From contig NZ_JAMZMI010000003.1 in the NCBI RefSeq assembly GCF_024714475.1, positions 434,001 through 498,000 of the forward strand: DNA of 64,000 bases. The letters are read 5' to 3'. Below are positions 1-64,000 of this stretch, in pieces. This stretch comes from Marinoscillum sp. MHG1-6 (GTDB lineage Bacteria; Bacteroidota; Bacteroidia; Cytophagales; Cyclobacteriaceae). The translations under genes and the position numbers were made by a program. Every line of letters begins with the position of its first letter. Positions within the stretch are counted from its first letter, which is position 1. The notes beneath the pieces are model-generated. The model made no database searches. It had not been told where the DNA came from and saw only the letters and a list, made by a program, of their open reading frames with translations.

Positions 1-2
1 AA

Positions 3-3000
3 GGAAAATTGATTACTGACCTGGTTCCTAACCTGGAACTAATCATAGGCAAGCAAAAGGAGCTCCCGATTCTTGGGCTCAATGAGGCGCAAAATCGGTT
101 CACTTATGTTTTTATGAGGTTCATAAAAGCATTAGCATCGGAGCAGCACCCTTTGGTGATGTTCATTGATGATCTTCAATGGGCAGACAGTGCATCACTC
201 AAACTTTTAAAAACCCTGGTATGCGATCCTGAGATGAAACATCTCTACTTTATTGGGGCCTACCGGGATAACGAAGTAGATGATAGCCATCCACTCAATA
301 TTATCTTCAACGACCTTCCGGGTCTGGGTATAGATATTGTTGAAATAAAACTGGATGATTTGAGTTTTGATGATACCCTTTCTCTCATCCAGGATACTTT
401 CTCATGTTCTGAGCAAAAAGGACGAGAACTCAATACCATCGTCCATTCAAAGACCGCCGGAAACCCATTTTTCGTCAACGAGTTTTTAAAGTCCATCTAT
501 GAAAACGAGTTAGTACGATTTGAATCGAACACTTCTAACAAGCGAGGAGAGTGGACATGGAACATTGAAGAACTGAAAGCCACCAATTTCACAGATAATG
601 TGGTGGAGTTCATGATCGAAAAACTGAAAAAGATTCATCCGGACACTCAACAACTGTTAACACTTGGTGCCTGTATCGGTGACAGATTTGACCTAAAAAC
701 TCTCCGGTATATTAATGAACATAGTGATAATATCGTCGAGTACCTATGGCAGGCTGTCATTGAGCAACTACTCCTTGTGGAAGAGACTTCAGGCGAGCTG
801 ATGAAAGCCGTTTCCGTGTCAGCCTATGATGATTATCTGGGGCTTGAATTCCGGTTTGCACATGACCGAATCAGACAAGCTGCAATTGAATTAATCCCTG
901 AAAATGAAAAAGGCGCTGTTCATCAGAAAATTGGGGAGCTACTACTGAGTAATATTAATCTTGAGAAAAAGCCAGAAAAGTTATTTGAGATCCTCGATCA
1001 GCTCAATAAAGGTATCCCCAAGAGCAAAGACAAGGCTTATCAGCTTCAATTAATTGACCTCAATGTAAAGGCTGGAAAAAAGGCCATGGCTTCCTCGGCT
1101 TACGACCTGGCTATTGATCACTTCGAATCAGCACGCAAACTTCACTCAGATTCAGACTGGGTCACTGATTACGAGCTCTCTTTTGAGTTGTTCTTATCTG
1201 AGATGGAGTGTCATCTCATTTTGGGGCATTATACCAAAATGGAGGGATTGGGAAATATTTTACTATCCAAATCTCAAACCCAACTGGATACCCTGAAAGC
1301 CCAGAACATCTTTGTACAGTCCTACATCGCTCAGAGTAAACATCATGAGGTGATCAATTACGGCTTGGACGTGTTGAGTGAAGTAGGCATAAAACTTCCT
1401 AAAAAACCAAACGACCTACATATACTAACAGCGCTGGGGAAAACCAAGTGGGTTCTCCGGTCACGAAAAGCAGAGGAGCTTGAGAACTTGCCGGAGATGA
1501 CGGACGAAACACTATCTCTGGCTATCAAAATGATCTCAAGTATCAGTACCGCCTCCTATCATAACTTCCCCAAACTTTTCCCACTGGGCATCTTCAAGGC
1601 AGTACAACTTTCCTTAAAACATGGTAATCATGTAGAGTCAATCTCATTTTATGGAGGATATGGCACTATCCTTTGTGGGGTATTAGGACAATATGATGAA
1701 GGGTATGACTTCGGGCAACTATCCTTGCGACTTCTACGCCAATCAGACAAATTTCAAACGGTTCTTCCAAAGACCCTGGTGATCCAGTATGCCTTCATCA
1801 ACCATTGGAAAAATCCCGTAAGAGATGCCATCGCACCCCTTCAGGAGGCTTATATCAAATCTCTGGAGATCGGAGATAATCAATATGCTGCTTCCGCAGT
1901 ATTCCTGAAAATTTGTGCTGAATACAATTGTGGTGTAAGCCTGAATCAAATAGTGAATGAGGCCATCCCGTATCTGGAGAAAATGAATTCTCTCAATCAG
2001 GAAAGCTATCAACTTTACACCAAAATCGTTTTCCAAAGCATTTTGAATATTCACTCTGATTTGGATCAGCCGTGGGAGCTGGAAGGAACTGAGTTTAGTC
2101 TGAGCCATTTCTATAGCGATCAATTCAAAAAGGAATTCCAAAAAGATCAAACGGCATTATTTCACATTAACCTTTCGCTGACCCTTATTCACTTCCTATT
2201 TGGAAATTATAAAGAGGCTTTGCATCATATAGATGAGGTAAAACGGTATATGGAAATTGCTTTAAGCACAGTCTACTTCCCTATTGTCTATTTCTATGAT
2301 ACCCTGGTCCGGCTCCGACAATTCAAATATTCTGAGAAGTCAACACAAAAGAAATGGATGAAAATAATCCGGGGCAATGTCAAGAAATTGGTGAAATGGG
2401 CTCACCATTCCCCTTCGAATTTTCAACATAAGTATGATCTTATTCAGGCGGAATTGGCTGCCATAAGCAACAATCCTGATTCAGCAATAACACATTATCA
2501 AAAGGCCATTACCAATGCGGAGAAAAGCGAATACCAAAATGAATTAGCCCTCTCCCAGGAACTTTACGGACGATTTTTCGCTCGAAAGGGGGATCACGAA
2601 GCAGAATCAAAGCAACTGAAAGCAGCTCTTAAGACTTACCAGAAATGGGGCGCAAAATCAAAGGTAGCACAGCTCAAAAAAGAGTTTTCGTACCTCAAAG
2701 AGAAACGAAACATTGACCTGACCTCCACCTTTACGTCTGGTTCTTTGGGTACCATGAGCGGATCGGTGGCCCTTGATTTAAGTTCTGTTCTGAAAGCTGC
2801 CAGCACCATTTCCAGCGAAATTCAGCTGACCAAAGCCATTCCGTCCCTACTGAACATACTCATTGAAAATGCAGGCGCACAGACCGGGGCATTTATACTC
2901 GTAGAAAATGGAGGGAAGGAGAGGTTATCGATCTATGCCACTTGTCATGTAGGCGAGGAAGCCAGTATGGTTGACCCCGTTTTGGTAGAAGAAGCTGACA

Positions 3001-4064
3001 ATATACCGGAATCAATCATACGCTATGTCCATCGTACCCGTGAAAGGATTATACTGGACAATGGCCCTGCGGACGATCGCTTTGGAAATGATCCTTACAT
3101 TAGAAAAGAAAAAGTGCAAAGTGCACTCTGTTTACCGGTAATCCACTCGGGAAACCTACTTGGAATTATCTACCTTGAAAACAGGCTGAATAAAGGTGTA
3201 TTTACGGCTGAGCGCACCGACCTCCTATCTATGCTCTCAGGACAAATAGCCATTACGCTCAATAACGCCCTGCTTTACGACACGTTGGAGCAAAAGGTGA
3301 AAGAGCGCACCAGGGAAATCGAACAGCAGAAAAACATTCTGGATCGGCAAAATGTACAGCTCACAGAACTTAACAACGATAAGGATTACCTTATCAGTGT
3401 CGTTTCCCATGACTTACGAAACCCACTCTATCTTATCAAGGGATACGTAGACATGGTCATGGCTGACCCTCAATCTGATGAAGCCAAAGAGTATCTCAAA
3501 CATGTTCTTGAATCAAGTAACCGCATGGAGGGCCTTATCACCAGGATACTGGATACTAATGCCATTAACTCCGGAGAAGTCAATGTAGAGTACTCAACGT
3601 TTGAATTGATCGCAGAAATTCAAAATGAAATTCACAACCATCAGGAAAAGGCCCGAGCGAAGAAAATCAGCCTGACATTCAATTCGGATATAGATGAGGT
3701 CAGCATAACATCTGATGCCAGCCATATTCGTCAGATCTTAGACAACCTGATTTCAAATGGCATAAAGTACACCCAGAAAAATGGAGAAGTGGCTGTATCC
3801 ATTGGACATGGAAATAGTGAAGGATGGGTCATCCTGTCTGTGGAGGACAATGGGCAAGGCATGAGCCGGAAAGATCAAAAACTCCTGTTTAGCAAATTTC
3901 AAACATTGAGTTCTATTCCTACGGCTGGTGAAAAGTCAACCGGAATAGGGTTATCCATAGTGAAACGCTATGTCGAGTCACTCAAAGGTCATATCCGGGT
4001 AGAAAGTGAACCTCATAATGGCTCAAAGTTTTATGTTGAGCTGCCTTTGGCACCCCAGAACTGA
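3..4064 (+). CDS. AAA-ATPase/GAF/histidine kinase hybrid sensor (5' truncated)
   Basis: Large signalling protein whose frame is open at the left edge; about 1350 residues are visible. Numbered from the first in-frame TTG (position 9): a predicted-ATPase segment with a Walker B (LVMFIDDLQWAD, D54-D55), a long helical TPR-like region (about 330-880), a GAF domain (about 930-1085), a coiled coil, a HisKA box (SHDLRNP, H1134) and a HATPase_c domain (N box at N1246, DNGQGM, GIGLSI). Proteins of this build often start with a Ser/Thr kinase domain and the Walker A of the ATPase; both would lie outside the window. There is no membrane segment and no receiver, so it is probably a cytoplasmic sensor that phosphorylates a separate regulator. 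The signal is unknown. Confidence 0.85.
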   Translation, partial: GKLITDLVPNLELIIGKQKELPILGLNEAQNRFTYVFMRFIKALASEQHPLVMFIDDLQWADSASLKLLKTLVCDPEMKHLYFIGAYRDNEVDDSHPLNIIFNDLPGLGIDIVEIKLDDLSFDDTLSLIQDTFSCSEQKGRELNTIVHSKTAGNPFFVNEFLKSIYENELVRFESNTSNKRGEWTWNIEELKATNFTDNVVEFMIEKLKKIHPDTQQLLTLGACIGDRFDLKTLRYINEHSDNIVEYLWQAVIEQLLLVEETSGELMKAVSVSAYDDYLGLEFRFAHDRIRQAAIELIPENEKGAVHQKIGELLLSNINLEKKPEKLFEILDQLNKGIPKSKDKAYQLQLIDLNVKAGKKAMASSAYDLAIDHFESARKLHSDSDWVTDYELSFELFLSEMECHLILGHYTKMEGLGNILLSKSQTQLDTLKAQNIFVQSYIAQSKHHEVINYGLDVLSEVGIKLPKKPNDLHILTALGKTKWVLRSRKAEELENLPEMTDETLSLAIKMISSISTASYHNFPKLFPLGIFKAVQLSLKHGNHVESISFYGGYGTILCGVLGQYDEGYDFGQLSLRLLRQSDKFQTVLPKTLVIQYAFINHWKNPVRDAIAPLQEAYIKSLEIGDNQYAASAVFLKICAEYNCGVSLNQIVNEAIPYLEKMNSLNQESYQLYTKIVFQSILNIHSDLDQPWELEGTEFSLSHFYSDQFKKEFQKDQTALFHINLSLTLIHFLFGNYKEALHHIDEVKRYMEIALSTVYFPIVYFYDTLVRLRQFKYSEKSTQKKWMKIIRGNVKKLVKWAHHSPSNFQHKYDLIQAELAAISNNPDSAITHYQKAITNAEKSEYQNELALSQELYGRFFARKGDHEAESKQLKAALKTYQKWGAKSKVAQLKKEFSYLKEKRNIDLTSTFTSGSLGTMSGSVALDLSSVLKAASTISSEIQLTKAIPSLLNILIENAGAQTGAFILVENGGKERLSIYATCHVGEEASMVDPVLVEEADNIPESIIRYVHRTRERIILDNGPADDRFGNDPYIRKEKVQSALCLPVIHSGNLLGIIYLENRLNKGVFTAERTDLLSMLSGQIAITLNNALLYDTLEQKVKERTREIEQQKNILDRQNVQLTELNNDKDYLISVVSHDLRNPLYLIKGYVDMVMADPQSDEAKEYLKHVLESSNRMEGLITRILDTNAINSGEVNVEYSTFELIAEIQNEIHNHQEKARAKKISLTFNSDIDEVSITSDASHIRQILDNLISNGIKYTQKNGEVAVSIGHGNSEGWVILSVEDNGQGMSRKDQKLLFSKFQTLSSIPTAGEKSTGIGLSIVKRYVESLKGHIRVESEPHNGSKFYVELPLAPQN

Positions 4065-4080
4065 TTGCCTTACCTCACCT

Positions 4081-4914
4081 TTAGACTCTTACCGTAAAAA
4101 TGGGAATCTTTGTGTGGTTCGCTACACTTTCCGCATTGGATCCGGCGATTAGGTGACCGATCCCAGTGTAGCCGTGCGTTCCCATGACAATCAGATCAGC
4201 TTTTTCCTTTTCGGAAAAATGCAATATGCCATCCGTTACAAAAGGGGAATCATAAACATGATATGTGTAATCTTTAAAATGATGGTATTTCGCAAACTCC
4301 TGAATTCGCTCGATGGCAGTATCTTCTGTATAGGCCCAATCTGATGAGTTATAGACTTTCAGCAACTTCATCTTTAATCCAAGCATTTTTTGGAGGTCCT
4401 TGGCCAGTTTTATGGATTTGTTATCAGAAAAATCAGTCGCAAAAACCATTTCTGACATTTGAGAGAAATCAACCTCATGCTTCACAGTTAGCACAGGCAC
4501 TTCCGAATAGCGTATTACGCGCTCCGTATTTGACCCAACAAATATTTCTTTTAAGCCAGATGCACCCTTGGAGCCCATAACAATCAAATCTGCCTGCTCG
4601 CTAACAATGGTCTTTTGAATGCTATCAAAGGGCTTACCATAAAGCAAATCACCTGAAATCATCAGGTCACCTGATAAGTGCTTCTCAACAACATGGTTCA
4701 ATTTATCTTCGAGGACTTTGATGATCTGATCATTGTAGAGATTCTCCATCTGAAAACCTCCATATTCCGGGTAAAGGCTCAGGTATCCGGAAGGAACCTC
4801 CACTACATGAATCAATTTGATAGTTGCTTCCTGAATCTTTGCCAGCTGTATAGCAGTATTCAGGGCAAATTCTGCCTCGGTAGAAAAGTCATAGGGTACA
4901 ATTAGCGTTTTCAT
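4081..4914 (-). CDS. Tandem universal stress protein (two UspA domains)
   Basis: A 277-residue cytoplasmic protein made of two UspA domains (about 1-145 and 150-277). Each starts with a typical beta strand (LIVPYDFS; MVFATDFSDN) and each keeps the nucleotide-binding pattern GxxGxxG-x(n)-GS (GSKGASG...GSN and GTHGYTG...GSN), so both halves look able to bind ATP. Usp proteins in this phylum accompany stress, starvation or low-oxygen responses. It converges on the histidine kinase upstream and lies divergent to tonB; a single-domain relative sits at 5968-6381. The start is the ATG at 4914. The precise role cannot be told from sequence. Confidence 0.9.
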   Translation of the reverse strand: MKTLIVPYDFSTEAEFALNTAIQLAKIQEATIKLIHVVEVPSGYLSLYPEYGGFQMENLYNDQIIKVLEDKLNHVVEKHLSGDLMISGDLLYGKPFDSIQKTIVSEQADLIVMGSKGASGLKEIFVGSNTERVIRYSEVPVLTVKHEVDFSQMSEMVFATDFSDNKSIKLAKDLQKMLGLKMKLLKVYNSSDWAYTEDTAIERIQEFAKYHHFKDYTYHVYDSPFVTDGILHFSEKEKADLIVMGTHGYTGIGHLIAGSNAESVANHTKIPIFTVRV

Positions 4915-5055
4915 AACATTCAGGTTTATAGGATATGAATCTTAACAATTTAAATGAAAAAAACACTCTTTAGAATCACCTTTCTCAATGACCTTGGTCA
5001 GTTTCCTGAATAGCTGTTTTACGTTATAAATAATAGATAGAAACGTCAAATAGCC

Positions 5056-5883
5056 ATGTTTGCAATCGATCAAACGACTAAATCCAAGGTTCCGTTGACC
5101 TGTGAGCCTCTTGATGACAAGGCGCATAAGCAGCTCCATGGAAATTCTTATGCTGATAAGGAGCAGGCACAAGTAATAGGAGAGCTCATTTCATTGAAGT
5201 ACGAACGGTCTGAGCAACAAGAACAGTTGCGTAGACTCTTTTTCGTGATTGGACTAATCATAAGCCTGTTATCTCTCATCTTGCTTTTTGAATGGAAAAC
5301 CTATGACAGCGGTGATTTAGTTGATCTGGGTGATATAGAGGCAGATTTTGATGAAATAGTTGAAATTCCACCAACAGAACAGCCACCACCCCCTCCTCCC
5401 TCCAAAAAGCTTATTGCTCCGGTTATTCAGGAAGTCCCGGATGAGGTAATTATAGAAGAAGTGGAAATTGAACTTGATGTAGAGGTCACACAGGATGAAA
5501 TCATTCGGGATGTTAAATACAACCTCGACCTACAGGCCGATCCGCCTGCAGAGGAAGCTGAAGAAATCTTTGACATTGTTGAGTCACGTCCTGAACCCGT
5601 AGGTGGCATGAAAGCCTTTTATGAATATGTTCAAAACAATCTAAAGTACCCTGCCACAGCCCGAAGACTTGGACTAAGCGGCAGAGTCTACGTTCAATTT
5701 GTTGTAGAAAAGGATGGTTCAATCACAGATGTAAAGGTCATCAAAGGGTTTTATGATGCTTGTGACCAGGAAGCCGTCAGGGTTATTCAGGGAGCTCCTA
5801 AATGGAAACCGGGGGCACAACGTGGCAGGCCCGTTAGAGTTTATCAAAGGCTCCCGATTGTATTTAAGCTTCAAGAGCTATAA
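5056..5883 (+). CDS. TonB-like energy transducer
   Basis: A 275-residue inner-membrane protein with a cytoplasmic N-terminal stretch of about 58 residues, one membrane helix (about 59-80, RRLFFVIGLIISLLS), a periplasmic linker with a proline run (PPPPPP, near 112) and acidic E/D/V-rich segments, and a C-terminal TonB domain (about 185-275; LKYPATARRLGLSGRVYVQF, then WKPGAQRGRPV). TonB couples ExbB/ExbD proton-motive energy to outer-membrane receptors. No exbB or exbD is nearby. The N-terminal extension before the helix is longer than in many TonBs; the ATG at 5056 is the only convenient start in frame. A strong terminator follows at once, so it is probably monocistronic. Confidence 0.9.
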   Translation: MFAIDQTTKSKVPLTCEPLDDKAHKQLHGNSYADKEQAQVIGELISLKYERSEQQEQLRRLFFVIGLIISLLSLILLFEWKTYDSGDLVDLGDIEADFDEIVEIPPTEQPPPPPPSKKLIAPVIQEVPDEVIIEEVEIELDVEVTQDEIIRDVKYNLDLQADPPAEEAEEIFDIVESRPEPVGGMKAFYEYVQNNLKYPATARRLGLSGRVYVQFVVEKDGSITDVKVIKGFYDACDQEAVRVIQGAPKWKPGAQRGRPVRVYQRLPIVFKLQEL

Positions 5884-5910
5884 ATGAGATAAGATCGAGC
5901 GCAAACAAAA

Positions 5911-5941
5911 AGGGGCACCTCAATGAGGTGCCTCTTTTTTT
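5911..5941. terminator. Bidirectional intrinsic terminator between tonB and usp
   Basis: Eleven-base-pair stem (AGGGGCACCTC / GAGGTGCCTCT, one G-T pair) with a 3-nt loop. A T run follows on the plus strand, and AAAAA precedes the stem, giving a T run for the minus strand. It serves the convergent genes ending at 5883 and 5968. Confidence 0.9.
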
Positions 5942-5967
5942 ATGAAAAACACTAAAGATTAAGAAAG

Positions 5968-6381
5968 CTATGCAGGTATGGAGCTATTTTCCATCGCAGG
6001 GACCACCACCACAGGGCATTCCAAATGCCTTAGCATTTCCCCTGTCATACTACCAATTTCATTGCTGCCTGTCCCATTCAATCCCATCACAATAATTTCC
6101 GCCCCAGCCTCTCTGATAAAGTTTGTAATCGCCTCCAACCTGTCCCCATAACCAATGACACTCTTCACATTCAAACTGTACAGACCTGAAAGGTTTTCAC
6201 TTATATTCCTCAGCTTGGTATCAATCTCTTCTACATACTGAGAATCACTGGTATATGGCGTGATGTGCATTAGGGTCAATGGAGAATTGCTGCCTTTGGC
6301 CAATCTAATACCTGTCATCACTGCCTTCCAGGCTGTGGGTGAAAAATCTGTTGGTACTAAAACTCCCTTTATATTTTCCAT
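5968..6381 (-). CDS. Universal stress protein, single domain
   Basis: One UspA domain of 137 residues starting MENIKGVLVPTDFSP. The reading frame extends upstream to a possible ATG at 6444, but the extra 21 residues (rich in K, W, R) do not resemble a Usp N-terminus, so the ATG at 6381 is preferred. The C-terminal nucleotide loop is degenerate (GLNGTGSNEIGSMTG) compared with the tandem Usp at 4081-4914, so ATP binding is uncertain. The end (CPVVVVPA) is typical of the family. It is divergent from the PAS histidine kinase at 6502 with about 120 nt between, and converges on tonB. Confidence 0.85.
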   Translation of the reverse strand: MENIKGVLVPTDFSPTAWKAVMTGIRLAKGSNSPLTLMHITPYTSDSQYVEEIDTKLRNISENLSGLYSLNVKSVIGYGDRLEAITNFIREAGAEIIVMGLNGTGSNEIGSMTGEMLRHLECPVVVVPAMENSSIPA

Positions 6382-6501
6382 CTTCACAAACTTGATGTTC
6401 CAAAGATGTCGGGGTTTCGTTTTTTGCCACATGACATTTGTCACCCGATGAAATGATTAACTTCGAGATAGTCAAATGACGCCAGGAGATATCTTTGTTC
6501 T

Positions 6502-8079
6502 ATGGACTCGGGAATAAACCTAATTAATGAAGTCTTTCTAGCCGCCTCTGAAGGAATTATCATTTCGGATAAAAAAGGCCGTATCATCTCAGCTAACCCC
6601 ACCGCGGAGAGGATGTTTGGTTATAACACTGGAGAGCTGGAAAACATGCTTATTGAAGACCTGGTACCCCAGAGCATCAGGGATCATCATCATGCCCACA
6701 GGTCCCAATACTTTCATCAGCCAAAACCACGTCCAATGGGTATCGGGATGGACCTTTTTGGGCAAAAACGAGATGGCAATGTATTCCCAATAGAAATTAG
6801 CTTAAGCCATTTTATACAGGATAATCAACCCTTTGTTGCTTCATTCATCAACGACATTACGGAAAGAAAAAAACAGCAGGAGCAGCTCAAACAATACGCC
6901 AACCAGCTGGAAGAAAAAGTGAAAGAACGAACCCAGGAATTGGAACACCTGAACCTGGGACTTCGCAAAGAGGTCATGGACCGCAGAGCCGCAGAATTGG
7001 CGCTAAGAAAGAGTCAGAAACTTTATGAATTGATTGCCCGAAATTTTCCTAATGGGGCTGTGAATGTTGTAGATAAGGAATTCAATATTCTATTCCGTGA
7101 AGGAAAGGGACTAAAGTTCGATACTGACGAGCAAGGAAACTATATTGAATTAATTCCTCCTGAAGATCAGGATTATATCAAAAATTGTCTTGCCGAGTGT
7201 CAGAAAGGAGATCAAAGCACCTGGGAACACCATCTCGATGGAGAAACCTTTATGGTGCATGCGGTCCCTATTTCGTTTGATCAGAATATATCAGAACAAA
7301 TCCTCATCGTAGAGGAAAACATAACCGAAATAAAGAAGGCCGAACAGGAAACCCGAAAACTTCTTTCACGAGAGCGTGAACTCAATGAAATGAAGTCCCG
7401 ATTCGTGTCCATGGCCTCACATGAATTCAGAACTCCTTTAAGTACTGTCCTTTCTTCTGTGAACCTTATTGCCAAATACACAGAATCCGATCAACAGGAA
7501 AAAAGAGACAAACATCTTAATCGCATTAGGGCATCTGTAAAGAACCTCACAGAAATACTTAATGATTTCTTATCTCTGGAAAAATTGGAAGCCGGGGCGA
7601 TTGAGTGCCTGATGGAAGAGGTGGACATGCAGGCTTTCACCCAGGAGGTGATCGATGACCTTTCAGGAATTAAAAAAACGGGTCAGAAATTCAAATTTGA
7701 TCACAAGGGAGCGGTTATTTTCACAACTGACCCCAGGCTGCTCAAAAATGTTCTTATCAACCTGATTTCCAACGCCATTAAATACTCTCCGGAAAACTCG
7801 GCCGTCGATATTATCCAGGAGATTTCAGAGGATACGCTGAATATAGAAATTAAGGATCGAGGAATGGGTATCCCTCTTGAAGAACAAAAAGACCTTTTTC
7901 AAAGATTCTTTAGAGCAAAAAATGCTTTCAACATTCAGGGAACAGGTTTAGGGCTGCATATTGTAGATAAATATATTAGTTTGCTTTCTGGTGAGATTAA
8001 GTTGGAAAGCGAAGAAGGAAAGGGTACAACTATTAAAATTTTACTTCCAAATGGAACAAAGGAAACTACTCGTCATTGA
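6502..8079 (+). CDS. PAS-domain sensor histidine kinase
   Basis: A 525-residue soluble sensor. It carries an N-terminal PAS domain (about 8-125, with NPTAERMFGY and a PAC-like end DITERKK), a coiled coil (EEKVKERTQELEHL), a second PAS-like domain (about 170-280), a HisKA box (SHEFRTPL, H307) and a HATPase_c domain (NLISNAIKYS, DRGMGIP, GTGLGLHIV). There is no transmembrane helix, so the signal is likely cytoplasmic, such as redox state or a diffusible ligand. Its last 29 nt overlap the start of the receiver-CRP gene at 8051, which is almost certainly its cognate response regulator. Confidence 0.92.
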   Translation: MDSGINLINEVFLAASEGIIISDKKGRIISANPTAERMFGYNTGELENMLIEDLVPQSIRDHHHAHRSQYFHQPKPRPMGIGMDLFGQKRDGNVFPIEISLSHFIQDNQPFVASFINDITERKKQQEQLKQYANQLEEKVKERTQELEHLNLGLRKEVMDRRAAELALRKSQKLYELIARNFPNGAVNVVDKEFNILFREGKGLKFDTDEQGNYIELIPPEDQDYIKNCLAECQKGDQSTWEHHLDGETFMVHAVPISFDQNISEQILIVEENITEIKKAEQETRKLLSRERELNEMKSRFVSMASHEFRTPLSTVLSSVNLIAKYTESDQQEKRDKHLNRIRASVKNLTEILNDFLSLEKLEAGAIECLMEEVDMQAFTQEVIDDLSGIKKTGQKFKFDHKGAVIFTTDPRLLKNVLINLISNAIKYSPENSAVDIIQEISEDTLNIEIKDRGMGIPLEEQKDLFQRFFRAKNAFNIQGTGLGLHIVDKYISLLSGEIKLESEEGKGTTIKILLPNGTKETTRH

Positions 8080-9094
8080 GGACAATGAGGAAATGCGTGA
8101 TAACATCGTAGAGCTCCTGGAATTGAGCAACTACAAAGTTTTTGATGCCGGTAACGGAAAAGACGGAGTGAAACAAGCCATTAAGGAAACGCCCGATCTG
8201 ATTATTTGCGATATCATGATGCCCGGAATGGATGGGTATGAAGTCCTTTATCTTCTATCACAAAACCCGAGCACTTCGGCCATCCCATTTATCTTTTTGA
8301 CTGCAAAAAGTGAAAAGTCAGATTTCCGAAAGGGCATGAGCATGGGAGCAGATGACTATCTGACGAAGCCCTTTGAGGAAATGGATTTATTGGAGGCAGT
8401 AGAGCGTCGACTAAAGAAATACGATCAACTGCAAACCGAACGTAAATCAGGAGTAGAAGGCTTTCTTGAAGAAGCCGCCAAATTTGGTAGCTTAGAAAAC
8501 CTGAAGAGGGATAGAAAAACGCGCCATTTTGATAAAAAGGAATCGATTTTCAAACAGGGAGATTTTCCGCACTACCTCTATGCCATCAAAAGCGGAAAGG
8601 TCAAGATCTTCAAAATTAACACCGATGGCAAGCAATTTATCCATCAGATCCTGGGACCAGAAGAATTCATGGGACAGCACGCCTTAATCCAGGATGTCAA
8701 CCACACTGAATTTGCGGAAGCACTTGAACCAACGGAGGTCATTCTGATCCCAAGATTAGATTTTCAAAACTTAATCTTTCAGAACAGGGAAGTATCCTCG
8801 CAGTTCATCAAGATGCTTTCAAAAGACATCGTAGACAAAGAACATGAGCTCATCGGCCTGGCATACGATACACTGCGTAAACGTACGGCTGATAACCTGA
8901 TCAAACTTTTGGACGCCAATAATGGTAGCGCGACGATCAATATCAGTAGAAATGACCTTGCGAGCATGGTCGGAACTGCTACCGAATCAGTCATTAGGGT
9001 ATTGTCTGAATTCAAAAAAGACGGCCTGATCAAGATTGATAATACCGGCATCAGCATTGAACAGCCAGATGAAATCCGTAGAATTCGCTTTTAA
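8051..9094 (+). CDS. Response regulator with CRP/FNR-type output
   Basis: A 347-residue transcription factor joining a receiver domain (about 1-125; phospho-acceptor D54 in CDIMMPGMDG, conserved K in LTAKSEKS) to a cyclic-nucleotide-binding/CRP-like beta-roll (about 160-275; SIFKQGDFPHYLYAIKSG) and a CRP-type winged helix (about 280-347; ISRNDLASMVGTATESVIRV). The frame is open upstream to 7991, but the ATG at 8051 starts just before the receiver (MEQRKLLVIEDNEEM) and overlaps the kinase gene by 29 nt, a sign of translational coupling. No FNR-type cysteine cluster is seen at the N-terminus. Receiver-CRP fusions are uncommon; phosphorylation presumably replaces or adds to small-ligand control. 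Confidence 0.92.
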   Translation: MEQRKLLVIEDNEEMRDNIVELLELSNYKVFDAGNGKDGVKQAIKETPDLIICDIMMPGMDGYEVLYLLSQNPSTSAIPFIFLTAKSEKSDFRKGMSMGADDYLTKPFEEMDLLEAVERRLKKYDQLQTERKSGVEGFLEEAAKFGSLENLKRDRKTRHFDKKESIFKQGDFPHYLYAIKSGKVKIFKINTDGKQFIHQILGPEEFMGQHALIQDVNHTEFAEALEPTEVILIPRLDFQNLIFQNREVSSQFIKMLSKDIVDKEHELIGLAYDTLRKRTADNLIKLLDANNGSATINISRNDLASMVGTATESVIRVLSEFKKDGLIKIDNTGISIEQPDEIRRIRF

Positions 9095-9103
9095 AATCCT
9101 CAA

Positions 9104-9469
9104 ATGATGCTAGGACTTAGAACTACCATTTACAAAGTCGATGACCTGCAAAAGGCTACGGAATGGTACGAGAAGGCCTTTAACACCAGCCCCTATTTCG
9201 TAGAGCCATTTTATGTTGGTTTCAATATAGGAGGTTATGAGCTCGGACTTTTGCCTGATGACACCGCTACTGCATCCAAAAGTCACAATATATTAAGCTA
9301 CTGGGGAGTAGAGGACATCAATGAAACGTATCAATTTCTGTTATCTATCGGTGCCTCAGAATTAGAATCACCAACGAATGTCGGTGGAGAAATCGTAGTG
9401 GCCGCAGTAAAGGATCCATGGGGAAATGCGATTGGGATCATCTTCAATCCAGAATTTAAACTCCAATAG
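9104..9469 (+). CDS. VOC-superfamily (glyoxalase/bleomycin-resistance-like) protein
   Basis: A 121-residue VOC-fold protein: an N-terminal beta-alpha-beta-beta-beta unit (LRTTIYKVDDLQKATEWYEKAF) and a second unit ending DPWGNAIGIIFNPEF. Many members are metal-dependent lyases, isomerases or dioxygenases; others only bind ligands. The substrate cannot be deduced. It starts 9 nt after the receiver-CRP gene and is probably co-transcribed with it. Two adjacent ATGs (9104 and 9107) are possible starts. Confidence 0.85.
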   Translation: MMLGLRTTIYKVDDLQKATEWYEKAFNTSPYFVEPFYVGFNIGGYELGLLPDDTATASKSHNILSYWGVEDINETYQFLLSIGASELESPTNVGGEIVVAAVKDPWGNAIGIIFNPEFKLQ

Positions 9470-9573
9470 ACACCGTTTTACACAAACAATATTTAAGTAT
9501 CTGACTTAAGTCATTTGATTTATGATTTTTGAGGACTAACTTCATAACATTATCCTCCTCGAATATTCTTGTT

Positions 9574-9810
9574 ATGAAAGCAATCTCCAAAACTCTCCTC
9601 CAAAACCATCTGCTGGTCAGAAACAGATACCGAAATGAAGAATATCTCATTGACCAAAGAACCTATGAATATCTCATGGATTTCATCCATCTTAATCATC
9701 AAAGTATCTATGAACTTCCGGATGATGAGATGATCGAGGCTGATAAATTACTTTCTAACAGGATAACAACACATTGTCATGTCAGAATCAATGAACTGAT
9801 TTTTGAGTAA
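9574..9810 (+). CDS. Small hypothetical protein (78 aa)
   Basis: Unrecognised. An ATG at 9574 gives a 78-residue hydrophilic protein (MKAISKTLLQNHLLVRNR...) with no signal peptide or membrane helix; the frame is open back to 9529, but that extension looks like untranslated leader. The composition is plausible for a real protein, and the frame overlaps the 3' end of ackA (opposite strand) by only 23 nt, so it is not a simple antisense shadow. A 10-bp perfect palindrome (GACTTAAGTC, 9503-9512) lies upstream. Function unknown; it could be part of the preceding stress block. Confidence 0.5.
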   Translation: MKAISKTLLQNHLLVRNRYRNEEYLIDQRTYEYLMDFIHLNHQSIYELPDDEMIEADKLLSNRITTHCHVRINELIFE

Positions 9811-11014
9811 CCTGACCAAGTAAAGCCCTGGACTGCGAGGCAATTTCCAACTCTTCATTTGTAGGCACCACCCAAACCTGGACTTTGCTATTTACCGCAT
9901 GAATGGATCTGTTAACAGCTTTTCGTTCCCTGTTTTTCTTCTCATCCAGGTCAATCCCTAAAAAGGCCATATCCTCGCACACAAGCCTTCTGACCTCATC
10001 ACTATTCTCTCCTATACCGGCAGTGAATACAATAGCATCCAGACCCCCCATTTCAGCTATATAGGCACCTATGTACTTCTTAATCCGTTGAACATACATA
10101 TCTATGGCAAGCATGGCCTCTTTATCCCCAGCACTTCTTTTATCCAGAACATCGCGCATGTCATTGGAACCCGCAATACCTTTCAAACCGCTTTCTTTAT
10201 TTAGCATTTGATCGATTTCAGCAAAGCTCATATTAAGCTTGGAACCCAGATAAAATGGTATAGATGGATCTATATCCCCAGTACGCGTTCCCATCATTAG
10301 TCCGGCAAGAGGACTCAATCCCATAGAAGTGTCTACACATTTGCCTCCTTTGATCGCTGCCATGCTACAACCATTCCCAAGATGAATGGTTATGATCGCT
10401 GAGTCATCAACTGGCTTATCTATCAAGTGCAACGCTTGCTTACTCACATATTCATGCGAAGTTCCATGCATACCGTATGCCCTGATTTTTTCCTTTTCAT
10501 AAAGTTCATTGGGCAATGGATAGCGATAAGATGCTGCCGGCATGGTCTGGTGAAAGGCCGTATCAAAAACCGCCACCTGAATGGCTTCAGGAAAGATTTT
10601 TTCAGCCACTTCGATACCCTGTAGATTGGCCGGATTATGAAGAGGTGCCAGCGGTATCAATTCTTCAATACGTGCCTTTACTTCGTCATTTACTACCACC
10701 GCATGGTTGTAGTGCTCGCCTCCATGCACAACCCGATGTCCTACTGCCACAATCTCACCCTTATCATGAATAATACCCTTTTTAGAATCGGTAAGAAGGT
10801 GCACCACAAATTCCAACCCTTCCACATGGTTAGCTACCTCTCGTTCATATTTTTCTTTCACCTCTTCACCTTTGAGAAAAACCGAATGAGTCACTTCTGC
10901 ACTTGCTTCTCCTATCCTCTCAACAATCCCTTTGGTGAGCACTTTAGAGTCCTGCATTTCAAATAACACATACTTAATTGATGAGCTACCTGAATTGATC
11001 ACTAATACTTTCAT
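9788..11014 (-). CDS. ackA: Acetate kinase
   Basis: A 408-residue enzyme converting acetyl phosphate and ADP to acetate and ATP (reversible), cytoplasmic, of the ASKHA fold. Family signatures visible: VLVINSGSSSIKY at the N-terminus, GHRVVHGG, DTAFHQTMP, HLGNGCSMAAI, GLSPLAGLMMGTRTGD and TAGIGENS. Length is normal for AckA. It lies 3 nt downstream of pta, in the standard Pta-AckA pathway that turns acetyl-CoA into acetate with substrate-level ATP. Next to stress and redox sensors, this may reflect adjustment to low oxygen, but that is inference. Confidence 0.97.
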   Translation of the reverse strand: MKVLVINSGSSSIKYVLFEMQDSKVLTKGIVERIGEASAEVTHSVFLKGEEVKEKYEREVANHVEGLEFVVHLLTDSKKGIIHDKGEIVAVGHRVVHGGEHYNHAVVVNDEVKARIEELIPLAPLHNPANLQGIEVAEKIFPEAIQVAVFDTAFHQTMPAASYRYPLPNELYEKEKIRAYGMHGTSHEYVSKQALHLIDKPVDDSAIITIHLGNGCSMAAIKGGKCVDTSMGLSPLAGLMMGTRTGDIDPSIPFYLGSKLNMSFAEIDQMLNKESGLKGIAGSNDMRDVLDKRSAGDKEAMLAIDMYVQRIKKYIGAYIAEMGGLDAIVFTAGIGENSDEVRRLVCEDMAFLGIDLDEKKNRERKAVNRSIHAVNSKVQVWVVPTNEELEIASQSRALLGQVTQKSVH

Positions 11015-11017
11015 GTC

Positions 11018-13123
11018 TTAATCCTCATTTTGAGCCTGTATGGCCGTAATTACCACTGTATTTACAATATCCGGAACAGTACAGCCTCGACTCAGGTCAT
11101 TTACCGGCTTATTGAGACCCTGTAACACCGGGCCAATAGCAATCGCTCCGGTTTCTCGCTGAACCGCTTTATAAGTGTTATTTCCTGTATTTAAATCAGG
11201 GAATATGAGCACACTTGCTTTGCCTGCCACCTCAGAACCCGGCATCTTTTTTTGTCCCACTCCTATATCTACGGCTGCATCATACTGAATAGGTCCTTCA
11301 ATTTTAAGCTTCGGATCACCCATTTTAGCAAGATCAGTAGCCTTTCGTACCTTCTCTACCTCCTCACCTTTTCCGGAACTACCAGAGGAGTAAGAAAGCA
11401 TGGCCACTTTAGGGTCCAAACCAAAGGCTTTGGTTGTTTCTGAAGACGAAAGTGCTATTTCCGCCAGCTGCTCAGCAGACGGATTCGGATTTACTGCACA
11501 GTCACCGTAAACAAGCACCTTCTCCTCCAGACACATAAAGAATACTGAGGAAACAACTGAAAAACCCGGTTTGGTCTTTATCAATTGCAATGCAGGACGA
11601 ATCGTATGTTGTGTCGTATTCACGGCACCTGAAACCATTCCATCAGCATCTCCCATTAGCACCATCATCGTACCAAAATAAGTGGCATCACTAAGTAGGT
11701 CCTTCGCCATATCTAAGTTCACTCCTTTATGTTTTCTGAGCTCGTAAAGATTTACAACATAATCTGAAAGCTTCGTGTAGGTAACCGGATTAATAATTTT
11801 GACCTTCTTAGGATCGAAGGTAATTCCCAGGCGGTTGCTATGCTGAATAATTTGATCCTCGTCACCCAAAATAATAACCTCAACCAAATCCTTGGAAACC
11901 AGCACTTCTGCGGCGCGTAGAATACGCTCATCTTCACCTTCAGGCAACACAATTCGCTTCTTGTTTGATTTAGCCTTTTTAAACAGGTTATACTCAAACA
12001 TCTTAGGCGTAAGCACATTACTTGGTGCCATCACGCTCATGTTTTCAAAGAGTTCCCTGGCCTTCACATTCTTATCAAACAGCTGCAAGGCCAATGCGAT
12101 CTTCTTATGATTGATGGGTTTTATGTAGGAATGAACATTTGACACCAACCTTGCCGTATCATAAGTATTCGTTTCAACACTCATGATAGGAATCATATCA
12201 GGAAGACCCTCAAGAAGCTTTTGATAGGCCTCCTCCAGGTGAAAACCTGTTGTGAGTAAAATGCCCGCGAAAGAAGGATAATTAACTGACTGGTGTGCTT
12301 GCAGGGTGGTCATCACGATATCTCCCCTATCACCCGGAGTTATCACCAAGCAATTTTCTTTTACCCTGCCCAAATAATGATGTGGCTGCATCGCTGCAAT
12401 GGTATTATAATAGGCCAATCGATTGAGCTGATTCTCACCATATAGTACCTTGGCCCCCAATGCCTCAGCTATTTCTCCAACTGTCGGACTATTTAAAACT
12501 TCATCCTGAGGGATCAAATCAAAATCCTTCAAATGCTTGGGCAACCTGGAAACTAATACCTGTTCCAGATCATCGTGAATGGCATTAGGAACCCTATTGA
12601 CAATCACCTTTACCACCTGACATCCCTTTTGTCCAAAAGTTTCAACCGTCTGGGTGATAGGGTAAACAAGCTCCTCAATTGGATTTTCCTCATCCGCTCT
12701 TCCGATCACAATGACCGGACTGCCCAGGTTCTTTGCGATTTCCAGGTTCAGGTTGAATTCCTGAACGGAGTTTTTGCTCTCGTAGTCAGAACCCTCTATC
12801 ACTATGAAATCAAGGCGTTCTTCCAATGCTTTGTATTTCCTAATAATGTGGTCCACGATATCATCATGCTTACCTCGCGCTTCCAGATCATGCACACGAT
12901 CTTCGGTAAAACCATAAGTTTCCTCGTAATCAAGGTTCAGCTTGAAGTGAGTAAGAACTAAATCAATGTCCTTATCTCTCTCATCTTTTCGCCTTTTTTT
13001 GATGATCGGACGGAAAATCCCCACCTTTTGAGTGTTTCTAAGGAGATGCTCTATCAGTCCTAATGTTACAAGTGACTTTCCACAATACGCTTCAGTCGGG
13101 TTGAGATAAATTGACTTTGTCAT
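11018..13123 (-). CDS. pta: Phosphate acetyltransferase
   Basis: A 701-residue long-form Pta with three parts: an N-terminal P-loop/dethiobiotin-synthetase-like domain (about 1-210, starting KSIYLNPTEAYCGKS), a DRTGG domain (about 215-325) and the C-terminal catalytic PTA_PTB domain (about 370-700; VLPEGEDERILRAAEVL, SGAVNTTQHTIRPAL, SYSSGSSGKGEEVEKV). It converts acetyl-CoA and phosphate into acetyl phosphate and CoA. It is followed by ackA after 3 nt, forming a two-gene operon. The N-terminal parts are regulatory in long Pta enzymes such as that of E. coli. Confidence 0.97.
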   Translation of the reverse strand: MTKSIYLNPTEAYCGKSLVTLGLIEHLLRNTQKVGIFRPIIKKRRKDERDKDIDLVLTHFKLNLDYEETYGFTEDRVHDLEARGKHDDIVDHIIRKYKALEERLDFIVIEGSDYESKNSVQEFNLNLEIAKNLGSPVIVIGRADEENPIEELVYPITQTVETFGQKGCQVVKVIVNRVPNAIHDDLEQVLVSRLPKHLKDFDLIPQDEVLNSPTVGEIAEALGAKVLYGENQLNRLAYYNTIAAMQPHHYLGRVKENCLVITPGDRGDIVMTTLQAHQSVNYPSFAGILLTTGFHLEEAYQKLLEGLPDMIPIMSVETNTYDTARLVSNVHSYIKPINHKKIALALQLFDKNVKARELFENMSVMAPSNVLTPKMFEYNLFKKAKSNKKRIVLPEGEDERILRAAEVLVSKDLVEVIILGDEDQIIQHSNRLGITFDPKKVKIINPVTYTKLSDYVVNLYELRKHKGVNLDMAKDLLSDATYFGTMMVLMGDADGMVSGAVNTTQHTIRPALQLIKTKPGFSVVSSVFFMCLEEKVLVYGDCAVNPNPSAEQLAEIALSSSETTKAFGLDPKVAMLSYSSGSSGKGEEVEKVRKATDLAKMGDPKLKIEGPIQYDAAVDIGVGQKKMPGSEVAGKASVLIFPDLNTGNNTYKAVQRETGAIAIGPVLQGLNKPVNDLSRGCTVPDIVNTVVITAIQAQNED

Positions 13124-13239
13124 TTGAAATTGGAGAATTTGATCCCTTTTTAATCAAGCGTAAAGTTAGCCCTCAGAACGTAAGCCGATAGCTAACCTTA
13201 ATCATATGTTCATACATTAAAAATCATATCCAAGCCTAA

Positions 13240-13268
13240 CAAAAAAAGCCGGACTCATGCCGGCTTCT
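13240..13268 (-). terminator. Intrinsic terminator of the 13296-13886 gene
   Basis: Read on the minus strand: an AGAAGCCGGC...GCCGGCTT-type stem (GCCGGCATGAGTCCGGC) followed by seven T. It lies 28 nt past the stop of the barrel-protein gene. Confidence 0.85.
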
Positions 13269-13295
13269 AGTATGCTTATACTTAAAAAGTAAACC

Positions 13296-13886
13296 TTATT
13301 TACCTAGTCCAAATAGTTTGTAACCAAGTGAAAGCTGGAACATTCTGTTCTTATTTTCAGTAGTACCATCACTGGAAATATCAGATAATCCTAGTATATA
13401 TCTGGCCGTCACATTGAGACCGAAAGGGGCGTCCCATCCAAGTCCAAATGCAGCGCTTACATCAGAATCTTTGAAATCTGATTTTGAGATACTGGTACCG
13501 TCAGGATTTTTACCACTGGTAGAAAGCAGCATACCAAATTGGGGGCCGGCCTGAACGTTCAATCCTGCTATGGTATATAACTTCAGCATAACCGGAATAT
13601 CCAAATAGGAGTATTCCTGTGAAAAGTCCTGACTCAAAGAAGCTACCGAAACCTCTGTTCCCTTGGTTGAGTAAAGGATTTCAGGCTGAATACCGATACT
13701 AGCTACCTTGATCAGACCATAGACACCAAAATGATATCCGGTCTTATTACTTAAATCCACTGCGCTTTCGTCTGAAGATATTTTCGCCATATTTAACCCT
13801 CCTTTAAGTCCAAGTTCCACTTTCGCCTGACTGTATGAAACAAGGGTAATCGACAATAATGAGATAAGAATCAAAAACTTTTTCAT
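13296..13886 (-). CDS. Small outer-membrane beta-barrel protein
   Basis: A 196-residue exported protein. It has a signal peptide (MKKFLILISLLSITLVSYSQA, cleavage near residue 20), then alternating amphipathic strands typical of the porin-family OMP_b-brl_2 group (VELGLKGGLNMAKIS, YLDIPVMLKLY, GLNVQAGPQFGMLL), ending in a terminal strand MFQLSLGYKLFGLGK. Such eight-stranded barrels are abundant in Bacteroidota; most have no known function. The 5' region carries an intrinsic terminator and hairpin (13969-14042) that could be an independent small RNA or an attenuator for this gene. Confidence 0.85.
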   Translation of the reverse strand: MKKFLILISLLSITLVSYSQAKVELGLKGGLNMAKISSDESAVDLSNKTGYHFGVYGLIKVASIGIQPEILYSTKGTEVSVASLSQDFSQEYSYLDIPVMLKLYTIAGLNVQAGPQFGMLLSTSGKNPDGTSISKSDFKDSDVSAAFGLGWDAPFGLNVTARYILGLSDISSDGTTENKNRMFQLSLGYKLFGLGK

Positions 13887-13968
13887 GTGCTATTTTAGAT
13901 TAATGTGAATATTAAAAATTGACGACTCAGGTACATAGACCACCTAAGGTATCAATAGGTTGCAATAT

Positions 13969-14042
13969 AAAAAAGCACCCCGACAGAGAGCCGGGGTGCA
14001 AACTCTCAAAACCTAACCAACCTAACTAAAACGATATGAGAG
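13969..14042 (-). ncRNA. Candidate small RNA or attenuator leader with terminator
   Basis: On the minus strand an outer hairpin is closed by CTCTCA (14037-14042) and TGAGAG (14003-14008), holding the repeated phrase TTAGGTTGGTTAGG. It is followed by a GC-rich terminator stem GCACCCCG/CGGGGTGC (13975-13982 with 13992-13999) and six T. The hairpin order and ending are those of a short independent transcript or a leader attenuator. The barrel-protein gene begins 83 nt downstream. The family is not recognised with certainty. Confidence 0.45.
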
Positions 14043-14119
14043 TTATTGACCAAAACCTATTTATGAAACACAGAACCTTAAACAATCACCATGCCAAACA
14101 ATGGTGACGTCGAGAATAA

Positions 14120-15127
14120 TCAAATATTTTTGATAATATCCAGCTCCTCTGCGGTAAAGTCACAATTGTGAATAGCCTGCACACTATCAAGCAATTGTTC
14201 CGACGAGCTCGCACCTACGAGCACCGAGGTGACCACTTCTTTCGCAAGCAACCAAGAGATAGCCATTTGAGCCAATGACTGGCCTCTTGCTTTCGACAAA
14301 TCGGCGAGCCTGACTATTCTTTGCTGGGCCTTCAGAACGGTCTCCTTTTGCAGATAGGTAAGGTCTCTCGCTGCTCGTGAATCGGTAGGTATCCCCTTAA
14401 GGTATTTATCGGTAAGCATTCCCTGAGCAAGTGGAGAGAATGCAATCAAACCTTTATTTTCTTTTGTCAATACATCGGTCAACCCATTTTCAACCCATCG
14501 ATCAAAAATAGAGTACCTGGCCTGATGAATAATGAATGGCACTTTAAGTTCACGAAGTATTTGAGAAGCCTGAGCTGTAGTTTCAGCGTCATAATTTGAA
14601 ATCCCCACGTAAAGTGCCTTTCCCTGATTAACAATGTGTGACAAAGCCATCATCGTCTCTTCGAGAGGAGTATTTGGATCTGGCCTGTGATGGTAAAATA
14701 AGTCAACATAGTCCAATCCCATCCTTTCCAGGCTCTGATCAAGACTTGAAATCAGGTATTTTCTGGAACCCCAGTTCCCATAGGGACCGGGCCACATATC
14801 ATAGCCCGCCTTAGAGGCTATAAACAATTCGTCACGATGTTTGACAAATTGCTTTTTGAAAATCTCTCCAAAATTTCTCTCTGCTGATCCATAGGGAGGA
14901 CCGTAATTGTTAGCCAAATCAAAATGGACTATCCCATTATCAAAGGCCGTTTTAAGAATATCCTCGGACTTCTTGAGGTCATCATTGCCCCCGAAGTTAT
15001 GCCATAATCCAAGTGAAATCTGCGGAAGTAAAACTCCACTTTTTCCACATCGACTATAGCTCATTTTATCATACCTCTCAGCATGCTTTTGCTGTTCGGC
15101 AGTAATGGCCTTGTCGTTAATTTTCAT
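14120..15127 (-). CDS. Aldo/keto reductase, YghZ/AKR14-like
   Basis: A 335-residue NADPH-dependent aldo/keto reductase of the type of E. coli YghZ (L-glyceraldehyde-3-phosphate reductase). Features: LPQISLGLWHNFG near the N-terminus, the catalytic D and Y in HFDLANNYGPPYGSAE, K in FIASKAGYDMWPGPYGNWG (hallmark of the YghZ group), H in DLFYHHRPDPNTPLEET, and a C-terminal cofactor segment (SVLVGASSSEQLLDSV). It probably detoxifies or reduces small aldehydes, possibly methylglyoxal. It abuts galE with no gap, so the two are likely co-transcribed; a mild hairpin (14087-14108) follows its stop. Confidence 0.9.
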   Translation of the reverse strand: MKINDKAITAEQQKHAERYDKMSYSRCGKSGVLLPQISLGLWHNFGGNDDLKKSEDILKTAFDNGIVHFDLANNYGPPYGSAERNFGEIFKKQFVKHRDELFIASKAGYDMWPGPYGNWGSRKYLISSLDQSLERMGLDYVDLFYHHRPDPNTPLEETMMALSHIVNQGKALYVGISNYDAETTAQASQILRELKVPFIIHQARYSIFDRWVENGLTDVLTKENKGLIAFSPLAQGMLTDKYLKGIPTDSRAARDLTYLQKETVLKAQQRIVRLADLSKARGQSLAQMAISWLLAKEVVTSVLVGASSSEQLLDSVQAIHNCDFTAEELDIIKNI

Positions 15128-16147
15128 TTATCCGAGTTTGGAAAGATTCTTTTGCCAGTTCCAGGCGGAGCGTAGCATATCAGGAAGTTCAAACCTGGAC
15201 TTCCATCCCAGCTCTTCATTCGCAAAGGTAGTATCAGCATAAATCTGCTCCACATCCCCTGCACGACGATCTACAATCTTATAATTGAGTTTAAGACCGT
15301 TAACTTCTTCAAACACCTTAATTAACTCAAGTACACTATTTCCTTGTCCGGTTCCCAAATTGAATACTTCGTATGGTTCTTTAGAAAGCCCATCCAACAT
15401 ACGTTTTACCGCAACTACATGCGCCTCGGCCAGATCTACCACATGGATATAATCCCTTATGCAAGTACCATCAGGAGTATTATAATCATCACCAAACACA
15501 GACAAGCATTCTCTTTCACCTGCCGCAACCTGCAACAAGTATGGCACCAGGTTGTTAGGAACACCCAACGGCAACTCTCCAATATGAGAAGACTCATGAG
15601 CACCAATTGGATTAAAATACCTCAAAGAAATCGCCTTGAAATTCGGGTTGGCAGCAATGGTATCTACTATGATTTCCTCACCAACCTGCTTGGTATTTCC
15701 GTAAGGTGATTGAGCCGGCTTTACAGGAGTTTGCTCAGTAACAGGCAAAAGGTCCGGCGTACCATAGACCGTACATGACGAAGAAAAAACCAATGGAATA
15801 CTTGCTGAAACCGCCTGCTCAAGAAGATTGACAAGAGACAAAAAGTTATTCTTATAGTACTTAAGAGGTTCGGTGACTGACTCCCCTACAGCTTTGCTCG
15901 CTGCGAAGTGGATGATCGCATCAATTTGATTTTCATTGAAAATTTTAGCGACTAACTTCTCATCCTTCAAATCCCCCTCATAAAACTTTGGATCCTTTCC
16001 GGTGATCTTTTTGATGCCTTCCAACAAATCCAAACGTGTGTTTGAGAGGTCATCAACAATTACAATATCGTAACCTGACTCTATTAGGGCTACTGAGGTG
16101 TGGGAACCAATGTATCCAACGCCACCTGTCACTAAAACTGTCTTCAT
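15128..16147 (-). CDS. galE: UDP-glucose 4-epimerase
   Basis: A 339-residue extended short-chain dehydrogenase interconverting UDP-glucose and UDP-galactose. NAD-binding GGVGYIGSHT at the N-terminus, catalytic SSSCTVYG and YGNTK (YxxxK), and the sugar-binding segment RYFNPIGAH with DGTCIRDYIHVVDLA are all present. Length is normal. It is the first gene of a pair with the aldo/keto reductase and lies downstream of a LacI-type regulator transcribed in the same direction (91 nt gap), which may control it. Confidence 0.96.
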   Translation of the reverse strand: MKTVLVTGGVGYIGSHTSVALIESGYDIVIVDDLSNTRLDLLEGIKKITGKDPKFYEGDLKDEKLVAKIFNENQIDAIIHFAASKAVGESVTEPLKYYKNNFLSLVNLLEQAVSASIPLVFSSSCTVYGTPDLLPVTEQTPVKPAQSPYGNTKQVGEEIIVDTIAANPNFKAISLRYFNPIGAHESSHIGELPLGVPNNLVPYLLQVAAGERECLSVFGDDYNTPDGTCIRDYIHVVDLAEAHVVAVKRMLDGLSKEPYEVFNLGTGQGNSVLELIKVFEEVNGLKLNYKIVDRRAGDVEQIYADTTFANEELGWKSRFELPDMLRSAWNWQKNLSKLG

Positions 16148-16237
16148 TTATGATTTTGCTTTTTGGGTAACCAAATATAAAAAGACCTCTTCTCTTTTGA
16201 GGACCGCGCGGGGTAAATAACCGTAAAATTAACGTTT

Positions 16238-17215
16238 TTATTGTGCGGTTGATTGTCGGACTACCAGTTGAACAGGAAGAACCACGCTTTGAGCCTCTTC
16301 CTCTTCCTTCAACAAACTAAACAGCAGCGAAGAAGCCGCCACACCTAAATCTTTGGTGGAATGCGTAACACTAGTCAGCGTTGGGGAGATGATTTCACAT
16401 ATCGGACGATTATCAAATCCTGAAATGACCACATCTTCCGGTATATGAATATCATTCTTCTTTAGCACGTTCATCACCATGCTGGCAAGGTGATCATTAT
16501 AGCAAATAAGCGCATCATAGCCCTGTGACCTTATCAGTTGAGGCAAAAGATCAAAGTTGCCTTCGTAAAATTCATTCAATACAAGTCCATTTTCCTGTGC
16601 AGCTCTTTTCGATCCTGACAACCTGGCCTTGTCATTGGCAAGCTTTTTTGATAAGCCAATATAAAGAGGCTTCTTACTTCCCTGATCAATAATGTGCCTG
16701 GTCACCAGATAAGTCCCTTGCTCATCCTCAATGGTTACCGACAACTTATCAGTGCCCTTTGGAACCCTGTCAAAAAACACCACCTTCTTCCCAGACATAT
16801 TGATCGCCTCATCCAGTTCCTGTTTCTTGCTCCCTTCGATAGAAGCAGAAATAAGCATTCCTTCCACGTTGCAGGCAGTCAGCGACTTGATTAGCTTGAT
16901 TTCCTTTTCCAGAGACTCATGGCTTTGGCATATGAGAAGATTATAGCCCTGCTCCTCCGTAGTTTCCTCCACACCGGACAAAATCTCAGAGAAAAAATCA
17001 TCATTGATTTCGGGGATAACAATGCCTATCAGCTTGGTCTTATTGGTCCTTAGTCCTACGGCAGCGGTATTGACCTGATAGTTCATCTCCACTGCCTTTT
17101 CCTTTACTTTCCTAATAAGCTCCTTGTTCTGGGTACTAATCCCATTCAGCACTCTGGAGACCGTAGACGCAGAGATACCCAATTCACGAGCGATATCTTT
17201 TATAGTGACAGGCAT
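16238..17215 (-). CDS. LacI-family transcriptional regulator
   Basis: A 325-residue repressor-type protein. The N-terminal LacI helix-turn-helix is clear (TIKDIARELGISASTVSRVL, residues 3-22), followed by the hinge helix and a periplasmic-binding-protein-like sensor (about 60-325; IGIVIPEINDDFFSEI, FFDRVP, GFDNRPICEIISPTLTSV). The effector is probably a sugar or sugar phosphate. Neighbouring galE and the aldo/keto reductase are candidate targets, but no operator was identified by eye. Confidence 0.92.
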   Translation of the reverse strand: MPVTIKDIARELGISASTVSRVLNGISTQNKELIRKVKEKAVEMNYQVNTAAVGLRTNKTKLIGIVIPEINDDFFSEILSGVEETTEEQGYNLLICQSHESLEKEIKLIKSLTACNVEGMLISASIEGSKKQELDEAINMSGKKVVFFDRVPKGTDKLSVTIEDEQGTYLVTRHIIDQGSKKPLYIGLSKKLANDKARLSGSKRAAQENGLVLNEFYEGNFDLLPQLIRSQGYDALICYNDHLASMVMNVLKKNDIHIPEDVVISGFDNRPICEIISPTLTSVTHSTKDLGVAASSLLFSLLKEEEEAQSVVLPVQLVVRQSTAQ

Positions 17216-17240
17216 GGATATGGCTTAATTTAAAGAAATT

Positions 17241-18356
17241 TTAGCCAAATATTTCTTTAAGCTTGGCTTCCAAACTTGGTCCTCTTAACCCTTTAGCAAT
17301 AATTTTACCGTCAGGATCAATTAAGTAAGTAGCAGGAATAGAATTAATCTGATAAGCCTGAGCAGCCTCAGAATTAAAATAGGACAGATCAGATACATGT
17401 TTCCAAATCAATCCATCTTGTTCGATGGCTTTAACCCACTGATCTCTGGTACGATCAAGTGAAACTCCCAGGATTTCGAAGTTCTTATCCTGATACATCT
17501 TATACAGCCTAACTACATTTGGGTTTTCCATACGACATGGTCGACACCATCCGGCCCAAAAGTCAATCAAGACATAATTGCCTTTCAAAGAACTAAGAGT
17601 AATGATTTCTCCATCCGGACTCGGCAAGGAAATTTCGGGTGCGTCTTCTCCAATGGCCAATTTGGACATGTAGTCCACCCGGGTTTTTAAATCTTCAGTA
17701 AAAAAATGGTCAGGAAGCTCTGTGACATAAATGTCCCTCATTTCCTTAAAGAAAGACATGTGATCTTCTGGCTTGAGTACTGAAATGCCATAGAAAACCG
17801 CTACCGATGGAGCCGCTTGTCTGGCATATTTCTTCACCTTATCATTGAAATCATCCAAAAGCGTCATGTATTCGTCGGTGATTGACTCAAATTCAGCCTG
17901 GTTTTCATTCATTTTGGCTTGCATGGCCTGCTGATTCAGCATCTGTTGATCGTCCTTCATATTTTTGATCATCTGATCAAAAACCAAAACGTGCTCTGAT
18001 TCAGGTGCTCCTTCAATTACCGGACTCTCCTCGTCCTCCAGATCCAACTCAATATTTACGTCCTCTTCGCTACCGTTCAATATGAGGTTTACGATTCTTC
18101 TCCCTTGCATATCCAACTTATAAAATCCGGGCTGAGTCACTTTCAGGTATCCGATGAAGCTTCCATCGTCCTTGACCTCAAAGGTATCTATAGCAACCAG
18201 TCCCTTCGATTGGAATTCACTTACGACAACTGCCCCCTCGTTGATCGGATTAGTTATCATTCCCGAGACAGAGATTCCCTCATTTTTTGCCTGACATGAA
18301 GCAAGCACAAAAAGTGATGCGATTAGATATATGGTATTTTTAACTAGTCTATTCAT
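17241..18356 (-). CDS. TlpA-like thioredoxin-fold lipoprotein
   Basis: A 371-residue exported lipoprotein. It has a signal sequence with lipobox LASC (MNRLVKNTIYLIASLFVLASC), an N-terminal DUF4369-like beta domain (about 25-120), a helical middle, and a C-terminal TlpA/AhpC-TSA thioredoxin fold (about 235-371) with the active site WCRPC and cis-Pro segment SIPATYLIDPDG. These proteins act in the periplasm as disulfide reductants or peroxidase-like enzymes. An alternative ATG at 18377 would overlap gatB; the ATG at 18356 gives a standard signal peptide and a 10-nt spacing after gatB. Confidence 0.9.
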   Translation of the reverse strand: MNRLVKNTIYLIASLFVLASCQAKNEGISVSGMITNPINEGAVVVSEFQSKGLVAIDTFEVKDDGSFIGYLKVTQPGFYKLDMQGRRIVNLILNGSEEDVNIELDLEDEESPVIEGAPESEHVLVFDQMIKNMKDDQQMLNQQAMQAKMNENQAEFESITDEYMTLLDDFNDKVKKYARQAAPSVAVFYGISVLKPEDHMSFFKEMRDIYVTELPDHFFTEDLKTRVDYMSKLAIGEDAPEISLPSPDGEIITLSSLKGNYVLIDFWAGWCRPCRMENPNVVRLYKMYQDKNFEILGVSLDRTRDQWVKAIEQDGLIWKHVSDLSYFNSEAAQAYQINSIPATYLIDPDGKIIAKGLRGPSLEAKLKEIFG

Positions 18357-18366
18357 TTTTATAGAT

Positions 18367-19827
18367 TTATTGAGCATCCAACGATTCTCTAAGCAGTTTG
18401 TTTGCCATTTGTGGGTCTACTTTCCCTTTTGATTTTTTCATTAACTCACCCATAAACATCCCGATGAGTCCTTTTTTTCCGTTGCGGTACTGCTTTACTT
18501 TATCTTCATTACTTGCCAGGATTTCATCAACTATTGATTGAATGCTTCCTGAATCAGACTCTTGCCAAATATTCAGTTTGTGAGCTGCATCAGCCGCGTC
18601 TTCCAGAGGGTTTTCAAACAAGTAGGGTAAAAGCTGTTGTGATGCAGCTGTATAGCTGATCTTTCCCTCATCAATCAATGCAATAATACTTGCTAGAGCC
18701 GCAGGTTGGATAGGAAAATTGGAAAAGGTCATATCATGCTCATTGATGTATGACTTAATAGGCCCCATCAACCAGTTTGCTGCCTTTTTATAATTGCCGG
18801 TAATTCCGCAGATAGCATCAAAGAAATAAGCCAGATCTCTCTGATCCGTCATGGAAGACGCATCGTACTCGTTGAGTCCATATTGCTCTTTGAAGCGCTC
18901 TTTCATCTCTGAAGGAAGCTCAGGCATATTGGACCTGATATCTTCCAGCCATTCATCACTTACCTGAAGTGGACTCAAATCCGGCTCCGGGAAATATCTG
19001 TAATCATTCAATTCTTCCTTGGTCCGCATTCCCGATGTTCTACCAGTATCCGGATTGAATGTTCTGGTTTCAGAAACGATAGACTCTCCTTTTTCCAGCA
19101 AATGAATCTGACGCTGAACCTCATGATCAATTGCCTTCATGACATTCTTGATTGAGTTCATATTCTTAACCTCTACCTTCTTTCCCAGTTTTGTTTCTCC
19201 CTTTAGCTTGACAGAAACATTGGCATCGCACCGAAGAGACCCTTCTTCCATGTTACCATCACAAACATTCAGGTATCGAACCAATCTTCTTACCTCTGTC
19301 AAAAAAGCACCTGCAGCTTCACTAGAAAAAATCTCAGGTTCTGTCACAATTTCGATCAAAGGCACCCCTGCTCTGTTAAGGTCGATCAAAGAATCCGGCT
19401 GTCCATCAACGTGAATAGACTTACCGGCATCTTCTTCCAAATGGATCCTGTTGAGCGTCACTTTATCCTGAGATTTTACGCCCTGAATAGGAACATACCC
19501 TCCCACGCAAATCGGGGTCTTATCCTGGGTCATTTGATACCCTTTTGGAAGATCCGGGTAGAAATAATTTTTTCTATCGAAATAGCCAAACCTTGTAATC
19601 TTGCAATTGCAGGCCAACCCCATTCGAATGGCTAACTCCACTGCCTTCTTATTGAGCTTAGGCATCACTCCAGGATGGCCCAGAGAGATGGTGCTAATAT
19701 TGGTGTTAGGCTGACTGCCAAAGGCATTACCATCTCCTGAAAATATCTTCGATTCGGTCATGAGTTGGGCATGAACTTCCAACCCGACAACCACGTCGTA
19801 CTTGGCTCTCTCTTCTTTGGTGATCAT
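18367..19827 (-). CDS. gatB: Asp-tRNA(Asn)/Glu-tRNA(Gln) amidotransferase subunit B
   Basis: A 486-residue GatB of normal length. Signatures: VVGLEVHAQLMTESKIFS near the start, LGHPGVMPKLNKKAV, RKNYFYPDLPKGYQ, LEEDAGKSIH, the central RYFPEPDLSPL, and the C-terminal YqeY-like tail domain (GLIGMFMGELMKKSKGKVDP). GatB binds misacylated tRNA and, with GatA and GatC, converts Glu-tRNA(Gln) to Gln-tRNA(Gln). gatA and gatC are not in the window. It is joined to alaS without a gap and followed by the TlpA-like gene. Confidence 0.97.
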   Translation of the reverse strand: MITKEERAKYDVVVGLEVHAQLMTESKIFSGDGNAFGSQPNTNISTISLGHPGVMPKLNKKAVELAIRMGLACNCKITRFGYFDRKNYFYPDLPKGYQMTQDKTPICVGGYVPIQGVKSQDKVTLNRIHLEEDAGKSIHVDGQPDSLIDLNRAGVPLIEIVTEPEIFSSEAAGAFLTEVRRLVRYLNVCDGNMEEGSLRCDANVSVKLKGETKLGKKVEVKNMNSIKNVMKAIDHEVQRQIHLLEKGESIVSETRTFNPDTGRTSGMRTKEELNDYRYFPEPDLSPLQVSDEWLEDIRSNMPELPSEMKERFKEQYGLNEYDASSMTDQRDLAYFFDAICGITGNYKKAANWLMGPIKSYINEHDMTFSNFPIQPAALASIIALIDEGKISYTAASQQLLPYLFENPLEDAADAAHKLNIWQESDSGSIQSIVDEILASNEDKVKQYRNGKKGLIGMFMGELMKKSKGKVDPQMANKLLRESLDAQ

Positions 19828-22464
19828 TTAAACTTTACTATTCAATTTCGCCTCTATTTCAACTTTTGCAATATCCAGTGCTGCAGACAAACCTGACAAA
19901 TCCTTACCTCCGGCAGTCGCATAGAAAGGTTGGCCACCTCCACCACCTTTGATTTCTCTGGCCATTTCCCTTACCAGTTGAGAAGCATTGATGTCCTTAT
20001 CTTTTACAATATTATCGTCCAACATCACACTCAGCATCGGTTTGCCGGACAGATCTGCCGCAAGTATAAGTATAAGTCCCTCAACCTCATTTTTTAGTTC
20101 AAACGAGATTTGCTTCAATACTTCAGCATTAGGCAAAGAAACCTGAGCCATGATGACATTAGCATCACCCTCCTTAACTGCCGATTTGATAAGCTCTGAT
20201 TTTACTCCTTTAGCTTTCTCAATGTTGATGTCTTCGATTTGCTTTTGCAACTGCTGCTTTTCATCCATTAATGATTGGATGATTTTGACAGGGTCTTTCG
20301 GGTTTTTCAATAAGTCTTTAATCTGCGATAGCAAATCCATTTCACCATTGAAGTACTCTTCAGCCCTGTCTGCAGTAACTGCCTCTATTCTTCTAACACC
20401 AGCAGCAACAGAACTTTCGCTAACAATTTTGAACAACCCTATAGATCCGGTTGCTCCGACATGGGTTCCTCCACAAAGCTCCACCGAGTAGTCACGATCA
20501 AACGTAATCACCCGAACAAAATCTCCATACTTTTCACCAAACAGAGCGGTCGCACCCATTTCTTTTGCCTGATCAATTGGAACATTACGTTTTTCATCCA
20601 ATGAAATGTTCTCACGAATTTTATGATTGACAATTCGCTCAATTTCCCTGATCTCTTCCTCGGTTACTTTTGAGAAATGTGAAAAGTCAAAACGAAGCAC
20701 CTGATCATTTACCAGTGATCCCTTTTGCTGTACATGATCTCCAAGCACTTGTCTAAGGGCGGCATGTAACAAATGGGTTGCACTGTGATTATTCTCTGTG
20801 AGTTTCCTCTTCTTAAGATTAACCACAGCTTTGAACTCAGCGTTCAAATCTGATGGTAGCTCCTTGGTATAATGGATAATTAAATCGTTCTCCTTCTTAG
20901 TATCAAAAACTGAAACCTTTTCGGCACCAAAATCAAAATATCCTGTATCTCCTACCTGACCTCCACTTTCTGCATAAAATGGTGTTTTATCCAAAACGAG
21001 CTGATAGATGGTCTTTCCCTTCTGATTAACCTCACGATACTTGGTAATATGTGATACCGTTTCACTTTCATCGTATCCAACAAAAACGCCCTCAGCTTCG
21101 GCATCGAGCTCAATCCAATCACCCGCTGACTGCTGTGCCGCACTTTTCGACCTCTCCTTTTGCTTGGTCATTTCAGCGGTGAAGCCTTTCTCATCGACCT
21201 CCAATTGATTTTCCTTGGCTATCAAGGAGGTCAAATCAAGAGGAAAGCCATAAGTATCATAAAGTTCGAAAGCGACCTCTCCCTTTACCACGCCATCCTT
21301 AGCGTCTGTCTTTATGCTTTCAAATCTTTTTAATCCCTTTTCTAAAGTCCTCAGAAATGAAGTCTCTTCTTCTTTGATCACTTTGGCCACGAAATCCTTT
21401 TGAGCATAAAGCTCCGGAAAGACATCCTTAAACTGATCAGCCAATAAATCAACCAGTGAATGTAATGTAGGCTCCTGGAATCCCATGAAAGTGTATCCAT
21501 AACGAACGGCTCTTCTCAGAATTCGTCTGATCACATATCCTGCCTTGGCATTGCTAGGCAGCTGACCATCTGCTATGGTAAAGGAGATCGCTCTGATGTG
21601 ATCCGCAATCACACGCATGGCAACGTCCGTTTTATGATCGGTACCATATTTCAGGTTTGCTTTAGACGCAATCAGATCAATCATTGGGGTGAATACATCC
21701 GAATCGTAGTTCGACTGCTTCCCTTGAATGGCCATGGCCAACCTCTCAAAACCCATCCCGGTATCTACATGCTTCTGAGGAAGGTTTTTAAGAGATCCAT
21801 CTGCCAGTCTGTTAAACTGAATAAAAACAAGGTTCCATATTTCTATCACCAACGGGTGATCCTGATTCACTAGTTCAGCACCAGAAACTTTATCAACATC
21901 TGATTGAGGTCTAAGGTCAATATGGATCTCTGAACAAGGACCACATGGCCCCGTATCTCCCATTTCCCAGAAGTTGTCCTTCTTATTCCCATTCAAAATG
22001 CGCTCCTCCGGAAGGAATTGTTTCCATAAGTCAAATGCTTCCTGGTCTCTTTCCAACTCCTCTGAGGCATCTCCTTCAAAAATGGTAGCATACATTCGCT
22101 CCTTTGGAAGCCCGTAAACATCTGTCAAAAGTTCCCATGCCCATGAGATCGCTTCTTTTTTGAAATAATCACCAAAAGACCAGTTACCCAACATCTCAAA
22201 CATGGTATGGTGATAGGTATCCAAGCCTACCTCTTCCAGGTCATTATGTTTTCCTGAAACCCTAAGACATTTCTGAGTATCCGCAATCCTTGTAAACTCA
22301 GCTTTTTTATTACCCAAAAAATAGTCCTTAAACTGATTCATACCAGCATTGGTAAACATCAGAGTTGGATCATTCTGTACAACGATGGGTGCTGATGGTA
22401 CTATTTTGTGGTTCTTGGATTCGAAAAATTCTAAAAATTTCTGTCTGACTACTTTTGCCTCCAT
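19828..22464 (-). CDS. alaS: Alanyl-tRNA synthetase
   Basis: An 878-residue class II synthetase. The catalytic core starts at VRQKFLEFFESKNHKIVPSA and includes MFTNAGMNQFKDYF, FEMLGNWSFGDYF and GDTGPCGPCSEIH. The editing domain has the zinc-binding HSATHLLH and CGGTHV motifs, and a C-terminal DHHA1 domain with GGGGGQPFYATAGG follows. All domains are intact. It leads a minus-strand group alaS-gatB-tlpA; the upstream region shared with the divergent M23 peptidase contains two short palindromes (22492-22508, 22538-22553). Confidence 0.98.
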   Translation of the reverse strand: MEAKVVRQKFLEFFESKNHKIVPSAPIVVQNDPTLMFTNAGMNQFKDYFLGNKKAEFTRIADTQKCLRVSGKHNDLEEVGLDTYHHTMFEMLGNWSFGDYFKKEAISWAWELLTDVYGLPKERMYATIFEGDASEELERDQEAFDLWKQFLPEERILNGNKKDNFWEMGDTGPCGPCSEIHIDLRPQSDVDKVSGAELVNQDHPLVIEIWNLVFIQFNRLADGSLKNLPQKHVDTGMGFERLAMAIQGKQSNYDSDVFTPMIDLIASKANLKYGTDHKTDVAMRVIADHIRAISFTIADGQLPSNAKAGYVIRRILRRAVRYGYTFMGFQEPTLHSLVDLLADQFKDVFPELYAQKDFVAKVIKEEETSFLRTLEKGLKRFESIKTDAKDGVVKGEVAFELYDTYGFPLDLTSLIAKENQLEVDEKGFTAEMTKQKERSKSAAQQSAGDWIELDAEAEGVFVGYDESETVSHITKYREVNQKGKTIYQLVLDKTPFYAESGGQVGDTGYFDFGAEKVSVFDTKKENDLIIHYTKELPSDLNAEFKAVVNLKKRKLTENNHSATHLLHAALRQVLGDHVQQKGSLVNDQVLRFDFSHFSKVTEEEIREIERIVNHKIRENISLDEKRNVPIDQAKEMGATALFGEKYGDFVRVITFDRDYSVELCGGTHVGATGSIGLFKIVSESSVAAGVRRIEAVTADRAEEYFNGEMDLLSQIKDLLKNPKDPVKIIQSLMDEKQQLQKQIEDINIEKAKGVKSELIKSAVKEGDANVIMAQVSLPNAEVLKQISFELKNEVEGLILILAADLSGKPMLSVMLDDNIVKDKDINASQLVREMAREIKGGGGGQPFYATAGGKDLSGLSAALDIAKVEIEAKLNSKV

Positions 22465-22591
22465 GTAAAATTCTAATTGCTAGCCTGTTGGATTACAAAA
22501 TTTGTAATTGTTTCAATAAAAAGCGTACTTTGATGTTTGATTGACTTCAATCAGCAGGCAAAATTACTTGAAATTACATTAATATCGCCTT

Positions 22592-23581
22592 ATGGCCAGA
22601 ATTAAGTATTACTACGACACTGAGTCTTGCCGCTACGAAAGAATTCGCGTTTCTACCTGGGATGTTATCTTTAATAGCCTTGGTTTTTTTACCCTCGCAT
22701 TGCTCTTGGGCGGAATCATCACGCTTATTTATATTAAGTATTTTGAATCACCTGAAGAAGCCCTTCTCAGAAAGGAAAATCAGGAGCTTAAAATCTATTA
22801 TGATGCCTTGGATAAGGAACTGGCTCACACGAATGAAATGCTGGCTTCTTTGCAAGAAAGAGACGATAACATTTACCGACTAATACTTGGTGTGGATCCG
22901 GTTCCTGAAGAAATGAGAACCGCAGGTATTGGAGGATCAAACAGATACAAAGAAATTCTTGATAAAGGGCTGGAAAAAGAAGAACTGATCATTGACAACT
23001 TCCAGAAGTTGGACCAGCTTAAAAAGAAAATGTATATCCAGACGAAATCCTATGACGAAGTGATGGATTTGGCTAAGGATAAAGAACAATTATTAGCCTC
23101 ACTACCCGCGATTCCTCCGGTATCCAAATCTGATCTTAGGAGGCTGTCAAGTGGTTTCGGCTGGAGATTGGACCCCATTCTTAAAACAAGAAGACTACAT
23201 CAGGGAGTAGATTTCTCACTTCCAAAAGGATCTCCCGTTTATGCCACAGGAGATGGAACCGTATCACTAATCAAAGACTCCGGGATCTCCGGCTATGGTA
23301 AGCATATTGAAATTGATCATGGTTTTGGATATAAAACCAAATATGCCCACCTGAGCGAATTTAAAGTGAAAAGAGGTCAAAAAATCAAACGGGGTGAGCT
23401 CATTGCCTTTAGTGGAAATACGGGTAAATCTACAGCGCCACACCTGCATTACGAGGTACATGTGAGTAAAAGACCAAACAATCCTGTGCACTATTTCTAC
23501 ATGGATATTGATCCGGAAGAATATGAAGAGGTGTTGAAGCTAGCGTCGATCGAAAATCAGGCATTCGGATCCTACGAATAA
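22592..23581 (+). CDS. M23-family metallopeptidase (cell-wall endopeptidase)
   Basis: A 329-residue membrane-anchored protein: short cytoplasmic N-terminus, one membrane helix (about 26-48, VIFNSLGFFTLALLLGGI), a coiled coil (about 60-180), and a C-terminal LytM/M23 domain (about 190-315). Zinc ligands H203 and D207 (HQGVD) and the HLHYE pair (H284, H286) are present, so it should be catalytically active rather than a degenerate activator. It probably cuts peptidoglycan cross-links during growth or division. An intrinsic terminator follows. Confidence 0.93.
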   Translation: MARIKYYYDTESCRYERIRVSTWDVIFNSLGFFTLALLLGGIITLIYIKYFESPEEALLRKENQELKIYYDALDKELAHTNEMLASLQERDDNIYRLILGVDPVPEEMRTAGIGGSNRYKEILDKGLEKEELIIDNFQKLDQLKKKMYIQTKSYDEVMDLAKDKEQLLASLPAIPPVSKSDLRRLSSGFGWRLDPILKTRRLHQGVDFSLPKGSPVYATGDGTVSLIKDSGISGYGKHIEIDHGFGYKTKYAHLSEFKVKRGQKIKRGELIAFSGNTGKSTAPHLHYEVHVSKRPNNPVHYFYMDIDPEEYEEVLKLASIENQAFGSYE

Positions 23582-23601
23582 GCCTTAGCCAAAAACATTA
23601 T

Positions 23602-23627
23602 CAAGCGGAGTTTACTCCGCTTTTTTT
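23602..23627 (+). terminator. Intrinsic terminator after M23 peptidase gene
   Basis: Stem AAGCGGAG/CTCCGCTT with loop TTTA, followed by seven T in total; 21 nt after the stop codon. Confidence 0.92.
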
Positions 23628-23700
23628 ATGTCCAATTTTTTGGACCGAGACACTTCAAGACAAAACAATCCAACTACTTTTGCTCCCTTAATCCAGCGGC

Positions 23701-24891
23701 ATGAGGCATTTTCTTTCATTATTAGTAATTCTCACTTTTGGGTGTAAGGTGACACAAACACCAACCACCACTATTCAGGCTCTTCCAGAGGATTCTGTCA
23801 CAGACATTTCAATACCTGATACTACCATCATACATTACCTGATCACTTTGAAAGGTGATACACTTCAATCTTTAGACGAAGAAGTGGACCTCCCTCTCTA
23901 TCGGGTACTTCCAGATACCATCAATATTGCCGCTGTTGGAGATATTATGATTGGAACGGATTTTCCCAATTCATCCTACCTCCCTCCTAACAACGGACAA
24001 CACCTATGGAATAGCTGCCGGGATGTCTTGAAAAATGCTGACATAGCGTTTGGAAACCTTGAGGGAACCATGCTTGATGGAGAGGGGGAACCTAAGGAAT
24101 GTAAAAACCCTGATGTCTGCTACCTCTTTCGAATGCCTTCCCGATTGAGTGCTAACCTAACTGAATGTGGCTTTGATTTGATGAGTACAGCCAACAACCA
24201 CGCAAACGATTTTGGACGCACCGGAAGAAGAAGCACCCAAAAGATTCTTGATTCCATTGGAATTGTGGCGGCGGGGTCTGTAGAGCAGCCCTATACATTG
24301 AGTAAACACAATGGTGTTAAAGTTGGATTTGTAGCCTTTGCTCCCAATACCGGAACACTCACATTTTATGATACCGCAAGAGCAGTTTCAATTATCAAAA
24401 AGCTAGATTCACTAGTGGATTTTATTGTCGTTTCCATACATGGGGGTGCAGAAGGAGCAAAAAATATGCATGTTACGCGTGAGCGGGAGTTTTACTATGG
24501 AGAGGATCGCGGTAATATTTATGAATTCAGCCATAAACTTATCGAACATGGTGCGGATCTGATCTTAGGGCATGGACCTCATGTTCCCAGAGCCATTGAG
24601 GTATACAACAAAAAACTCATTGCTTATTCTTTAGGCAACTTTTGTACCTATGGTAGATTCAATCTTCGAGGATCCAATGCTGAAGCCCCTCTACTTGTTT
24701 GCAAAGTAAACTCCGATGGGGATTTTCTGAACGGAAATATCGTCCCATTTAGGCAGTCATATTCAGATGGGCCCATGTACGATCACTCATTTAAAGTCGT
24801 TCAAACCATTAAAAGGTTATCCGAAGAAGATTTTCCCGAAAACGAAATTATCATTGATGATGCGGGAAGAATTATATATATTCAAAACTGA
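23701..24891 (+). CDS. CapA-family (metallophosphatase-fold) lipoprotein
   Basis: A 396-residue exported protein related to CapA/PgsA. The signal sequence ends in a lipobox-like LTFGC (Cys near 15). The CapA phosphoesterase-like domain (about 75-360) shows VGDIMIGTDF, GNLEGTM, STANNHANDFGRTG, SIHGGAEG, and LGHGPHVPR, the conserved metal-ligand blocks of the family. CapA proteins support poly-gamma-glutamate or capsule export in some bacteria, but no PgsB/PgsC partner is nearby, so the substrate is unknown. It precedes the MerR-like gene by 11 nt. Confidence 0.88.
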   Translation: MRHFLSLLVILTFGCKVTQTPTTTIQALPEDSVTDISIPDTTIIHYLITLKGDTLQSLDEEVDLPLYRVLPDTINIAAVGDIMIGTDFPNSSYLPPNNGQHLWNSCRDVLKNADIAFGNLEGTMLDGEGEPKECKNPDVCYLFRMPSRLSANLTECGFDLMSTANNHANDFGRTGRRSTQKILDSIGIVAAGSVEQPYTLSKHNGVKVGFVAFAPNTGTLTFYDTARAVSIIKKLDSLVDFIVVSIHGGAEGAKNMHVTREREFYYGEDRGNIYEFSHKLIEHGADLILGHGPHVPRAIEVYNKKLIAYSLGNFCTYGRFNLRGSNAEAPLLVCKVNSDGDFLNGNIVPFRQSYSDGPMYDHSFKVVQTIKRLSEEDFPENEIIIDDAGRIIYIQN

Positions 24892-24902
24892 AATCTGCGG
24901 AA

Positions 24903-25238
24903 GTGCCCTACAAGGAAAAAGAAATAGAGAAAAAGTACTACACCATCGGCGAAGTCGCTGAGGACTTGGGTGTTGCTACTTCATTGATTCGCTTTTGGGA
25001 GGGGGAGTTCGACATCATCCGACCAAAAAAAAATCGCAAGGGAAACCGCCAGTTCACCAAAGAAGACATCAAAAACGTTAAGCTCATTTACCACCTGGTA
25101 AAAGAAAAGGGCTATACCCTGCAAGGAGCTCGTGACTTTGTTGGAAAGGGCAGCAATGATGCTACTGACAAGCTTGAGATGATCCAATCTCTATATAAGG
25201 TCAGAACGTTTTTGGAACAACTCAAAAAACAACTCTAG
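24903..25238 (+). CDS. MerR-family transcriptional regulator (short)
   Basis: A 111-residue protein that starts with GTG. MerR-type winged helix at residues 12-80 (YYTIGEVAEDLGVATSLIRF, then RQFTKEDIKNVKLIYHLVKE) and a short dimerisation helix. The effector domain is absent, as usual for this conserved Bacteroidota group found upstream of dprA. No metal-binding cysteines are seen. It probably binds DNA as a dimer; targets unknown. It is likely co-transcribed with dprA, whose start is 8 nt after its stop. Confidence 0.88.
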   Translation: MPYKEKEIEKKYYTIGEVAEDLGVATSLIRFWEGEFDIIRPKKNRKGNRQFTKEDIKNVKLIYHLVKEKGYTLQGARDFVGKGSNDATDKLEMIQSLYKVRTFLEQLKKQL

Positions 25239-25246
25239 CACTGTAA

Positions 25247-26347
25247 ATGGAAGAAAAGCTGTATCAGGTAGCCTTAACCAGGGTACCGGGGATTGGGGAC
25301 GTTACTATCAAAAACTTAATCAGTTATAGCGGTTCTGCGCATGAAGTATTCAAATCCAAAAAATCGTTGCTACTTAAAATACCAGGGATAGGTGAAAAAA
25401 CCGCCATTTCCATTCAGCTCGCTGACCCACTTAAAGACGCAGAAGCTATCCTAGAGCAATGTAAAGAGAAGGATATCCAAATACTTCATTATACGCAAAG
25501 TGCTTATCCTGAACGACTAAAATCTATCGCAGATGCACCTTCGATCCTATATCTGAAAGGCAATGCTGTTCTTGGTAATTATGATAAAAGATACCTGGCC
25601 ATTGTGGGTACAAGAAACGCCACTCATTATGGCAAGGAGGTTACAGAATCCATTACCCAAAGCTGTTCTGAACTTAAAGCGACTATCATCAGTGGCCTGG
25701 CTTATGGCATTGACATCCACGCCCACCGGACCGGATTAGCTCATGGTGTTTCAAATATCGCAGTATTGGCTGGTGGTTTGGATAAGATCTATCCTACGGT
25801 TCATCAATCCGTAGCCAATGAAATCATGGAGAACGGCCTCCTCATCTCTGAAAACCCTCCGGGCACCAAAGCCGAGGCTCATTATTTCCCCGCAAGAAAC
25901 CGGATCATTGCGGGACTTAGTGATGCGGTAATCGTAGTAGAAGCCGCCGCAAAAGGGGGTGCATTAATTACTGCCAACATTGCGGATTCCTACAACAAAC
26001 CTGTTTTTGCAGTCCCCGGGGACCTGAACAACAAATACTCAGCAGGATGTAATTACCTCATCAGAAATCAAAAGGCTTGTATCTATACGGGACCGGAAGA
26101 TCTGGTCTATTACCTCAACTGGGATGCGGAGTTAGGCGGAACTCAACCTAAAGCACCAAACTACGATTCGCTTCCTGACAGCGAAAGAAAAATTTGTGAG
26201 CTACTGCAGGAAAGTCAAAGCCTACCTATAGATGAGTTGGCATGGAAAACACAGATCACCATTAACGAGTTAGCCTCCTTACTTCTCTCCCTGGAGTTTC
26301 AGGGAATTATCAAAAGCCGTCCGGGAAAGAAATACGAACTCTGCTAA
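25247..26347 (+). CDS. dprA: DNA-processing protein DprA
   Basis: A 366-residue DprA/Smf: an N-terminal SAM/helix-hairpin-helix region (VPGIGDVTIKNLI, IPGIGEKTA), the central Rossmann-like DNA_processg_A domain (about 100-290; AIVGTRNATHYGKEV, SGLAYGIDIHAHR, FPARNRIIAGLSDAVIVVEA, GALITANIA), and a C-terminal winged-helix DprA_WH (about 305-366). It loads RecA on incoming single-stranded DNA in natural transformation. No other competence genes are in the window. Its last 4 nt overlap the opposite-strand transporter gene. Confidence 0.96.
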   Translation: MEEKLYQVALTRVPGIGDVTIKNLISYSGSAHEVFKSKKSLLLKIPGIGEKTAISIQLADPLKDAEAILEQCKEKDIQILHYTQSAYPERLKSIADAPSILYLKGNAVLGNYDKRYLAIVGTRNATHYGKEVTESITQSCSELKATIISGLAYGIDIHAHRTGLAHGVSNIAVLAGGLDKIYPTVHQSVANEIMENGLLISENPPGTKAEAHYFPARNRIIAGLSDAVIVVEAAAKGGALITANIADSYNKPVFAVPGDLNNKYSAGCNYLIRNQKACIYTGPEDLVYYLNWDAELGGTQPKAPNYDSLPDSERKICELLQESQSLPIDELAWKTQITINELASLLLSLEFQGIIKSRPGKKYELC

Positions 26348-28140
26348 AACGGGTATATCAATGGGATCAGGAAAGTAGCAATCGCCCAGAAAATCAGGTT
26401 CAGCCAGACACCTACTTTAAAGAAATCCCCAAAGCGATATTGACCAGCTGTATAAACCATCGTATTTGTTTGATAGCCAATCGGGGTCATGAACGAAGCG
26501 GAGGCAGCCAACATCACCGCTATCAAAAATGGATAGGGTTCGACATCCATCTTGTCTGCCGTGGCAATGGCTATCGGGGCGATCAAAGCTGCGGTGGCAT
26601 TGTTAGACATTATTTCTGTTAACAATGAGGTTAGTATATATAAACCCGACAGTACTGCCACCGGGCCCCAAACACCCAAACTTCCAATCAAGGTATCCGA
26701 TAATATAGCAGCTAATCCACTGTTGTTCATGGCCACTCCCAAACTGAGTGCTCCAGCCAGCAAGAAAATAATTCTCCACTCAATAGAACGGTAAAGTTCT
26801 CTCATGCTGAGGGTACCTGAAATCACTAGCGTAAACGCTCCAAGTGCTGCTGAAATGGCAATTGGAAGCACCTTGAATGCAGCCAAACCAACTACTGCTG
26901 CCACAATGGATATCACAATTCCGAAACGCGTTCTGTCAAAATCGATGATACCTTGCTCAGACAAAATTATGAATGGGCTGCTCTGGCTCATTTCCATTTT
27001 CTTAAGGCTATCTACACGATGGGTCTTAATCTCAATCAAAACGACATCCCCAGCCTTTAACTCAACCTCATGAAGGTTGTTATGCAATACTTCTTCACGG
27101 TGTAGAATTGCCAACGGAACGGCTCTAAACCTCCTCCTAAAATCCATCTCTCGCAGGCTCTTTCCTACAAATTCAGAATGAGTCGTAACCACTAGTTCCA
27201 GAATGGTTGTATTTCCCTCTTGCAGTTCGCTCTCACCAATTTTTACTGAAGACCCGTTTACCCCTACCTTAAGGCGATCCTTGAGCTCCTTGATCTTCTC
27301 AACGTTGCAGCGAACCTTCATCACGTCCCCTTCCTCAAGCTCAAAATCCCCTGTAGGTAAGGCGAAGGATGACTTACCTCTCCTGACATCAATCACGTCA
27401 AGCTCCATTTCTTTGGCTATTAAAGAGTCCATTATCCTTTGACCGATAAACTCCGAACCCTCCAAAATTTCAATCTCTGTGATGTAGTTCCTGATCTCGA
27501 ATTGATCAGTAAGTCTGGCTGACTTAGCCCTATCAGGCAACAGCCTTTTACCTACTAAAAAGATGTAAATAGCTCCTACTACCAGAAAAACTAAGCCAAT
27601 AGGAGCCGAGTAAAACATGGAGAACTCATGAAGCCCATTACTCTCCGCAATACCGCTTACCAGTACGTTAGTCGATGTGCCAATGAGTGTGCACGTTCCT
27701 CCAAATATGGAAGCATAAGAAAGCGGAATAAGAAGCCTGGACGGACTGATTCCAGACATATTCCCTACGCTGACCATTACAGGGATGAACATGGCCACGA
27801 TAGGAGTATTATTAATAAATGCTGATGATAATCCGATGCAAAGGATCATTAACAACAATCCCAAATTGAAGTTTCTTTTGAAAACATTGCTAAGTACAGG
27901 ACCAATGCGCTGTAACGCACCAGTTTTAAGCAAAGCATAACTCAACACAAACATGAACGCCACTGTGATAGTGGCTGAGTTACTAAAACCATCAAGACCT
28001 TCTTCAGGAGAAATGATACCCGTGACCACTAAAGAAAGCATCATCAACATGGAAACCAGATCAATGGACATCCACTCCGTGGCAAATAACACCACAGCTA
28101 CGACAATTATTCCAAGTACGATGATCGCTTCTATTCCCAT
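26344..28140 (-). CDS. SLC13/DASS-type anion transporter with two TrkA-C domains
   Basis: A 598-residue inner-membrane protein. Multiple hydrophobic helices form two inverted halves; between them lie two TrkA_C (RCK_C) domains (about 215-290 and 308-378). The hairpin motifs characteristic of divalent anion:sodium symporters are visible (NNTPIVAMFIPV in the first half, MSNNATAALIAPIAIA in the second). Relatives transport sulfate, dicarboxylates or other anions; the TrkA_C insertion is typical of putative sulfate permeases. It ends tail-to-tail with dprA (4 nt overlap) and is divergent from the Nit1C cluster. Confidence 0.9.
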   Translation of the reverse strand: MGIEAIIVLGIIVVAVVLFATEWMSIDLVSMLMMLSLVVTGIISPEEGLDGFSNSATITVAFMFVLSYALLKTGALQRIGPVLSNVFKRNFNLGLLLMILCIGLSSAFINNTPIVAMFIPVMVSVGNMSGISPSRLLIPLSYASIFGGTCTLIGTSTNVLVSGIAESNGLHEFSMFYSAPIGLVFLVVGAIYIFLVGKRLLPDRAKSARLTDQFEIRNYITEIEILEGSEFIGQRIMDSLIAKEMELDVIDVRRGKSSFALPTGDFELEEGDVMKVRCNVEKIKELKDRLKVGVNGSSVKIGESELQEGNTTILELVVTTHSEFVGKSLREMDFRRRFRAVPLAILHREEVLHNNLHEVELKAGDVVLIEIKTHRVDSLKKMEMSQSSPFIILSEQGIIDFDRTRFGIVISIVAAVVGLAAFKVLPIAISAALGAFTLVISGTLSMRELYRSIEWRIIFLLAGALSLGVAMNNSGLAAILSDTLIGSLGVWGPVAVLSGLYILTSLLTEIMSNNATAALIAPIAIATADKMDVEPYPFLIAVMLAASASFMTPIGYQTNTMVYTAGQYRFGDFFKVGVWLNLIFWAIATFLIPLIYPF

Positions 28141-28256
28141 GCTAATTCTTAGGTGAGCAAAAATGCGGATAATTTATTAAGATGATTGAGGTACCTTAAA
28201 ATTTATTGATTCCAAAAAACCTTATCTAAGAAAGAGCAAAACCTGTTCGATTCCAA

Positions 28257-28276
28257 AATCACCTTTTCGGGTGATT
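28257..28276. promoter_or_regulatory. Inverted repeat, putative Nit1C operator (copy A)
   Basis: Perfect 7-bp arms AATCACC and GGTGATT with a 6-nt spacer (TTTTCG), 33 nt upstream of the chosen nitH start. The same arms, spacer length and outer flank (CAAAATCACC...GGTGATTGA) recur at 30443-30462 before nitB. Two copies at the head of the two units of one pathway indicate a specific regulator site. Confidence 0.7.
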
Positions 28277-28309
28277 GATTGGCTAAGGCCTAAAGGAGAA
28301 TTTTACAAC

Positions 28310-29566
28310 ATGAAAGAACATTACAGTGTTATCATAGTCGGTGGAGGTCAAGCAGGTCTATCTATTAGTTATTGCCTCAAACAAGAAGGAATCGATCATA
28401 TCATATTTGAAAAAAATCGAATTGGTTATGCCTGGAGAGAAAAAAGATGGGACGCTTTTTGTTTAGTCACACCAAACTGGCAATGCAACCTTCCCGGCTT
28501 TTCGTATGAGCGGGAATACCATGGAAAGGATCCAAAAGGGTTTATGACAAAAGATGAAATTGTGCGCTTCATAGAAGCCTATGCAGCGCATTTCAACCCG
28601 CCAATCCATGAAGGTGTCACTGTTACCGAAGTAATAAAAAATGAGGAGTCATGCTATCAAGTAAGTACATCAGAGGGCACATTCACATGTGATCAGATTG
28701 TAATTGCAGCTGGCAATTTTCAATTTGCAAGCCTACCGGGAATTTCACGGAAATTTCCTCACGACATCCTACAAATTCATTCCTCCGATTATAAAAACCC
28801 TGAAGCTCTCCCTAAAGGTGATGTTATGGTCGTCGGTACCGGACAATCAGGAGCTCAAATTGCAGAGGATTTGCACTTAGCAGGTAAAAAAGTACACCTA
28901 TGTGTGGGAAACGCTCCTAGAACCGCCAGGAATTACCGAGGCAAGGATGTGGTAGAATGGCTTGACATGATGAAGCATTACGATATTCCTATTACGAAAC
29001 ACCCGGAAGGGCTTGCGGTAAGAAAAAAAACAAATCACTATGTAACTGGAAGAGACGGGGGGAAAGAAATAGACTTGAGAGAATTCGCTCTGGAAGGCAT
29101 GGTGCTTTATGGCAAACTGGAAGACGTCCAGGAAGAATCGTTGGTATTTGCACCGAATCTGAAAGAAAACCTCGATCGTGCCGACGAATCTGCAGAACGT
29201 ATCAAACAAAGAATAGATCAGTATATTGAGATAAACGAAATTGAAGCGCCCGTTGAACTTCCTTATGCAAAAGTATGGGAGCCCTCTGAGGAGATAACAT
29301 CTCTCGATCTATCAAAAACCGATATAAAGACAGTCATCTGGAGTATTGGATATGGCTTTGATTATAGCTGGGTAAAACTTCCCGTCTTTGACAAGTCCGG
29401 TTACCCCATTTATGACCGAGGAATTACCAGTGAAGAAGGCCTCTATTTTCTTGGGCTGGCTTGGATGTACACCTGGGGTTCAGGGCGGTTTTCTGGTATA
29501 GCAAAAGACGCCGAGTATCTATCCCAGATGATCAGAAGTAAAATAAAAGAAAAAATTCTTGGTTGA
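28310..29566 (+). CDS. nitH: Nit1C flavin-dependent oxidoreductase (MSMEG_0569 family)
   Basis: A 418-residue FAD/NAD(P)H enzyme of the flavin monooxygenase-like fold. FAD-binding GGGQAG (VIIVGGGQAGLSISYCL) at the N-terminus, a second nucleotide-binding VVGTGQSGAQIAEDL, and TVIWSIGYGFDYSW near the C-terminus. The frame opens at a GTG (28271), but that codon lies inside the operator-like repeat; the ATG at 28310 follows a good AAAGGAG and begins the FAD domain directly. It matches the oxidoreductase of the Nit1C cluster. Here it is transcribed apart from nitBCDEFG, with the LuxR regulator convergent to it. The substrate is not known. Confidence 0.88.
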   Translation: MKEHYSVIIVGGGQAGLSISYCLKQEGIDHIIFEKNRIGYAWREKRWDAFCLVTPNWQCNLPGFSYEREYHGKDPKGFMTKDEIVRFIEAYAAHFNPPIHEGVTVTEVIKNEESCYQVSTSEGTFTCDQIVIAAGNFQFASLPGISRKFPHDILQIHSSDYKNPEALPKGDVMVVGTGQSGAQIAEDLHLAGKKVHLCVGNAPRTARNYRGKDVVEWLDMMKHYDIPITKHPEGLAVRKKTNHYVTGRDGGKEIDLREFALEGMVLYGKLEDVQEESLVFAPNLKENLDRADESAERIKQRIDQYIEINEIEAPVELPYAKVWEPSEEITSLDLSKTDIKTVIWSIGYGFDYSWVKLPVFDKSGYPIYDRGITSEEGLYFLGLAWMYTWGSGRFSGIAKDAEYLSQMIRSKIKEKILG

Positions 29567-29575
29567 TAATTAGTC

Positions 29576-30340
29576 TTAGAGATAACCTTTATCTCTCGCA
29601 AACAGAATAAGGTCAATGGTTTTATTAACATTGGCCTTTTTCATTAGATTCTTTCGATGAGTGTTTACCGTATTAATGCTGATAAAAAGCTTATCTGCGA
29701 TTTCCACACTTGAAAGACTGGCCGCCAGTAGCTTCAACACATCCAGTTCCCTTTCACTAAATAATTCCTCATCCTCTGAGGATTGTTGCCTTAAGTAATA
29801 ATCAAAAGTTTCGTTCTTGGGGCCATAGATATGCCACTTCACACTATGGTGATCAACCAAATCACTAATGTCAGTACATAAGGAAATATATGCCTCGACT
29901 TCATTGCGATGGTTCTTAATAAACGGAGTGCTTTGCCTCAGGATAGAAATGTAATCACCATCAGATTTCCGCACCCGATAGTTAATGTTAAAAGATGAAT
30001 CAAACGGCACCAAATCCTTCGTATTTCCCATGACAAATGATAATAGAGCTTTTGATATCTTAAAATACATGCTTAGGTCGGATGGATGAATGATCCGAAC
30101 AAGAAAATCTGCGGTAAGACCTGACATGTCATAGCCAAGCGCATGATCAAAACCCTTATGGTAAAACCGTCCGGTCTTTATATGGTGAATATAAAGAAAC
30201 TGGTTTCTCCAAAGCTTTGAATTGTTGAGATGATCCGTGATTTGCTTCTCGTAGATTGTTTGATAATCTACATACTGATCACGCAGGCTTTTCAGAAAAT
30301 CCCGAAATTGATACACCGCCTGATCTCTTTCTTTCGCCAT
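29576..30340 (-). CDS. PAS-LuxR one-component transcriptional regulator
   Basis: A 254-residue regulator: an N-terminal helical stretch, a PAS domain (about 50-165; GRFYHKGFDHALGYD, HPSDLSMYFKIS, YRVRKSDGDYISI), and a C-terminal LuxR/GerE helix-turn-helix (about 190-254; SERELDVLKLLAASLSSVEIA, ISINTVNTHRKNLMKKANV). There is no receiver domain, so it probably senses a ligand or redox state through PAS. It sits between nitH and nitB, in the position of a local regulator, and converges on nitH with 9 nt between stops. It is the best candidate to bind the paired AATCACC-N6-GGTGATT sites. Confidence 0.88.
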   Translation of the reverse strand: MAKERDQAVYQFRDFLKSLRDQYVDYQTIYEKQITDHLNNSKLWRNQFLYIHHIKTGRFYHKGFDHALGYDMSGLTADFLVRIIHPSDLSMYFKISKALLSFVMGNTKDLVPFDSSFNINYRVRKSDGDYISILRQSTPFIKNHRNEVEAYISLCTDISDLVDHHSVKWHIYGPKNETFDYYLRQQSSEDEELFSERELDVLKLLAASLSSVEIADKLFISINTVNTHRKNLMKKANVNKTIDLILFARDKGYL

Positions 30341-30357
30341 CTTAATCAGATAAGAGC

Positions 30358-30381
30358 TTTATTGATGAAATTATCAATAAA
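30358..30381. promoter_or_regulatory. AT-rich 9-bp inverted repeat upstream of LuxR regulator
   Basis: Perfect arms TTTATTGAT (30358-30366) and ATCAATAAA (30373-30381) with a 6-nt spacer, 18 nt upstream of the regulator start. It could be an autoregulatory operator or a leader hairpin. The spacer length equals that of the two Nit1C sites but the sequence differs. Confidence 0.45.
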
Positions 30382-30442
30382 AGAATAAATTAAGTACAAA
30401 TAATTAAACCAAAAAACCAATTTATTAATTCTATCACAACAA

Positions 30443-30462
30443 AATCACCTGAAAAGGTGATT
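30443..30462. promoter_or_regulatory. Inverted repeat, putative Nit1C operator (copy B)
   Basis: AATCACC-N6-GGTGATT with spacer TGAAAA, in the divergent region between the LuxR regulator and nitB. Arms and spacing are identical to copy A at 28257-28276. A TTG (30461-30463) at its edge and TATTTTTA (30484-30491), 20 nt apart, resemble a Bacteroidota -33/-7 promoter, so a bound regulator would touch the -33 element. Confidence 0.7.
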
Positions 30463-30524
30463 GAACCGCAGCAAGCATACTTCTATTTTTATAAAAAAAT
30501 TCATTACTAAAACATTAAAGAAGT

Positions 30525-31007
30525 ATGCCAAAAGTTACGTACCCAATGCACAAGGACGGGGATTTTTTTGTGGATTACGAAGAGAAGGTTTTTGAGGATG
30601 TAAAAGCTGAGCCCGGTGAAAAAGCCCTCGTTACCTTTCATACTGTTGCATTTGAAGGCTCTATAGGTTTAGTGAACATATTGTCCGCTACACGTCTTCA
30701 AAGAAAAGGTTTTGAAACTTCCATCCTATTGTACGGACCAGGAGTTACGCTTGGTCTTCAGCGCGGTTTCCCAACCCTGGGAGATGAAGCTTTTCCAGGT
30801 CATCAGAATTTCGCTGCGCGTTTAACAAAATTCATGGATGAAGGAGGAAAAGTGTACGCATGTCGTTTTGCTTTACAAGCTCTATATGGACATGGAGAAG
30901 CCTCCCTACTTCCCGGTATTACACCTATCAATCCATTGGATGTTTTGGATATTGTGCTCATACACAGAAAGGAAAATGCCTTTATTCTTGATACCTGGAC
31001 ATTGTAA
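30525..31007 (+). CDS. nitB: Nit1C protein, MSMEG_0572/Sll0783 nitrogen-starvation family
   Basis: A 160-residue soluble protein of the MSMEG_0572/Sll0783 family. It has no membrane segment or signal peptide. Recognisable stretches include [36 protein letters not shown] and [15 protein letters not shown], giving an alpha/beta fold reminiscent of DsrE-like proteins (inference). In Synechocystis the relative Sll0783 is induced by nitrogen starvation and affects polyhydroxybutyrate accumulation. It is the first gene of the nitBCDEFG run, 63 nt after operator copy B. Biochemical activity unknown. Confidence 0.87.
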
Positions 31008-31021
31008 AGTGATCTTTTAGG

Positions 31022-32020
31022 ATGTCATCAAAAAGAATCATTAAAGCAGCTGCCGTACAGATAGCTCCTGTTTTGGACGACCGTGAAGCCACCACCCAAA
31101 AGGTGTGTGATGCGATAGCCGAAGCAGGGGCCAATGGCGCTCAAATCATCGTTTTCCCAGAGACAATTATCCCCAACTACCCGTACTTCTCCTTTGTGAA
31201 GGCTCCGGTAGCTTCGGGAAAAGATCACCTCAAATTGTATGATCAGGCTGTAACGGTACCTGGACCCGTTACCGAAAAAATCGGGCAATATGCGGCAGAA
31301 TATAACACCGTGGTGGTAATAGGAGTGAATGAAAGAGATCATGGATCTATTTACAATGGACAACTGATTTTTGATACGACCGGGGAGCTGGTTCTCAAAA
31401 GAAGAAAGATTACACCTACTTTTCATGAGCGCATGATTTGGGGCATGGGAGACGGCAGTGGTCTTAAAGCTGTTGATACTGAAATAGGCCGTATCGGAGC
31501 ATTGGCATGTTGGGAACATTACAACCCCCTGGCACGCTACGCATTAATGGCTGATCATGAAGAAATCCACTGTGCCCAGTTTCCGGGCTCCATGGTAGGG
31601 CCCATTTTCGCTGATCAAATAGAGGTAACTATTCGTCATCATGCGCTGGAGTCAGGATGTTTTGTAATTAACTCCACCGGATGGCTTTATGACGATCAAA
31701 TCAAAAGCATTACCGACGACCCTAAAATGCAAAAAGCATTGACATCAGGTTGCATGACCGCCATCATTTCGCCTGAGGGCAAGCATCTGGCTGAACCAAT
31801 AACTGAAGGGGAAGGCATCCTTTACGCAGACCTGGATATGCAGCTCATTGAAAAAAGAAAACGTATGATGGATTCGGTGGGTCATTATGCCAGACCGGAG
31901 CTACTTTCGGTTCAACTCAATACTGCCGCTCATAGGCCTGTACAGATTATTTCACCGGAAACTGAGGTTTCCAAAAAAGAAGAATTGAAACATGATCCAA
32001 TCGAAAACTCTCTCCTCTGA
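31022..32020 (+). CDS. nitC: Nitrilase, Nit1 (Nit6803-like) family
   Basis: A 332-residue carbon-nitrogen hydrolase. The catalytic triad is intact: E47 ([13 protein letters not shown]), K129 ([11 protein letters not shown]) and C163 ([11 protein letters not shown]). The CWEHYNP sequence and length indicate a true nitrilase (nitrile to acid and ammonia) rather than an amidase. It belongs to the clade found in the conserved Nit1C cluster, of which the Synechocystis enzyme Nit6803 is a member. It lies 14 nt after nitB and overlaps nitD by 29 nt. The physiological nitrile is unknown; Nit1C has been linked to growth on cyanide as nitrogen source. Confidence 0.94.
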
Positions 32021-33128
32021 ACGTGTTCAGGTCGAACTACAAACCTATGGCATGCGCATGCAGGATATTTACGGTTCTGCCAGTCGCAAAGGTGGAGCCG
32101 GTCCTACTGACCACAAAGCTGTGTTTATCGATGGAAACACGATTATGGTACCTGTACACAACTCCGTTTCCTCGGCTTCGCCTTATTGGGTTGACAGTCC
32201 AAATGAACTAGGGGTGGCCAACCTTTATAAAGGAGACGAAAAAATCACTACGATCAGTTTTCCCAAACAGCCCAATTTTTACAAACACATTACTTCAGAC
32301 GGGATTCCTATGTGGAAAATCGCTCAACTCCATAGTCATAACGTACTTGCCACCACGGTCTTACAAAACTGTGTACGCTACTATGACAAAGCCACTTCCT
32401 GTCAATTCTGTGCCATTGGTGAATCATTGAAGGCTGACAGGACCATAGCCTATAAGAAGCCGCATCATTTAGCTGAGGTAGCACGCATAGCGATAGAAAA
32501 AGACAAAATCGATCAGATGATCATCACTACCGGCACCCCATCCACCCCTGACCGGGGAGCCAAAATATTATTTGAAAGTGTCATGGCAATTAAAGAGGTA
32601 GCCAACATTAATATACAGGTTCAATGCGAGCCTCCTAATGATTTTGCATGGTTCCAAAAATTAAAAGATGCAGGTGCTGATGCCATAGGTATGCATCTGG
32701 AAGCAGTGGAAGAACATGTCAGGCAAATGATCATGCCTGGCAAGGCGGAGGTCAATGTCGCCTATTATCTGGAGGCTTTCAAAGCGGCAGTAAAGGTGTT
32801 TGGTAAAGGCAATGTAAGCACCTACATTTTGGCTGGGCTTGGAGATAGCCGGGAGGCTATTCTAGAAATGAGTCGAAAACTGATCAATATGGGTGTATAT
32901 CCTTTCGTTGTTCCCTTTGTACCGATCGGAGGAACTCCTTTAGCCAATGCTTCACCTCCCGATCAATCATTTATGGAAAGTTTGTTGACTCCAGTAGGGC
33001 GAATGCTGGTAGAGGCCGAAATGACCTCCGACACCCTGAAGGCAGGTTGTGCCAAATGTGGCGCATGCTCTACCTTGAAGGCCGTGGAACAAAAGTTTAA
33101 AAAAACTGATAAGGCCTATGCTGCTTGA
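31992..33128 (+). CDS. nitD: Nit1C radical SAM enzyme (MSMEG_0568 family)
   Basis: A 378-residue radical SAM protein. Its presumed cluster ligands are C127, C137 and C140 ([19 protein letters not shown]), a CX9CX2C spacing rather than CX3CX2C. Barrel features follow ([49 protein letters not shown]). The C-terminus has a second motif, C353-X2-C356-X2-C359, which may hold an auxiliary Fe-S cluster. It overlaps nitC by 29 nt and nitE by 11 nt, showing tight translational coupling. The reaction is not established. Confidence 0.92.
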
Positions 33129-33702
33129 GCCATATAAAAAACACCCAAGCCGCTATTTAAAATTTGATTTTGCGGAACAACTATGGCAAAGAAGGTCCTA
33201 TTGGGAGTTGAGAAAAAATGTATTTTGTGAAGAACAAAGACTTTTTGTAGGTACCGATAAAGATCTTTTTGATACAACTGCCATACCCATCATAGCCTCT
33301 TGCTATTGTATGGGAATGGAAGACCGGGTGGTTGGTGCAGTTCGGATCTACCAACGAGAGCCCGGGATTTGGTTTGGAGGTCGACTGGCGGTGGACAAAG
33401 AGTTCAGGTCCTTAAGCCGGTTTCAAACATTGAACCTTTTCCCAGACAATAAAACCATTCATCCTTTCACGCTTGCCGTGGGAGGTGCTTTGATTTACAA
33501 GGCAGTAAGTACCGCCACAGCATTGGGCTGTCGCCAATTTCTAGCTCATGTACAACCACAAAATGTCCGGTTTTTTGAAAGAATGCATTGGAAAACCATT
33601 GGTACTATCAATAAAAATGGCATTCAACATGCCGTGATGGAGGCATCCTTGAATTATTTTCAGGAAGTACATTCTACACCAAGAGATTTAAAATCGGCTT
33701 AA
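33118..33702 (+). CDS. nitE: Nit1C N-acyltransferase (MSMEG_0567/Sll0786 family)
   Basis: A 194-residue GNAT-like acyltransferase. The N-terminal part (YWELRKNVFCEEQRLF) and VVGAVRIYQREPG resemble acyltransferases related to LuxI and GNAT; GGRLAVDKEFRSLSRFQTL would form the acyl-CoA pocket, and FLAHVQPQNVRFFERMHWK is a typical GNAT C-terminus. The start ATG at 33118 lies inside nitD (11 nt overlap). It probably acylates an amine intermediate made by the upstream enzymes; the substrate is unknown. Confidence 0.87.
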   Translation: MLLEPYKKHPSRYLKFDFAEQLWQRRSYWELRKNVFCEEQRLFVGTDKDLFDTTAIPIIASCYCMGMEDRVVGAVRIYQREPGIWFGGRLAVDKEFRSLSRFQTLNLFPDNKTIHPFTLAVGGALIYKAVSTATALGCRQFLAHVQPQNVRFFERMHWKTIGTINKNGIQHAVMEASLNYFQEVHSTPRDLKSA

Positions 33703-33711
33703 AGCGAAAAA

Positions 33712-34668
33712 ATGACAAGTGAAGAAACCCTTTTACGTGAATTGTACGCAAACAGCAATGTCCATGACAAGGTGGACATAGGCCAAACCTATGCCTCTCT
33801 TGGTGACGAGGTCTCTCATTTTAATTTTCTTACTGGATCTTCAGAACAAATTCAGTTGGGTGATGATTGTGCCGCTATTAAAGACGGCCAAGGTGGTTAT
33901 TTGCTATTCGCCTCAGAAGGAATTATCCACCAGTTCACCCGTTCGCATCCATGGTTTGCCGGCTATTCTGCTATCATGGTGAATATCAGCGATATATGCT
34001 CCATGGGCGGTCTTCCAATAGCTGTGACAGATGTATTATGGACCCAAAGCAGAGAATCTGCTAAAGATTTATGGGAAGGTATGGTATGTGCCTCTGAGGC
34101 CTATGGAGTACCCATCGTAGGAGGGCATACCTGCTATCGCTCGGAAAACACCCAACTCGCCGTTTCTATTATCGGACAAGCAAAGAACCTCCTCACAAGT
34201 TTTGGGGCACAGGGAGGCGAAAATATTATGATGGCCGTGGATTTGGATGGTGATTATTTTGAAGATTACCCATTTTGGAATGCATCCACCACAAGCAGCC
34301 CGGAAAAACTACAGGAGATCATACAACTGCCCCGGCTGATCGCCAATGAGGGGCTCTCAAAATGTGCCAAGGACATCAGCATGGGGGGAGTCATTGGAAC
34401 ACTCGACATGTTATGCCGAACATCCAAAGTAGGAGCGACTATAGATATTCAATCCGTACCTAAACCTGAAAATTCCGATTTAAAAAAATGGTTATTAAGC
34501 TTCCCCAGTTACGGATATATCTTTACCTGTTCACCCGAGAATTCAAGTGCGATCAGTAGCATTTTTTCCAGGCACAAAATCACCTGCAAGACCATCGGGA
34601 AAATCACTGACTCTTCTGGAATTACAACAGAGTCGATTGATCAGTCAAAACTGAAAACCTACGCATAA
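33712..34668 (+). CDS. nitF: Nit1C AIR synthase-like protein (Sll0787 family)
   Basis: A 318-residue PurM/AIR-synthase-fold protein. The N-terminal ATP-binding half shows GDDCAAIKDGQGGYLLFASEG and VNISDICSMGGLPIAVTDVLW; a glycine-rich GGHTCYRSENTQLAVS follows; the C-terminal half has DISMGGVIGTLDML. PurM-like enzymes activate amide or formyl groups with ATP to close rings or make thio or seleno intermediates. It is distinct from purine-pathway PurM, being shorter and divergent. It lies 9 nt after nitE and 1 nt before nitG. Confidence 0.88.
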   Translation: MTSEETLLRELYANSNVHDKVDIGQTYASLGDEVSHFNFLTGSSEQIQLGDDCAAIKDGQGGYLLFASEGIIHQFTRSHPWFAGYSAIMVNISDICSMGGLPIAVTDVLWTQSRESAKDLWEGMVCASEAYGVPIVGGHTCYRSENTQLAVSIIGQAKNLLTSFGAQGGENIMMAVDLDGDYFEDYPFWNASTTSSPEKLQEIIQLPRLIANEGLSKCAKDISMGGVIGTLDMLCRTSKVGATIDIQSVPKPENSDLKKWLLSFPSYGYIFTCSPENSSAISSIFSRHKITCKTIGKITDSSGITTESIDQSKLKTYA

Positions 34669-34669
34669 A

Positions 34670-34948
34670 ATGCCTGTTGTATACATGCAAATACAGTGGC
34701 CAGATGGCCGAAGGAACGACATCTACTCTCCTTCTTCCATTATCAGGGAATTTTTTAGAAGTAGCGAAAAGATGCCTGTAAAAGAGTTTGATAACAAAAT
34801 CTCAAAAGCGTTAGAAGCTGCCAGTTCGCGAGTTACCGAAGTTTACGGATATGCATGTAGTTCTGCAGAAGCAGAACTATTATCAGTAAAAAATCTACTT
34901 AAAGCCTACCGTCCAGATGACACGGTGGAAATCATTGGTTTTAGTTAA
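34670..34948 (+). CDS. nitG: Nit1C small protein (MSMEG_0570 family)
   Basis: A 92-residue conserved protein of the MSMEG_0570 nitrogen-starvation family. The start MPVVYMQIQWPDGRRNDIYSPSS and the motif TEVYGYACSSAEAE are characteristic. It has no signal peptide or membrane helix. Its start is 1 nt after the nitF stop and its stop lies 6 nt before the MTHFR-like gene, so it is in the operon. Possible roles (subunit or chaperone for a neighbouring enzyme) are guesses. Confidence 0.85.
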   Translation: MPVVYMQIQWPDGRRNDIYSPSSIIREFFRSSEKMPVKEFDNKISKALEAASSRVTEVYGYACSSAEAELLSVKNLLKAYRPDDTVEIIGFS

Positions 34949-34954
34949 TCGAAA

Positions 34955-35884
34955 ATGAGACAAAACACACATACGGGAAAACTACCTTTTGGACAGTTAT
35001 TGGAAGATAACCGATTTATCCTTTCGGCTGAGTTAACCCCTCCCAGGCATTATGATCTTACTGATTTCATGAACAAAGCAGAGATCGTCAACGAGTATGT
35101 GGATATTGTCCAAATCAACGACCATCTCTTATCCAAGGCCAGACTCACCAACCTCATTGCGGGTCAGCAGTGCAAGCTCGCTGGAATGGAGCCTGTTCTT
35201 CAGTTTGCTTTAAGGCATAAAAACAGAATTGCCATTCAGGGAGATTTGCTGGGTCTTGCTGCTATGGGAATGGAAAACCTTATCATCCTTGGGGGCTACC
35301 CTTGTAGTATTGGCTCAGATGCCGAGGCGGTGGATGTACATGACCTGGATAGTCTAGAAGCGGTCCGTAAAATCTCCAGACTAACCAAATCAGGTGAACT
35401 GTTTAACGGAGAAGTCATTTCTCCACCTCCTCGTTTCAACATCGGTGTGGTCGAATTCCCATGTTCAGCCTCTCACATGGAACAAAACCTTGACCGGTTA
35501 GAGGAAAAAATTGATGCTGGAGCTAGCTATGTTCAGGTACAGGCTGTTTTTGAAGTTGAACCCTTACACTCATGGATGAGCAAAGTAAGAGAGAGGGGAT
35601 TGCACCACAAAGCCCGCTTTCTGGGTGCCGTATTCCCCTTTAACGGACTTGAAAGGCTTAATGCACTCACAGAAATCCCTGGGTTAGAAATCCCTCATGT
35701 GGTTCGGCGTAGACTTCAAATGAACGATACAGAAAGCGAAAGCCTTCAAATCACGCTTGAACTCATCCGCGAGATCTCTAGAATTGAAGGCATTTCTGGC
35801 CTACACATCCGGTCCATAGGCGCAGAAGCCTGGGTGCCCCGCATTATCGAGGCCAGTGGACTAGGCGGTGTTCACTTATACTGA
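34955..35884 (+). CDS. MTHFR-like protein appended to the Nit1C operon
   Basis: A 309-residue methylenetetrahydrofolate-reductase-fold (FAD/TIM barrel) protein. It keeps the glutamate of SAELTPP (E26) and the glutamine of VQVQAVFE (Q196). The folate-contacting LRGD of MTHFR is replaced by LGGYP (112-116), so the Asp is a Tyr (Y115). The canonical metF, with LRGD, lies next door on the opposite strand (35916-36872), so this is unlikely to be the housekeeping enzyme. It is 6 nt after nitG and ends the operon. It may act on a different C1 carrier or intermediate. Confidence 0.8.
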   Translation: MRQNTHTGKLPFGQLLEDNRFILSAELTPPRHYDLTDFMNKAEIVNEYVDIVQINDHLLSKARLTNLIAGQQCKLAGMEPVLQFALRHKNRIAIQGDLLGLAAMGMENLIILGGYPCSIGSDAEAVDVHDLDSLEAVRKISRLTKSGELFNGEVISPPPRFNIGVVEFPCSASHMEQNLDRLEEKIDAGASYVQVQAVFEVEPLHSWMSKVRERGLHHKARFLGAVFPFNGLERLNALTEIPGLEIPHVVRRRLQMNDTESESLQITLELIREISRIEGISGLHIRSIGAEAWVPRIIEASGLGGVHLY

Positions 35885-35915
35885 GGAAAGATTAAACCTC
35901 AATTCGATTGAACTT

Positions 35916-36872
35916 CTAAAACAGCTCCTTAGCAATTCTATAGACAGAATCCGACTTTCCCATGCTATAAAAATGAAGCACAGGCACACCAGCATCCATT
36001 AGCTCTTTTGCTTGCTTGATACCCCACTCAACACCCACTTCCTTAACCTGCGAATTGTCCTTACAATTTTCAACTGCGTCATGAAGCTCATCCGGGATAT
36101 CGATGTGAAAAATACTAGGAATAATATTCATGTGATTCTTAACCGTAATTGGCTTTAAGCCCGGAATAATTGGCACAGTAATTCCAGCCGCACGACATTT
36201 ATCTACAAACTCAAAGTATTTCTGATTATCGAAGAAAAGCTGTGTTACAATATATTCGGCGCCATTCTCCACCTTTTGCTTTAGGAAATTAAGATCCGAT
36301 TTAAGATTGGGCGCTTCAAAATGTTTCTCGGGATAACCAGCAACACCAATACAGAAATTAGTAGGTACTGCATTTTGCAGTTCATCATCCAGGTAATGTC
36401 CCTGATTCATTTCAGAAACCTGATTAACTAATTCGATAGCAAAAGCGTTGCCTTCAGGTTCCGGTTTAAATGATTTCTCAGTACTAATTGCATCTCCGCG
36501 TAACGCTAGCACATTATCTATCCCCAAAAAATGGAGGTCTATGAGTGCGTTCTCTGTTTCTTCTTTTGAAAAACCACCGCAGATAATATGAGGTACCGGA
36601 TCTACATCATACCGGTTTTTGATTGCAGCACATATCCCAACAGTTCCGGGTCGCTTGCGAATGGTTTTCTTTTCTAGTAGTCCATTGCCTCTATCCTTAT
36701 AGACAAACTCTTCTCGATGATAAGTAACATCGATAAATGGAGGCTTAAACTCCATTAAAGGATCTATGTGTGCAAAAAGGCCATCAATACTATCCCCTTT
36801 CTTTGGTGGGATGATCTCAAGCGAAAAAAGGGTATTTCCTTTTGCCGCCTCAATATGCTCTACTACTTTCAT
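35916..36872 (-). CDS. metF: 5,10-Methylenetetrahydrofolate reductase
   Basis: A 318-residue FAD enzyme reducing methylene-THF to methyl-THF for methionine synthase. Diagnostic residues are present: E in SLEIIPPKKG, ALRGDAI with the catalytic Asp, the FCIGVAGYPEKH segment, and IVTQLFFD. Length is typical of bacterial MetF. It lies directly behind metH (no gap) in the SAM-riboswitch-led operon and converges on the MTHFR-like gene of the Nit1C cluster with 31 nt between stops. Confidence 0.97.
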   Translation of the reverse strand: MKVVEHIEAAKGNTLFSLEIIPPKKGDSIDGLFAHIDPLMEFKPPFIDVTYHREEFVYKDRGNGLLEKKTIRKRPGTVGICAAIKNRYDVDPVPHIICGGFSKEETENALIDLHFLGIDNVLALRGDAISTEKSFKPEPEGNAFAIELVNQVSEMNQGHYLDDELQNAVPTNFCIGVAGYPEKHFEAPNLKSDLNFLKQKVENGAEYIVTQLFFDNQKYFEFVDKCRAAGITVPIIPGLKPITVKNHMNIIPSIFHIDIPDELHDAVENCKDNSQVKEVGVEWGIKQAKELMDAGVPVLHFYSMGKSDSVYRIAKELF

Positions 36873-39554
36873 TTATTTATAACCTAAATTAGGTGCTAAC
36901 CACTGTTCTACTACATTTTTATCCATACCCTTTCTTTGGGTATAGTCATCAATTTGATCCTCATAAACTTTTCCCAGCCCAAAGTATTTTGACTCAGGGT
37001 GAGAAAAATAAAAACCACTGACTGAAGCCGCAGGGAACATTGCATAACTCTCTGTCAACTCAATTCCTGTATTATTTTGAGCATCAAGCATCCTGAAAAG
37101 AATCTCCTTTTCAGTATGATCCGGACAGGCCGGATATCCCGGTGCCGGTCGGATTCCCTGATACCTTTCCTTTATCAACTCTTCATTCTCAAGCGCCTCT
37201 CCCGATGCATAACCCCACAGTTCCCTTCTCACTTTCTCATGCATCATTTCGGCAAGGGCTTCTGCCAGACGATCGGCCACGGCTTTGATCATAATTGAAT
37301 TATAGTCATCGTGGTCTGTCTCAAACTTATCCGCAAGTTCCTTGGTCCCAAACCCCGCTGAAACAGCAAATCCTCCTATGTAATCCTTCAAACCTGACGC
37401 CTCTGGTGCAATGAAATCAGCAAGTGAAATATTGGGTATATCCTTTCCCTTTTTACCCTGTTGACGCAAAAAATGAAGCGTATCTAGTAGTTCCCCTCTG
37501 GAATCATCTCTGAAAATCTTCACATCTTCTCCATCGGCGATAGCAGGAAAAATACCTACCACCGCTTTTGCCGTAAGTGAAGATTTAGCGATCACATCAT
37601 CCAACATCTCGTTAGCCTCATCATAAAGCTTCTTCGCCTCTTTACCCACTGTAGGGTTTTCGAAAATGGCAGGATATTTACCCTTTAGCATCCAGGTACT
37701 AAAAAATGGCGTCCAGTCTATATATGGTCGAATATCAGCCAATGGAATTGAATCAAAAGTCTTTACGCCTAGGAAATTTGGTTTTGGAGGTTGGTAACCT
37801 TCCCACGTTATTTTGGTTCTATTAGCTTTTGCCTGAGCAAAGGTTACATGTGCTTTTTCATCCTGTCGATTTTCATGCCCCACCTTTAACTCAGCGTATT
37901 CCTGTTTTACCTGCTCAATAAGTTCGTGCTTTGATTCACTCATCAATTTAGTAGCCACACCTACACTCTTGGAGGCATCCAACACATGGATTACCGAACC
38001 ACTATATTTTGGCGCAATTTTTACTGCTGTATGAATCCGTGAAGTTGTAGCACCACCAATCAAAAGAGGCAGGTCCATTTTCCGACGCTCCATTTCTTCT
38101 GCCACATGAACCATTTCATCCAGGGAAGGGGTAATCAGCCCACTCAACCCAATGATGTCTACGTCCTCCTTAACTGCCTCATCCAATATTTTCTCGGCGG
38201 GCACCATTACGCCCATGTCTACAATGTCATAATTATTGCAGCCGAGTACGACACCTACTATATTCTTCCCAATGTCATGCACATCTCCCTTCACAGTGGC
38301 CATAAGGATTTTACCCTTGCTCTGCTTGGTATCCCCTGATCGTTTCTTTTCTTCTTCCAAATATGGAATCAGGTAAGCCACGGATTTTTTCATTACCCGT
38401 GCACTCTTCACCACCTGGGGCAAGAACATTTTGCCGGCTCCAAAAAGGTCACCCACCACATTCATACCATCCATCAGTGGACCTTCAATTACATGAAGTG
38501 GCTTATCATATTGCTGGCGTGCCTCCTCGGTATCTTCTTCAATGAAATCCACAACGCCCTTCACAAGGGCATGCTTTAATCGCTCTTCCACTGAAGCCTC
38601 TCTCCAGCTATTATCGACTACTTTGACCTTACCGTCTCCCTTAACTTTTTCAGCAAAAGCCAGCATACGCTCTGTGGCATCATCTCGACGGTTAAGAAGT
38701 ACATCCTCTACATGCTCAAGAAGATCTTTCGGTATTTCATCGTATACCTCGATCATCCCGGCATTCACAATCCCCATATCCATACCATGTTTGATACCGT
38801 GATATAAGAAAGCTGAATGCATCGCCTCCCGTACTACATTATTACCTCTAAATGAGAAAGAGACATTACTCACTCCCCCACTAACCTTCGCACCAGGTAG
38901 GTTTTCTTTAATCCATTTGGTAGCATTAAAGAAATCAACGGCATAGTTGTTATGCTCATCAATACCGGTAGCCACCGGGAAAATATTCGGGTCAAAAATG
39001 ATATCCTGACGAGGAAATTTCACCACATCGACCAACAGATCATAGCTCCGCTTACAGATATCAATTCTACGCTGGTAAGTATCTGCCTGACCTTTCTCAT
39101 CAAAAGCCATTACGACAGTTGCGGCACCATATTGTTTCAGCTTTCTGGCTTGTTCGAGGAATTTTTCCTCTCCTTCTTTAAGAGAAATGGAGTTAACCAC
39201 ACCCTTACCCTGCACACATTGAAGTCCGGCTTCTATGATTTCCCATTTTGATGAGTCGATCATCACGGGAATCCTGGCTATCTCAGGCTCTGAAGCTATC
39301 AAATTAAGGAATTTGACCATTGCAGCCTTACCGTCAAGCATCCCCTCATCCATATTCACATCCAGGATCTGTGCACCCCCGCGCACCTGGTCCAATGCTA
39401 CTTCCAGGGCCTCCTCATATTTTTCTTCACGGATGAGCCTTGCAAAACGGGCAGACCCCGTCACATTGGTTCGCTCACCAATGTTGATGAAGTTTGTTTC
39501 GGCTGTAACTACCAGCGGTTCGAGTCCCGAAAGCTTTAAAGGAGGTATATTCAT
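36873..39554 (-). CDS. metH: Cobalamin-dependent methionine synthase, C-terminal protein
   Basis: An 893-residue protein holding the pterin-binding, cobalamin-binding and activation domains of MetH. Pterin domain about 1-280 ([20 protein letters not shown]); B12 cap and Rossmann domains about 310-560 with the His ligand motif DVHDIG ([13 protein letters not shown]); activation domain about 590-893 ([31 protein letters not shown]). The homocysteine-binding domain is absent and is encoded separately at 40027-41031. Together the two transfer a methyl group from methyl-THF to homocysteine. It is followed at once by metF. Confidence 0.97.
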
Positions 39555-39599
39555 ACTTTGGTTAAGTTCTCTTAATAAAAGGGTTTAATGGCAACCTAT

Positions 39600-40037
39600 T
39601 TACATCAATACCTGCCAATTGTCATCAGCACCTCCATTTACCCAATCTCTGTATTTCTCCTGTCCACCGCGAGCAGACCAATCAGAGTCAATGGTGAGCT
39701 TAGAACTAATTCCACCCCGTGGATTACAGTTCATGACCATTCTCAACCTATCAGGTTCATAAACTTTCATCATATGATCATAAAAGATATTGATCAATCT
39801 TTCATATGAAACAACGATATCCCTCAATTGGAAAACATACTGTTTAAGCGACTTCAATTCAATAATCTTATCCTGAGGATAAAACGTCAGATAAACGTTC
39901 GCGAAATCAGGCTGCTCTTTTACACCAAGGAAAGTGAATTCCGGAATCTTAATTTTAATCTCATAAGCCTCACTGGTAGGATTAGGTAAGGCCTTTAGAA
40001 TAGAGCTATCTATTGTATCGTATTTCTTAATCAACAT
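39600..40037 (-). CDS. QueF-like T-fold protein lacking the catalytic cysteine
   Basis: A 145-residue homologue of the short-form 7-cyano-7-deazaguanine (preQ0) reductase QueF. The family pattern is visible: [13 protein letters not shown] (with D44), the ExKSLK motif (ELKSLK, 60-65), E79, and PRGGIS (106-111). In QueF the active-site stretch is LCPxTGQPDFA; here it reads [10 protein letters not shown], so the nucleophilic Cys is Gly38 and the following Pro is Val39. It should not form the thioimide intermediate and is unlikely to be a standard preQ0 reductase. It lies between the two metH genes and overlaps the first by 11 nt. Confidence 0.8.
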
Positions 40038-41031
40038 AAGCTTCTTTGATTCTGGGTTGAAACTGATTGGCTAACCTGGCTATTTCATGGATATGATCTG
40101 GAGTCGTTCCACAACAGCCACCCACAATGTTCAGCCATCCCTGTTCCATAAATTCCTTGATCTGCTCTCCCATTTCTTCCGGAGATTGATCGTATTCCCC
40201 AAACTCATTTGGCAAACCGGCATTTGGGTGTGCGCTGACCATAAAATCACATCTTTCACTTAATACCTGCAAATAAGGCCTTAGTTCGCTGGCTCCCAAT
40301 GCGCAGTTTAAACCAACGCTAAGAAGATCCATATGCGAAATAGAAATCAAAAAGGCCTCTGTAGTTTGTCCCGAAAGTGTTCTTCCGGATGCATCGGTGA
40401 TGGTTCCGGAAACCATAACCGGGACATTTACATTTCTTTCGGTGTTAAGGTCATCAATAGCAACCAAAGCTGCTTTGGCATTGAGTGTATCAAAAACTGT
40501 CTCCACTAGAAAAGCATCAACCCCGCCATCTAATAGCGCTTTTGCTTGTTCATAATATGCCGTCTTCAAATCTTCAAATGTCACCGCCCTATATCCCGGG
40601 TCGTTAACATCCGGTGAGATCGAAGCAGTTCGGTTGGTAGGACCGATAGAGCCTGCCACAAACCTTGGCTTATCAGGATTATCAGCTGTAAACTTATCAG
40701 CTACCTCTCGAGCAATTCGTGCTGACTCATAATTGAGCTGATAAACATAAGATTCAAGGCCATAATCTGCCTGGGCAATGGTAGTACTGCTGAAAGTATT
40801 CGTTTCTGCAATATCCGCTCCCGCCTCAAAGTAGGCGGCATGGATTTCCGAAAGGACGTCAGGTCTCGTCAGAGCCAAAAGGTCATTATTTCCCTTCAGT
40901 GGCTTTGGGTGATCCTTCAGCGCTTCATTTCTGAAATCTTCCTCCTCCAGTTTGTACCGCTGAATCATAGTTCCCATGGCTCCATCAAGTACAAGAATTC
41001 TCTGCTTAGCAATTTCTTTCAGCTTGCTCAT
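40027..41031 (-). CDS. metH: Methionine synthase, homocysteine-binding protein
   Basis: A 334-residue homocysteine S-methyltransferase domain, the N-terminal part of MetH as a separate protein. Visible are [10 protein letters not shown] at the start, the metal-ligand GLNCALGA and [11 protein letters not shown] (zinc cysteines), and [19 protein letters not shown]. It should bind homocysteine and Zn2+ and work with the large MetH part encoded at 36873-39554. It is the first gene after the SAM-I riboswitch and overlaps the QueF-like gene by 11 nt. Confidence 0.95.
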
Positions 41032-41083
41032 TCTTCTAGTTATTTAGCACAGTTATGGAGAAAGTCACCTTTGAAGGGAATCA

Positions 41084-41192
41084 CTTATCTCTTCTCAAAC
41101 CCTGGTTTGAGTGGGAGTTAGCACCGAAATCCATCTGAGGACAGGTTGCCAAGACGTCATAGGGCCCAATCCCTCGGTCTTTCTCGATAAAT
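41084..41192 (-). promoter_or_regulatory. SAM-I (S-box) riboswitch upstream of the methionine operon
   Basis: On the minus strand the conserved S-box core is readable: TTTATCGAGAAAGACCGAGG, then GGGCCCTATGACG, then TTGGCAACC, then GGTGCTAACTCC. It is followed by the P4 hairpin CTCAAACC-AG-GGTTTGAG and the P1 3' strand GATAAG that pairs with TTTATC. It binds S-adenosylmethionine. The region to the metH start (41031) has no obvious terminator with a T run, so control may act on translation or through a structure not evident by eye. Confidence 0.9.
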
Positions 41193-41287
41193 GTGGCGGC
41201 AAATATACCTATTACTATTTTAGTTATTCACTTATCAGGAACAATAAATCATTAGGGAAGTTTCCATAAAATGATAGATTTACGCTC

Positions 41288-42193
41288 GTGAAATTTGCAG
41301 CAATAGACATTGGCTCGAATGCCATCAGGTTACAGATCACCAAAGTATTAGAATTCGAGCACCAGATTACCTTCAAAAAATTAGAGTACATTCGCTTTCC
41401 AATGCGTTTAGGCCACGATGTTTTCACTATCGGAAAGATCAGCCCTGAAAAAGAGGAAGCTTTCATGAAGCTGATGCAGGCCTACAAAAACATGATAGAT
41501 CTGTACGAGATCAAGCATTATTATGGATGTGCCACCTCGGCCATGCGCGAATCCAAAAATGGCAAAAGCATTGTTCAGCGTGTACAAGACGAGATAGGAC
41601 TAAAACTTCATATTATTTCTGGACAGAAGGAGGCTGAGATGATCAACGATGTTATCAGCCTCAATCTTGACGAGCAAACCTATATCCACATTGATGTAGG
41701 TGGTGGTAGTACAGAGCTGAACTTTTATCAAAACCAGCAGAAAATCCTTTCAAAGTCCTTTAAACTAGGATCGGTAAGACGGTTGGAACATCACGACTCC
41801 CCAGCAGTCTGGAAGGCCATGAATAAATGGGTCGCTGATCAAATAAAGGATTACAAGGGTAAAATCACTGCGATCGGTACAGGTGGAAACATCAACAAGC
41901 TATACGAACTGTCCCAGGTGAAAAGCAAAAGAAAGATGTCTTTGAATACCTTGATGAAGGTTCAGGATTATCTTAAAAACATGACGCTCGAAGACAGAAT
42001 GGTTCGTCTGCAACTGAACCCTGACCGTGCGGATGTTATTATCCCTGCTTCTGATATTTACATTGGAGTGATGCAAGCCGCACATGCCAAATCTGTTATT
42101 GTTCCGGATATTGGGTTGAAGGATGGTATAAATTATTACCTATACAATAAATACTTCCCAACAAAAGGTAGGGTTTGGGTTAAAAACTCCTAA
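41288..42193 (+). CDS. Ppx/GppA phosphatase-family protein
   Basis: A 301-residue ASKHA-fold protein starting with GTG. Motifs: FAAIDIGSNAIRLQI (phosphate 1), CATSAMRESKNG, IISGQKEAEMINDV, HIDVGGGSTELNFY (phosphate 2) and AIGTGGNINKLYE. It lacks the long C-terminal HD domain of E. coli Ppx/GppA, so it is the short form usual in this phylum. It could hydrolyse polyphosphate or pppGpp; the sequence does not decide which. It is divergent from the methionine operon and stands alone. Confidence 0.9.
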   Translation: MKFAAIDIGSNAIRLQITKVLEFEHQITFKKLEYIRFPMRLGHDVFTIGKISPEKEEAFMKLMQAYKNMIDLYEIKHYYGCATSAMRESKNGKSIVQRVQDEIGLKLHIISGQKEAEMINDVISLNLDEQTYIHIDVGGGSTELNFYQNQQKILSKSFKLGSVRRLEHHDSPAVWKAMNKWVADQIKDYKGKITAIGTGGNINKLYELSQVKSKRKMSLNTLMKVQDYLKNMTLEDRMVRLQLNPDRADVIIPASDIYIGVMQAAHAKSVIVPDIGLKDGINYYLYNKYFPTKGRVWVKNS

Positions 42194-42340
42194 TAAACTG
42201 ATTATCAGTAGTAAAGGAAGAATAATTATAGAGTTAACCCTCTAATTCAACCAGCTAAAGAAAAATAATTCACTTTTTTTTCAACTGGTTCCAACCATCC
42301 CTTGAGTTCATGTTTCTATAGTCCAAACCGACTATTCACC

Positions 42341-42406
42341 ATGACTGCTATAATTATAAAATTGATTGCTATCTGTTGTTTTTTACTAGCCTTTTTGGCG
42401 GTATAA
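42341..42406 (+). CDS. Possible 21-residue hydrophobic microprotein
   Basis: The only coding signal seen in the 237-nt gap between ppx-like and DAHP synthase genes is an ATG at 42341 followed by a short frame (MTAIIIKLIAICCFLLAFLAV) that forms a single membrane helix. It has no clear Shine-Dalgarno (common in this phylum) and could occur by chance. No function is proposed. Confidence 0.25.
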   Translation: MTAIIIKLIAICCFLLAFLAV

Positions 42407-42430
42407 ACAGCTCATTCATTTTGAGTGCCG

Positions 42431-43435
42431 TCACCCCAGTACTTCCTTGAGCTTATTAACCTTATGGATTAGTCTAGAAGACTGAGCAAAATCCAATGTT
42501 TGCTGGCCATCAGACAATGCCTGATCAGGTTTCTCATGGATCTCGAATATGATCCCATCGGCTCCGGCAACTGCAGAGGCTAATGCCACGGCACTAACAT
42601 GATCTCTCAGACCAATCCCATGAGATGGATCTGCAATTACAGGTAAATGAGTCTTCTCTTTTAATATTGGAATAGCGTTGATATCAAATGTATTCCTTGA
42701 GGCACGCTCGTAAGTCCTGATACCTCGCTCACAGAGCAATATTCTTTCATTTCCACCAGAGAAAACATATTCAGCGCTGTACATCAGTTCGTCAATGGTC
42801 CCCGAAATCCCTCTTTTGATCATAACTGCCTTGTCAATTCTTCCCAACTCGTCAAGTAAATTGAAGTTCTGAGTATTTCTCGCCCCTACCTGAAAAACAT
42901 CAACATAGTCATGCATCTCTTCTATTTGAGAAACCTGCATTACTTCCGTCACAATCTTAATCCCGTGTTCTTTAGCCGCCTTATACCACATCTTCAGACC
43001 ATCAATCCCCATCCCTCTAAATGAGTACGGGGAGCTTCTCGGTTTGAAAACGCCGCCGCGCATAATTTGCAATCCATTGGCCTTTAGATGCTCAATGGTC
43101 TTGTAGATGTTTTCTTCACCTTCTATACTACAAGGCCCGGCCATCATCGCAAAATGTCCCCCACCAATCTTCACACCATCGCCCAGATCAATGACCGTCT
43201 GCTCCGTTTTCCATTTACTGGAAACTAACTTAAAGTCATCAGAGACTATATGGATATCCAGAATACCGGGCAAATGCCCGATGGAACGCACATCAAACTT
43301 CTTCTTCCCTATTCCCACGAGATAAGTCCCAAATTGGGTCACTACCTCATTGGTCTTGTACTTGAGAGAGGTAACCTGATCGAAAAGTTGCCTTTTCTGA
43401 TCTGACGTAATATCCGGACTCAACTGAATGATCAT
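42431..43435 (-). CDS. aroF: DAHP synthase, type I-beta
   Basis: A 334-residue 3-deoxy-7-phosphoheptulonate synthase, first step of the shikimate pathway. It has an N-terminal ferredoxin-like regulatory domain (about 1-70), then the TIM barrel with the metal and PEP motifs MAGPCSIEG, RGGVFKPRSSPYSFRG, KRGISGTIDELMYSAEY, and DPSHGIGLRDHV. Type I-beta enzymes with this N-terminal domain are often feedback-controlled. It is the last gene of the trp operon and overlaps trpA by 4 nt, so supply of precursor is tied to tryptophan demand. Confidence 0.95.
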   Translation of the reverse strand: MIIQLSPDITSDQKRQLFDQVTSLKYKTNEVVTQFGTYLVGIGKKKFDVRSIGHLPGILDIHIVSDDFKLVSSKWKTEQTVIDLGDGVKIGGGHFAMMAGPCSIEGEENIYKTIEHLKANGLQIMRGGVFKPRSSPYSFRGMGIDGLKMWYKAAKEHGIKIVTEVMQVSQIEEMHDYVDVFQVGARNTQNFNLLDELGRIDKAVMIKRGISGTIDELMYSAEYVFSGGNERILLCERGIRTYERASRNTFDINAIPILKEKTHLPVIADPSHGIGLRDHVSAVALASAVAGADGIIFEIHEKPDQALSDGQQTLDFAQSSRLIHKVNKLKEVLG

Positions 43436-44211
43436 GATGGATTCTTGATTGATTTCACAAATAACTTAATCGCTTGATCAGAAGCATCTTGAGAGAGCTG
43501 CTTGATAAAAGCACTTCCGACAATTGCTCCATCTGCGTATTCACAAGCCTTACTAAAGGTAGCATAGTTCGATATCCCGAAACCAATCATCCTTGGATTC
43601 TTGAGACCCATGGCATTTACCCGATTAAAATATTCTACTTGTGTTGCTGATATATCACTTTTTGCACCGGTAATGCTGGATGCAGCCACCATGTAAATAA
43701 ACCCATTTGACAACTCGTCGATTTTCTTAATTCGATTATCCGAAGTCTGAGGGGTTACCAAAAAGACATTGTACAGTCCATGCTTCTCAAAAAGCGGCTG
43801 ATACAATTCCTCATACTCATACATCGGGAGATCAGGAAGGATCAAACCATCAACACCTACCTCCTCACATTTAGCACAAAATCTTTCGATCCCATATTGC
43901 AGAACCGGATTGATATACCCCATCATAAGTACCGGAATGGATACTCTACTTCTCAAATCTTTGAGCTGATCGAAGAGTTTTACCAGGGTCATTCCATTTT
44001 CAAGCGCCTGAGTTGAGCTTGCCTGAATGGTTGGTCCGTCAGCCACAGGATCGGAAAATGGGAGCCCTATTTCCAAAACATCTGCACCACCTTCCTCCAG
44101 AGCAACAGCAACCCTCATCGTATCTTCCAATGCAGGGTAACCTGCAGTAAAGTATACATTGAGAAGGTCCCTCTTCTTATCTTGAAATGCCTGATCTATT
44201 CTGTTTTTCAT
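43432..44211 (-). CDS. trpA: Tryptophan synthase alpha chain
   Basis: A 259-residue TIM-barrel subunit that cleaves indole-3-glycerol phosphate to indole and glyceraldehyde 3-phosphate. Typical motifs: YFTAGYPALEDT, LEIGLPFSDPVADGPTIQ (catalytic Glu and Asp), GLILPDLPMYE and VGSAFIKQLS. Length is normal. The 72-nt gap from trpB is the largest between true trp genes except the GxxExxY interval. The 3' end overlaps the DAHP synthase gene by 4 nt. Confidence 0.97.
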   Translation of the reverse strand: MKNRIDQAFQDKKRDLLNVYFTAGYPALEDTMRVAVALEEGGADVLEIGLPFSDPVADGPTIQASSTQALENGMTLVKLFDQLKDLRSRVSIPVLMMGYINPVLQYGIERFCAKCEEVGVDGLILPDLPMYEYEELYQPLFEKHGLYNVFLVTPQTSDNRIKKIDELSNGFIYMVAASSITGAKSDISATQVEYFNRVNAMGLKNPRMIGFGISNYATFSKACEYADGAIVGSAFIKQLSQDASDQAIKLFVKSIKNPS

Positions 44212-44283
44212 TATTTGAACTTTTTGAATTTGCTGAGGTGCCTATAATTCAGAAGCACTTCAACCTTGACAACCTATCCCTTT

Positions 44284-45480
44284 TCAGTATTTACCCCACT
44301 TGATGTAAGTCTCTAAATCTTTGTCCCCTCTACCTGAGAGATTGACTACTACTATATCATCTGATTTGAATTGGAAATTTTCAAGCGCAGCCAGGGCGTG
44401 AGATGATTCAACGGCCGGAATAATTCCTTCCAGCTTGCTCAACAACACGCCTGCGGTCATAGCCTGCTCATCAGTAATACTTTCAAACAGAGCCCTTCCG
44501 CTATCGAAAAGGTGGGCATGAAAAGGCCCGATCCCAGGATAATCCAATCCGGCTGAAATCGAATATGGCTCCACCACCTGGCCATCATCAGTTTGCATCA
44601 AAATCGTTCTGCTACCATGCAAAACCCCCTCTCTACCAAGAGCAGTTGTCGCTGCAGATTTACCTGAATGATTTCCAAGTCCAGCCGCTTCAGTTGCGAT
44701 CAACTTCACATTTTCATGACCCAGAAAATGATAATAAGCCCCGGCTGCATTACTACCACCACCTACGCAGGCAAACACATAATCCGGATCCGATTTACCT
44801 TCTTTCTCCAGCAACTGATGCTTAATCTCTTCACTGATCACAGATTGAAATCTTGCAACCATGTCCGGGTAAGGATGAGGTCCTACCACAGAACCAATAA
44901 TATAATGGGTATCCGCCGGGTTATTGATCCAGTGCCTCATGGCCTCATTGGTGGCATCCTTTAAGGTTTTACTACCAGATGTTGCAGGACGTACTTCTGC
45001 CCCAAGGATTTTCATCCGTTCAACATTAGGCTTTTGTCTGGCCATGTCTACTTCGCCCATGTAAACTATACACTCAAGTCCCATTAACGCACAAACCGTG
45101 GCCGTTGCCACACCATGTTGACCCGCTCCCGTCTCCGCTATGATCTTCTTCTTACCAAGTGCCTCGGCTACCAGAATCTGTCCGATCGTATTATTGACTT
45201 TGTGTGCGCCTGTATGGCAGAGATCCTCACGCTTAAGATAGATTTTCGCTCCATATTTCTCGGAAAGTCGAGCCGCGTGGTATAATGGAGTTGGCCGACC
45301 CACATAATCCTTCAACAGCTGATCAAATCGCTCTTTAAAGCCATGTTCATTGATGATCTTGAGATAATTTTCTCTCAGTTCCTCCACATTCGGGTATAGC
45401 ATCTCGGGAATGTAGGCCCCACCAAACTTCCCAAAATAGCCTCTCTCGTCTACCAAATATTTGGATGATGTATCCGTCAT
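44284..45480 (-). CDS. trpB: Tryptophan synthase beta chain
   Basis: A 398-residue PLP enzyme joining indole and serine into tryptophan. Signatures: [44 protein letters not shown] (with the PLP-binding Lys in HTGAHKVNN), [14 protein letters not shown] and [13 protein letters not shown]. The enzyme is intact. It overlaps trpF by 4 nt, and the trpA start lies 72 nt downstream. Confidence 0.98.
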
Positions 45481-46085
45481 AATACTTCTTTTAAAGCTTT
45501 AATTCTTTCAATATCCTTAAGGCCCGGCGACACTTCGAATCTGCTATTCACATCAATGGCGAAAAGCTTTTCTATACCGAGACTTTCAATCGTTTTAATA
45601 TCTTCCAAATCCACGCCTCCACTTAAAAAGAAAGGAACATTAGATTCGTATTGTTTCAATATCGTCCAGTCAAATTTTTCACCGCTTCCTCCGAAATCTG
45701 GAGTCTTCGTATCAAAAAGAAAAAAGTCGACATACGGTTCAAATTCCTTAATATCATCTATAGGCATCGCATCCTGCACGCTAAGCACCTTAATTACTCC
45801 AACATTTTTGGACTTCAATGCCCTAACTACTTCCACGGATTCTCCACCATGCAATTGCACGAAATCCAGTTTATATCTGCTAACTTTTTCAAGCATCGAT
45901 TCAATCGGCTCGTTTACAAAGACACCCACTTTTTTGACATCCGCCGGAACCCCAGACGTATCAAGCTCATCCCCGACATATCGCGGTGACTTCGGATAAA
46001 AGATGAACCCAATAAAGTCAGGTTGCTGAGTCACCAATCCCCGGATATTCTCCGGTTCTTTCATACCACACACTTTCAGTTTCAT
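45477..46085 (-). CDS. trpF: Phosphoribosylanthranilate isomerase
   Basis: A 202-residue TIM-barrel enzyme of the tryptophan pathway. Diagnostic motifs: [13 protein letters not shown] (catalytic Cys at residue 6), [20 protein letters not shown] and [19 protein letters not shown]. The frame extends upstream to an ATG at 46136, but the ATG at 46085 gives the standard family start (MKLKVCG). The preceding 670 nt separate it from trpC and contain the decayed GxxExxY element. Confidence 0.95.
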
Positions 46086-46169
46086 AATATTAAAACCACT
46101 GAGATACTCAAAGAATGACGAGTTATTGAATTTCAATTTCTCTGTTAACTCTATGCCATCCGTGGTTAT

Positions 46170-46205
46170 TTATTCGGTACATAATATTATTAATATGTCC
46201 TTCAT
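46170..46205 (-). pseudogene. Internally deleted GxxExxY remnant
   Basis: On the minus strand the sequence starts ATGAAGGACATA, matching the first four codons of the GxxExxY frame at 46678 (ATGGAAGACATA), then jumps to a copy of its 3' end (TATTATGTACCGAATAAATA; compare 46285-46310). The middle of the gene is missing. A leader like that of the longer copy precedes it, so this is an internal-deletion derivative of the same unit. Confidence 0.6.
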
Positions 46206-46282
46206 ATTTTTTGACCACAGAGAAACTCAGAGAACTCTGTGCTCTTGAGCTTTTACAGCTCTGTGAACCCTGTGCTCTTTGC
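46206..46282 (-). repeat. GxxExxY leader repeat, copy 1
   Basis: On the minus strand: a CCGCAAAGAGCACAG start, AAAGCTCAAGAGC in the middle, and TTCTCTG...CTCTGTGGT just before the ATG at 46205. It parallels 46679-46752. The runs of CACAGAG/CTCTGTG can form hairpins. The unit seems to be a noncoding leader that moves or duplicates with GxxExxY genes. Confidence 0.6.
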
Positions 46283-46284
46283 GG

Positions 46285-46678
46285 TTATTTATTCGGGACA
46301 TAATATTTATTAATCAGCCGTGTAAGCCCTTCCTTTACTCTAAAAACATTAAAGTTAATTAGCAACCCAATCTTGCAATTCGCTAATTTCAGATAAGTCA
46401 GTAGTTGAGCGATATGAATGTCTTCAACGGCTTTTATTGCCTTTAACTCAACAATAACTTTATTTTTAACCATCAAATCAACTCGATAACCACAGTCCAG
46501 CTTCACATTATCATAAATCACCGGCATACTTTTTTCCTTTTCAACAAAATGGCCTCCTCTTTCAACTCATAGAACAAACATTCCTGATAAACAGACTCCA
46601 AAAGACCTGGTCCCAATTCTGTATGCACTTTGATAGCCGCACCGATTATTCTATTAGTAATTTGACTTATGTCTTCCA
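46285..46678 (-). pseudogene. Frameshifted GxxExxY-family gene
   Basis: GxxExxY proteins (about 125-130 residues, function unknown) are encoded here in two frames. The first part runs from the ATG at 46678 ([20 protein letters not shown], then [11 protein letters not shown], matching the name motif). The second part ends at 46285 ([26 protein letters not shown]...). They are joined if one base is restored in the GAGGAGG region near 46550. Without that the first part stops near 46515. It interrupts the trp operon between trpC and trpF on the same strand. The 80-residue frame at 46285-46527 is only its 3' part. Confidence 0.8.
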
Positions 46679-46752
46679 TATTTATCTACCACAGAGAACA
46701 CTGAGCTCTTGAGCTTTAATCTCTCTGTGCACTCTGCTCTCTGAGCGGTGAA
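46679..46752 (-). repeat. GxxExxY leader repeat, copy 2
   Basis: On the minus strand: CCGCTCAGAGAGCAGAG, then AAAGCTCAAGAGCTCAG, then TTCTCTGTGGT before the pseudogene start. It is clearly related to copy 1 at 46206-46282, with substitutions. The shared AAAGCTCAAGAGC core and CTCTGTGGT end define the unit. Confidence 0.6.
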
Positions 46753-46755
46753 TAA

Positions 46756-47559
46756 CTAGTTTTTCATCAACCCTTTTATATCCTTGATAAATTCCTTTGC
46801 AGCCAATTCCGGACTGGTGGTCTTCATGAAATTTTCCCCAATCAGAAAACCTTCATAGCCATAGTTCATCAAATCGACGACTGTTTCAGGATTGCTGATA
46901 CCGCTTTCAGACATCTTCAAAAAGTCCGAAGGTATTTTCTCCGACAGCTCTTTTGAAAGAGCGATGTCCGTCACGAATGTCTTCAAATTTCTATTATTAA
47001 CCCCCAGGATGTCCACGTGTTCATTGATTGAGCGGTTCAACTCATCCTCATCATGCACTTCCAGAATAATTTCCATTCCAAAAGATTTGGCAAACGCACC
47101 TAAACGCTTGATCTCCTCAGGTGTCAATACTGCAGCAATCAAAAGGATTACATCGGCTCCTATAGATTTGGCTTCAATGATTTGATATTCATCAACGATA
47201 AAGTCTTTTCTTAGGATTGGACAAAAGTTGAAATTTCTGGCAGTGGTCAGGTCCTCATTTTTACCTCCAAAATATTTCGTATCAGTCAGTACCGATAACC
47301 CTGACGCACCGGCCTGCATGTAACCAATCGTAGTTTTTTCAACGGCTGCATTACCGTTGATCACTCCTTTTGAAGGTGACTGTCTCTTGAACTCGGCAAG
47401 TATCCCCACTTTGTCTTCTCTGCGAATGTAATGCGTCAACGACACGGGTTTTCCATCAAAATATACGCTCTGCTCGAGCAATTTCACCGGGTAAAGGCTC
47501 TTGTTCTGCTCTACCTCTACCCTTTTATCGGCTACAATCTGATCAAGTATATTGCTCAT
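46756..47559 (-). CDS. trpC: Indole-3-glycerol-phosphate synthase
   Basis: A 267-residue monofunctional TrpC TIM barrel that closes the indole ring. Motifs: ILAEFKRQSPSKG (catalytic Glu and Lys), LSVLTDTKYFGG, LRKDFIVDEYQI, GVNNRNLKTF, and MSESGISNPE. It starts 1 nt after the trpD stop. Downstream, within the operon, lie the GxxExxY pseudogene and its derivative before trpF. Confidence 0.97.
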   Translation of the reverse strand: MSNILDQIVADKRVEVEQNKSLYPVKLLEQSVYFDGKPVSLTHYIRREDKVGILAEFKRQSPSKGVINGNAAVEKTTIGYMQAGASGLSVLTDTKYFGGKNEDLTTARNFNFCPILRKDFIVDEYQIIEAKSIGADVILLIAAVLTPEEIKRLGAFAKSFGMEIILEVHDEDELNRSINEHVDILGVNNRNLKTFVTDIALSKELSEKIPSDFLKMSESGISNPETVVDLMNYGYEGFLIGENFMKTTSPELAAKEFIKDIKGLMKN

Positions 47560-47560
47560 C

Positions 47561-48553
47561 TTATGAATTAATCGCTATGAATTTTTTGAACGACTCCAGT
47601 GCTTTTCCAGACTCCAATGACTCCCTAGCCTGGCTGATACCATCTTGAATACTAATTTGCTTTCCAGTTGCAATCGCTAAGCCGGAGTTTGCCAGGATAG
47701 CCTGAACCTGCGCTTCAGTTCCCCTATTTTCCAGAATGTTCTGGAAAATTTTGGCTGAAGCTTCCACTGTTTCGCCCCCAGCAAGTTCTTCTTCCTTCAA
47801 TGTTTTTAAGCCAATATCCGAAGGTCTCAGTACCTCTTCCTTGTTATTAGAGATCATCTTGAACGATCCGGTCAAAGAGACTTCATCGTACCCATCCAGT
47901 GAATGAAGTATGGCAAAATGCTTATCTGTATTTTGATAGAGATACCCGTACAACCTTGCCAACTCAAGACTAAATACACCAACCAACTGACTCTTTGGAA
48001 ATGCCGGATTTACCATCGGACCAAGCATATTAAAGAATGTCTTGACGCCCAGTTCTCTCCGAACCGGACCAACATTTTTCATAGCAGGGTGAAACAAAGG
48101 AGCATGCAGGAAGCAAATTCCTGAGTCATCCAAACTCTTCTTGATGGTATCAATATCATTCGTAAACTTCGCCCCCATACTTTCAAGCACATTCGAAGAT
48201 CCACTAATTGAAGACACACCGTAATTCCCGTGTTTCACAACCATCTGACCAGCGCCGGCCACCACAAAAGAGGAAATGGTAGAGATATTAAAAGTATTTT
48301 TTCCATCGCCACCTGTTCCGCACAGGTCGATCGCATTATAATCTTCGACAGGCACTTTAACACAAAGCTCCAACATCGCTTCTCTGAACCCTTCCAATTC
48401 CTCCACCGTGATGCTTCGCATTAGGTAAACGGTAAGGAAGGCCGCCATTTGGCTCTGGTTATATTGTCCTGTTGCCAAATTTGACAGGATCTCAAAAGCC
48501 TCCTGCTTTGACAATGATTCGTATTTAAATAACTTATTAAGTACGTCCTTCAT
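47561..48553 (-). CDS. trpD: Anthranilate phosphoribosyltransferase
   Basis: A 330-residue enzyme transferring the phosphoribosyl group of PRPP to anthranilate. The PRPP-binding DLCGTGGDGKNTFNIST and VKHGNYGVSSISGSSNVLE are intact, and the conserved HAPLFHPAMKNVGPVRRELGV and FNMLGPMVNPA follow. Length is normal and it stands apart from trpG (not fused). It is 1 nt after trpG and 1 nt before trpC. Confidence 0.98.
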   Translation of the reverse strand: MKDVLNKLFKYESLSKQEAFEILSNLATGQYNQSQMAAFLTVYLMRSITVEELEGFREAMLELCVKVPVEDYNAIDLCGTGGDGKNTFNISTISSFVVAGAGQMVVKHGNYGVSSISGSSNVLESMGAKFTNDIDTIKKSLDDSGICFLHAPLFHPAMKNVGPVRRELGVKTFFNMLGPMVNPAFPKSQLVGVFSLELARLYGYLYQNTDKHFAILHSLDGYDEVSLTGSFKMISNNKEEVLRPSDIGLKTLKEEELAGGETVEASAKIFQNILENRGTEAQVQAILANSGLAIATGKQISIQDGISQARESLESGKALESFKKFIAINS

Positions 48554-48554
48554 T

Positions 48555-49133
48555 TTAATTAATGGATAACCAGTTTTTGATCATTTGAATACCATGCTCG
48601 GTCATAATTGACTCCGGGTGAAATTGCACCCCACGCACATTATAATCCTTGTGCTTGACGGCCATGACGTTTCCTTCCTCATCTAATGCAGTAACTGCTA
48701 ATTCTGATGGAATACCTTCTGGCTCAACGGCCCAAGAATGATAACGGCAAACCATAAACTCATCGGGAATACCTGCAAAAAGTTGATCACGGTTCTCCGT
48801 CAAAATGGCCTTAGTTGCAACTCCATGAAAAACCTGCGTGAGATTAAAAAGTTTCCCACCAAAGTTTTCGGATATGCCCTGATGCCCAAGGCATACCCCT
48901 AGGATGTTCTTTGAAGAAGCATACTGCTTAATCACTTCCGGCATGATCCCGGCATCCTTTGGCAATCCAGGGCCGGGTGATAGTAAGATATTTTCAAATC
49001 CACCAGCATAGTCCACACTGATCTTGTCATTACGATGCACCTCCATGCTATCCGTCATGCCTAGTTCCCTTAGTATATGCACCAGGTTATAGGTGAACGA
49101 ATCGTAGTTATCTATTACCAGTACCTTTTTCAT
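48555..49133 (-). CDS. trpG: Anthranilate synthase component II (glutamine amidotransferase)
   Basis: A 192-residue class I glutamine amidotransferase supplying ammonia to TrpE. The oxyanion motif LLSPGPGLPKDAG, nucleophile motif GVCLGHQGI (Cys in CLGHQ), and HPESIMTEHG (His and Glu) are all present. It overlaps trpE by 1 nt. It could also serve PabB in folate synthesis, as dual-use subunits do in other bacteria; no pabB is in the window. Confidence 0.96.
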   Translation of the reverse strand: MKKVLVIDNYDSFTYNLVHILRELGMTDSMEVHRNDKISVDYAGGFENILLSPGPGLPKDAGIMPEVIKQYASSKNILGVCLGHQGISENFGGKLFNLTQVFHGVATKAILTENRDQLFAGIPDEFMVCRYHSWAVEPEGIPSELAVTALDEEGNVMAVKHKDYNVRGVQFHPESIMTEHGIQMIKNWLSIN

Positions 49134-50548
49134 TAATTATTCAATTTTTCCGCTTGCTCCATAGCAGACTCCAATGCTGCCAACTTATTATATACCTCCT
49201 GCACTTCACTTTTTGGATCCGACTTGGAAACAATCCCTGCTCCAGCCTGGAAGAAAAGTTGATTGTCACGACTCAGGAATGTACGAATCATAATGGCATG
49301 ATTGAAATTCCCCTTAAAGTCCATAAATCCAATAGCTCCACCATAGAACCCTCTATGGATATTTTCATGCTCGTTGATCAGTTCCATGGCTTTATACTTA
49401 GGTGCTCCGGAAAGTGTCCCGGCCGGAAAAGTGCTCGCCACAATCTCCAACGGATCTGCCTCACTGGTCAGTTGACCGGTAACCTTTGACACCAGGTGAA
49501 TAACATGAGAATAGTATTGAACCTCTTTATAAGTTTCCACTTTTACATTATCCGAGCTTTTACTCAGATCATTCCTGGCTAAATCAACCAACATAATGTG
49601 TTCCGAGTTCTCCTTAGGATCTTCCAGTAGCTTCTTCGCCAACTCTGCGTCTGCCGCATCATCACCTGTTCTTCTAAATGTCCCGGCGATTGGGTAAATG
49701 ATTGCCTCTCGATCCTGCACAACAATTTGTGCTTCAGGTGAAGAACCAAATATTTTATACCCGCCGTAATCAAAATAGAATAAATAAGGTGATGGATTAA
49801 TGGACCTCAGTGCCCTGTACACCTGAAATTCATCCCCTTTAAAATGTGTATTAAACTGGCGCGAAAATACAACTTGAAATACATCTCCAATGTCACAGTG
49901 GTTAATTCCCGATTTAACGATCTCAAGAAACTGATCATCGGTAAGGTTTGACTTCGTATCACCCGATTTTGTAAATGAAAAGGCTGGAATGTTTTGTTGA
50001 GCGATAATATTGAGCAACTCATTGAATTGATCATCCTTCGGTTCGTCCAGAAATGTTTCAATGATGTAACATTCATTCCTAAAGTGATCCAGCGCTATGA
50101 TAAACCTAAAAAGCTGGTACTGAACCTGAGGAATCTCGGACGATGCGGTTTTATTATTTTCAAACTTGATATCCTCAAAATGTTGTACCGTATCATAAGC
50201 CATGTAACCAAACAATCCGGTCTTAATATACTTTTCTCCAAATTCCGGCATTTCGAATCTATCCACAAACGCCCTCAACTCCGGTATCAATGGTTCTCCC
50301 GGCGCCACCTTGGATGAGGTAGTTGTGCCATCAGGATATTCCACGGACACCAATCCATCAGTTAGATTGAATGTTGAGATAGGGTCACAACAGATATAGG
50401 AAAAGCTGTTTTCCGCACCATGATAATCGGAACTTTCCAACAAAAATGAATTAGCATATCGATCCCTTAGCTTAAGGTACAAGCCTACCGGTGTGACCGT
50501 ATCCGCGAGGATATTTTTTTGTCTGATTTGTAATTTGAAGTTGCTCAT
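49133..50548 (-). CDS. trpE: Anthranilate synthase component I
   Basis: A 471-residue chorismate-binding enzyme that makes anthranilate from chorismate and TrpG-derived ammonia. The N-terminal domain contains the LLESSDYHGAENSFSYI feedback-site segment (LLES), and the catalytic domain ends with FQVVFSRQF, PSPYLFYFDYGGYKIFGSSPE, PIAGTFRRTGDD, STFPAGTLSGAPKYKAME and GFYGGAIGFMDF. It is the first structural gene after the trp attenuator. Length is close to normal for bacterial TrpE. Confidence 0.97.
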   Translation of the reverse strand: MSNFKLQIRQKNILADTVTPVGLYLKLRDRYANSFLLESSDYHGAENSFSYICCDPISTFNLTDGLVSVEYPDGTTTSSKVAPGEPLIPELRAFVDRFEMPEFGEKYIKTGLFGYMAYDTVQHFEDIKFENNKTASSEIPQVQYQLFRFIIALDHFRNECYIIETFLDEPKDDQFNELLNIIAQQNIPAFSFTKSGDTKSNLTDDQFLEIVKSGINHCDIGDVFQVVFSRQFNTHFKGDEFQVYRALRSINPSPYLFYFDYGGYKIFGSSPEAQIVVQDREAIIYPIAGTFRRTGDDAADAELAKKLLEDPKENSEHIMLVDLARNDLSKSSDNVKVETYKEVQYYSHVIHLVSKVTGQLTSEADPLEIVASTFPAGTLSGAPKYKAMELINEHENIHRGFYGGAIGFMDFKGNFNHAIMIRTFLSRDNQLFFQAGAGIVSKSDPKSEVQEVYNKLAALESAMEQAEKLNN

Positions 50549-50563
50549 GCGAAAAAATTATTC

Positions 50564-50594
50564 AAAAAAAAGGCCTGCTGTGAACAGCAGGCCT
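50564..50594 (-). terminator. trp attenuator terminator with alternative antiterminator
   Basis: On the minus strand AGGCCTGCTGT-TC-ACAGCAGGCCT forms a long perfect stem followed by eight T, 16 nt upstream of trpE. A competing pairing is visible: CTGTGAATAGCA (50620-50631) complements TGCTGTTCACAG (50578-50589) over 12 bp with one G-U, which would break the terminator. This is the standard arrangement of ribosome-mediated attenuation. Confidence 0.92.
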
Positions 50595-50633
50595 AAAGCT
50601 TATATTTTTGACATACAAGTGCTATTCACAGTT

Positions 50634-50678
50634 TCATTGCGCTGCAAACCACCACCAGTATGTGTTTTTTCTAATCAT
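50634..50678 (-). CDS. trpL: trp leader peptide (14 aa)
   Basis: The short frame encodes MIRKNTYWWWFAAQ with three consecutive Trp codons, too short for normal gene callers. The stop is followed by an antiterminator segment and then the terminator before trpE. When Trp-tRNA is scarce, a ribosome stalls at the WWW codons and should favour the antiterminator; when Trp is plentiful, the terminator forms. The design follows the established E. coli trp mechanism. Neighbouring Tyr and Phe codons add little, but could let other aromatic amino acids contribute. Confidence 0.92.
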   Translation of the reverse strand: MIRKNTYWWWFAAQ

Positions 50679-50837
50679 GCTGCTAAGCTAGTTTGAAGTT
50701 GAAAATAAATCCAAGAAAACACACAAAAAAATATAAACAACTCATATTTTCGTTGTTAATTGAGTTTGATACCTCAACCCAAAGTTTAGTTATTATGTAT
50801 CTCGCACAGAAATAAATTTTTCTGTTAAATTGTACCT

Positions 50838-51242
50838 ATGTTACCGATAGAAGAACAATTAAGTATTTTGGTTCATCTTTCCATGGCTGATGACTTCTTA
50901 GCTCATGAAGAAAGTGACCTCATCCATGATATTGGAAAGAAAAGTGGGCTATCCACAGATCAAATTGAGATGATCATAGATAACCCCAAACCCGTCCCAA
51001 ATCTCAAGAATTTACCGCCCGATGAAAAGTTCAATTACCTCTACACGGTTATCCAACTAATGAAAATCGATCGGAAAGTTCACCAAAAAGAAATCCAGTT
51101 TTGTGAGAGATTGGCAATGGCTCTAGGCTACAGACCCGGGGTAGTTGCAGAACTTTCTGCATATATATATTCTGATCCCACAATTACTACGAACAGAGAT
51201 TATTTGAGAACCATCGCGGATTCTCACCTTTTAAGAAAATAA
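50838..51242 (+). CDS. TerB-like hypothetical protein
   Basis: A 134-residue all-helical protein beginning MLPIEEQLSILVHLSMADD. The pattern of an N-terminal A/D-D...E-ES motif (MADDFLAHEESDLIHDIGKKSG), a repeat around MKIDRKVHQKEIQFCERLA, and a helical C-terminus resembles TerB/tellurite-resistance-like and DjlA N-terminal domains, which may bind metal. No signal peptide or membrane helix. It is divergent from the trp leader and ends at a bidirectional terminator. Function unknown. Confidence 0.7.
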   Translation: MLPIEEQLSILVHLSMADDFLAHEESDLIHDIGKKSGLSTDQIEMIIDNPKPVPNLKNLPPDEKFNYLYTVIQLMKIDRKVHQKEIQFCERLAMALGYRPGVVAELSAYIYSDPTITTNRDYLRTIADSHLLRK

Positions 51243-51269
51243 AAGCCCACAATTGCGGGCTTTTTTTTA
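51241..51269. terminator. Bidirectional intrinsic terminator
   Basis: The stem AAAAGCCC/GGGCTTTT encloses ACAATTGC, with a T run of eight on the plus strand and four or more on the minus strand. It serves the convergent genes ending at 51242 and 51267. Confidence 0.88.
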
Positions 51270-51515
51270 GGCTTTTAAATACTTCTCAAGATCAGTGATC
51301 AGTTTCTTTGAAACCTTCCGATCATTCTTGGCTTTGTACTTGGTGAGTGCTTTTACTGCTTCCTCCCCTTTTTCATACAATCCTTCAGGATTTCCATCAT
51401 GAGAGTAACTCCCAAGGCACCATTCAATTTCAGAGACCAGCTTCTCTTCAATACCTAGTTGATCGAGTTTGTCTTTTGCGGCTTCAAGCGCGACTTTGAT
51501 TTTTTCTTCTGACAT
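51267..51515 (-). CDS. Small conserved-looking hypothetical protein (82 aa)
   Basis: Starts MSEEKIKVALEAAKDKL at the ATG at 51515; the frame is open to 51542, but the extra residues look like leader. The protein is a charged, helical, cytoplasmic polypeptide rich in K and E, with a WCLGSYSHDGNPEGLYEKG segment in the middle. No known motif is recognised. The terminator begins directly at its stop codon. Confidence 0.7.
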   Translation of the reverse strand: MSEEKIKVALEAAKDKLDQLGIEEKLVSEIEWCLGSYSHDGNPEGLYEKGEEAVKALTKYKAKNDRKVSKKLITDLEKYLKA

Positions 51516-51654
51516 AATTAAGCAAATAGTGAACTTCAGCAAAATTAGCTTAATAATTATGCGTTTAACAAAAAAAACACGTAATTATTAAACAAATAAC
51601 AACATGATTTCATTATTAATGAAAATTTCATATTGGAATAACCCAATACTGTTG

Positions 51655-52350
51655 CTAGTAATCTAATTTACCAAAAGGAACTAAATAAGCCAAGGAAAAA
51701 CCTACGGTATACAAGTTGGTCAAGTCGGGAATACCGGTTTTAAAGCTCTTATGATCTAACACACTGCTCACATTGTAGGTCGCAAATGCGTCAATGTGGA
51801 TTGCGCCGAAGGAAAAATCCCTTTGACCTCCCACTGAAAACCTCACGCCATACCCAAGCTTCCTATCCCTGTCTGACTGATAAGTATAGAAGTCAATCCT
51901 GTTATCCTCCAGAACTACCGGATCCGGATCTGCTGATTTATTGACATCTACCAAATAATCAAGATACCATCCAATGGTGAAAAACGTCTTGGTCTTTCCT
52001 CTACCAAAATTTATAGCCGCCTCCATTGGCAATTGCAAATAGGTTAGATGCACTTTGTATTTTGGCTCCTCTGTTTCCGGGAAGATCTGCCCCCATCCCT
52101 TTCGATCAAGAAAAAAACCCGTTTGAAATCCAGGATTAACTGCCGCGTCCCTCTTTTTGGTGAAAATTTTCGCGAAGAGCCCGCCATGATATCCTGTAAT
52201 AAAATCAGGCGTAATGAAAGTCGTAAGAATCGTATGTTCAATATAGGCAGAGGACAGCTGCCCGCCTACTCTGGCGCCCAGATAAACCTTGGTTTGTGCT
52301 TTTGCAAGCAATCCACCAAACAGCATCGCAACTACTAAAACCTTTTTCAT
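51655..52350 (-). CDS. Outer-membrane beta-barrel-like exported protein
   Basis: A 231-residue exported protein. It has a signal peptide (MKKVLVVAMLFGGLLAKAQT, cleavage near residue 19) and aromatic-flanked alternating strands (VYLGARVGGQLSSAYI, YLQLPMEAAINFGRG, KTFFTIGWYLDYLVD), ending in a C-terminal strand VGFSLAYLVPFG. It resembles the porin-family barrels of Bacteroidota (OMP_b-brl_2) but is not closely similar to the 13296-13886 gene. Function unknown. A 10-bp inverted repeat (51550-51591) lies between it and the next gene downstream. Confidence 0.75.
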   Translation of the reverse strand: MKKVLVVAMLFGGLLAKAQTKVYLGARVGGQLSSAYIEHTILTTFITPDFITGYHGGLFAKIFTKKRDAAVNPGFQTGFFLDRKGWGQIFPETEEPKYKVHLTYLQLPMEAAINFGRGKTKTFFTIGWYLDYLVDVNKSADPDPVVLEDNRIDFYTYQSDRDRKLGYGVRFSVGGQRDFSFGAIHIDAFATYNVSSVLDHKSFKTGIPDLTNLYTVGFSLAYLVPFGKLDY

Positions 52351-52528
52351 ACCTTCTAAAGAAGTGCAATATTAAACGAATCTATATCAGCACACCAATA
52401 AGTCTGGCTCATACTACCATAGCATTTTTTACAATGTTTCGGAAAACATAACGATTCCATAATCAAAAGATGAAGTAATACACCCGTACTAACTCTTGAA
52501 CTAATCGTTTATTTGAAAAAAAGACACA

Positions 52529-52684
52529 ATGGATCACGAAGAGCTGGAAAATGACGATCAGGAATTAGATGATGTACTGGATCATTCATTCTTTAATCAA
52601 ACCTCCCTAGAAGACATCATAGATGAAACGGAGGATGAGCCCAAATACGCTGAGGACTATTTCCGTAGAATTACTGACTTATAA
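52529..52684 (+). CDS. Small acidic protein (51 aa)
   Basis: In the 517-nt gap before fsa, an ATG at 52529 opens a 51-residue frame (MDHEELENDDQELDDVLDHS...). The protein has no signal peptide and is strongly acidic, with an ordered C-terminus (PKYAEDYFRRITDL). Codon usage agrees with neighbours and the stop lies 34 nt before the SRP RNA promoter. It is a plausible conserved microprotein of unknown function. Confidence 0.5.
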   Translation: MDHEELENDDQELDDVLDHSFFNQTSLEDIIDETEDEPKYAEDYFRRITDL

Positions 52685-52718
52685 TTTCAAAATTTTACTT
52701 CGTAGTACTTTTCTTTAT

Positions 52719-52726
52719 TAACTTTG
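52719..52726 (+). promoter_or_regulatory. -7 promoter element of the SRP RNA gene
   Basis: TAACTTTG fits the Bacteroidota -7 consensus TAnnTTTG exactly and is placed 4-6 nt before the RNA start. A good -33 element was not found; T-rich sequence lies about 20 nt upstream. Confidence 0.75.
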
Positions 52727-52730
52727 CACC

Positions 52731-52828
52731 TCGGCAAACTGGTACGACCAGCTCCTGCTGAATCCCCCAGGACCGGAAGGTAGCAAGGGTAGGCGGTTGT
52801 AGCGGTGCGATACCATGTTTGCCTTTTT
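52731..52828 (+). ncRNA. ffs: SRP RNA (4.5S-type, small bacterial signal-recognition RNA)
   Basis: The characteristic apical region is present: CAGCTCCTGCTGAATCCCCC, AGGACCGGAAGGTAGCAAGG (GGAA tetraloop and asymmetric internal loop), then GGTGCGATACCA. The ends GGCAAAC (52733-52739) and GTTTGCC (52816-52822) pair, and a T run terminates it. It binds Ffh to target nascent membrane proteins. The gene lies upstream of fsa with its own promoter. End coordinates are approximate. Confidence 0.93.
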
Positions 52829-52867
52829 TACGTTCATAGCATTCATTTATAAAACAACTAATACAGC

Positions 52868-53524
52868 ATGAAATTTTTTATCGACACTGCCAATCTGGAT
52901 GATATCAAAGAAGCATATGATCTAGGTGTACTAGATGGTGTGACTACAAATCCTTCGCTTATGGCCAAGGAAGGAATCACTGGAGAAGCTAACATTAAAG
53001 CACATTACAAAGCAATTTGTGACATCGTGGATGACAATGTAAGTGCCGAAGTGATATCTACAGAATATGAGGCCATGGTTAAAGAAGGCCGTGAGCTGGC
53101 TAAAATCGATGATAAAATCGTGGTTAAAATCCCTATGATCAAAGATGGGGTAAAAGCTATTAAAACTTTTTCTGATGAGGGTATCAGAACCAACTGTACA
53201 TTGATCTTCAATGCTGGTCAGGCAATCCTTGCTGCCAAAGCTGGTGCTAGCTTCATCTCTCCTTTCCTTGGAAGATTGGACGATATAGGAGCTAATGGAC
53301 TTGATCTTATTGAGCAAATCGTTCAGATCTATGACAACTACGAGTTTGAGACTGAAATCCTTGCTGCTTCTGTGAGACACACTACTCACCTAATCCAATG
53401 TGCTGAAGCTGGCGCGGATGTAGTTACTTGTCCACTTAAAGTTATCACTGGTCTATTGAAGCACCCATTGACTGATAGTGGGTTGGCTCAATTCCTGGCT
53501 GATTACGCTAAAGGAAACAAATAA
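52868..53524 (+). CDS. fsa: Fructose-6-phosphate aldolase / transaldolase-like
   Basis: A 218-residue class I aldolase of the short transaldolase (TalC/FSA) group. Schiff-base Lys is K87 in [24 protein letters not shown] and [13 protein letters not shown] are family starts; [11 protein letters not shown] and [20 protein letters not shown] complete the barrel. In many bacteria such proteins are true transaldolases rather than FSAs; the sequence does not decide. The next gene begins 41 nt later. Confidence 0.94.
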
Positions 53525-53565
53525 TATCAATCCCCGGTTGAATGATTTCAGAAGGGTTTGACACC

Positions 53566-53772
53566 ATGTACATTATCAAGGTAAAGGGCAAGGCTAAAAT
53601 TCCGGATTATATTCAACTTAGGGACGAAAACTTTGTGCTAATTGCCTATTTCAGAGCAGATAGGCCATTGCAAAAGTTGGAAAAGTATGGACTGGAAGGC
53701 AAGGAAGCGGAACTTACTGAAATAATCCGCAACTTGCCTTTTGGTAAACTCCAAAAACTTGATTTGATATGA
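53566..53772 (+). CDS. Small hypothetical protein preceding an FtsE-like ATPase
   Basis: A 68-residue protein (MYIIKVKGKAKIPDYIQLRD...). Another ATG at 53542 would add eight residues; 53566 gives a cleaner start. No known domain; predicted as a small beta/alpha protein. Its stop overlaps the next gene by 4 nt (53769-53772), so translational coupling with the FtsE-like ATPase is likely. Function unknown. Confidence 0.65.
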   Translation: MYIIKVKGKAKIPDYIQLRDENFVLIAYFRADRPLQKLEKYGLEGKEAELTEIIRNLPFGKLQKLDLI

Positions 53773-54479
53773 GCTTCTCTTCCGATTCTATTGTCAAGGT
53801 TGAAAATGCCAGTATTTTCCAAGAAAATACCACGGTACTCAGTGATGTCAGCTTTGAGATAGAAAAAGGAGAATTCGTATATCTTGTCGGACGTACCGGA
53901 AGCGGTAAGTCCTCCCTCTTAAAAACATTTTACGGGGATCTTCCACTAAGACTCGGAAACATTAACGTAGGTGGATATGACCTGCTCGGGATCAAATCCA
54001 ATGAGGTTCCGTATCTCCGCAGAAAAGTAGGTATTATCTTTCAGGCCTTCGAGCTGTTTTATGATCGAAGTGTTGCCGAAAACCTTTACTTCGTTATGAA
54101 GGCAACTGGCTGGAAAGATAATGCGAAAATGAAAAGCCGACTGGCAGAGGTACTAATGCGAGTAGGCCTCGGTGCCGTCTCAAGTAAGATGCCTCACCAG
54201 CTTTCAGGAGGTGAACAACAGCGTGTTGTTATTGCCCGAGCCATGATCAATGAACCTCAGATATTATTCGCGGATGAGCCAACAGGTAATCTGGATCCGG
54301 AAGTAGCTGAAGGTATTATGAAACTCTTCCTCGAAATCAATAAAAGTGGTACAGCAATTCTTATGGCCACACATAACCACCAGTTTATTTCCAAATTCCC
54401 TGCAAGAGTCCTTAAATGCGAAGGAGATAAAATACTGGATTCAGAGAAGGATAAATTCGAGCTGACAGAAATTTATTGA
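53769..54479 (+). CDS. FtsE-like ABC transporter ATP-binding protein
   Basis: A 236-residue ABC ATPase. Walker A (GRTGSGKSS), Q loop (IIFQAFELFYDRSV), signature LSGGEQQRVVIARA, Walker B (ILFADEPTGN) and the switch His (MATHNHQF) are all present. It is of the FtsE/LolD class. No FtsX-like permease is adjacent; the 68-residue gene overlaps its start. In this phylum a similar ATPase works in division or lipoprotein release; the role here is inferred only. Its stop overlaps the opposite-strand adhesin gene by 7 nt. Confidence 0.9.
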   Translation: MSFSSDSIVKVENASIFQENTTVLSDVSFEIEKGEFVYLVGRTGSGKSSLLKTFYGDLPLRLGNINVGGYDLLGIKSNEVPYLRRKVGIIFQAFELFYDRSVAENLYFVMKATGWKDNAKMKSRLAEVLMRVGLGAVSSKMPHQLSGGEQQRVVIARAMINEPQILFADEPTGNLDPEVAEGIMKLFLEINKSGTAILMATHNHQFISKFPARVLKCEGDKILDSEKDKFELTEIY

Positions 54480-55522
54480 CTGAGCTTCAGGTTGCCATAA
54501 CTGGAAGTCACCCTAATATTCTTATTTGAATCCCCCCCGTTGATATATCCTTTATACTCTTTGGCAGTATCTTCAACACCACGGTAGTAGAAGTCTATGT
54601 CCACATCACCATAATCCATATCAGCATAGCTAAATTCCGCATAAATATTAGCCGAAAGGCCTTGTTCGAGGGCGATTTCATAACGGCTAAACTGCCCGGA
54701 AACTTCAAGCTCAGTAAAGGTTTTTTTGAGCTTCTTGATAGAGAACTTTGACAGGTAATTGCCTTCCAATTCAAGCGCGCCATCAAGCTCCTGGATAGAT
54801 ATCTCCGAAAAATGCCCTTCAAATACACCCTTATCTAATCTTCCGATCTGTATTTCACCGTATTTCATTTCCAAATCCAATTGACCCAAAACTTCCATTT
54901 CAGATTTAGAAAATTTTTGTTCTAATGAGAGGTTTTTGGCAGAGGTAAGAAACAAATCCGAATAGCTCACCTCCATTTCCGCTTCAACGAGTGCTCCAAT
55001 TTCCGCATCTCCGAAAGACAGGTCCAACTCAAATGGTCCCTCCGCCCCTAGAGATTTCAGACTGCCGTATGAGAGTTCAATCTCTGAAGGTCCAATCCGC
55101 TTCGGCAGGAAAATATTTCCAAATTCATTTTCGACCTCCAATGGGTTCTTTGGGTTCATATAAATGGTATAGTTGATCTCAAAACTTTCATTGTCATGGG
55201 TAGAACCATCAATGTCAGTTTCAAATTCAATCTCTCCACTTGACTCATCAATAGCTACATTGATCTTATTCAATAACTTTTGTGCCTGTTCATCATTCCT
55301 TCCCCGGGCGATGATTTCAATCTTGACATCCAATTCCTTTTTGTCCCAACTTTCGATATGAACTTTACCAAACTGATTACTGACACCTACCAGCACATTA
55401 GTGTTAATGGAGTACTGTTTATGTATTTCCTTCTTTTTCTCCGTGAAATTAATGGACGCCGTAGCTGGCCAAAGGACCAAGAGAGCTACCATCAACACAC
55501 TACATTTCAATATTGTTTTCAT
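54473..55522 (-). CDS. Putative exported adhesin-like protein (DUF4097-like)
   Basis: A 349-residue exported protein starting MKTILKCSVLMVALLVLWPA (signal peptide, cleavage near ATA-S), then many short, repetitive beta strands (FGKVHIESWDKKELDVKI, LEVENEFGNIFLP, SYGSLKSLGAEGPFEL) typical of DUF4097/putative adhesin beta-solenoids. An alternative upstream ATG at 55546 is possible. It overlaps the anti-sigma-like gene by 23 nt and is the last gene of the ECF operon. Role in surface structure or envelope stress is inferred from context. Confidence 0.75.
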   Translation of the reverse strand: MKTILKCSVLMVALLVLWPATASINFTEKKKEIHKQYSINTNVLVGVSNQFGKVHIESWDKKELDVKIEIIARGRNDEQAQKLLNKINVAIDESSGEIEFETDIDGSTHDNESFEINYTIYMNPKNPLEVENEFGNIFLPKRIGPSEIELSYGSLKSLGAEGPFELDLSFGDAEIGALVEAEMEVSYSDLFLTSAKNLSLEQKFSKSEMEVLGQLDLEMKYGEIQIGRLDKGVFEGHFSEISIQELDGALELEGNYLSKFSIKKLKKTFTELEVSGQFSRYEIALEQGLSANIYAEFSYADMDYGDVDIDFYYRGVEDTAKEYKGYINGGDSNKNIRVTSSYGNLKLSQ

Positions 55523-56027
55523 CGATCGAATGTCTTTTGCTTTCACTTAATATCTTGATTTGATCATTTAGTATCCGGATGCGCATTCTCAGGTTTTGAA
55601 TCATCGCATCCTTCACCTGATCATTATTCATTTTTCCAAAATAGTCTTTCTTCAACTCCTGATAATAACCATCCAGATATTGCTCTTCCACCAGCAAGTC
55701 ATAATTCTTATCCTTTATCCCCAGGTCACTTAATTCCTTTTTCTTTTGATTGATTTGATGAAAATAGTAGCTCTCTGCTTCATAAAACTCTTGCTTTGCA
55801 ATTGTTTCCTCTGAAGTCCCCATATCCATCTGCCTTTCAATTACCAAAGCAATTGTTGAGGCTAAGAATACGACTGCAGCCACCTTCCAAATCCAGCTTC
55901 TATCTGTACCTGTCCGTTCTACAGGATTAAGATTCTTTTTAATGGAACCCCAAAGGTTTTCGGAAGGATCGAGATCATCAAACTCTTGTCTGTGATCAAT
56001 TACATATTTTTCCAGTAAATCACCCAT
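55500..56027 (-). CDS. Putative anti-sigma factor-like membrane protein
   Basis: A 175-residue protein with an N-terminal cytoplasmic stretch (MGDLLEKYVIDHRQEFDDLD, then NLWGSIKK), one membrane helix (about 44-62, SWIWKVAAVVFLASTIALVI), and a long helical C-terminus facing outside. Its start overlaps the end of the ECF sigma gene by 8 nt. Position and topology suggest an anti-sigma factor, although no ZAS zinc motif is seen. Confidence 0.7.
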   Translation of the reverse strand: MGDLLEKYVIDHRQEFDDLDPSENLWGSIKKNLNPVERTGTDRSWIWKVAAVVFLASTIALVIERQMDMGTSEETIAKQEFYEAESYYFHQINQKKKELSDLGIKDKNYDLLVEEQYLDGYYQELKKDYFGKMNNDQVKDAMIQNLRMRIRILNDQIKILSESKRHSIDENNIEM

Positions 56028-56580
56028 AGCTCATTTTTGACTTTAGTAATTCCTTTAATTTGTCTTTTGCTCGTTTGTATTGTGTTTTAGATGTGGACTC
56101 ACTGATATTCAGGATTTCACTTATCTCCTTGTGATCATATCCTTCGAACAAGTAAAGCGTCAATACACTTCGGAAGCCATCAGGCAAATTCAGTACAGCC
56201 TCCTTCACATTCGCAACCTCCAGTTCCATACTCACTTCATCCAAAGGATCATCGTCCACAATCATTGGTTCTTCTTCCACCTCTGAAAAGAACAGTTGTC
56301 GTTGCATATTTCTTAGATGAGTAAGAGCCCGATTAACCACGACCCTTTTCAGCCATGCTCCAAAAGCAGCTTCCTCGCGATATGAATCAATATTTTTAAA
56401 CGCACTTACAAATGATTCCTGCAACACATCCTCGGCATCCGCACGTGTACCCACTATCCTAAAGGCTGTGTTTAGCATTGCCTTTGAATACAACCTGTAA
56501 ATTTCATATTGGGCCTTTGCATCCTGCCTTCGGCACCCTAAAATCAGGTCAGTGTGAATATTTAGTGACGGTCGCTCCAA
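56020..56580 (-). CDS. ECF-type RNA polymerase sigma factor
   Basis: A 186-residue sigma-70 family ECF factor. Region 2 (about 12-85) has YEIYRLYSKAMLNTAFRIV, EDVLQESFVSAFKNID and FGAWLKRVVVNRAL; region 4 (about 125-180) has LPDGFRSVLTLYLFEGYDHK and ISESTSKTQYKRAKDKLKE. Typical of Bacteroidota ECF sigma factors that are first in operons with anti-sigma and envelope genes. It lies 84 nt after the convergent-facing hybrid sensor gene end, in the same minus-strand direction. Confidence 0.92.
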   Translation of the reverse strand: MERPSLNIHTDLILGCRRQDAKAQYEIYRLYSKAMLNTAFRIVGTRADAEDVLQESFVSAFKNIDSYREEAAFGAWLKRVVVNRALTHLRNMQRQLFFSEVEEEPMIVDDDPLDEVSMELEVANVKEAVLNLPDGFRSVLTLYLFEGYDHKEISEILNISESTSKTQYKRAKDKLKELLKSKMSYG

Positions 56581-56664
56581 GTATCAAGTAGTTCAATCTA
56601 AAGACTTGATGAAGCGAGCAGGGTTGCATCTGGGTAAGATATTTCTAGATGAATTTATTAAATG

Positions 56665-59499
56665 CTAGCCATTTAGCACCTCGGCTGGTTTTTTACCAAA
56701 CTTCTTCTCGTACTGCTTATTGAAAGTAGTAACATTTTTTAAACCGATACTCTTTGCTGCTTCAGTTGCATTCTTTACTTTATTTTTTCTGATCAGGTAA
56801 TCAGCATACTTCATCCGTATTTCTGTGATGTATTCGTAAGGCGTCATTCCGGTCATTTTTTTAACCAGTCGATAAACCTGACGTTCACTTGCGGCCATTG
56901 CATCAGCAAGGTCATAAACTGACAGGCTTACATCATCAATTCGATCCATAACCAGTGACTCCAGCTTACCAAGAATCTCTTTTTCGAGCGATTCATGACC
57001 ATTTTTGTCAAACAGCTGGGCAAACGAATCCTTTGAACCCTCCCAGTTCTCCTTACTTTGGAGTAGATTATTAATTCTCAGGATAAGCTCTCGCTTATTA
57101 AATGGCTTTTTGATATAATCATTGACTCCTTTGTCCAGCACCTTCTCCTGATCCTCCTCGGAAATTCGCGCAGAGACCACTAAAACAGGGATCTTTTTGT
57201 AGTCTTCGTTAGCATTTAATGCTTCCAGAAACTCGAAGCCGTCCATCCATGGCATCATGAGATCGGATACTATCAGATTCACTTCGTTGATTTTGATGAT
57301 CTCCAGGGCCTCCAACCCATGAGCAGCTTCCACTATGTGATAATCATCTTCTAAAATCTGTCGAATATGGTATCTAATCTCCGGATGATCGTCAACGATT
57401 AATATAGTTTGCTTCTCAGTTTCTGTTTTTGGCAAACTCACACCAGCATCAATTTCTCCATCCAATTCCGAATACAAATGCCTACGGTCTTTGGTTTGCT
57501 GAAAGAGCTTTTCCTCCTCCACCATTGCCGCATACTTCTCTGTGAGATAAAAGGACATGATGAAATTGGTGCCTTCGCCCACAACACTCTCTACTTCTAT
57601 TTCACCCTCATGGAGATCAACCAGTTCTTTGACTAGCGCGAGCCCTATTCCCAGTCCTTCACGCGAACGGTGCGGACTATTTTTGGCCTGATAAAAACGA
57701 TCAAAAATAAATGGAAGGCTCTCAGGTGAAATACCTTCACCGGAGTCACGAACCTCAATAATCGCTTTCGAAACGTGCTTTCGCAGGACAATAGAGATCT
57801 TTCCGCCTTTATCGGTATGTCTTATAGCATTACTAACGAGGTTATAGAAGATTTTTTCAAACTGCCGGGGGTCCAGACTAATACAATCCTGCCCTGAAAG
57901 ATTATTTTCAAATTCCAGCTTCACACCTTTGTACTCAGCTGTTCCTGAGAACATTTCACTCAGCATTCGCAAGTATGAACCAATCTTCACTACCTCTTTT
58001 TTAAGAACAATTTTGCCCTCTTCCAATTTAGTGAGGTCATTAATCTCATCCGTCAGATAGAGAAGTCGCTTACAGTTTTTCAAACCAATATCAAGGTTCC
58101 GCTTGGAAGCCTGAGATAATATGGTCTCCTCATCCTCTGAAAGCATCTCTATATTACCATAAATCAAACTAAGCGGTGTTCTAAGATCGTGAGATACATT
58201 CGCGAAGAACCTGGACTTAGCCTCGTTAAGCTCTTCCAATTTGGCGGCCTGAGTTTCAATCGTTTCCTTATCGGAAAGAATCTGATCACGCTGCTTACTG
58301 ATCTCCTTATTCAGTTTGGTCCGGATCTGAAGTGCCCGGTAGGAAATGAATATTACAAGTAATAAAAGAAGAAGGCCCAAAATAGTTAAGACGATAATTA
58401 CCCGCTGACGACTGATCATCAATACGTTCAACTCGGCTTGCTGCCTCAAAAATTGATTTTCTGCCTCCTGTTTCTCAATTGTATACTGGTTCTTGAGCTG
58501 TTCTATTTTCCTGATATTTTCTTCACTAAACAACTGTTGATTCAACTCGCTAAACCGTGTGTGATACAAGTAAGCATCTTCATAGTTTGCCTCGCCTGCA
58601 TAGATTTCAGCCAAACTTTCCAACACATTCTTCTCGTCGAACCGGGAAGAAACCTTTCTGGCTATCTCAAGAGCCTTTAAAGCACTTTGTTCCGCTTTTT
58701 TCGTGTTGTTTAGATTAAGATAGATCCTGGCGAGGTTAGCATAGACCTGACAAAGGGCTCTAGGGTTGTCCTCGGCATCAATTCGCTGCAATAGCTCTTC
58801 ATGATAATTCCGCGACTGAACCAAGTCGCCCTTTTTAAGGTAAACATTGGCAAGATCAATTTCAGCAGCAATTTGTCCATAAACGTCTCCCTGTTCTTTT
58901 CGGATATCGATGGCTTGCTGAAAATACAGCTCAGCCTGCCCAAACTCCTCAATACCCATATAAGACCTTCCCAAATTAAGATAGCAATAGGCCACCATCC
59001 GGCGGTTGGCCAGTAGTTGGGCTTGGTCAAGTGCCTGAATGAAATAACGAATCGCTCCCTGAAAATTGGTTTGGAACAGGTAAAGGTTTCCTAAATTAAT
59101 CAGGGAATAACCCATTTGTTCCCTGTCCCCATTGTCTTCGGCCAGGTTAAGCGCCTCAAGGTATTTTTCAAAGGCTTTGGAATAGTTACTCAAATTCCGA
59201 TAAGCAACCCCGATATAATTTGTGGCCTGAATTTTTTGATGGATCAACCCGTGCTCATTCGCAAGTTTTAAAGCACTATTTGCATAGTAGAGGGCTGAGT
59301 CGGGCCTGACGTCTCGAATCGTCCAGGCCAATTCCATATTCAGTGCTATATGGAGTTCATAATTTTCTTCAGAAAGTGTATCGATCACTTTCCTCAAGCT
59401 GTCCATTTCAGCCTTCATTTCTGAATCACCGTCAGAAGCAAACAATGAGAAGCCCAGAAGACATGCGGCAAGGACCAGACTTACTTTTGACATATGCAA
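56665..59499 (-). CDS. Hybrid two-component sensor: TPR, HisKA, receiver and AraC output
   Basis: A 944-residue hybrid signalling protein. Order: signal peptide (MSKVSLVLAACLLGFSLFAS), periplasmic TPR repeats (about 75-340), a membrane helix (about 375-395; RVIIVLTILGLLLLLLVIFI), coiled coil, HisKA (NVSHDLRTPLS, H437), HATPase_c (NLVSNAIRHTDK, DSGEGIS, GLGIGLALVKE), a receiver (VDDHPEIR; D746 in SDLMMPWMDG), and an AraC helix-turn-helix (about 845-944; VYDLADAMAASERQVYRLV, KNVTTFNKQYEKKFGKKP). This one-protein pathway resembles Bacteroidota hybrid two-component systems but has TPRs in place of beta-propellers. An upstream ATG adds two residues. Confidence 0.93.
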   Translation of the reverse strand: MHMSKVSLVLAACLLGFSLFASDGDSEMKAEMDSLRKVIDTLSEENYELHIALNMELAWTIRDVRPDSALYYANSALKLANEHGLIHQKIQATNYIGVAYRNLSNYSKAFEKYLEALNLAEDNGDREQMGYSLINLGNLYLFQTNFQGAIRYFIQALDQAQLLANRRMVAYCYLNLGRSYMGIEEFGQAELYFQQAIDIRKEQGDVYGQIAAEIDLANVYLKKGDLVQSRNYHEELLQRIDAEDNPRALCQVYANLARIYLNLNNTKKAEQSALKALEIARKVSSRFDEKNVLESLAEIYAGEANYEDAYLYHTRFSELNQQLFSEENIRKIEQLKNQYTIEKQEAENQFLRQQAELNVLMISRQRVIIVLTILGLLLLLLVIFISYRALQIRTKLNKEISKQRDQILSDKETIETQAAKLEELNEAKSRFFANVSHDLRTPLSLIYGNIEMLSEDEETILSQASKRNLDIGLKNCKRLLYLTDEINDLTKLEEGKIVLKKEVVKIGSYLRMLSEMFSGTAEYKGVKLEFENNLSGQDCISLDPRQFEKIFYNLVSNAIRHTDKGGKISIVLRKHVSKAIIEVRDSGEGISPESLPFIFDRFYQAKNSPHRSREGLGIGLALVKELVDLHEGEIEVESVVGEGTNFIMSFYLTEKYAAMVEEEKLFQQTKDRRHLYSELDGEIDAGVSLPKTETEKQTILIVDDHPEIRYHIRQILEDDYHIVEAAHGLEALEIIKINEVNLIVSDLMMPWMDGFEFLEALNANEDYKKIPVLVVSARISEEDQEKVLDKGVNDYIKKPFNKRELILRINNLLQSKENWEGSKDSFAQLFDKNGHESLEKEILGKLESLVMDRIDDVSLSVYDLADAMAASERQVYRLVKKMTGMTPYEYITEIRMKYADYLIRKNKVKNATEAAKSIGLKNVTTFNKQYEKKFGKKPAEVLNG

Positions 59500-59583
59500 T
59501 CTTGATAAGCTATGATTGAGAAGGTTAAGTTACCTAAATTCAATATCAGGTGGAAAATCATGTTGAGAATACTTTCTCTATTC

Positions 59584-59614
59584 TTTGGGCATTAGCCAGT
59601 AATCAGTAGCTTTA
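59584..59614 (+). promoter_or_regulatory. Possible promoter for the small lipoprotein gene
   Basis: TTTG at 59584-59587 and TAGCTTTA at 59607-59614, with 19 nt between, fit the Bacteroidota -33/-7 form with one mismatch in the -7 (TAnnTTTG). It would place the transcript start about 20 nt before the ATG at 59640. Confidence 0.45.
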
Positions 59615-59639
59615 TTGTAAACATAAAACCTTCAAGACT

Positions 59640-59843
59640 ATGAAAAGAAACATCTTAATCTTAACCATTGGTATTTTCTTCTGCTCCTGCGGCGGAGGCT
59701 CTTCCAGTCAAGCTGAATCTACAGAATCAGATGAGGAAATCGCAACAGAAATCATCGAAAGCATCGAAGAAGAAAAGGCTGAATTAGCAACTTCAACAGA
59801 AGAAGCAATTAACGAAGTGGACTCATTACTTGAAAACCTATAA
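59640..59843 (+). CDS. Small acidic lipoprotein (67 aa)
   Basis: A 67-residue exported protein: signal sequence with a lipobox-like ending (MKRNILILTIGIFFCSCGGG, Cys at 15 or 17), then a helix rich in E, S and T (AESTESDEEIATEIIESIEE). Unrecognised, probably anchored in the outer membrane or periplasm. Two nt separate it from the next exported protein gene, so they form a two-gene unit. Confidence 0.75.
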   Translation: MKRNILILTIGIFFCSCGGGSSSQAESTESDEEIATEIIESIEEEKAELATSTEEAINEVDSLLENL

Positions 59844-59845
59844 TC

Positions 59846-60436
59846 ATGAAAAAACTATTATTTATACTCGGGATTATGCTCTTCATGGTGATGAGCATCC
59901 CATCAATGGCTCAACCTGGAAAAGACAAGGCCAAGGAAGCTAAAGAAAAAGGAAAAGAAAAGATGGAAGCTGGCAAAGAAAAAGGAGATGATCAATCCGA
60001 AGATGCCAGAATGGAGAAGGATGACGATGATGATGACGACGACGATGATGATGTAGCAGAAAAGAAAGAGAAGAAGGATAAAGAAGACAAAGAGAATAAG
60101 GGCAATGCTTATGGTAAGAACAAAGGAGACATGAGCGGCAAGGAGTTTGGACAGTTGAGGTCAGAGGAATCAAAGTCCAAAGTGAAAGCCAAAGAAGCAG
60201 AGCTTGACGAGGAAATCGAAAGCAGCGAAACGGCTGTGGCCGACAGAGAGGAAAAAATCCGCGTTGCTCGTGAAAGAGTATCTCAACAGAAAGACGCTGG
60301 TGAAATAACAGAGGAAGAGGCTACTGTAAAAGAAGAAGTCATAACCAGAGCGGAGAGAAAACTGGAAGATCTCAAGAAAGAAATTGAAGAGAGAAAAACC
60401 AGAAGGACCCCCGTAGATACGGATATGGAACCGTAA
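59846..60436 (+). CDS. Exported highly charged protein with an 11-Asp tract
   Basis: A 196-residue exported protein: signal peptide MKKLLFILGIMLFMVMSIPS, cleavage near AQ (about residue 23). The rest is low-complexity K/E-rich coiled sequence with an uninterrupted run of 11 Asp (residues 59-69, written with mixed GAT and GAC codons), a GNAYGKNKGDMSGKEFGQ segment and a C-terminal coiled coil (AELDEEIESSETAVADRE). Such tracts may bind divalent cations or minerals. It is co-transcribed with the small lipoprotein gene and followed by a terminator. Confidence 0.75.
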   Translation: MKKLLFILGIMLFMVMSIPSMAQPGKDKAKEAKEKGKEKMEAGKEKGDDQSEDARMEKDDDDDDDDDDDVAEKKEKKDKEDKENKGNAYGKNKGDMSGKEFGQLRSEESKSKVKAKEAELDEEIESSETAVADREEKIRVARERVSQQKDAGEITEEEATVKEEVITRAERKLEDLKKEIEERKTRRTPVDTDMEP

Positions 60437-60458
60437 TTGCGGATCAATGAACTTAATG

Positions 60459-60484
60459 AAAGGGGCCTTTTCGGCCCCTTTTTA
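60459..60484 (+). terminator. Intrinsic terminator after the charged protein gene
   Basis: AAAGGGGCC-TTTTC-GGCCCCTTT stem followed by a T run; 22 nt after the stop. It runs into the end of the opposite-strand aldehyde dehydrogenase gene. Confidence 0.9.
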
Positions 60485-61846
60485 TTTTCTTATATGATAT
60501 GCCTTTGGCTGAGTGAAAGCTCTTATCCCCATATAAGACAAAGTGGCTCCTAAGCCTGAATTTTTCCGGCCGGACCAGGGCACAAAAGGACTCACACGAT
60601 CGCAGCAATTCCAATACACCGTACCCACGTTTACCTTCTCCAGGAGATTATTAGCTCGGGCTTCATTTACTGAAAAAGCTGCTGCTGTAAGACCATATTC
60701 TGTATCATTCATAAGTTCCAGCGCCTCTTCATCAGAAGCAACTTTTTGAATACCGATGATCGGACCAAATGACTCGTCCCTCATCACATCCATGTCATGA
60801 TTTACGTTGGTCAAAATGGTTGGCGCCATGTAATAACCTGATCCTTCCACACGATCACCACCCAAGACTAATTGAGCACCTTTATCAACTGCATCTTTGA
60901 CCTGATCAATAATTACCTGGATCTGCGGCTCTCGGGTAAGCGGACCAATGAATGTATTTTCCTGTAATGGGTCACCCACCATATATCCCTTCACCTCATC
61001 CACAAAATAGCTGACAAACTCATCGTAGATCTTTTCGTGAACATATAATCTCTCCACTGCGCAGCAACTTTGGCCATTATTGTAGAAAGCTCCCTCCGCG
61101 GCATTGGCAGCAGCCACTTTAATATCAGGCACATCATCCATAACATAAAGTGGATCTTTACCACCCAACTCCAACTGAACCGGAACCAATTTTGAAGCAA
61201 CCTCTTTGGCGATATGGACTCCCGTTTTGTAGGAGCCTGTAAAAAAATACCCATCAATGTCCTCCTCCAATAAAAGCTGACCAACATCTCCCTTCCCAAT
61301 GACCACCTCAAACAACCCCTCGGGCAGACCTGCTTCTTCCAGCAAAGTTTTGAATTTCAGCCCAGTCATAGTAGCATACTCGGAAGGTTTGTAGAATACC
61401 CCGTTTCCAGCAACCAGTGCATATAGAAACACATTATAACCAACATTATATGGGAAATTCCAGGCTGAGATATTCGCAATGACGCCAAGGGGTTCATATC
61501 GAATAGACTCCAGCGTACCTCCTTCTTTTACAATTTGTTCCTCGGAAAGCCATTTCTCGGCAATGGACTTCAGGTGAGTAATCCGATTAAGAGAGCCCAT
61601 AACTTCTCCTCTTGCCTGCCTAATGGGTTTACCAGTTTCTGAAGTGAGAATCTGAGCCAGTTCTTCCCGATTTTGCTTGACCAACTCACCAAATTTTTCA
61701 ATAACGGCTAGTCTTTCCTTTACCGTTCTTGTACTCCATACTTTCTGAGTAGCCCTCAGGTGAACTAATTTCTTATGAACGGAGTTAAGGTCATCCTCTT
61801 TTAAATTCTCAATAATTCGTCCGTTTGATGGATTGATGATGTTCAT
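60482..61846 (-). CDS. Aldehyde dehydrogenase
   Basis: A 454-residue NAD(P)-dependent aldehyde dehydrogenase. Start MNIINPSNGRIIENL at the ATG at 61846; the frame is open to 61885 but the alternative adds 13 residues inside the upstream gene. The cofactor loop FFTGSYKTGVHIA, the general base LELGGKDP, the nucleophile Cys in NNGQSCCAVERLYV, and ESFGPIIG are present. The start overlaps the amidotransferase gene by 4 nt, so it belongs to the catabolic operon that begins with the glutamine-synthetase-like gene. It probably oxidises the aldehyde formed by the preceding alcohol dehydrogenase. Confidence 0.93.
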   Translation of the reverse strand: MNIINPSNGRIIENLKEDDLNSVHKKLVHLRATQKVWSTRTVKERLAVIEKFGELVKQNREELAQILTSETGKPIRQARGEVMGSLNRITHLKSIAEKWLSEEQIVKEGGTLESIRYEPLGVIANISAWNFPYNVGYNVFLYALVAGNGVFYKPSEYATMTGLKFKTLLEEAGLPEGLFEVVIGKGDVGQLLLEEDIDGYFFTGSYKTGVHIAKEVASKLVPVQLELGGKDPLYVMDDVPDIKVAAANAAEGAFYNNGQSCCAVERLYVHEKIYDEFVSYFVDEVKGYMVGDPLQENTFIGPLTREPQIQVIIDQVKDAVDKGAQLVLGGDRVEGSGYYMAPTILTNVNHDMDVMRDESFGPIIGIQKVASDEEALELMNDTEYGLTAAAFSVNEARANNLLEKVNVGTVYWNCCDRVSPFVPWSGRKNSGLGATLSYMGIRAFTQPKAYHIRK

Positions 61847-62607
61847 GCTTCTGACTTTAACAACCTGACCTGTCCAAGGAAACAATCATATAAAATATCC
61901 GGATCAATCACTTTTTCACCCAGCGTATGAGAGAACTCCGGATGCCATTGTACTCCCATCACCCACCCTTCTGGTGCCTTGGTGTACCCAATAGCTTCAA
62001 TCACATTATCTTCCGGGCAATGTGCGAGTACCTCAAGATGTTTACCCAATTCCTTAATGGATTGATGATGGACACTATTCACCCTGCCAGCAGTATTATT
62101 ATGATAGATTTTTTGCAGTATTTTTTCTTTGGTGAATTCAATGGCGTGCGAAACATGATCATATTTTTCAGCATTTCGATGTTCAAGGACACCAGGTTGC
62201 TGAGTCGTTGTATCCTGATAGAGTGTACCTCCGAAGTAAACATTCATTAATTGCATCCCCCTACAAATGGCGAAAATGGGCTTGCCACTTTTAACTGCCA
62301 GATCCATCACCTTCAACTCATATTTATCCCTCACGGGATCACCTTTCCACCGACCATTTTCAATGGGTTGTTCGCCAAAAGATTCAGGTGCAACATCAGT
62401 ACCACCCTGGAACACAAATCCATCCATTTCGGCCATGAATTTTTCGAGTAACATATCCTCGACATCCGGGATCAAAAAGGGAAGGACTCCCTCTCTCGAA
62501 AGGTAAACGGCCATGTCATTTTCTAAATAACTCAACGTTTTTGGCGCAAACACCGGTCTTCTGTTATCCGGATACATAAAGCAAGCCGAAACCCCAATCT
62601 TCAACAT
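61843..62607 (-). CDS. Class I glutamine amidotransferase / gamma-glutamyl hydrolase (PuuD-like)
   Basis: A 254-residue peptidase C26-type enzyme. MLKIGVSACFMYPDNRRPVF starts at the ATG at 62607; the frame is open to 62712 but the extra 35 residues overlap the alcohol dehydrogenase gene. The catalytic Cys in FAICRGMQLMNV and the His-Glu in VQWHPEFS are intact, and DPVRDKYELKV and HHQSIKELG follow the PuuD pattern. In putrescine use PuuD hydrolyses gamma-glutamyl-GABA. Here it should release glutamate from a gamma-glutamylated acid formed by the aldehyde dehydrogenase. Confidence 0.88.
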   Translation of the reverse strand: MLKIGVSACFMYPDNRRPVFAPKTLSYLENDMAVYLSREGVLPFLIPDVEDMLLEKFMAEMDGFVFQGGTDVAPESFGEQPIENGRWKGDPVRDKYELKVMDLAVKSGKPIFAICRGMQLMNVYFGGTLYQDTTTQQPGVLEHRNAEKYDHVSHAIEFTKEKILQKIYHNNTAGRVNSVHHQSIKELGKHLEVLAHCPEDNVIEAIGYTKAPEGWVMGVQWHPEFSHTLGEKVIDPDILYDCFLGQVRLLKSEA

Positions 62608-62608
62608 A

Positions 62609-63751
62609 TCAAAATGCCTTTCTGTACAATGCTTTAAAATCTGATTCTGTAACGGGTTTTGGATTGGCAGGGTGACAAAAATCTTCATAGGCCAGCACCG
62701 ATAACGGATCAAGGTGCCTGTCCTCTACCCCTACTTCAGATAATTTAGTTGGAATATTGAGGCGTTCATTCAGCTCGAAAAGAAAGTCCACAAGATGTTC
62801 GCCATTGGAATCAATCACACCCAGAAATTCTGCCATCTTATCAAAGCGGGCCTCAAATCCATCATAGTTAAATTCCATACCATAAGGCAGGTTCACCGCG
62901 TTGGCGAGACCATGATGAGTGTCCAAAAGACTTGACATAGGGTGCGCAAGACTATGAACCACGCCCAAACCTTTCTGGAAGGCTATTCCTCCCATAATAG
63001 ATCCCAACATCATATTAGCCCTTGATTGTTCATCCGGGTGATGGGTCGCTTTTTCAATAGAGTGCGCAATTAACGCCATTCCTTCCAGGGCCACCCCGTC
63101 ACACATTGGATTATAATTTTTGGCTAAATAGGCCTCCATATTGTGGGTGAGTGCGTCCATTCCTGTAGCAGCCGTGATAAATGGCGGCAACTCCATGGTT
63201 AGATTCGGATCGGCAAAAACCCGTTTCGCCATCAGCGTTGGGGAAAAAAGTATTCGCTTCTTTTTAGTTGCATCCTCCGCGATAATCGCGCTCCTACCCA
63301 CCTCGCTCCCAGTACCCGCGGTGGTCGGTACGGTAATAAAATATGGGATCTCCTCGGTAATGTAAGCATCCCCACCGATCAGGTCATCGTAATCAAAAAG
63401 GTCCCTATGGTGATTCACCCTGAGAGCAATAGCTCTCGAAACATCCAGAGCTACCCCACCACCAATACCAACAATACAATCACAATCGCCTTCCTGGTAA
63501 ACCTCACCACCACGAAGCACATCAGAGGCCACCGGATTTTTGTGCATATCAGAGTAAATATCTACTGCCAGACCTGCCTCTTTCAGAGCATCAACAATCT
63601 CCTTAAAAAAATCCAGGGTTTGAACCACCGAATCGGTAACTATCAGAGGATGTCGTAATCCTTTTGAGATGATATGCCCCGGCAATTCATCAATCACCCC
63701 CAGTCCAAATCTTATTGGAGTAGGAAAGTTGAACGTCAAGCGATTATTCAT
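62609..63751 (-). CDS. Iron-containing alcohol dehydrogenase
   Basis: A 380-residue type III (Fe-ADH) alcohol dehydrogenase. NAD-binding GIGGGVALDVSRAIAL, TVPTTAGTGSEVGRSAI, and the metal ligands in DALTHNMEAYL and HSLAHPMSSLLDTHHG are present. It is the second gene of the group and stands where putrescine clusters have an oxidase (PuuB), suggesting the pathway substrate has an alcohol group. It lies 1 nt before the amidotransferase gene. Confidence 0.93.
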   Translation of the reverse strand: MNNRLTFNFPTPIRFGLGVIDELPGHIISKGLRHPLIVTDSVVQTLDFFKEIVDALKEAGLAVDIYSDMHKNPVASDVLRGGEVYQEGDCDCIVGIGGGVALDVSRAIALRVNHHRDLFDYDDLIGGDAYITEEIPYFITVPTTAGTGSEVGRSAIIAEDATKKKRILFSPTLMAKRVFADPNLTMELPPFITAATGMDALTHNMEAYLAKNYNPMCDGVALEGMALIAHSIEKATHHPDEQSRANMMLGSIMGGIAFQKGLGVVHSLAHPMSSLLDTHHGLANAVNLPYGMEFNYDGFEARFDKMAEFLGVIDSNGEHLVDFLFELNERLNIPTKLSEVGVEDRHLDPLSVLAYEDFCHPANPKPVTESDFKALYRKAF

Positions 63752-63769
63752 TCAAACAAGAACAAATGA

Positions 63770-64000
63770 TTATATGATTTCAAAATACCTTTTCAATTCC
63801 CAATTCGTCACTGCCTTATTGAATTGTCGACATTCCCATTCGCGACTCGCCGTAAAATGGTTAACAAAGGAATCCCCAAACAATTCTCTGGCGATTTTAG
63901 ATTTCTTCATTTTCGCAGTTGCTTCTGCCAGTGTTACCGGCAGAATTCCATTCTTCTTATCTAAATACCCATTTCCAATGGTTTCTTCGACCTCCAAATT
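63770..64000 (-). CDS. Glutamine-synthetase-like enzyme, C-terminus (partial)
   Basis: Only the last 76 residues are in the window; the frame runs off the right edge. The sequence TLAEATAKMKKSKIARELFG, FVNHFTASREWECRQF and NWELKRYFEII is typical of the C-terminal end of glutamine synthetases of the GlnT/PuuA group (gamma-glutamyl-amine ligases). It lies 18 nt before the Fe-alcohol dehydrogenase. Together with the three downstream genes it fits a gamma-glutamylation route for an amine or amino alcohol. Classification needs the missing N-terminal part. Confidence 0.85.
   Translation of the reverse strand, partial: NLEVEETIGNGYLDKKNGILPVTLAEATAKMKKSKIARELFGDSFVNHFTASREWECRQFNKAVTNWELKRYFEII

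Follow-up and report, generated by a model that had tools for sequence, protein, structure and literature searches.

The closest described relatives of the protein considered here are the QueF enzymes, in which Glu97 anchors preQ0, the QueF motif binds NADPH and Cys55 forms a thioimide, as set out in PMC5372742; the same paper treats sequences without any defining residue as non-QueF, and describes the T-fold superfamily as binding purines and pterins. QueF-L (archaeosine synthase), a single T-fold domain, forms a covalent thioimide according to the title of PDB entry 5jyx, and the T-fold is also found in GTP cyclohydrolase I and further enzymes of pterin metabolism. Hydride transfer from NAD(P)H to methylene-tetrahydrofolate (methylene-THF) is the work of the methylene-THF reductases (MTHFRs), comprising the FAD enzyme MetF and the flavin-independent Mfr, which are (beta-alpha)8 barrels; the flavin-independent reaction, on a barrel fold, proceeds via a 5-iminium cation according to PMC11094777. 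Among open-licence papers, we found none that ties a Cys-less QueF to methionine or folate genes, and the term QueF is absent from the portion of PMC1971073 that was available.

We analysed a stretch of 64,000 nucleotides from Marinoscillum sp. MHG1-6 (hereafter, the window), for which an earlier note, made from the letters alone, had proposed a QueF homologue with Gly in place of the catalytic Cys, located within a methionine operon. The features discussed below are collected in Table 1.

Table 1. Location of the Gly gene, its site residues and neighbouring genes (window positions unless a viral locus is named)
Feature	Position	Strand	Basis or remark
Gly-type QueF-like T-fold protein, 145 aa	39600..40037	(-)	Pfam, NCBIfam, alignment, model
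Codon of Gly38, which replaces the catalytic Cys55 of QueF; Val39 follows	39924..39926	(-)	one residue fewer before QPDF
Asp44 (QueF Asp62)	39906..39908	(-)	alignment
E60-L-K-S-L-K65, QueF/NADPH motif core (B. subtilis Glu78)	39843..39860	(-)	alignment; motif from PMC5372742
Tyr78-Glu79 (QueF His96-Glu97)	39801..39806	(-)	alignment
metH N-terminal part (homocysteine domain), upstream, 11-nt overlap with Gly gene	40027..41031	(-)	Pfam/NCBIfam
metH C-terminal part (pterin, B12 and activation domains), 45 nt downstream of Gly gene	36873..39554	(-)	Pfam/NCBIfam
metF, MTHFR over NCBIfam cut-off, end of same gene run	35916..36872	(-)	profiles, alignment
DUF2452 gene, viral locus L131	5435-5836		
DUF2452 gene, viral locus L167	4441-4890		

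The window protein compared with QueF and other T-fold enzymes

The plus-strand frame of the Gly gene is interrupted by stops. The protein encoded on the minus strand matches Pfam QueF (E=4.8e-17), and reaches 87.2 bits against TIGR03139, the NCBI 'preQ(1) synthase' family, for which the cut-off is 86.9 bits. Nine other Gly members fall on both sides of this value (four above, five below), while one Cys-type control scored 173.9 bits. The subfamily therefore straddles the cut-off of the NCBI name, and some of its members are probably misnamed.

When aligned to QueF of Bacillus subtilis (B. subtilis), Cys55-Pro-Lys-Thr-Gly-Gln-Pro-Asp62 faces Gly38-Val-Lys-Glu-Gln-Pro-Asp44 of the window protein, which has one residue fewer; the replacement of the catalytic Cys-Pro by Gly38-Val39, as read in the earlier note, is thereby confirmed. 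ELKSLK (from E60), E79 and PRGGIS are all kept, and the window's ELKSLKQY agrees with the motif E(S/L)K(S/A)hK(L/Y)(Y/F/W) at seven of eight positions, the exception being the seventh (Gln). Preceding E79 is a Tyr, where QueF has a His (His96, numbered from the alignment).

The AlphaFold model of the window protein is a T-fold (pLDDT 81.7, pTM 0.76) with a low-confidence C-terminal tail (residues 134-138 and 142-145). Its nearest solved structure is the C55A variant of B. subtilis QueF (4fgc), with a Z of 16.2 and an rmsd of 2.7 over 128 residues; entries of B. subtilis QueF (Z 14.9-16.2) are followed by GTP cyclohydrolase I, QueF-Like and FolB-type enzymes. Being a monomer, the model affords no view of the pocket, because the QueF pocket sits between subunits (PMC5372742). 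Taken with the Pfam match and the alignment, the model upholds the claim that the fold and motifs of QueF are recognisable in this protein.

We conclude that the window gene encodes a T-fold protein that is closest to unimodular QueF (TIGR03139, B. subtilis), with which it shares the unimodular T-fold, the equivalents of Asp62, Glu78 and Glu97 (Asp44, Glu60 and Glu79), the core of the NADPH motif and PRGGIS. Unlike unimodular QueF, Gly-type proteins have Cys55 changed to Gly together with the one-residue deletion, His96 changed to Tyr, a new conserved C-terminal DxDW..GG segment and, in the window protein, Cys99 changed to Leu; their recurring neighbours are methionine and folate genes, whereas that of Cys-type QueF is queC. 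With the catalytic Cys55 absent, the aligned Gly-type sequence falls outside the published definition of QueF, and no full-length QueC, as a mark of the preQ0 pathway, was found in the genome. The likeness to QueF-L extends to the single T-fold domain (comparison with the model gives a Z of 13.3), but identity is about 13% and the covalent thioimide of QueF-L is impossible with Gly. Comparable Z values were obtained for FolE (up to 13.5), with a lower one for a FolB-type enzyme (8.9), but the window protein has no match at E<=1 to the Pfam families of GTP cyclohydrolase I and the T-fold pterin enzymes. It also lacks a match to Pfam MTHFR (PF02219) at E<=1. MetF and Mfr offer a possible analogy, and of reaction only.

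The Gly-type subfamily and the queuosine genes

All 123 related loci that we read (80 bacterial and 43 viral) have Gly at the Cys site, followed by Val in 117 and by Cys in three viral loci. The Glu of the QueF motif is likewise present in 123/123, with Arg as the third motif residue in two of them, and the Tyr-Glu pair in 122/123, the remaining row having an unread residue. In an alignment of 56 diverse rows (the window, two phage rows and 53 of the 123 loci retained after identity thinning), Gly38, Asp44, Glu60 and Glu79 are invariant, as are Asp117, Asp119, Trp120, Gly124, Gly125 and Trp132. dN/dS was 0.02-0.11 in three pairs, with dS saturated in two further pairs, and purifying selection thus acts on the Gly subfamily.

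The subfamily is widespread. In named genomes, 193 relatives were confirmed by a scan, and the best 80 of these, ranked by likeness to the window's family and all with Gly, come from Bacteroidota, Syntrophorhabdus-like deltaproteobacteria, Gammaproteobacteria (Pleionea, Aliikangiella, Kangiellaceae) and Nitrospirota; among the named relatives, a protein of a Cyclobacteriaceae MAG is closest to that of the window (86%). The gene is also carried by 43 viral contigs, although some of these IMG/VR contigs may be cellular or proviral. Members reached through MetE or AhcY searches have Gly too. When a three-member model was run against 395 genomes of the window's class, the matches, one per genome in all 50 matching genomes, were two-humped: 19 genomes had E<=1.1e-75 and 31 lay between 1.1e-17 and 2.2e-4, and the 11 loci read from the weak hump all proved to be ordinary, Cys-containing QueF. 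In a quick tree of 146 columns, built after removal of six duplicates and of one row containing an unread residue, the Gly group stands apart from Cys-type QueF with a support of 95-98, and a divergent Cys-type row (L002) lies beside it, with very long branches. On the evidence of alignment and tree, this is a conserved subfamily with an ancestry common to unimodular QueF. The earlier note had suggested a search for orthologues with the same Cys-to-Gly change, and these were found in several phyla and in viral contigs; a Cys at this site, which the note would have taken as the sign of a local mutation or error, occurred in none of the subfamily members read.

The note had also advised looking for a separate catalytic queF. 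None was found in the window's genome, where the Gly gene is the sole QueF-type gene. Nor did a profile search of this genome find a full-length QueC; there were two partial matches, which we read as other enzymes. They cover 57-61 of 210 positions and lie in much longer frames, one of 411 aa with 28.5 bits, which exceeds the Pfam cut-off of 22, and one of 630 aa with 21.5 bits, which does not. TGT is present. With E. coli queries, no QueC, QueD or QueE was detected in the 43 viral loci at 1e-5, or in the 80 cellular loci at 1e-8. DpdL, a protein of phage DNA modification, was also considered, but literature searches yielded nothing about it.

Methionine and folate genes around the Gly gene

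In the window, the two flanking ORFs, which had been taken for two metH genes, are by their domain matches the two halves of a single split metH; the reported overlap of 11 nt with the upstream part stands. The metF that follows keeps the catalytic residues E28, D120 and Q183 of E. coli MetF. Further along (window 28271-35884) is a Nit1C-like cluster, with MSMEG_0568 radical SAM, MSMEG_0567 GNAT, sll0787 AIR synthase-like and MSMEG_0570 genes, in addition to nitrilase-like and FAD-oxidoreductase-like ORFs identified by eye. It ends in an extra MTHFR-like gene (34955-35884), convergent to metF, with a Pfam MTHFR match of 2.4e-26 that is below the NCBIfam cut-offs.

Within 800 bp of the Gly gene, the best 80 of the 193 relatives have metH on the same strand in 34 cases and divergent in four (all Pleionea-type Gammaproteobacteria), thyX in 10 and neither gene in 32, counts that favour metH neighbours because the loci were ranked by likeness to the window's family; one of the 32 (L115) has metE 282 bp away. 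A broader set of 21 Gly-type Bacteroidia genomes, with a stretch of ~1.5 kb read, gave metH in four, and neither metH nor thyX within about 1.5 kb in the other 17, while in the draw from the window's class metH adjoins the Gly gene in 3/19 genomes, the window's own included. The metH link is thus real but not universal, and the supposition that orthologues always neighbour metH fails (38/80 of the closest loci and 4/21 broader Bacteroidia). Among the loci listed for Cytophagales and Crocinitomicaceae, the Gly gene lies between the halves of a split metH. In relatives of the window's organism that lack the Gly gene, the split halves abut in 18 of 20 pairs (gap -56 to 105). At two loci (L188, 2561-2938; L191, 2430-2786), the slot between the halves holds an ORF of 118-125 aa that by eye resembles an S23/IVP four-helix protein.

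In the Syntrophorhabdus-like class, thyX is directly upstream of the Gly gene; the two are neighbours at 10/10 loci of this class, and at 12/12 in a later, overlapping draw; its identity was checked on one member (Pfam 6.3e-73). When 21 clades were drawn by hand from the quick tree, a methionine synthase lay within 500 bp in seven (MetH in five, MetE in two), and no other clustered gene family was found near the Gly gene in more than two of the 21. The 12 Cys-type control loci have QueC nearby (~1.5 kb) in eight cases and metH or thyX in none. Apart from the window, metF adjoins the Gly gene at 2/80 loci (L052 and L061). One clade has six Flavobacteriales loci (L090, L091, L092, L096, L101 and L103), and at each of them a gene that looks by eye like riboflavin synthase converges on the Gly gene.

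Among the viral contigs, L150 (273 kb) carries the order metK-Gly-metH-ahcY, and L167 has metK, DUF2452, the Gly gene and metE, preceded by two genes of the nucleosidase and phosphoribosyltransferase families. The arrangement Gly-metE occurs in three of six viral MetE loci (L167 and two more contigs), and the Gly gene was not found in the fetched stretch of the other three. Five of the first 43 viral loci have metH, metK or ahcY within 5 kb. Searching from phage AhcY, we found the Gly gene at 16 of 77 AhcY loci, several of which have identical or near-identical proteins and three of which (L266, L267, L273) were already among the 43; at all 16 it is upstream of ahcY on the same strand, either directly or with one gene between (ferredoxin, metK or metH). 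It was not found in the stretch around ahcY at the remaining 61. SAM-cycle parts (metK, metH or metE, and ahcY), apparently in one gene run, were seen on L150, L166, L302-L308 and L326-L330. DUF2452 (PF10504) is within 500 bp of the Gly gene in L167 and, in a single viral clade, at 8/12 loci, with Pfam run on three.

Viral MetF was not found with the window sequence as query; an alignment used as query gave two, and the sequence fetched around these contained no Gly gene. In the two large viral contigs, no MetF was found over about 173 kb and 140 kb.

The methionine-synthase tie proposed in the earlier note therefore survives in part: the link recurs, but a helper specific to MetH is too narrow, since MetE, ThyX and phage AhcY/MetK are partners as well.

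The distribution of other folate enzymes was also compared with that of the Gly gene. FolA occurs in 17/19 Gly-type genomes of the Bacteroidia draw, which is not a complementary distribution, and in 34 of 44 carriers chosen across phyla from the 80, the 10 without it being exactly the ThyX-linked ones; in that class FolA is missing whether or not the Gly gene is present (0/46), a class trait. Replacement of FolA is thus not supported. Nor is that of FolB, which is found in 21/21 Gly-type Bacteroidia and is missing in 9/9 Gly-type and 7/7 other genomes tested of the ThyX-linked class; most of the carriers tested outside this class have both FolA and FolB. A general link to ThyX was rejected, ThyX being present in 0/21 Gly-type Bacteroidia and in 3/35 viral records tested (of the 43), as was replacement of MTHFR within the window, where the metF over the NCBIfam cut-off looks intact. 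The class of G493 (46 genomes), with no FolA match in any genome and no FolB in 16/16 tested, probably makes reduced folate by other enzymes.

A possible folate reductase and the alternatives

We know of no activity for any Gly-type member, including preQ0 reduction, proof of which the earlier note would have taken as a refutation. Judged from sequence, QueF chemistry is no longer possible for the Gly subfamily: with the Cys absent, the thioimide route would be closed, but the protein could still deliver a hydride and anchor a ring. The kept core of the NADPH motif, together with the Asp, suggests a catalyst rather than a pterin binder only. The protein probably serves one-carbon metabolism in some other way that has yet to be described, and a new role at the methionine/folate interface is likely.

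Reduced folates are the metabolites common to MetH, MetE and ThyX. MetE needs no B12, and its occurrence as a partner argues against a B12 role. From the shared reduced folates, the QueF residues and the chemistry of Mfr, we infer, tentatively and with a chance that falls a little short of even, that the Gly-type protein may be an NADPH-dependent reductase of a reduced folate which feeds methionine synthesis. The pterin ring of the folate would be bound through Glu79 in the old deazaguanine pocket, NADPH would pass a hydride to a C=N bond, and the product would enter methionine synthesis and the SAM cycle. The Cys is needed in QueF to turn the nitrile into a thioimide, a step that a folate imine or iminium would not require, and Gly, together with the deletion, would make room for a larger ligand. 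If the protein is such a reductase, a T-fold pocket that once reduced nitriles has, in losing its nucleophile, been turned to one-carbon chemistry, and a place in the phage SAM-cycle gene runs is filled. Several observations weigh against this reading: the intact-looking metF in the window's gene run and the metF at two of the 80 loci; the loci with neither metH nor thyX close by (32/80, and 17/21 in the broader Bacteroidia set); the small share of viral loci (5/43) with metH, metK or ahcY within 5 kb; the 61 of 77 AhcY loci at which no Gly gene was seen; and FolA and FolB in most carriers outside the ThyX-linked class. Neighbours such as AhcY and MetK, moreover, are explained equally well by the SAM cycle and by folate.

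A narrower version, which by analogy we consider possible if rather doubtful, is a QueF-derived, flavin-free methylene-THF reductase that would have spread between bacteria and those phages in which SAM-cycle parts are found. Position 7 of the purine or deazapurine would correspond to N5 of the pterin, and the hydride that goes to the exocyclic carbon on C7 of preQ0 would go instead to the methylene carbon on N5 of methylene-THF. If true, this would be another way to make methyl-THF. Against it are the intact-looking metF in the window's gene run and the metF genes beside L052 and L061.

Among the alternatives to the proposed folate reductase in methionine synthesis, a dihydrofolate or dihydropterin reductase, or an enzyme that repairs oxidised folates (e.g., 5-methyl-dihydrofolate) and so protects the cofactor pool of methionine synthase and ThyX instead of catalysing a main-pathway step, draws upon the same evidence of fold and neighbours, and we regard it as unlikely. 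The Gly gene is beside metF in the window, it co-occurs with FolA in Bacteroidia and across phyla as an accessory enzyme would, and the class in which it is paired with ThyX lacks FolA. However, FolA is equally missing in members of that class without the Gly gene, so that the protein is no general FolA substitute, and compact phage operons containing metK, metE or metH, and ahcY are not where one would readily look for a repair enzyme.

The short overlap with metH and the position between its split halves could instead point to a non-catalytic folate-binding partner, i.e., a carrier or regulator, of methionine synthase and ThyX, as could the loss of the catalytic Cys in a superfamily that binds purines and pterins (PMC5372742). 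This we hold to be improbable, given that the core of the NADPH motif and the Asp62 and Glu97 equivalents are kept, that a split MetH needs no such partner when most split pairs abut without a Gly gene, and that the partners (MetH, MetE, ThyX and AhcY) are unrelated enzymes.

A similarly low probability attaches to an enzyme whose substrate would be adenosine, SAH or some other SAM-cycle purine, and which might pull the AhcY equilibrium; the phage gene runs with AhcY and MetK and the binding of purines by the T-fold (PMC5372742) could be cited for it. Such an enzyme would leave the linkage to ThyX unexplained. PreQ0, moreover, has a 2-amino-4-oxo ring and is not an adenine. The Glu97 equivalent that is kept here is the residue that anchors preQ0 in QueF (PMC5372742), which also speaks against such an enzyme.

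It is very unlikely that the protein has remained a QueF working on 7-deazaguanines, by an altered chemistry, in the modification of tRNA or DNA. The sequence family and its NCBIfam name, the TGT in the genome and the Cys right after the Gly in three viral members are in line with such a role, but no member read has a Cys at the site, a full-length QueC was not found in the window's own genome, and the viral and cellular loci gave no QueC, QueD or QueE match at the thresholds stated above. Finally, a local mutation, an assembly error or a decaying pseudogene can be dismissed, as Gly is found in every one of the loci read, with low dN/dS and intact frames across phyla.
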